Virus record (IMG/VR): IMGVR_UViG_3300017779_000235
Location: 1 to 20,111 of that record
Direction: 5' to 3' (one strand)
Length of the DNA stretch: 20,111 nucleotides
From: a virus
Shown: piece by piece, positions 1 to 20,111 of the stretch
Position numbering within the stretch: position 1 is the stretch's first letter
How the letters are laid out: each line of letters opens with the position of its first letter
Program-made: the position numbers and the translations under genes
The notes under the pieces: generated by a model
What the model saw: only the letters and a program-made list of their open reading frames with translations
Told to the model about the DNA's origin: nothing
The model's database searches: none

Positions 1-2
1 CA

Positions 3-533
3 TCGTCTAGTGATGATAGCAAATTAGAAGAACTTATTGATTCTGTGAGTCAATTAGTAAAAACTTATTGTGGGGTTAGTTTTTTAGATTACTACTCTGC
101 TGATAAGACAGAGTTTATTACAAAGAATTTTAATACTCATTTAGTAGAGTTAACAGAAAGTCCTGTAAATACAGTTACCAGTGTTCAGGAAAGAACTTCT
201 CCAACTGCATCATATACTACACTAACTGTAAATACAGATTATGTACTTGATGCAACTACTGATTGTTTATACCGAATGAGTGGCTCAGCATACCAAAACT
301 GGCAAACTGGACCAAATGCGATAAAAGTAATTTATAGAGCAGGGTATTCCGCATTACCACAAGATTTAAGACTCGCGGTAGTAGACCTAATTACTTACTA
401 CCATAAAAATGAGCAGAAGCAAAGGCAAACTATTGCAGGTGCTACAATTCAAAATAGCACTACAAGCATGAGAAATAGTCCTGCTTTTCCTGACCATATA
501 AAACGAGTTTTAGATATGCACAAAGTTTACTAA
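3..533 (+). CDS. Head-tail connector protein, gp6-like (5' end outside window)
   Basis: Likely head completion or connector protein that docks under the portal ring and links the capsid to the tail. The reading frame is open from base 3, so the true start lies upstream; a GTG at 45 is an internal valine, not the start. The window holds the last 176 residues. The first visible part (S-S-D-D-S-K-L-E-E-L-I-D, then a Y-C-G motif) is the pattern seen near the N-terminus of the HK97 gp6-like connector family. Near the C-terminus, IKVIYRAGYSALPQDLR followed by a helix with VVDLITYYHKNE matches the family's closing helices. It precedes the neck and tail terminator genes, the expected position. It ends in TAATG, where its stop overlaps the next start by one base. 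The family call is from motif memory; no database search was possible. Confidence 0.8.
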   Translation, partial: SSSDDSKLEELIDSVSQLVKTYCGVSFLDYYSADKTEFITKNFNTHLVELTESPVNTVTSVQERTSPTASYTTLTVNTDYVLDATTDCLYRMSGSAYQNWQTGPNAIKVIYRAGYSALPQDLRLAVVDLITYYHKNEQKQRQTIAGATIQNSTTSMRNSPAFPDHIKRVLDMHKVY

Positions 534-2026
534 TGGCCCAGGCGGACTTAAAAGATTTTTTAGAAAATCATATTCTTCCTCAGATTCAAAATAGAACAGA
601 ATTTAGGGAGCAATACTCAAATAGAAAAGTTCATGTATTTAAGCTTGATAGTGATGATATAAAAGATCAATGCATGAAAGAGATACAAGCAAGATTAGCA
701 AAAGATAAAATAGCTCTTGATAGTACAACAACAAAAAAAGGAAAAAAAGTAAAAGCGGGCGGTTTAGGAGCAGATTTTAATTTAAAACACCCATTATACT
801 TGGAATTAAAAGCAGTAGTTGATGATGAAGTTCCTAAGTTTGTTGCACAAATGTATAAAATACTTTTTGTAGGCGGTGTAAAAAACAGAAAAGGTAAGGT
901 AATAAAGTTATCTGGTATTGAGTTAGGTATAAGAGGTAAGGGAACTCCAACTTCTTTTCATGCAGTTTTATCTCCTACTTTTAAAAAGAAAGGAAAAGGT
1001 GCAGAAGTTTTTGGTCAATTTAAAACAAAAGTAAAACAAGAAGCTCAAGGTGATTTATATAATGCTTTACAAACAGTAATAGACAACTATAATGTAAAAA
1101 GTCCTGATGCAAATATAAAAGGACTAACAGGAAAAGGTCAAAGTTTTTTAGATTTAGGACATGATGAAGGAAGTGCTGTTATTACTCAAAGACAGCAAAG
1201 AACTTCAGATATGTTTTTTCAGTATGCAGAGGCTACTGAAATAATGGGAGACCCAGGATTAGCAGACTTAATAAGAGGATTTGGAGCAGAATTTTTAGTA
1301 GCAGTGCTTAAAAAAGACTCTAAAGAACTAACTGAACTTTCTGTTAGTTTTGAATCAAAACTAGATAATGCAGACACAGTAGCAAAAGGAGAAGCTGGAG
1401 AATCTATATTTTTAAAGTACCTTCAAGATGCAATAGACGCTCTTGGAGCAGAAGCCTACTTAAAGTTAGGGGGATCAGACTCTAGATTTGAAATTATAGA
1501 AAAAACTATTGTAAATGAGTTTATGAAAAATCTCCCAAAAGGAGCAAAAGTTACGAGAAGATTACCTGCTAAAATTAATTATAGTTCAGGTAAAAGAGTA
1601 GAAAGTAAAAAAATAACTACAAATGCAACAGTAATTAACGAAGCAAAAGATAACACAAAAATACGACAAAAAAGTTTTAAAAAGTCAGCTAAAAGAGGAG
1701 TATCTTCAATGCCTTTAGAGTTATTAGGCATATTAAATGATAAGCTTCCAGAAACTGTAAGAAGAAACATGATTCCTCCTGCATTACAAGATCAAACAGG
1801 TAGATTTGCAAATAGCGTAAAAGTAACAGAGATTGCTCAAACGCCAAAAGGGTTTCCAAGTATAGGCTATACCTATGATAGAGATAACTACGAGCAATAT
1901 GAAATAACTAGCGGTAGTTCTCAATGGGCAAATAGCGATAGAGACCCAAGAAAATTAATAGATGCCTCAATAAGAGAAATCGCAGCACAAACAGCTTTAG
2001 GCAGATTTTTTACTAGGAGAGTTTAA
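533..2026 (+). CDS. Neck / head-tail junction structural protein (family unclear)
   Basis: A 497-residue protein between the connector and the tail terminator, where lambda has gpZ and HK97 has gp10; a role in joining head and tail is inferred mainly from position. The first two thirds are lysine-rich and charged, with no motif I recognise. The C-terminal part looks like a conserved module: PETVRRNMIPPALQDQTGRF (about residues 406-425), then a Y-T-Y motif, RDPRKLIDASIREIA (472-486) and an RRV end. I recall similar C-termini in structural proteins of marine phages, but cannot name the family with certainty. It is more than twice as long as lambda gpZ (192 residues). The ATG overlaps the upstream stop (TAATG) with no good ribosome binding site, so translation is probably coupled. 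There is no signal peptide or membrane segment. Confidence 0.6.
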   Translation: MAQADLKDFLENHILPQIQNRTEFREQYSNRKVHVFKLDSDDIKDQCMKEIQARLAKDKIALDSTTTKKGKKVKAGGLGADFNLKHPLYLELKAVVDDEVPKFVAQMYKILFVGGVKNRKGKVIKLSGIELGIRGKGTPTSFHAVLSPTFKKKGKGAEVFGQFKTKVKQEAQGDLYNALQTVIDNYNVKSPDANIKGLTGKGQSFLDLGHDEGSAVITQRQQRTSDMFFQYAEATEIMGDPGLADLIRGFGAEFLVAVLKKDSKELTELSVSFESKLDNADTVAKGEAGESIFLKYLQDAIDALGAEAYLKLGGSDSRFEIIEKTIVNEFMKNLPKGAKVTRRLPAKINYSSGKRVESKKITTNATVINEAKDNTKIRQKSFKKSAKRGVSSMPLELLGILNDKLPETVRRNMIPPALQDQTGRFANSVKVTEIAQTPKGFPSIGYTYDRDNYEQYEITSGSSQWANSDRDPRKLIDASIREIAAQTALGRFFTRRV

Positions 2027-2475
2027 TGTCAAGAACATATACAACTAGACGTCAAAGTATTGTAAATGCTCTTGTAACTCAACTTAAAACAATAAACGGA
2101 ACGGGTGCATTTCTTACAAATGTAAATAACAATGTAAGTCCACGTTTAAAGTTTTGGGATGAAGTAGATGACTTTCCTGCGGTACATTTAAATGCAGGAC
2201 AAGAAACAAGAAGTTATCAAGGGGGCGGATATAAAGATCGCTTTCTTTCAGTAACAGTTCGTTGTTATGTAAATGAAGAAGATGCAGTCGATGCATTAGA
2301 TAAACTTTTGGAAGATGTAGAAACGGTTTTAGAAGCGAATTCAAGTTTAACATATACGGATAGGCAGGGAAATACCCAGGCCACCCAAACTATCACAATC
2401 GTGAGTATTGATACTGACGAGGGTGTACTCGAACCTTTAGGCGTTGGGGAAATGCTAATTGAGGTACGATACTAG
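2026..2475 (+). CDS. Tail terminator protein (lambda gpU-like role)
   Basis: Probable tail terminator: a small protein that forms a ring on the finished tail tube, stops its growth and makes the surface that binds the neck. Its 149 residues are a usual size (lambda gpU has 131). The N-terminal helix (RRQSIVNALVTQLKTI) is followed by a strand with DFPAVHL, then VRCYVNEEDAVDALDKLL (78-95), a long helix, and a closing strand with DEGVLEPLGVGEMLIEV (131-147). This helix-strand-helix-strand pattern with the V-L-x-P-x-G-V-G-E-M ending is typical of the family. The start overlaps the upstream stop (TAATG) and has a good AGGAG at 2015-2019, six bases before the ATG. It lies directly before the tube gene, as U precedes V in lambda. 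The family is recognised from memory, not searched. Confidence 0.75.
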   Translation: MSRTYTTRRQSIVNALVTQLKTINGTGAFLTNVNNNVSPRLKFWDEVDDFPAVHLNAGQETRSYQGGGYKDRFLSVTVRCYVNEEDAVDALDKLLEDVETVLEANSSLTYTDRQGNTQATQTITIVSIDTDEGVLEPLGVGEMLIEVRY

Positions 2476-2536
2476 AAACAACTAGTACGAACAAACGTTC
2501 ACGCTTAGTTCTTTCAAGAAACATAGGAGAAAAACT
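2476..2536 (+). promoter_or_regulatory. 61-base leader of the tube gene with hairpin and strong RBS
   Basis: Non-coding gap before the tube gene. AACTAG (2480-2485) can pair with TTAGTT (2505-2510, one G-T pair) around an inner GAAC/GTTC stem (2489-2492 with 2497-2500), giving a two-part hairpin. A second small dyad, TTCTT-TC-AAGAA, lies at 2509-2520. A strong AGGAG at 2525-2529 sits seven bases before the ATG. I see no -10/-35 pair here, so the tube gene is probably read from an upstream promoter. A role for the hairpin, for example in mRNA stability, is a guess. Confidence 0.4.
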
Positions 2537-3862
2537 ATGACAGCAAGTGCAAGTGACACTATATTTCTACAACGAGACATAAAAGTCTACGTTGCGAAAA
2601 AAGATGTAGATATGGGGTATGAAATTCCAACTTTAGAAGGTATTTCATTTTCTCAAGCAATAAATAATGCTACAATAACATTAAATGAAGCAAGTCCTGA
2701 TGGTACTACTCAGCGCAGGGGTTCGGCTGCTTTTGCAGAGTCTCTTGCTCCTGCAGAGTGGTCTTTTCAAACTTACTTAAGACCTACAAAATCAGCTAGT
2801 GCAAATGGTACTTATACTAATGGGGATCGAGATGATACTGCAACTCATGGAGCAGTTGAAGAGTTTCTTTGGGCAGCATTAGCAGGTGACTTAGGCACAG
2901 CTACAATGCCTTCAGCTTCTGCGGATAAAGCTTTAACTGCCTGGAGTTTTGGTACTACAGATGGTGTTTTAGATTTTGATAGCTCAAACAAACTACAGCT
3001 CGGTAAATTTGATTTATTATTTGCCTTAGCAGGCGATGGAAGTGGTGTAGGCGATGATAAAAATATAATTTATCATTTGGATGAAGCAGTTGTAAACGAA
3101 GTAACTATTGATTTTGATATTGATGGCATTGCTACTTGTAGCTGGAGCGGCTTCGCCAAGAAAATCTATGAAGTAAATGATGGAGCTAGAGATGCAAACT
3201 CTAGCAGCACAGCAGGTTGGTTTGATAATATTAGTGCTGCTAATGTAATTACTCCTGGATCTAAGACAATTACAGAAGGAAATACTTCTACTAGTAACTT
3301 TATTCAAAATAGGTTAAGTGAAGTAACTATTGCTAATAGTCATGATCCAAACACTAATTATTCTGCTGCCTATACTCTTACTTTAACGGGTGGAAGTATT
3401 ACAGTTAGTAATAATATTTCATATGTTACTCCTTCTATGATGCAAACAGTAAATCAGCCTCTTGGTCATATTACAGGATCAAGAACTGTTTCAGGTAATT
3501 TAACTTGTTATGCAGATAATACTGCAGATCGTAGTATGGATCTTTTTGAAGATTTACAAGAAGCAAGTGTGTATGATGATACAAATATTTTTGAGTTACG
3601 TGTGTATTTAGGTGGCAAAAATGCTACAAATCTACCAAACGCTCCTGGGTGTATGTTTGTTATGCCAGCAGCACACTTAGATATTCCTACTCATAATATT
3701 GGGGATGTGGTTAGTTTTGATATAGGTTTCACAGCATTAGCAAGTAATGCAACTCATACTATCGCCACAACTACAGCAGCATTTGCTCTCAGTGCAGATG
3801 CAACAGCTACAAATTCATTAACTGGTACTAATGAACTATTTGTAGTAATGGCAGGTTTATAA
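2537..3862 (+). CDS. Major tail tube protein, T5 pb6-like
   Basis: Main structural subunit of the tail tube. At 441 residues it is about twice a lambda-type tube protein and close to T5 pb6 (464), which carries two tube domains and builds trimeric rings that mimic hexamers. From memory several blocks align with pb6: residues 35-80 (LEGISFSQ, TLNEASP, RRGSAAF, then L-A-P-A-E-W-S-F) against the pb6 block with N-E-A-G-P and L-N-A-A-E-W-S-F; and residues 285-325 (GGSITVSNNISYVTPSMM) against GGTFTINNNITYLTPNVM. Both tube copies are visible, at about 35-205 and 255-402. The C-terminal Ig-like domain of T5 pb6 is absent; only about 40 A/T-rich residues remain. The ATG has AGGAG seven bases upstream. 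The gene has its own leader and a strong terminator behind it, fitting a high-copy product. Confidence 0.88.
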   Translation: MTASASDTIFLQRDIKVYVAKKDVDMGYEIPTLEGISFSQAINNATITLNEASPDGTTQRRGSAAFAESLAPAEWSFQTYLRPTKSASANGTYTNGDRDDTATHGAVEEFLWAALAGDLGTATMPSASADKALTAWSFGTTDGVLDFDSSNKLQLGKFDLLFALAGDGSGVGDDKNIIYHLDEAVVNEVTIDFDIDGIATCSWSGFAKKIYEVNDGARDANSSSTAGWFDNISAANVITPGSKTITEGNTSTSNFIQNRLSEVTIANSHDPNTNYSAAYTLTLTGGSITVSNNISYVTPSMMQTVNQPLGHITGSRTVSGNLTCYADNTADRSMDLFEDLQEASVYDDTNIFELRVYLGGKNATNLPNAPGCMFVMPAAHLDIPTHNIGDVVSFDIGFTALASNATHTIATTTAAFALSADATATNSLTGTNELFVVMAGL

Positions 3863-3875
3863 TATTTAGTAACTT

Positions 3876-3900
3876 AAAAAGGGGCTTCGGCCCCTTTTTT
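3876..3900 (+). terminator. Strong rho-independent terminator after the tube gene
   Basis: GGGGC (3881-3885), a TTCG tetraloop and GCCCC (3890-3894) form a perfect GC stem with the especially stable UUCG loop. A run of five A before it and six T after it extend the stem and supply the U-tract. The A run on the far side means it could also work on the minus strand. It lies 13 bases after the tube stop codon and just before a new promoter, so it separates two transcription units. Confidence 0.95.
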
Positions 3901-3918
3901 ACATCGCAAAAAAAGTTC

Positions 3919-3956
3919 TTGACATTTTCCTCAATTTAAAATATACTATCTAGTAT
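3919..3956 (+). promoter_or_regulatory. Sigma-70-type promoter for chaperone, tape measure and tip genes
   Basis: TTGACA (3919-3924, perfect -35) and TATACT (3942-3947, five of six -10 matches) are separated by the ideal 17 bases, with an A-run just upstream (3907-3914) like an UP element. Transcription should start near 3953-3955, leaving a leader of about 40 bases before the ATG at 3993. The dyad ATACTA-TC-TAGTAT (3943-3956) covers the -10 and the start site and could be an operator. Position directly after a terminator and before a gene makes a chance match unlikely. Confidence 0.88.
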
Positions 3957-3992
3957 TAAATTATTAACTACAACTTAAATAAAGGTCCAAAT

Positions 3993-4415
3993 ATGAGTGA
4001 CACTCCAGTATCGTTAGCAACATTAATTACCCCAAGTAAAACAGTTACACTTGATTTTCCAGGGTATAAAGGTCTAAATATAGATCTCTGCTACTTAGGC
4101 AGAGAAGAGCTTCTAAAGTTACGCAAGAAGTGTGTAACAACAAAGTTCAATAAAAAAACACATCAGCCTGAAGAAGAGCTGAATGACGAAAAGTTTTTAG
4201 AAGAGTACTGTAAGGCAGTAATAAAAGGATGGGCAGGCTTTAAATATTCTTACCTAGAAGAGCTTCTTTTGGTGGATGTATCTAGTTTTGACCCTGATGA
4301 TGTGCTTCCTTATACTCAAGATAATGCAGAGACATTGATGAAAAATTCCAATGGCTTTGATACTTGGGTATCTGAGACAGTAGGAGATTTGGAAAATTTT
4401 ACTACGCGCAGGTAG
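3993..4415 (+). CDS. Tail assembly chaperone, short form (lambda gpG-like)
   Basis: Normal-frame product of the tail chaperone gene pair. In lambda, gpG and the frameshifted gpGT coat the tape measure protein and recruit tube subunits, and neither stays in the finished tail. This 140-residue acidic protein shows no catalytic motif; its identity rests on its place between tube and tape measure genes, its size (lambda gpG has 140) and the slippery site just before its stop. The start is ATG 3993, with AAAGG at 3981-3985. Distinctive segments are GREELLKLRKKC and WAGFKYSYLEELL. It is the first gene after the promoter at 3919-3947. Confidence 0.88.
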   Translation: MSDTPVSLATLITPSKTVTLDFPGYKGLNIDLCYLGREELLKLRKKCVTTKFNKKTHQPEEELNDEKFLEEYCKAVIKGWAGFKYSYLEELLLVDVSSFDPDDVLPYTQDNAETLMKNSNGFDTWVSETVGDLENFTTRR

Positions 4416-4831
4416 AGCGCATTACAGATCTACTTGAGCGTTCTGTAGCCCAACAGGATGCAAATATAGACGTAGAGAAGTACTTGCGTATATGTGAGCT
4501 ACAAAACCAAGAACCTGATCCTGAAAAGATGCCGGTGAGCCCCTCAATGTTTCCAGAGGAGGTTCAGTCGGCATTTTTTATTTATAACCTTTTAGAGGAT
4601 AATTGGGATGGAACATCTGGAAGTTATATGGGTAAAGTCTACTCTAGTGTAGAATTTTTATTTAAGTTATATGAAATAGATAACCAGCCAGCAGTTTTAT
4701 TATTCTTAAAAATTTATGATAGTTTAGTGGTTAGTTTTAGATCTAACAAAGCAGAAGCAAAGAGAAAAGCAGCAGAGAGAAAGTCTTCTGCAGGAAGCGG
4801 CAAACAATACGCTCATAATGTAAAACTATAA
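3993..4831 (+). CDS. Tail assembly chaperone, -1 frameshift product (lambda gpGT-like)
   Basis: Fusion made when ribosomes slip back one base at A AAT TTT (4394-4400): 136 residues from the 3993 frame, then 143 from the -1 frame, 279 in all. Immediately after the slip the second frame reads YYAQVERITDLLERSVAQQ, an in-frame continuation with no start codon. The T-like part continues with EVQSAFFIYNLLEDNWDG and a basic end (K-A-E-A-K-R-K-A-A-E-R-K). By analogy with lambda, the G part binds the tape measure protein and the T part recruits tube subunits. The stop overlaps the tape measure start as TAATG (4829-4833). The -1 frame also contains a TTG at 4484, but it lacks a convincing ribosome binding site and would drop the conserved first 28 residues after the slip, so I do not call it as a separate gene. 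Confidence 0.85.
4394..4400 (+). promoter_or_regulatory. Programmed -1 ribosomal frameshift site AAATTTT
   Basis: The heptamer reads A AAT TTT in the normal frame, a true X-XXY-YYZ slippery site, five codons upstream of the TAG at 4413. After slipping, reading resumes at 4400 as TAC TAC GCG CAG and stays open to 4831. A four-base GCGC stem (4406-4409 with 4417-4420, seven-base loop) follows at six bases and could act as a weak stimulator. Confidence 0.88.
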
Positions 4832-7800
4832 TGGCAAAGAATAAAGTCAAAATAGATGTAACAGTAGATGATAAAGGCACTACTAAAAAAGTCGGGGTCG
4901 GAGCAAAGAATGCTGCCGATAATCTGGACAAAGTAGGTAAAGGTGCCCATAATGCTGATCGTCAATTAAAAGGAGCTGCTCAGGCTTCTTCAAATACTAC
5001 TAAAAACTTTTCAAAGATGTCACAAGGTATATCAGGTGGACTAGTACCTGCGTATGCAACTCTTGCTGCACAGCTCTTTGCCGTATCTGCCGCGTTTAAC
5101 TTTTTAAAGCGCGCAGGTGATATTGTTACTCTACAAAGAGGCCAGGAAGCTTTTGCAGCCACAACAGGTACTGCAATGAGAGCTTTAGCTAAAGATATTA
5201 TTGCAGCTACAGACGCTCAAATAGGTTTTCAAGAGGCTTCTCAAGCAGCTGCGATTGGTATAGCCTCTGGACTATCACCAGAGCAACTTACAAGATTAGG
5301 TACTGCCGCAAAGCAAACTGCAGCAATTCTTGGTAGAGATGTTACAGATGCATTTAATCGTTTAGTACGCGGCACAACAAAAGCAGAACCAGAACTACTA
5401 GATGAATTAGGTATTATACTTCGACTTGACAAAGCTACAGGTGATTATGCAGATAAAATAGGAAAACATAAAAATGAGCTAAGTGCTTTTGAAAGAACTC
5501 AAGCGGTAACAAATGATGTTCTAGCGCAAGCAGAAGAAAAGTTTGGAAAAATAGAAGCAGCAGTAGGATTAACAGTTAATCCTTTTAATCAATTAGGAAA
5601 AGCTTTTGATGATATAATTATTCAAATACAAGAATTTACAGCTGCAGTAGCAGGTCCTCTTGCAAAAGTTTTAACAGATTTCCCTATTTTAGTTGGGGGT
5701 GCGTTCGCTTTTTTCTCGAAAGGAATACTAACTGCAGCCATTCCAGGTGTTGCAGCTTTTGGCGATAATTTAAAAAAAGTTGCGAAGGAAGGAGTAAAAG
5801 ATCTTGGGGCTCTACAAGCTCAGTCACTTGCAGCAAATAGAGCCTTAGCTGCTGGTCTTGCAGACCCAGAAGCAGCCGCTGCAATGGGGCAGGCAGCTAG
5901 ATCCCAGCTACAAGGAAGCATGAAAAATGTAGGTATAACTGGAGGAGTATTTAAAATAGCAGAAGGAGATGGTCCAATAGGAAATGCTGCTTTAGGTAAG
6001 ATGAAATCTCAACTACAAAAAATGTATGGAGATGCAAGCGACATATCTGATAAAGCCCTAGATGGAATGATATCAAATATAGACGACTTAGTTTTTGAAA
6101 ATAAAATAGGAATGGGAAAAGTCACCGCTAGTGTAACCTCAATGCAGCAAAAAGGATCTTTAAAGTTTGCGAAACTTAAAACAGATGCTCAGCTAGCGTT
6201 TGCAAGTATAGGTCAAAAAGGTGCGGCAGCTTTTTCCATGTTAGGTAGAGCAATGAATATGTTAGGAATCGCTGCCATGGCTGTTTCTTTCGGACTAATG
6301 GCATTTAATTTTATAAAGTCAAAAATGGCGGGAGATAAGCTAACCTCAACTCTAGATATTCAAGCTAGAAAAATGGAGCTTCTTAAAGACAAAGTAAAAA
6401 GTTTATCTCAAGAATTTGCTAATTTTAATATAATACAAGGAGTACTAGGCAGAGATAGAGGAACTTCGGCAGCCGGAGCTGTAGGAAATCGTTTGTCCTC
6501 TCTTTCAGAGTCCGATGTTCGTCTAGGTTTAAGAGCTGAAACACCTGGCTCAAGTGAAATAAAAGATTTTAACAAAGGCCGAAATAGATTTCTTGCAGCT
6601 CAAAGAGATCTTGCCCCAAACGAAAGTGGCCTCGGATTAGTCATGAAAGAACTATACAGACTGCAAAACGCCGGTGCACTTAATCCAAAAGACACAATGC
6701 ACGGAGAGTTTCTAAGGCTTCAAGCAGAATATAAAGAGCTTTTGACAAAGGTACAGGAAGGCCGAGCCGAGCGGGATGCTGATGCTTTATACGGGCGGGG
6801 TCTAGTAGCCTCGATGGGTGCTGATCCAGCAAGTGTAACAGCCCAACTAATAGATGAGCAAAAAGGCATAACTGATGCGATGAGAAACGCAAGTACTCAC
6901 GTAGCTGCTTACGATAAAGAATTAAATGAATTACTTGCTTCTGAAACCGCGTTAACTGACAATCAAATAGAAAGTATAGCAAGTAAGAGAGCTTTAGCAG
7001 CAGCAGACCTGGTAAGAATTGGTCAAGTTCAAAGATTAAACACAGAGGCTGACAAGCAATTAACAAGTATAAACAAAACTTTATTTGCGCAAAGTAAGTA
7101 TGCAACTTCAATAGCCTCTGTTAATAGTGCTATTGAAGCAAGCACTAAAGCAGGAGAAACGTTGAATGAACAAGAAAGAGAGAAATTAGAATTATATCAA
7201 AGAATGCTACCAATTTTAAAAGAATTAGAAGCGGTAGAAAAACGAAGAGCGCTAGAAGATGCTACAGCAAAAGTTACTGGTGCTGAAATGCAACAGCGTG
7301 GTAGAGGTTCAAGAGGTGGACAAAATCTTTTTGCGAGTGGAAGAAAAGAAAGCGCAAGACTCTTTAATTTAGATCAAGCAGAATTACAGCGAACTAGAAC
7401 GCAAGAAAATATAGCAACTTTACAGGGTCAAATAGATAGTGGAAGTCTTGGTAAACAACAAATAGAGGATGCAAAACACCAAATAAAACTTAAACGACAG
7501 TCAATAGAGCTGCAAGACATAGCAATTCAAAAATTAAAAGACGAAGGCAATCTTATGCTACAGTTTGGCTTACAAACCGCAGATGCATTAGAAGGTGCAC
7601 TAGGTAATGCTTTCCTAGCAATGATAGACGGAAGTAAATCAGCTTCAGAAGCAATGAAAGATTTTGCAAAAAATGTACTTGCTTCTATGGCTCAAATTGC
7701 TGCAAACCAACTTGCTGCTCAAATTCTTACAGGCATAGGAGGTTTGTTTACTAGTGGAGCTCCCGCTAATGCAGTAATAGATTCTCAAACTGGTGCAATA

Positions 7801-8202
7801 ATGAGTCCTGCAATGAATCAACCAACCCCCTTATTTCAAAGATATGGTGGAATGACAGAGCGTATTCCAGGCTACCGAAACGGTAAGATGCCAGGTATGT
7901 ACTCTGAAGGCGGAATCGCAAAAGGGCGTCAAGCAGGCTATCCTGCTATACTTCATGGCACTGAAGCAGTTGTACCACTACCGAATGGTAACAAGATTCC
8001 CGTAGAAATGAAAGGCGGTGGTGGAGACCAAAATAATATAGTAATTAATGTTTCTTCCGAGGGTAATACATCCGCTGGAGGAACCGGCTCTAGTGTTTCT
8101 CAACAGAAAGAAGTAGGTAAAGCACTAGCTGCCGCAGTTCAAAAAGAATTAATAAAACAAAAACGACCTGGTGGCATACTCAGCCCATATGGAGCAAGAT
8201 AA
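4831..8202 (+). CDS. Tail tape measure protein (lambda gpH-like role)
   Basis: Sets tail length by running inside the tube, and usually leaves with the DNA at infection. Its 1,123 residues, at the rule-of-thumb 0.15 nm per residue, predict a tail near 165-170 nm. The basic, polar N-terminus (1-65) is followed by a conserved early module with QLFAVSAAFNFLKRAGD (81-97), AASGLSPEQ-type helices and RLVRGTTKAEPELLDELG (177-194). Hydrophobic segments at about 284-309 and 465-495 are candidate membrane-inserting parts. Long charged, probably coiled-coil stretches cover about 500-910. The end has ALEGALGNAFLAMIDG, then glycine-rich GGIAKG and LHGTEAVVPLPNG, a motif common at tape measure C-termini. 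I see no HExxH, lysozyme or NlpC motif. The start overlaps the chaperone stop (TAATG) without a clear ribosome binding site, suggesting coupled translation. Confidence 0.93.
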   Translation: MAKNKVKIDVTVDDKGTTKKVGVGAKNAADNLDKVGKGAHNADRQLKGAAQASSNTTKNFSKMSQGISGGLVPAYATLAAQLFAVSAAFNFLKRAGDIVTLQRGQEAFAATTGTAMRALAKDIIAATDAQIGFQEASQAAAIGIASGLSPEQLTRLGTAAKQTAAILGRDVTDAFNRLVRGTTKAEPELLDELGIILRLDKATGDYADKIGKHKNELSAFERTQAVTNDVLAQAEEKFGKIEAAVGLTVNPFNQLGKAFDDIIIQIQEFTAAVAGPLAKVLTDFPILVGGAFAFFSKGILTAAIPGVAAFGDNLKKVAKEGVKDLGALQAQSLAANRALAAGLADPEAAAAMGQAARSQLQGSMKNVGITGGVFKIAEGDGPIGNAALGKMKSQLQKMYGDASDISDKALDGMISNIDDLVFENKIGMGKVTASVTSMQQKGSLKFAKLKTDAQLAFASIGQKGAAAFSMLGRAMNMLGIAAMAVSFGLMAFNFIKSKMAGDKLTSTLDIQARKMELLKDKVKSLSQEFANFNIIQGVLGRDRGTSAAGAVGNRLSSLSESDVRLGLRAETPGSSEIKDFNKGRNRFLAAQRDLAPNESGLGLVMKELYRLQNAGALNPKDTMHGEFLRLQAEYKELLTKVQEGRAERDADALYGRGLVASMGADPASVTAQLIDEQKGITDAMRNASTHVAAYDKELNELLASETALTDNQIESIASKRALAAADLVRIGQVQRLNTEADKQLTSINKTLFAQSKYATSIASVNSAIEASTKAGETLNEQEREKLELYQRMLPILKELEAVEKRRALEDATAKVTGAEMQQRGRGSRGGQNLFASGRKESARLFNLDQAELQRTRTQENIATLQGQIDSGSLGKQQIEDAKHQIKLKRQSIELQDIAIQKLKDEGNLMLQFGLQTADALEGALGNAFLAMIDGSKSASEAMKDFAKNVLASMAQIAANQLAAQILTGIGGLFTSGAPANAVIDSQTGAIMSPAMNQPTPLFQRYGGMTERIPGYRNGKMPGMYSEGGIAKGRQAGYPAILHGTEAVVPLPNGNKIPVEMKGGGGDQNNIVINVSSEGNTSAGGTGSSVSQQKEVGKALAAAVQKELIKQKRPGGILSPYGAR

Positions 8203-8594
8203 TGGCTATAGGATTCACAGATTTAAATGGTACTCAACGAATTCCAGATAAAGGATTGACAGTAAATAATCAACCAAATGTTTTAGTAGCAAAATTTGGA
8301 GACGGGTACGAACAAAGAGTAGAAAATGGAATAAATAGTTTAAATCAAGCCTTGAATGTAAACTTCCAAGATAGAGAAAAAGCAGAGGCAGATGCAATAA
8401 CTTCTTTTTTCGAAAGTAAAGCAGGAGTTGAGTCTTTTGAGCTTACTATTCCTTATGGAGGAGATGGAACACCTGGTACAGAAAGTACTACAGAAAGAAT
8501 AATTAAAGTCGTTTGTGGAAGCTGGTCTACAGTTTATTCGTATGATGATTTTTATACTGTAAACGCAAGTTTTAGAAGAGTGTATGAGGCCTAA
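8202..8594 (+). CDS. Minor tail protein M-like (tail tip)
   Basis: Small tail tip protein of the lambda gpM family (Phage_min_tail), thought to sit where the tube meets the tip. The 130 residues compare with 109 for lambda gpM. Residues 29-39 (VAKFGDGYEQR) are the family hallmark, followed by N-G-I-N, a strand-helix segment around A-D-A-I-T-S-F-F-E-S-K-A-G-V-E-S-F, and a closing W-S-T-V-Y, then FRRVYEA. The start overlaps the tape measure stop (TAATG) with GGAG at 8191-8194. Its place between the tape measure and L genes matches lambda order H-M-L. Confidence 0.9.
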   Translation: MAIGFTDLNGTQRIPDKGLTVNNQPNVLVAKFGDGYEQRVENGINSLNQALNVNFQDREKAEADAITSFFESKAGVESFELTIPYGGDGTPGTESTTERIIKVVCGSWSTVYSYDDFYTVNASFRRVYEA

Positions 8595-8596
8595 GT

Positions 8597-11062
8597 ATGG
8601 AAAATCATGATAATGCCATACTAAATACTCAAAAATTAGCTGTAAAAAAGCTTATTATATTATTTGAGATACGTTTAAGAAATGGAGTAAAGTATTTTTT
8701 AACTCCTTACAATGATACGGATTCAACTAATATTACTATAGGAGATAGAGTATATAGAGCGATTCCTATGCAAATGGAAGATCTTTCTTTCGAAGTTCAA
8801 TCTTCTCCTCCCAGACCTATTTTAAGTATTTCTAATGTAGTAGACTTTGCAGATGAGTCAACTACAGGAACAGATTTTTACTCAGACATTATTAATGCAA
8901 AATTAGTTAGGCGAACAGTGTTTAGTAGGCATATAGAAAAATTCAATAGTGATGGCACAGAAGCAACAGATTTTAATATAGAAAATACTTTAATTCAGTT
9001 ACCAAAACAAGCTTTTGTAATTGATAGAGTTGCAAATAAAACTCCCATTGTAATTTCTTTAGAGTTAAGTAGTGCTTTTGATTTAGATAAGGTTAAACTG
9101 CCTGGTAGAGTTATTTCAGGAGGATTCTGTCCTTTCGTCTATAAAGGCGCGTCTTCATATTTAGCTCCAGAAGATAAACTAAATGGTTGTACTTGGAATT
9201 CCAAACAGTATGTAACTACCAATGAAAATAAATACGGAACAGGAGTAGCGACTTCTGTTCCTGTTTACATGAATATTCAAGATGAGTATATTGTTCAAGA
9301 AGGAGATCATTTTACAGAAATTCAAGAAGGCATAGACGGAGAGCCTTTAATAGAAGTAACAGAAGGAGCTTATGAAGAACAAGATATACTAAAAAATAGA
9401 TACTACAAAACAGAAGCATTAAATTTACAGTGTATAAAAGCGAATGCTGTTATAGAAACAGTTACTGGATATGACTATTGGCAAGCTTTAACAGATATTC
9501 TTTCTAGTGAAGGCATAAATTTTTTACATTTTCCTTCTGATAACTCCGCTTTTTGGAGGCGTGTTAGAGTTTGGTCATACTATGACTCGTCAAAAGATTT
9601 TAAAGCTTATACCGATAAAAATAGAAATGAGTATGCGTATCTTTTGCCTTTTCCAAAAACAACAGTACTTGCCACAGAAACTTTCGGAACTACTACTGTA
9701 ACTTTAGATAATGGGGATGGAACTACCACCACATTAAGACAAGCAGATATAAGTTCTTTTATAACAGATGAATCTATAATAGGGACTCTTAGTATAGAAG
9801 ATGAAAATAATGCAGGCTTGAGAAGAATATTAAATAATTCTGTATATACATCTAATTTAGCGGGAGGTTTATCCAGAACAGATGAGTATTTACTAACTAT
9901 AAATAGAAATGGGGGGAACTTAGAAGTTTTAGTTTTTACTCTATCAACTACTTCTACTATAAAAGCTAATTCTTTACTTTTTGAAGGCGTAAATAGAAAT
10001 GCTTACGATGCTATATTAGATAACGAAGGCTTGTGGCAGATATCTAAAATTACTCAGGAAGCGGAAAAACACTTTACTATACCACAAGCAAATAGTATCT
10101 GGAAAGTAGGAGATGTTTGTGCAAAAGCTTTAACTTCTTGTGCTTTAAGATTTCAAGCTACTACTCATCAATATGATACTGACTCTCTGCCCAATGTTAG
10201 GAGAGAAAAGTATGAAGCAGTAGCAGGAATTAGTGAAGTACCGATAGGTGAGTTTACTGACCCTTCAACTATACCTTTCCTTTCTGCAAGTGTTGGGGGC
10301 TCCTCGGGAGATAGATATCTAGAGTTATCTGAAAATGACTGGCTAAATATTCCAGATAGAACTGGATATGTTATAGCTTATTTTCCAAACGTAAATGATC
10401 CTACTCTTTTTAGACTAAAAAATGAAGACCCTACTTTTGGTATGGACAGCGAGCTTTCTGTAAACCGTTACGTTCCTATATATAATATATCTAGTAACTC
10501 TGGAGATATAAGATTAAAAAATACTGTATCCTTTACTCATGCTAATTTAATACTACGCGACTTTTTTGGTTCAAAGCTAGATGACAGTCCATTAGTTTCT
10601 CCTTTGACAGGAATAGGTGCAGATCCCACTGATAATTATAAGCTGGAGCCAGTTTTACTAGCGTATGATAAAGGAGCTAATACTGTACCACAAACCGAAA
10701 CTCGCGTTAGATTTTACAGAATACCTGATATTGTATTATCAGTATTAGAACCTACTTTTAATTACCCTTCCCCAGAAACTATAATAACCGAAGGAGAGCA
10801 AATAGAAATAAGATCAGGCGTAGCCAATACCTTATCTTATATCTTGAATAATGATGTAAAAGATATTACTGATACTACCGTTGTAGCAACCGCTGGTACA
10901 GAGTATGCTAGAGTAGATGGAGATCCAACTGCTGAGTTTTTCTTAGATTTTGCTACTCCTAATAACGGTAGAACAGGAAGAAGCCTATACATAGCTACTG
11001 ATAGAACCTCTAGTAACCCTTTACCTTTCGGTGGGTTTCCAGGAACACGAAGGTATAATTAA
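8597..11062 (+). CDS. Minor tail protein L-like, with two large insertions
   Basis: Tail tip protein of the lambda gpL family, whose C-terminal domain binds an iron-sulfur cluster through four cysteines. Lambda gpL has 232 residues; this one has 821. Residues 1-175 follow the family: two strands around LFEIRLRNGVKYFLTP, then YRAIPMQMEDLSFEVQSS, PPRPILSISNV and a K-L-V-R-R block. Cysteines C178 (FCPFVYKG) and C198 (NGCTW) form the first pair. C508 and C515 (GDVCAKALTSCALRF) form the second, some 310 residues later. The family's closing motif LPFGGFPG comes only at 809-816, about 290 residues after the second pair. Two insertions (about 200-503 and 520-805) thus split the module; both are threonine- and asparagine-rich and look like beta-structure. 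C279 is an extra cysteine. GAGG at 8586-8589 supports the start. A fusion with an unknown partner is less likely, because family motifs flank both insertions. Confidence 0.8.
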   Translation: MENHDNAILNTQKLAVKKLIILFEIRLRNGVKYFLTPYNDTDSTNITIGDRVYRAIPMQMEDLSFEVQSSPPRPILSISNVVDFADESTTGTDFYSDIINAKLVRRTVFSRHIEKFNSDGTEATDFNIENTLIQLPKQAFVIDRVANKTPIVISLELSSAFDLDKVKLPGRVISGGFCPFVYKGASSYLAPEDKLNGCTWNSKQYVTTNENKYGTGVATSVPVYMNIQDEYIVQEGDHFTEIQEGIDGEPLIEVTEGAYEEQDILKNRYYKTEALNLQCIKANAVIETVTGYDYWQALTDILSSEGINFLHFPSDNSAFWRRVRVWSYYDSSKDFKAYTDKNRNEYAYLLPFPKTTVLATETFGTTTVTLDNGDGTTTTLRQADISSFITDESIIGTLSIEDENNAGLRRILNNSVYTSNLAGGLSRTDEYLLTINRNGGNLEVLVFTLSTTSTIKANSLLFEGVNRNAYDAILDNEGLWQISKITQEAEKHFTIPQANSIWKVGDVCAKALTSCALRFQATTHQYDTDSLPNVRREKYEAVAGISEVPIGEFTDPSTIPFLSASVGGSSGDRYLELSENDWLNIPDRTGYVIAYFPNVNDPTLFRLKNEDPTFGMDSELSVNRYVPIYNISSNSGDIRLKNTVSFTHANLILRDFFGSKLDDSPLVSPLTGIGADPTDNYKLEPVLLAYDKGANTVPQTETRVRFYRIPDIVLSVLEPTFNYPSPETIITEGEQIEIRSGVANTLSYILNNDVKDITDTTVVATAGTEYARVDGDPTAEFFLDFATPNNGRTGRSLYIATDRTSSNPLPFGGFPGTRRYN

Positions 11063-11751
11063 TGGAAGAAGAAATACTAGAATACTTAGAGTCAAAATAC
11101 CCTGAAGAAGGGTGTGGAATAATATTAAATAAAAAAGGAAAGCTGGTATGGATTCCTTGCGAAAATGTAGCAGAAGATCCTATTTCAACTTTTAAGATTA
11201 ATCCAAAAGACTATGTAAAAGCTTCTATAACAGGAGATATATACGCAATAGTACATAGTCATGTAAACGGTAAATGTAGAGCTAGTGAGTTTGATAAAAG
11301 TCAAAGTGATCATCTACAAGTACCGTACCACATTTATACTATACCAGAAAGAGAAAAATGTGTGTATACACCAGAGTATAAAAATATTCAGCTACTAGGT
11401 AGAGTATATGAATTCGGAAAAACAGATTGCTGGACTTTAGTACGAGACTACTACTTAGAAAACTTTAAAATAGTACTACCTATGTTAGAATTTGAAGCAA
11501 AGTTTTACGATAAAGGAATTAACTATTTTGAAGATTTAATTGAGCCTTGGGGAGGCGTAGAAGTTTCTACCCCTAAAAAAGGGGATATAATATATTTTCA
11601 AATAGCAAATGAGATTCCAAATCATTGCGGGGTTTTTCTAGACAATGACACATTTATACATCATCAATCAGGAAGACTATCCTGCAGAGACTTTTTACCT
11701 AAATGGCAAAAGTACATTAAGAGTTATATAAGATGCAAAAAGTTTATTTAA
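11062..11751 (+). CDS. Tail tip K-like protein: JAB/MPN plus NlpC/P60 hydrolase domains
   Basis: Two-domain tail protein of the lambda gpK type, needed for tip assembly and presumed to cut peptidoglycan or tail components. The N-terminal JAB/MPN domain has a complete JAMM metal site: glutamate at 15 or 16 (P-E-E-G-C-G), H65-S-H67, then seven residues to S75 and two to D78. The C-terminal NlpC/P60 domain has the catalytic cysteine C123 in GKTDCWTLVRDYY, histidine H188 in N-H-C-G-V-F, and H200 or H201 as the likely third residue. Length (229) is close to lambda gpK. All catalytic positions look intact. There is no signal peptide, as expected for a virion protein. The start overlaps the L stop (TAATG), with AAGG at 11050-11053, and its end overlaps the next gene by 19 bases. 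Confidence 0.92.
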   Translation: MEEEILEYLESKYPEEGCGIILNKKGKLVWIPCENVAEDPISTFKINPKDYVKASITGDIYAIVHSHVNGKCRASEFDKSQSDHLQVPYHIYTIPEREKCVYTPEYKNIQLLGRVYEFGKTDCWTLVRDYYLENFKIVLPMLEFEAKFYDKGINYFEDLIEPWGGVEVSTPKKGDIIYFQIANEIPNHCGVFLDNDTFIHHQSGRLSCRDFLPKWQKYIKSYIRCKKFI

Positions 11752-12461
11752 ACGGACCAATCTCTAAATTTGGAAAAGAATGGAATACATCAGTATCCAA
11801 TGTTGGAGAAGTATTTAAGCTTATATCTTGTCAGTCCCCTGGATTTGACGAGTATATAGTTAATATGCTTCAAAGCAAGACGAATAGTTTGGAAGTCGTA
11901 AAAGGGTCGGAACTTTTAGTAGATGCAGAAGATGTATTTCTTCCTATAGAGGAAGATGATTTAATTATAACTGAAATTCCTTATGGTGCAGGCGATAACC
12001 CTCTTGAAACTATTCTTATTGGTATAACTCTTTTTGTTGCACCTTATGCATATGCTGCTTATACCACCGCTGCTGTTGCTGGAACGGCAGGCATGCTGGG
12101 CGCTTCAATTTCAGCAGGCTTTGGAGCAGCATTTACTGGAACATTTGCTATTGGAGGGATGGGTGCTATACTTAGTAGTATTGGCCTAAGCTTGATGATA
12201 AATAGTGTAATAAGCTTATTTACTTCTGGTCCGGAAACTGATGCAATAAGTGGCGATATGGAAGCAGAAAAAGCAAAAATGTTTGCAGGTCCCGAAACAG
12301 TATCTAAACAAGGTATTCCTGTTCCCGTTCTATATGGAGAACTAGCAGTTGGTGGCGCAAACATAAATGGAGGATTTCACGTACTTCCTGCAGAAGAAAT
12401 AGTATTCGAACAACATTTCAAGGACAGTCTAGGAGCTAGCCTTACCAATAATGGTGGGTAA
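11733..12461 (+). CDS. Tail assembly protein I-like
   Basis: Homologue of lambda gpI, required for tail tip assembly and acting with J; its molecular role is poorly known and it may not stay in the virion. The 242 residues (223 in lambda) show the usual three parts: a ubiquitin-like N-terminal region (about 1-82, with VYLNGPISKFG and an E-V-F-K-L-I strand), a long glycine/alanine-rich hydrophobic stretch (92-165) that could insert into or cross a membrane, and a C-terminal block QGIPVPVLYGELAVGGANIN (193-212), the family hallmark. The ATG lies inside the K gene, overlapping it by 19 bases, with only a weak ribosome binding site, so translation is probably coupled to K. Confidence 0.88.
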   Translation: MQKVYLNGPISKFGKEWNTSVSNVGEVFKLISCQSPGFDEYIVNMLQSKTNSLEVVKGSELLVDAEDVFLPIEEDDLIITEIPYGAGDNPLETILIGITLFVAPYAYAAYTTAAVAGTAGMLGASISAGFGAAFTGTFAIGGMGAILSSIGLSLMINSVISLFTSGPETDAISGDMEAEKAKMFAGPETVSKQGIPVPVLYGELAVGGANINGGFHVLPAEEIVFEQHFKDSLGASLTNNGG

Positions 12462-12475
12462 AGAGGAATTATTAA

Positions 12476-15400
12476 ATGAGTAGAGTAATTAATCAAAAAG
12501 GTGTGGTATTTGATGCACTATCTGTGGGCCCAATCGAGGGTTTGGTAGAGGGTGCAAAATCTATTTATTTAGATAATACTCCTTTAACAAGTAGAGACTA
12601 TACTAATGCAGTAGGTATTCCTACTGTGATTGAGACTACAGCTAAATGTGAGCGAGGCTCTAATCAAGTGAAAGTTCCTATAGTTGCAGTAAGAGAGTTA
12701 ATAGATACAGAAACAAAATTAACAATAAGTGACCCCGCTACAGAAACAATAGGAGATATCCTAACGCCTAAGCTACGATATTTATGGATAGAAAAAGCAG
12801 GTAAAGACTACCCCGGCTTTGCAATGGCTAGTAATGGTTTTGAAATTGGATTTACAGGCGATGGTTCAGGAGGTTTTTATAAGGGATATGACTTTCATAA
12901 AGATGTAGTATATCGTAGATATTCTGCGCATAACAAGATAGAAGCAGAAACTACAAAATGGATGGAAACTCCTATTCGTGGTGAGGATGGATGGGCTCAC
13001 GAAAGCGATCGAAACGATTTATTTTTTACAGCTACAATAGATGGAATAGAAAACTATAGAACTTATTTGGTAGGTAGAAGTGTAGACCCTCATTATACAA
13101 GAAGACGAGATGATTCTAGTTATGAGAATCCTGCTAAATATTTTGAAAATAAAGCAGACTGGGCATCTCATTGGTCAATGGTTAAAGCTAATCATTGGAA
13201 AGACTCTAATAAGTACTACCAAACTTGGCATTATTTTGCGAACCCTATTGTTGAATGGCCTTTTGAAAAAGCTTACCGCCGCGGACTTCAGTATGACAAC
13301 CCTGCAAAGGGTTCTACTTCCTGGGATTCTTATAAATGGATTACTCATCAGGTAACTGGCTGGCATGGTGCAACTTTAAGATGGGATGTTTTAGCGGAAA
13401 TAACTAATATTATACCAGATCCCGCTGATCCTACTAATCAAGCAATTGTAACTATATTACCAAAAGATCCTAGCCTACATCAAGTATACGCTACTAGTAC
13501 AAATCTAAAAGCAAAAATAGTTACCTCAAAAGTAGTGCAAAATACTGCGACTAACTTCAAAGGAGACTGGGATATTAGACATGGCTTATTAGATCAATCT
13601 TCTATGGATCTAGATAACTTTGAAAATCCTTCAACTAATCTAGTTGTAGGCCCTGGACAAGCATTATATTGGCACACTACTGGAGGGGGCAAATCTAGTT
13701 CGAGTTTCTATGGCGCTGTTGGAAATAGTGGAACTAGTATGGGTCTAACTGACGTACAAGTAAAAGAAGTAGATACTGTAAAGTTGACAATAGTATTGCC
13801 AAATGGTTTATTTTTTGCTAATGATAAAGCTGAAACAAAAAAAGCTGTTGCAGAGTTCGCGATATATGTACACACTCGAACCGGTAGACCTGGATCAGAT
13901 TATCAACCTAATTTAGTTGTAGGGCGTTTAGACAATACGATCTCATATAGAATTACTCCTAATCATTGGAAGGGTGGAGGAAGTAGAAATAGTGCTGATA
14001 CACGTTTGATGGATAAAACCGACGGTAGCAACTATTATCTCGAGCTAGATAAAAAGTATGATAGTTCAGTAATGGAGTCTAAATATGGAGTTATTATAGC
14101 AAAAACTAAAGGCACTTTTGCAAAAGAGTTTGAAATTGATCTAACACCTTATAGACCCTTTACCGATTTTTTAATAGAGGTTAGAAGAATAACTCCTGAC
14201 CAACACCCTGATTATAATACTCATAAAAAAGATGCTAGTAATATTGAGGGTGCGACTAATCCCACACAAAAAACTAGGTTTGAAGGAACAGCAATTCTAA
14301 GCACAATAGAATCTCAGATTCACGATAAATTTACATATCCTTTGACCGCATATGCAGGACTATCTTTTTCAGGTGCGGAATTTGAAAGAATTCCACAAAG
14401 AACGTATCATTTACGAGGTTTAAAAGTAAAAGTTCCTTCTAACTACACCACAAGAGAAGAGGATTTAGCTAGAGGAGGTCAAGGAGTTGCTTCTTACAGC
14501 AGAACAATAGAAAGAGACGCACATAATCCAAAAGAAGCATACCCAAGCTATTCGGTAGCTTCTACGAATATTCTTAGATTTACTACAGATGTAACGGGTC
14601 CGATACGCAGAGGAACCTGGAGCACCTCTATTGGCGACACAGTTGCAAATACAGGAATTGATATTTATCAATGCGGGGCTTCCAATCATTCAGGGATGCC
14701 TAACCTAGAGTCTACAAATGGACAACTGCCGTACATTAAGCTAATTCAATCGGTAGACAGACATACTATTACTGCTGGACCAACCCACTCTCAACATTTA
14801 CTACTAAGAGTTGCTAGAATAATAAAAGGTAATGTAATAGAGATAGACGATATAGAAAGTATTTCTGTAACAGGAACTACTAATAATAGAACCATAACAA
14901 TTGATTTTAATGATAACCCAGACGTTACAATAAATCCATTTACTAACCAAAAAGATATTATAGACGGAATAGAAACAGATTATTGGGAAATAAAAAAGCT
15001 AGGAACACAGGGAGACTTTGACGATAATGCAATATTTATAGAAGGAGAAAATAGATACGACATAGAAATAACATTTAAACATAATTTATTCAATCTTCCT
15101 TATGCTCCTTGGGATGGGTCTCTTAGAGGTGATGATAATTTTCCTCGTAGCCATCCTAACTATAAAAAAGTATACACAAATAATCCAGCATGGATATACT
15201 ATGATATACTTACAAATAAAGAAATAGGATTAGGACAATGGATAAGTGAAAGTGATGTAGATAAGTTTGAGCTTTATCAAATTGCACGATATTGTGATGA
15301 GCTAGTGCCAGACGGTCAAGGAGGTTTAGAAGCTAGGTTTACTCTTAATACTTATATAACTAAAGCAACTGAAGCATTTAAATTATTAAAAGATTTATGT

Positions 15401-18400
15401 TCTGCTTTTAGAGCTATGGCTATGTATAGTAATGGATTAATTACTGCTGTACAAGACCGACCAAAAAATCCTGTATTTCTATTCACACAAGCTAATGTTA
15501 TAAATGGAGCATTTACATATGAGTATACAGGAACACGAGCTAGGGCTAACTCCGTTTTAGTAACTTGGAATGATCCTGCCCAAAAATTCGCTCAAGATGT
15601 TGTAGCTATAGATGATAATGAGGCTATTCTACAAATAGGTAGAGTTATACCTAAGGAAGTTCTTGCCTATGGATGTACTTCTAAAGGTCAGGCTATGAGA
15701 TTAGGAAGGTATCATTTACTCTCTGAAAAACTTGAAAATGAAGTAATTACTTTTGAAACTGGAGTTAATGCTTCTCATTTACAAATTGGTGACATAATTA
15801 AAGTACAAGATCAACAAGCCGGTGCTAAAGTTAAAAATGCAGGCAGGCTTAAATTTTCAAACGGATGGAGACAATTTCAATTAGATAGAGACGTTGATTT
15901 ATCCACTGTAGTAGAAGGAGATGATAAGTGGAAGTTTCATATTCAGGTTCCTACAAGAGGTATATTTTTACAGCAAGACAAAGCAGTAATTAATGGAAAA
16001 ACTCTTAAAAGAGGTGACTTAATAGTTGAAAATAAAGACGGTATAGCAATAGAAGACTTACCCGGATCTATAAACCCTAATACATTTGAACAAAAAGAAA
16101 CATATGAAAGTATTGATATTTACAATTTAGTAGATGATGCAGGAAATATGTTATCTACTCAACTTGCAAATTATGCAAAAGTAGATACTTTTGATATTGA
16201 TGTTCAACATTCTTATACACAAAAAGGTCCTCAATATATTCAAACAGTAGAACCTAGAGAAGATAAACATGATAAAAATATTGACTTAACTGAATGTATA
16301 TGGACAATAACAAAAGAAGCTGGAAACGTATATAATGAAACTGCTTGCAAAGAGTATAAACTAATTAGTATCTCACACAATGAAGGAGGTATGGTTACTA
16401 TTGGGGCAGCACTATATAAAGAAGAAAAATTTGATGAAATAGAAGCAACTATAAGCTCCTATCAAGATCCAATTAGAGCGTATAACTCTTCTGGCTATGT
16501 TGTTAGAGAGTTAGGTAAAATTAGTGGAGCAGGTACTTCAGGAGGGAGTAATTTTGATCAAGCATCCGTTAATATTCCTATACCCAATATACAAAGCATT
16601 ACTGCAGAGCCCGCAGATGATCTAAACTCTATTATAATTTCATGGTCTCCAAATTCAGCTCAAAGACTAAACGAGGTAGGTGATATTGTTGGAGGTAGCA
16701 CGTCTAATATAAATGGGTATAGAATAAGACATAATTTTACTCCAAATTCTGCAAATGCGGATGCAAATGGATATGTATATGAAGAAGTGGTTGGCGGCGC
16801 TGTCAATACTTTTACTCTTTCAGTTCCTGGAGGCTATGAAGAAGGTACGTACACAATAAATATTCAAGCATATTATCAAGTTCCAGGAGAAGATAAAATT
16901 TTCGGGGCTAGTCTTAATACTCAAAAAGTATTAAAAGATCTAACTAAACAGTTAGGAAGGGGATTAGTTCCTTCAGGAGGAAATCTGGACTCGCCAACCG
17001 ATTTTAATACTGGGTCTGGTATTTTTAAAATTATAACGGATAATACTTATGAGTACACTCATCCAAACGGAGACGTATATAAATCTGGTGCACCGGCCAC
17101 GACTTTAGAAACTACCGAGAGTTTTTCTTCTATGAGTAACAGCACGAGTGCGTATCTGTATTTCGATAAAGCAGGATCCGAACTAGCAACTCCCCATCCT
17201 TTGAAAGCTCTCACAGAAACAACAGATGTAGAAGCAACACTTAAAAATTCGGGGGGTCCTATGAATTTTACCTATTTAATGCCTGTAGGATCTTCTACAA
17301 GAGGTTTAGCTACTTTAACTAACCTAACTGGTACTGGAAAAATACAAAACTCCCCCGGAAGCAGTAGTGCTCACGAAATAAAAAATAATACAGGAAGTAT
17401 AAAAAAAGGAATGATAGTCACAGGATCAGGGATAGTAGGTACAGTTACTCTAGTAAAAGATTCTACTAATGTATCTCCTGGTGTGCAACTAATAGAATTA
17501 AGTAGTGCTCAAAATTTAAGTAATGATACTGTTTTAACTTTTACGGGTACTGCTAAATTTTCAGCAGCAATAGACTCAGATATTGTAACAGGAACTAATA
17601 CTAAATTTACTGAAGATTTTTCAGCTGGAGACATGATAAAGCTTACAGAAAGTCTGGCTATAACTTCAACAGGGTCTTTAAGTGAGTATGGAACTGTTCA
17701 AACTGTATTAAGTAATACCAAATTGAGACTAGAAGATAAAATTTCTAGAGATTATGGCATTTCTTCAGGGTCTGAAGGGTTGAGCTATAATACGCCTCAA
17801 AAGCAACAAACAATTGATTGGAGAAATATATATGATCCCCAGGATTCAGGCGCAGATCTAATTGACTTTAATACTCTTATTTTTATAACTGGAGTTTCTC
17901 CTACAAGTAACAATAGAGCCTCAATTGTTAGTATAACTAAAGCTAATCCTGCAGTTATTACTTTTAGTAGTGTAGCTGGACAAAGTATGAACTTTAGTAG
18001 TTATAGATCTGATACCTTATTACCTTTTTACTTTTTTGCAGTAGAAGGAATGACAGATCTTAATTCAGATATGGTTTGGCTACACCCTACAGGATCTAAT
18101 ACAGCTGAAATTTACACCTCAAACATTAAACATAACGATAATAGATTAGACTCAAGCAGTTTTGCAACACATACGGGAAATACTGGAATAGCGCATGCTT
18201 ACGTATACTCTGCATACATTGACCTTAATGTTTTATTTGGGACCTATGGAGCTCACGTGGCTCAAATTACAGACTTTGGTACTACTAGACTGGGTACATA
18301 CCAAGCCGAACTAAACCCTGGTCCTCAGTACAAAGAACAACAAATTCCTCCACTTGGCCACCCAAGTGGAGGAGTATATGATGTGGGCAATAGCTATGGA

Positions 18401-20111
18401 GCTCAAAATACAGAGGATATAAACTCTTTTTCAGCTAATATTACCAAGCAAGAAATTGAAAATGTATCAGGACGACTACAGCTTACTTTTCAATCTGGAG
18501 GCATTTTAACAACTACGATAACTAGTGCAGGTAGTAATCTATGTAATGGTCTTAGCGGGGAGGTAGAGGTATACCCAAAATTTATTCAGAATTCCAGTGG
18601 AGTTAAAAAGAATCTACAAGATTTTGCACATTATGGAAGAAGTAGCTCTCTTAGAGGACAACTTGATCAGCCTGCGTTACGTCTAACTATTACTAGCGGG
18701 GAAGTAACAAATGTTGATATTATAAATCCTGGTAGGGGTATGATAGTTACGGATAAAATGTCAGAATTTGATGGCTGGGACCAAGCATTCAGACTAATAG
18801 ATAATGGTAGTGGTAACCCTGTGGTCGACTACTTTTTTGATGATAATGTTGCAGGTGATTGGGTTCTTGCCGGTAATTATACTGAACCCGTAATTACTAT
18901 TGCAACTACGCAAGGTTTTGATGGAATTCTTGAATCGGTTAAGGTACAGCAGGCTTATGATAACTCTTCTGTGGATGATATTATACAAGCAACTATTGTA
19001 GAGTCTACCGTTTATAGCGGTAGTGGCGGTAATACTGTATCTAATACCGCGGGCGAGTATAAAGATACTAAATCAGTAACAGGGCATTTTTCTTTCAAAA
19101 TAACAGAAGTAACAGAGGTTGAAGGAACAGCTTTAGCTTATCAACAAGAGCAAAAAGTAAATAATATAGAAGATGCTATACTAGCTGAGGTGACAAAAGA
19201 TAGTTCAGGAGTTCACAGTATTAACTATTTTTGTACTAAAGCCAGCTTAGATACCGGTGATGGTGGCTCAATTGTAGAGTCTGCTAACACTGAAGTTACA
19301 GGAGCAGTAGTCTATGATAAGCGCCGAGCTAGAGGAGAAATAGCACGAATCTCCATGCCTAATACTAGAGGTATAAGTGCAACTCCTACTGCACGTGCAG
19401 AAATTTCGGGGTTGCTTGGATATCAAGGACCAGATATACAAATCACTGAAGTTACTTCAGGTGATACTGCTGTTTTTACTACTGCTTCTGCGCACGGCCT
19501 AATAACTGATGATATTGTAGCAATACGAGGTATTGGAGCTGGCGATGATATGAATATTATAAACGGGCAGCGAGGCTCAGTACGTCTCGGATCTTTAGGT
19601 ATTACTACTGGAGATAATGCACAGTTTTCTCATGGTACATTAGGAAGTATGAATGCTTCTAAATATAGTTCTGCTACACCTGCCGCAAATACTCAAGTAA
19701 CTGGCTGTACAATTACACAAGGCGGTAGCGTTTTCCCTGGTAGAGATGCAACTTGCACAGTTACTACCTCTTCGGATGGAAGCAGTATTCATATCGATAG
19801 TGTTACTGCAGCAGGGTCGGGTTATATAGTAAATCTTACTTGTTACATAGCTGTAACAATAAGCGATACTACTCATACTTTTATTACTACTTTGCAAAGT
19901 GGAAAAATAATTACAAATGATACAACTACAAAATTTAGATTAGAAACAGATCGAACTGTATTCTCTTATGGAGGATATTTTGGAGGTATAGTACTCAATT
20001 ATGTAGGTGGAGGATCTACTGCTACAGCCCTTACTTCTCAAACCACAGTCTTTGCAAATATACAGAATCCCATGACAGTTGAAATGCAAATAAATGCAAC
20101 ATTCATTCCTC
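12476..20111 (+). CDS. Central tail fibre / host specificity protein J-like (3' end outside window)
   Basis: Central tip protein of the lambda gpJ type; its C-terminus normally contacts the host receptor. The frame is open from ATG 12476 (AGAGGA at 12462-12467) to the window end: 2,545 residues without a stop, against 1,132 in lambda. Landmarks: the N-terminal hub motif GPIEGLVEGAKSIYLD (18-33); a tryptophan-rich repeat (216-303); a hub segment around 619-660 ending in RGLKVKVPSNY; the best-conserved core, 903-1034, from NPAWIYYDIL through YCDELVPDGQGG and AFRAMAMYSNG to VLVTWNDP; a fibronectin-III-like domain (about 1375-1470, SIIISWSPN to INIQAYYQV); a VTGTNTKFTEDFSAGD fibre motif (1702-1720); and a long beta-rich region after 1500 with glycine-rich GxGY-type repeats from about 2000 and a TTASAHGLITDDIVAI motif near 2335-2350. 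The domain assignments are from motif memory; the receptor-binding end is not in this window. Confidence 0.9.
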   Translation, partial: MSRVINQKGVVFDALSVGPIEGLVEGAKSIYLDNTPLTSRDYTNAVGIPTVIETTAKCERGSNQVKVPIVAVRELIDTETKLTISDPATETIGDILTPKLRYLWIEKAGKDYPGFAMASNGFEIGFTGDGSGGFYKGYDFHKDVVYRRYSAHNKIEAETTKWMETPIRGEDGWAHESDRNDLFFTATIDGIENYRTYLVGRSVDPHYTRRRDDSSYENPAKYFENKADWASHWSMVKANHWKDSNKYYQTWHYFANPIVEWPFEKAYRRGLQYDNPAKGSTSWDSYKWITHQVTGWHGATLRWDVLAEITNIIPDPADPTNQAIVTILPKDPSLHQVYATSTNLKAKIVTSKVVQNTATNFKGDWDIRHGLLDQSSMDLDNFENPSTNLVVGPGQALYWHTTGGGKSSSSFYGAVGNSGTSMGLTDVQVKEVDTVKLTIVLPNGLFFANDKAETKKAVAEFAIYVHTRTGRPGSDYQPNLVVGRLDNTISYRITPNHWKGGGSRNSADTRLMDKTDGSNYYLELDKKYDSSVMESKYGVIIAKTKGTFAKEFEIDLTPYRPFTDFLIEVRRITPDQHPDYNTHKKDASNIEGATNPTQKTRFEGTAILSTIESQIHDKFTYPLTAYAGLSFSGAEFERIPQRTYHLRGLKVKVPSNYTTREEDLARGGQGVASYSRTIERDAHNPKEAYPSYSVASTNILRFTTDVTGPIRRGTWSTSIGDTVANTGIDIYQCGASNHSGMPNLESTNGQLPYIKLIQSVDRHTITAGPTHSQHLLLRVARIIKGNVIEIDDIESISVTGTTNNRTITIDFNDNPDVTINPFTNQKDIIDGIETDYWEIKKLGTQGDFDDNAIFIEGENRYDIEITFKHNLFNLPYAPWDGSLRGDDNFPRSHPNYKKVYTNNPAWIYYDILTNKEIGLGQWISESDVDKFELYQIARYCDELVPDGQGGLEARFTLNTYITKATEAFKLLKDLCSAFRAMAMYSNGLITAVQDRPKNPVFLFTQANVINGAFTYEYTGTRARANSVLVTWNDPAQKFAQDVVAIDDNEAILQIGRVIPKEVLAYGCTSKGQAMRLGRYHLLSEKLENEVITFETGVNASHLQIGDIIKVQDQQAGAKVKNAGRLKFSNGWRQFQLDRDVDLSTVVEGDDKWKFHIQVPTRGIFLQQDKAVINGKTLKRGDLIVENKDGIAIEDLPGSINPNTFEQKETYESIDIYNLVDDAGNMLSTQLANYAKVDTFDIDVQHSYTQKGPQYIQTVEPREDKHDKNIDLTECIWTITKEAGNVYNETACKEYKLISISHNEGGMVTIGAALYKEEKFDEIEATISSYQDPIRAYNSSGYVVRELGKISGAGTSGGSNFDQASVNIPIPNIQSITAEPADDLNSIIISWSPNSAQRLNEVGDIVGGSTSNINGYRIRHNFTPNSANADANGYVYEEVVGGAVNTFTLSVPGGYEEGTYTINIQAYYQVPGEDKIFGASLNTQKVLKDLTKQLGRGLVPSGGNLDSPTDFNTGSGIFKIITDNTYEYTHPNGDVYKSGAPATTLETTESFSSMSNSTSAYLYFDKAGSELATPHPLKALTETTDVEATLKNSGGPMNFTYLMPVGSSTRGLATLTNLTGTGKIQNSPGSSSAHEIKNNTGSIKKGMIVTGSGIVGTVTLVKDSTNVSPGVQLIELSSAQNLSNDTVLTFTGTAKFSAAIDSDIVTGTNTKFTEDFSAGDMIKLTESLAITSTGSLSEYGTVQTVLSNTKLRLEDKISRDYGISSGSEGLSYNTPQKQQTIDWRNIYDPQDSGADLIDFNTLIFITGVSPTSNNRASIVSITKANPAVITFSSVAGQSMNFSSYRSDTLLPFYFFAVEGMTDLNSDMVWLHPTGSNTAEIYTSNIKHNDNRLDSSSFATHTGNTGIAHAYVYSAYIDLNVLFGTYGAHVAQITDFGTTRLGTYQAELNPGPQYKEQQIPPLGHPSGGVYDVGNSYGAQNTEDINSFSANITKQEIENVSGRLQLTFQSGGILTTTITSAGSNLCNGLSGEVEVYPKFIQNSSGVKKNLQDFAHYGRSSSLRGQLDQPALRLTITSGEVTNVDIINPGRGMIVTDKMSEFDGWDQAFRLIDNGSGNPVVDYFFDDNVAGDWVLAGNYTEPVITIATTQGFDGILESVKVQQAYDNSSVDDIIQATIVESTVYSGSGGNTVSNTAGEYKDTKSVTGHFSFKITEVTEVEGTALAYQQEQKVNNIEDAILAEVTKDSSGVHSINYFCTKASLDTGDGGSIVESANTEVTGAVVYDKRRARGEIARISMPNTRGISATPTARAEISGLLGYQGPDIQITEVTSGDTAVFTTASAHGLITDDIVAIRGIGAGDDMNIINGQRGSVRLGSLGITTGDNAQFSHGTLGSMNASKYSSATPAANTQVTGCTITQGGSVFPGRDATCTVTTSSDGSSIHIDSVTAAGSGYIVNLTCYIAVTISDTTHTFITTLQSGKIITNDTTTKFRLETDRTVFSYGGYFGGIVLNYVGGGSTATALTSQTTVFANIQNPMTVEMQINATFIP
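13121..13384 (+). repeat. Tryptophan-rich imperfect repeat within the J protein
   Basis: Codes for J residues 216-303. Nine tryptophans fall in the 75 residues 229-303. Two copies of a pattern are visible: YENPAK then W229, W233 and W241; and YDNPAK (273-278) then W283, W288 and W296. A weaker third unit, YFANPIVEW (253-261), lies between them. The DNA of the copies has diverged, so the repeat is seen at the protein level. It lies between the N-terminal hub motif and the conserved core, where lambda J has, as far as I recall, nothing similar. Confidence 0.6.
18346..18373. repeat. Perfect 12-bp inverted repeat with 4-base loop inside J gene
   Basis: TCCTCCACTTGG (18346-18357), loop CCAC, and CCAAGTGGAGGA (18362-18373) are exact reverse complements. 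The arms are far richer in G+C than the surrounding sequence. It is translated in frame as P-P-L-G-H-P-S-G-G. No T-run follows, so it is not a normal terminator. It lies between the fibronectin-like part and the glycine-rich beta-repeat region of J. Confidence 0.9.
18480..19865 (+). repeat. Degenerate glycine-rich beta-repeats in distal J region
   Basis: This part of J repeats a loose pattern of a beta-strand, a G- or D-G turn, a strand, then a glycine-rich turn. Examples are SGGILTTTITSAGSNL (near residues 2005-2022), SGEVTNVDIINPGRGM (near 2075-2090), DGILESVKVQQAY (near 2150) and SVTAAGSGYIVNL (near 2445). I recall similar G-x-G-Y repeats in long phage tail fibres. The copies are weak matches, so both number and borders are approximate. 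Confidence 0.4.

Follow-up and report, generated by a model that had tools for sequence, protein, structure and literature searches.

Comparative analysis places two large insertions within the conserved cysteine module of a gpL-family phage tail-tip protein

On a 20,111-base viral record, which we analysed along its whole length (the window), we found an 821-residue gpL-family tail protein whose conserved core is interrupted at two insertion sites, with a further insert nested inside the first and with inserts that diverge fast. The phage is uncultured, the closest relatives of the record are metagenome contigs, and the record is probably a genome fragment. We hold with high confidence that the architecture is that of a conserved core with insertions. 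Taking the explanation as a whole, we consider it rather probable that this hub core keeps its iron-sulfur cluster and carries replaceable contact modules that face outward. The features are collected in Table 1.

Table 1. Coordinates of the gpL-family gene, its segments and its neighbours in the window
Feature	Coordinates	Strand	Evidence
gpM-like distal tail protein	8202..8594	+	PF05939 E 3e-21
gpL-family hub protein, two-site insertion form, 821 aa	8597..11062	+	intact ORF; PF05100 E 6e-15; phrog_18 E 1e-26
Predicted N-terminal HDI attachment domain, residues 1-165	8597..9091	+	AF2 model fold match to hubs
First half of Fe-S module (C178, C198), residues 166-200	9092..9196	+	91/91 Cys; 51% identity to L002/L003
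Insert 1 family-typical part, 5' portion, residues 201-350, likely distant CBM5/12-like	9197..9646	+	hhalign to relatives' standard inserts
Nested insert 1b, residues 351-478	9647..10030	+	absent in most relatives; gap in L006 matches
Insert 1 family-typical part, 3' portion, residues 479-503, ending at W502	10031..10105	+	W502 invariance, occupancy
Second half of Fe-S module (GDVC508-x6-C515-ALRF), residues 504-522	10106..10162	+	74-79% identity to L002/L003
Insert 2, no known family, residues 523-795	10163..10981	+	C4-LPFG gap 293 vs median 27
C-terminal segment with LPFGGFPG, residues 796-821	10982..11059	+	58-69% identity to L002/L003
gpK-like JAB and NlpC/P60 protein	11062..11751	+	PF14464, PF00877
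gpI-like tail assembly protein	11733..12461	+	phrog_32 E 1.5e-27
gpJ-like central fibre protein, running past window end, enlarged before core	12476..20110	+	phrog_31 E 4e-116

The gene for this protein (hereafter L) lies between those for gpM and gpK, in the lambda-like order M-L-K-I-J. Pfam Phage_tail_L (PF05100) covers L residues 36-185 at 55.5 bits, against a gathering score of 25, and lambda gpL (8iyk_L) is its sole relevant match among PDB sequences; matches to acetylcholine-receptor and IL-5-receptor PDB sequences had E-values at chance level and were rejected. The NCBIfam model TIGR01600 (phage_tail_L) reached 63.3 bits in a match limited to residues 11-186, which falls below the equivalog cut-off of 70.75, and on this score L is not assigned to that equivalog. 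A Pfam search gave no match in L to the GTA-type hub family PF09931 at E<=1.

Other parts of the window complete the picture of the tail. A gpG/gpGT-like tail assembly chaperone pair occupies 3993-4831, with a slippery A AAT TTT (4394-4400, zero frame) close to the end of the first ORF and a -1 frame that runs on to 4831, an arrangement that suggests the usual programmed -1 frameshift. The major tail protein (2537-3862) is of the phrog_3575 or T5-like kind, about 30% identical to the protein of Vibrio T5-like phages, and beside a lambda-like tip it makes the tail a mosaic. Both tip proteins, L and J, are enlarged, the gpJ core beginning at residue 896. Additionally, a 497-residue ORF at 533-2026, with a head-tail adaptor on one side and the tail terminator on the other, has no meaningful Pfam or PHROG match.

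The loci of relatives were gathered through their neighbouring gpM and gpK genes, a route that imposes no selection for inserts in L, and later also through an L alignment; a direct scan with the window L returned no pattern matches in viral contigs and none that was confirmed in genome contigs. The alignment used here (A4) holds 91 non-redundant L proteins, namely the window and 90 relatives, which are designated below by L numbers. The window protein has cysteines at 178, 198, 279, 508 and 515, and its LPFGGFPG motif begins at residue 809. The columns of C178, C198, C508 and C515 are cysteine in all 91 proteins, the next best cysteine column reaching 27 of 91; W502, K510 and R518 are invariant as well. 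With the ORF intact, these counts confirm the two cysteine pairs and the closing motif that a sequence-only reading of this DNA had pointed out, and they show that the landmarks do not follow one another by accident. The fifth cysteine, C279, which that reading did not list, is not conserved.

The spacing around these fixed positions varies widely. If the four cysteines are numbered C1 to C4, then among the 91 proteins C1 and C2 are separated by 8-114 residues (median 19) and C2 and C3 by 98-347 (median 154; window 309), while the C4-LPFG gap spans 22-330 (median 27; window 293). Between the cysteine pairs, most relatives have about 150 residues and all aligned relatives about 100 or more; the figure is about 22 for lambda, SSU5 and S-H1, and about 260, of a different sequence, for the isolate Synechococcus phage S-CBS4. 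Identity to L002 and L003 is 67-68% for gpK, 57-58% for gpM and 31-33% for L as a whole; within L, the Fe-S segments and the C-terminus are best conserved (51-79%), against 17-21% for insert 2, which bears out the proposal of one gpL fold interrupted twice as opposed to a fusion. The alignment shows a single conserved cysteine module into which each of the two spans has been inserted. The same two-site layout occurs in intact ORFs on three distinct contigs (L002, 789 aa; L003, 800 aa; L087, 886 aa), and a fourth, L165, nearly duplicates L002 but is truncated. Three other origins were excluded: an assembly chimera by this recurrence in L002, L003 and L087, an intein or intron by the absence of any such Pfam family, the intact ORF and inserts that vary at fixed sites, and a single fused domain by the gap pattern of the relatives.

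The cluster itself might be lost or dispensable in the expanded form, with the cysteine pairs working separately, for example as disulfides. Some relatives of gpL are without the cluster, as cited in PMC13243795, and the gpL-like ORF in the L position of marine virus AG-345-A17 (L186, about 3000-3992) has two cysteines only and apparently lacks the four-cysteine module. We nevertheless regard such a loss as very improbable here, given that the four cysteines persist across the alignment however long the inserts are, the second pair being accompanied by K510 and R518.

A split at the first site has clear precedents. In the RcGTA hub, an oligosaccharide-binding domain (168-249) separates the ion-binding domain into two pieces, 143-167 and 250-263 (PMC7296036), and the hub of roseophage R4C is arranged in a similar way (PMC10276861), with cysteines C147, C157, C244 and C251 and a C2-C3 gap of 86. 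Since solved structures show both hubs split there, insertion at site 1 (between C2 and C3) is already established; for insertion at site 2 (between C4 and LPFGGFPG) or for nesting, we found no report in the limited set of literature searched. RcGTA gp13 and R4C gp14 share with the window an Fe-S ('ion-binding') domain divided between C2 and C3 and have an FRGFP segment after the second cysteine pair, but their single insert is only about 80 residues long, they have nothing inserted from C4 to FRGFP, and they belong by sequence to a different hub family from the window L. Lambda gpL (PF05100; 8iyk chain L) resembles the window in its N-terminal HDI fold, four ordered cysteines, terminal FGGF and gene order, whereas it has 232 residues, a C2-C3 gap of 22, few residues from C4 to FGGF and no inserts. 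The standard long gpL of uncultured phages (L108 and L006, about 390-400 aa) has the same cysteines and a homologous site-1 insert, but it is without the nested insert 1b and its C4-LPFG loop is about 27 residues long. The layout had been called unusual, a description that fails for site 1 in view of RcGTA, R4C, S-CBS4 and all 91 aligned proteins; site 2 is rare, so that the window protein as a whole elaborates a known arrangement in an unusual way.

We built an AF2 model of the window L with a 91-row alignment. Its overall pLDDT was 60.6. Values were good across the N-terminal domain and in most of residues 221-350, but they were poor at 165-181, falling below 50 within 170-181 and to about 38 near C178, and they stayed below 50 over nearly all of insert 2. 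The modelled N-terminal domain matched lambda gpL (8iyk_L) with Z 11.9 and rmsd 3.3 over 138 residues, the R4C hub with Z 10.8 and the RcGTA hub with Z 10.2, and further fold matches were to the T1, Chi, JBD30 and T5 hubs. A model of the standard relative L108 reached pLDDT 80.1 and matched lambda gpL with Z 14.4 and rmsd 3.3 over 150 residues. In PDB fold searches with both models, convincing matches cover the N-terminal domain only, and the L N-terminus is, as modelled, an HDI hub fold.

Two inserted domains had been counted, one at each site, and this count did not survive, insert 1 (about 201-503) being itself a family-wide insert with a nested one. Matches of the window to L006 cover residues 41-347 and 477-527; the stretch that they skip, about 351-478, is read as a nested second insert (1b), with which alignment occupancy agrees. 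By sequence comparison, insert 1 is thus a composite of about 175 family-typical and about 128 nested residues. The similarity of 1b to L002 and L003 is marginal (12.8 bits, the best of 1000 shuffles giving 12.2), so that its homology to them rests on position.

The family-typical part could be followed further by profile comparison. With hhalign, comparison of the window group with the standard inserts of relatives gave E-values from 4.5e-25 to 6e-28, and reversed controls gave 0.2-0.3. Pfam CBM_5_12 (PF02839) scores above its gathering threshold within insert 1 of L047, L051, L065 and L082 and at E<=0.01 in 16 of the 91 members; it has no match in the window protein at E<=1, and no member of profile groups K and P matches it. 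Here P denotes the standard inserts and Q the CBM-bearing inserts of the sister group; the match of the window group to K/P is the one at E 4.5e-25. With flanks trimmed, P matched Q at E 9e-8 (92%; reversed 0.24) and K matched P at E 3.5e-33, the reversed controls of the trimmed comparisons lying at 0.24-0.57. Direct comparison was weak for K and Q (0.019) and reached 49% for the window and the Q inserts. Through this profile chaining only, the family-typical part is likely to be a distant CBM5/12-like tandem. Searched by tblastn in phages, residues 199-503 had no relatives. In the translations, glycine-rich repeats of the GSGYTSxPTVTI type and CBM-like repeats are visible by eye in the gpL inserts of L017, L033, L007, L014, L031 and L072.

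The profile searches of each insertion that the sequence-only reading had suggested thus led to a distant CBM5/12-like relationship for insert 1 and to no known family for insert 2, which had no match in Pfam, PHROGs, PDB sequences or, by tblastn, phages and viral contigs. Enzymatic inserts, such as glycan depolymerase or lytic domains at the tip, would fit a neighbouring gpK with NlpC/P60 and JAB domains, and tail tips often bear depolymerase or lytic activities; neither insert, however, matches any enzyme at a meaningful score in Pfam, PHROG, NCBIfam or the PDB, and we consider such a function very unlikely indeed.

Among the 91 proteins, a C4-LPFG gap above about 35 residues is found only in the window, L002, L003 and L087 (278-330 residues at site 2) and in the clade of L007, L014, L017 and L033 (102-214 residues). 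The core tree places the bearers of site-2 inserts in two separate clusters, the placement of L087 being unsure (long branch), and by profile comparison the inserts of the two lineages are unrelated. Insert 2 is rare and probably arose in two lineages. Even within its own group the sequence changes quickly: L002 and L003 are 32% identical in insert 2, the window insert gave a best blastp E of 0.22 and no hmmsearch match against theirs, and it showed no similarity to those of L087 and the L017 group. The window insert is thus without detectable similarity to L002 and L003 despite the conservation of gpK and the second Fe-S segment, which points to either exchange between phages or very fast divergence at site 2. 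A third site is filled in the clade of L020, L023, L031 and L048, where about 100-114 residues are inserted between C1 and C2, so that three loops round the presumed cluster accept insertions.

The main rival to displayed contact modules is structural enlargement, in which the inserts and an enlarged gpJ would jointly widen or lengthen the cone of the tip, spanning a thick envelope or bracing the hub. Among 112 ORFs with a gpJ core match, the window has the longest lead-in before the conserved core (896 residues) and L087 the second longest (801), compared with 264 in lambda; the L proteins of the window and L087 are likewise the longest two. The C-domain of lambda gpL and the N-region of gpJ moreover form the HDII-insertion domain together (PMC10721106). 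Structural interfaces, however, usually conserve sequence, whereas insert 2 has diverged far beyond gpK, and the two enlargements can be uncoupled, a long L occurring with an ordinary gpJ in L023 (L 797, J 605) and a short L with a long gpJ in L046 (L 333, J 746). We judge structural enlargement to be unlikely.

In lambda, gpL is present in three copies per tail tip. Under the preferred explanation of displayed modules, the window protein would be a gpL-type hub subunit whose N-terminal HDI domain would join the tail ring and whose C-terminal four-cysteine module, lying at the tip's outer face, would hold a [4Fe-4S] cluster. The cluster would still form and would staple the polypeptide between the insertions, while insert 1, with its putative CBM5/12-like tandem and nested domain, and insert 2 would project outward as replaceable arms. 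These arms may contact glycans or other structures on the host surface and so supplement the gpJ fibre. We favour outward modules because the lambda Fe-S domain has an outer location on the tail tip (PMC10721106), sister proteins carry CBM-like modules and insert divergence is extreme. An adhesion role for the inserts is somewhat favoured; against a glycan link for insert 1 stands that the window insert itself is without a CBM_5_12 match. The absence of an identifiable domain in insert 2 and the low pLDDT there and around C178 also weigh against the explanation, and the rapid divergence of the inserts may equally mean weak constraint.

What the iron-sulfur cluster does in lambda-type tail tips is not known (PMC10721106). 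That four cysteines stay invariant despite hundreds of inserted residues on either side suggests that the cluster holds the module around surface-exposed additions. The family also makes gpL a neglected place to search for host-recognition domains in uncultured phages. If the known part alone holds, the window protein is an extreme, well documented, of a theme already described. A broader idea, speculative and on present evidence improbable, is that the gpL Fe-S module serves generally as a scaffold for display. Its core, stapled by the cluster, would offer three hot spots (C1-C2, C2-C3 and C4-LPFGGFPG) that time and again take up unrelated recognition domains, nest them and exchange them. Were this true, gpL, in place of gpJ or side fibres, would rank among the main determinants of what these phages attach to, and the long-puzzling cluster would be a staple that tolerates insertions.
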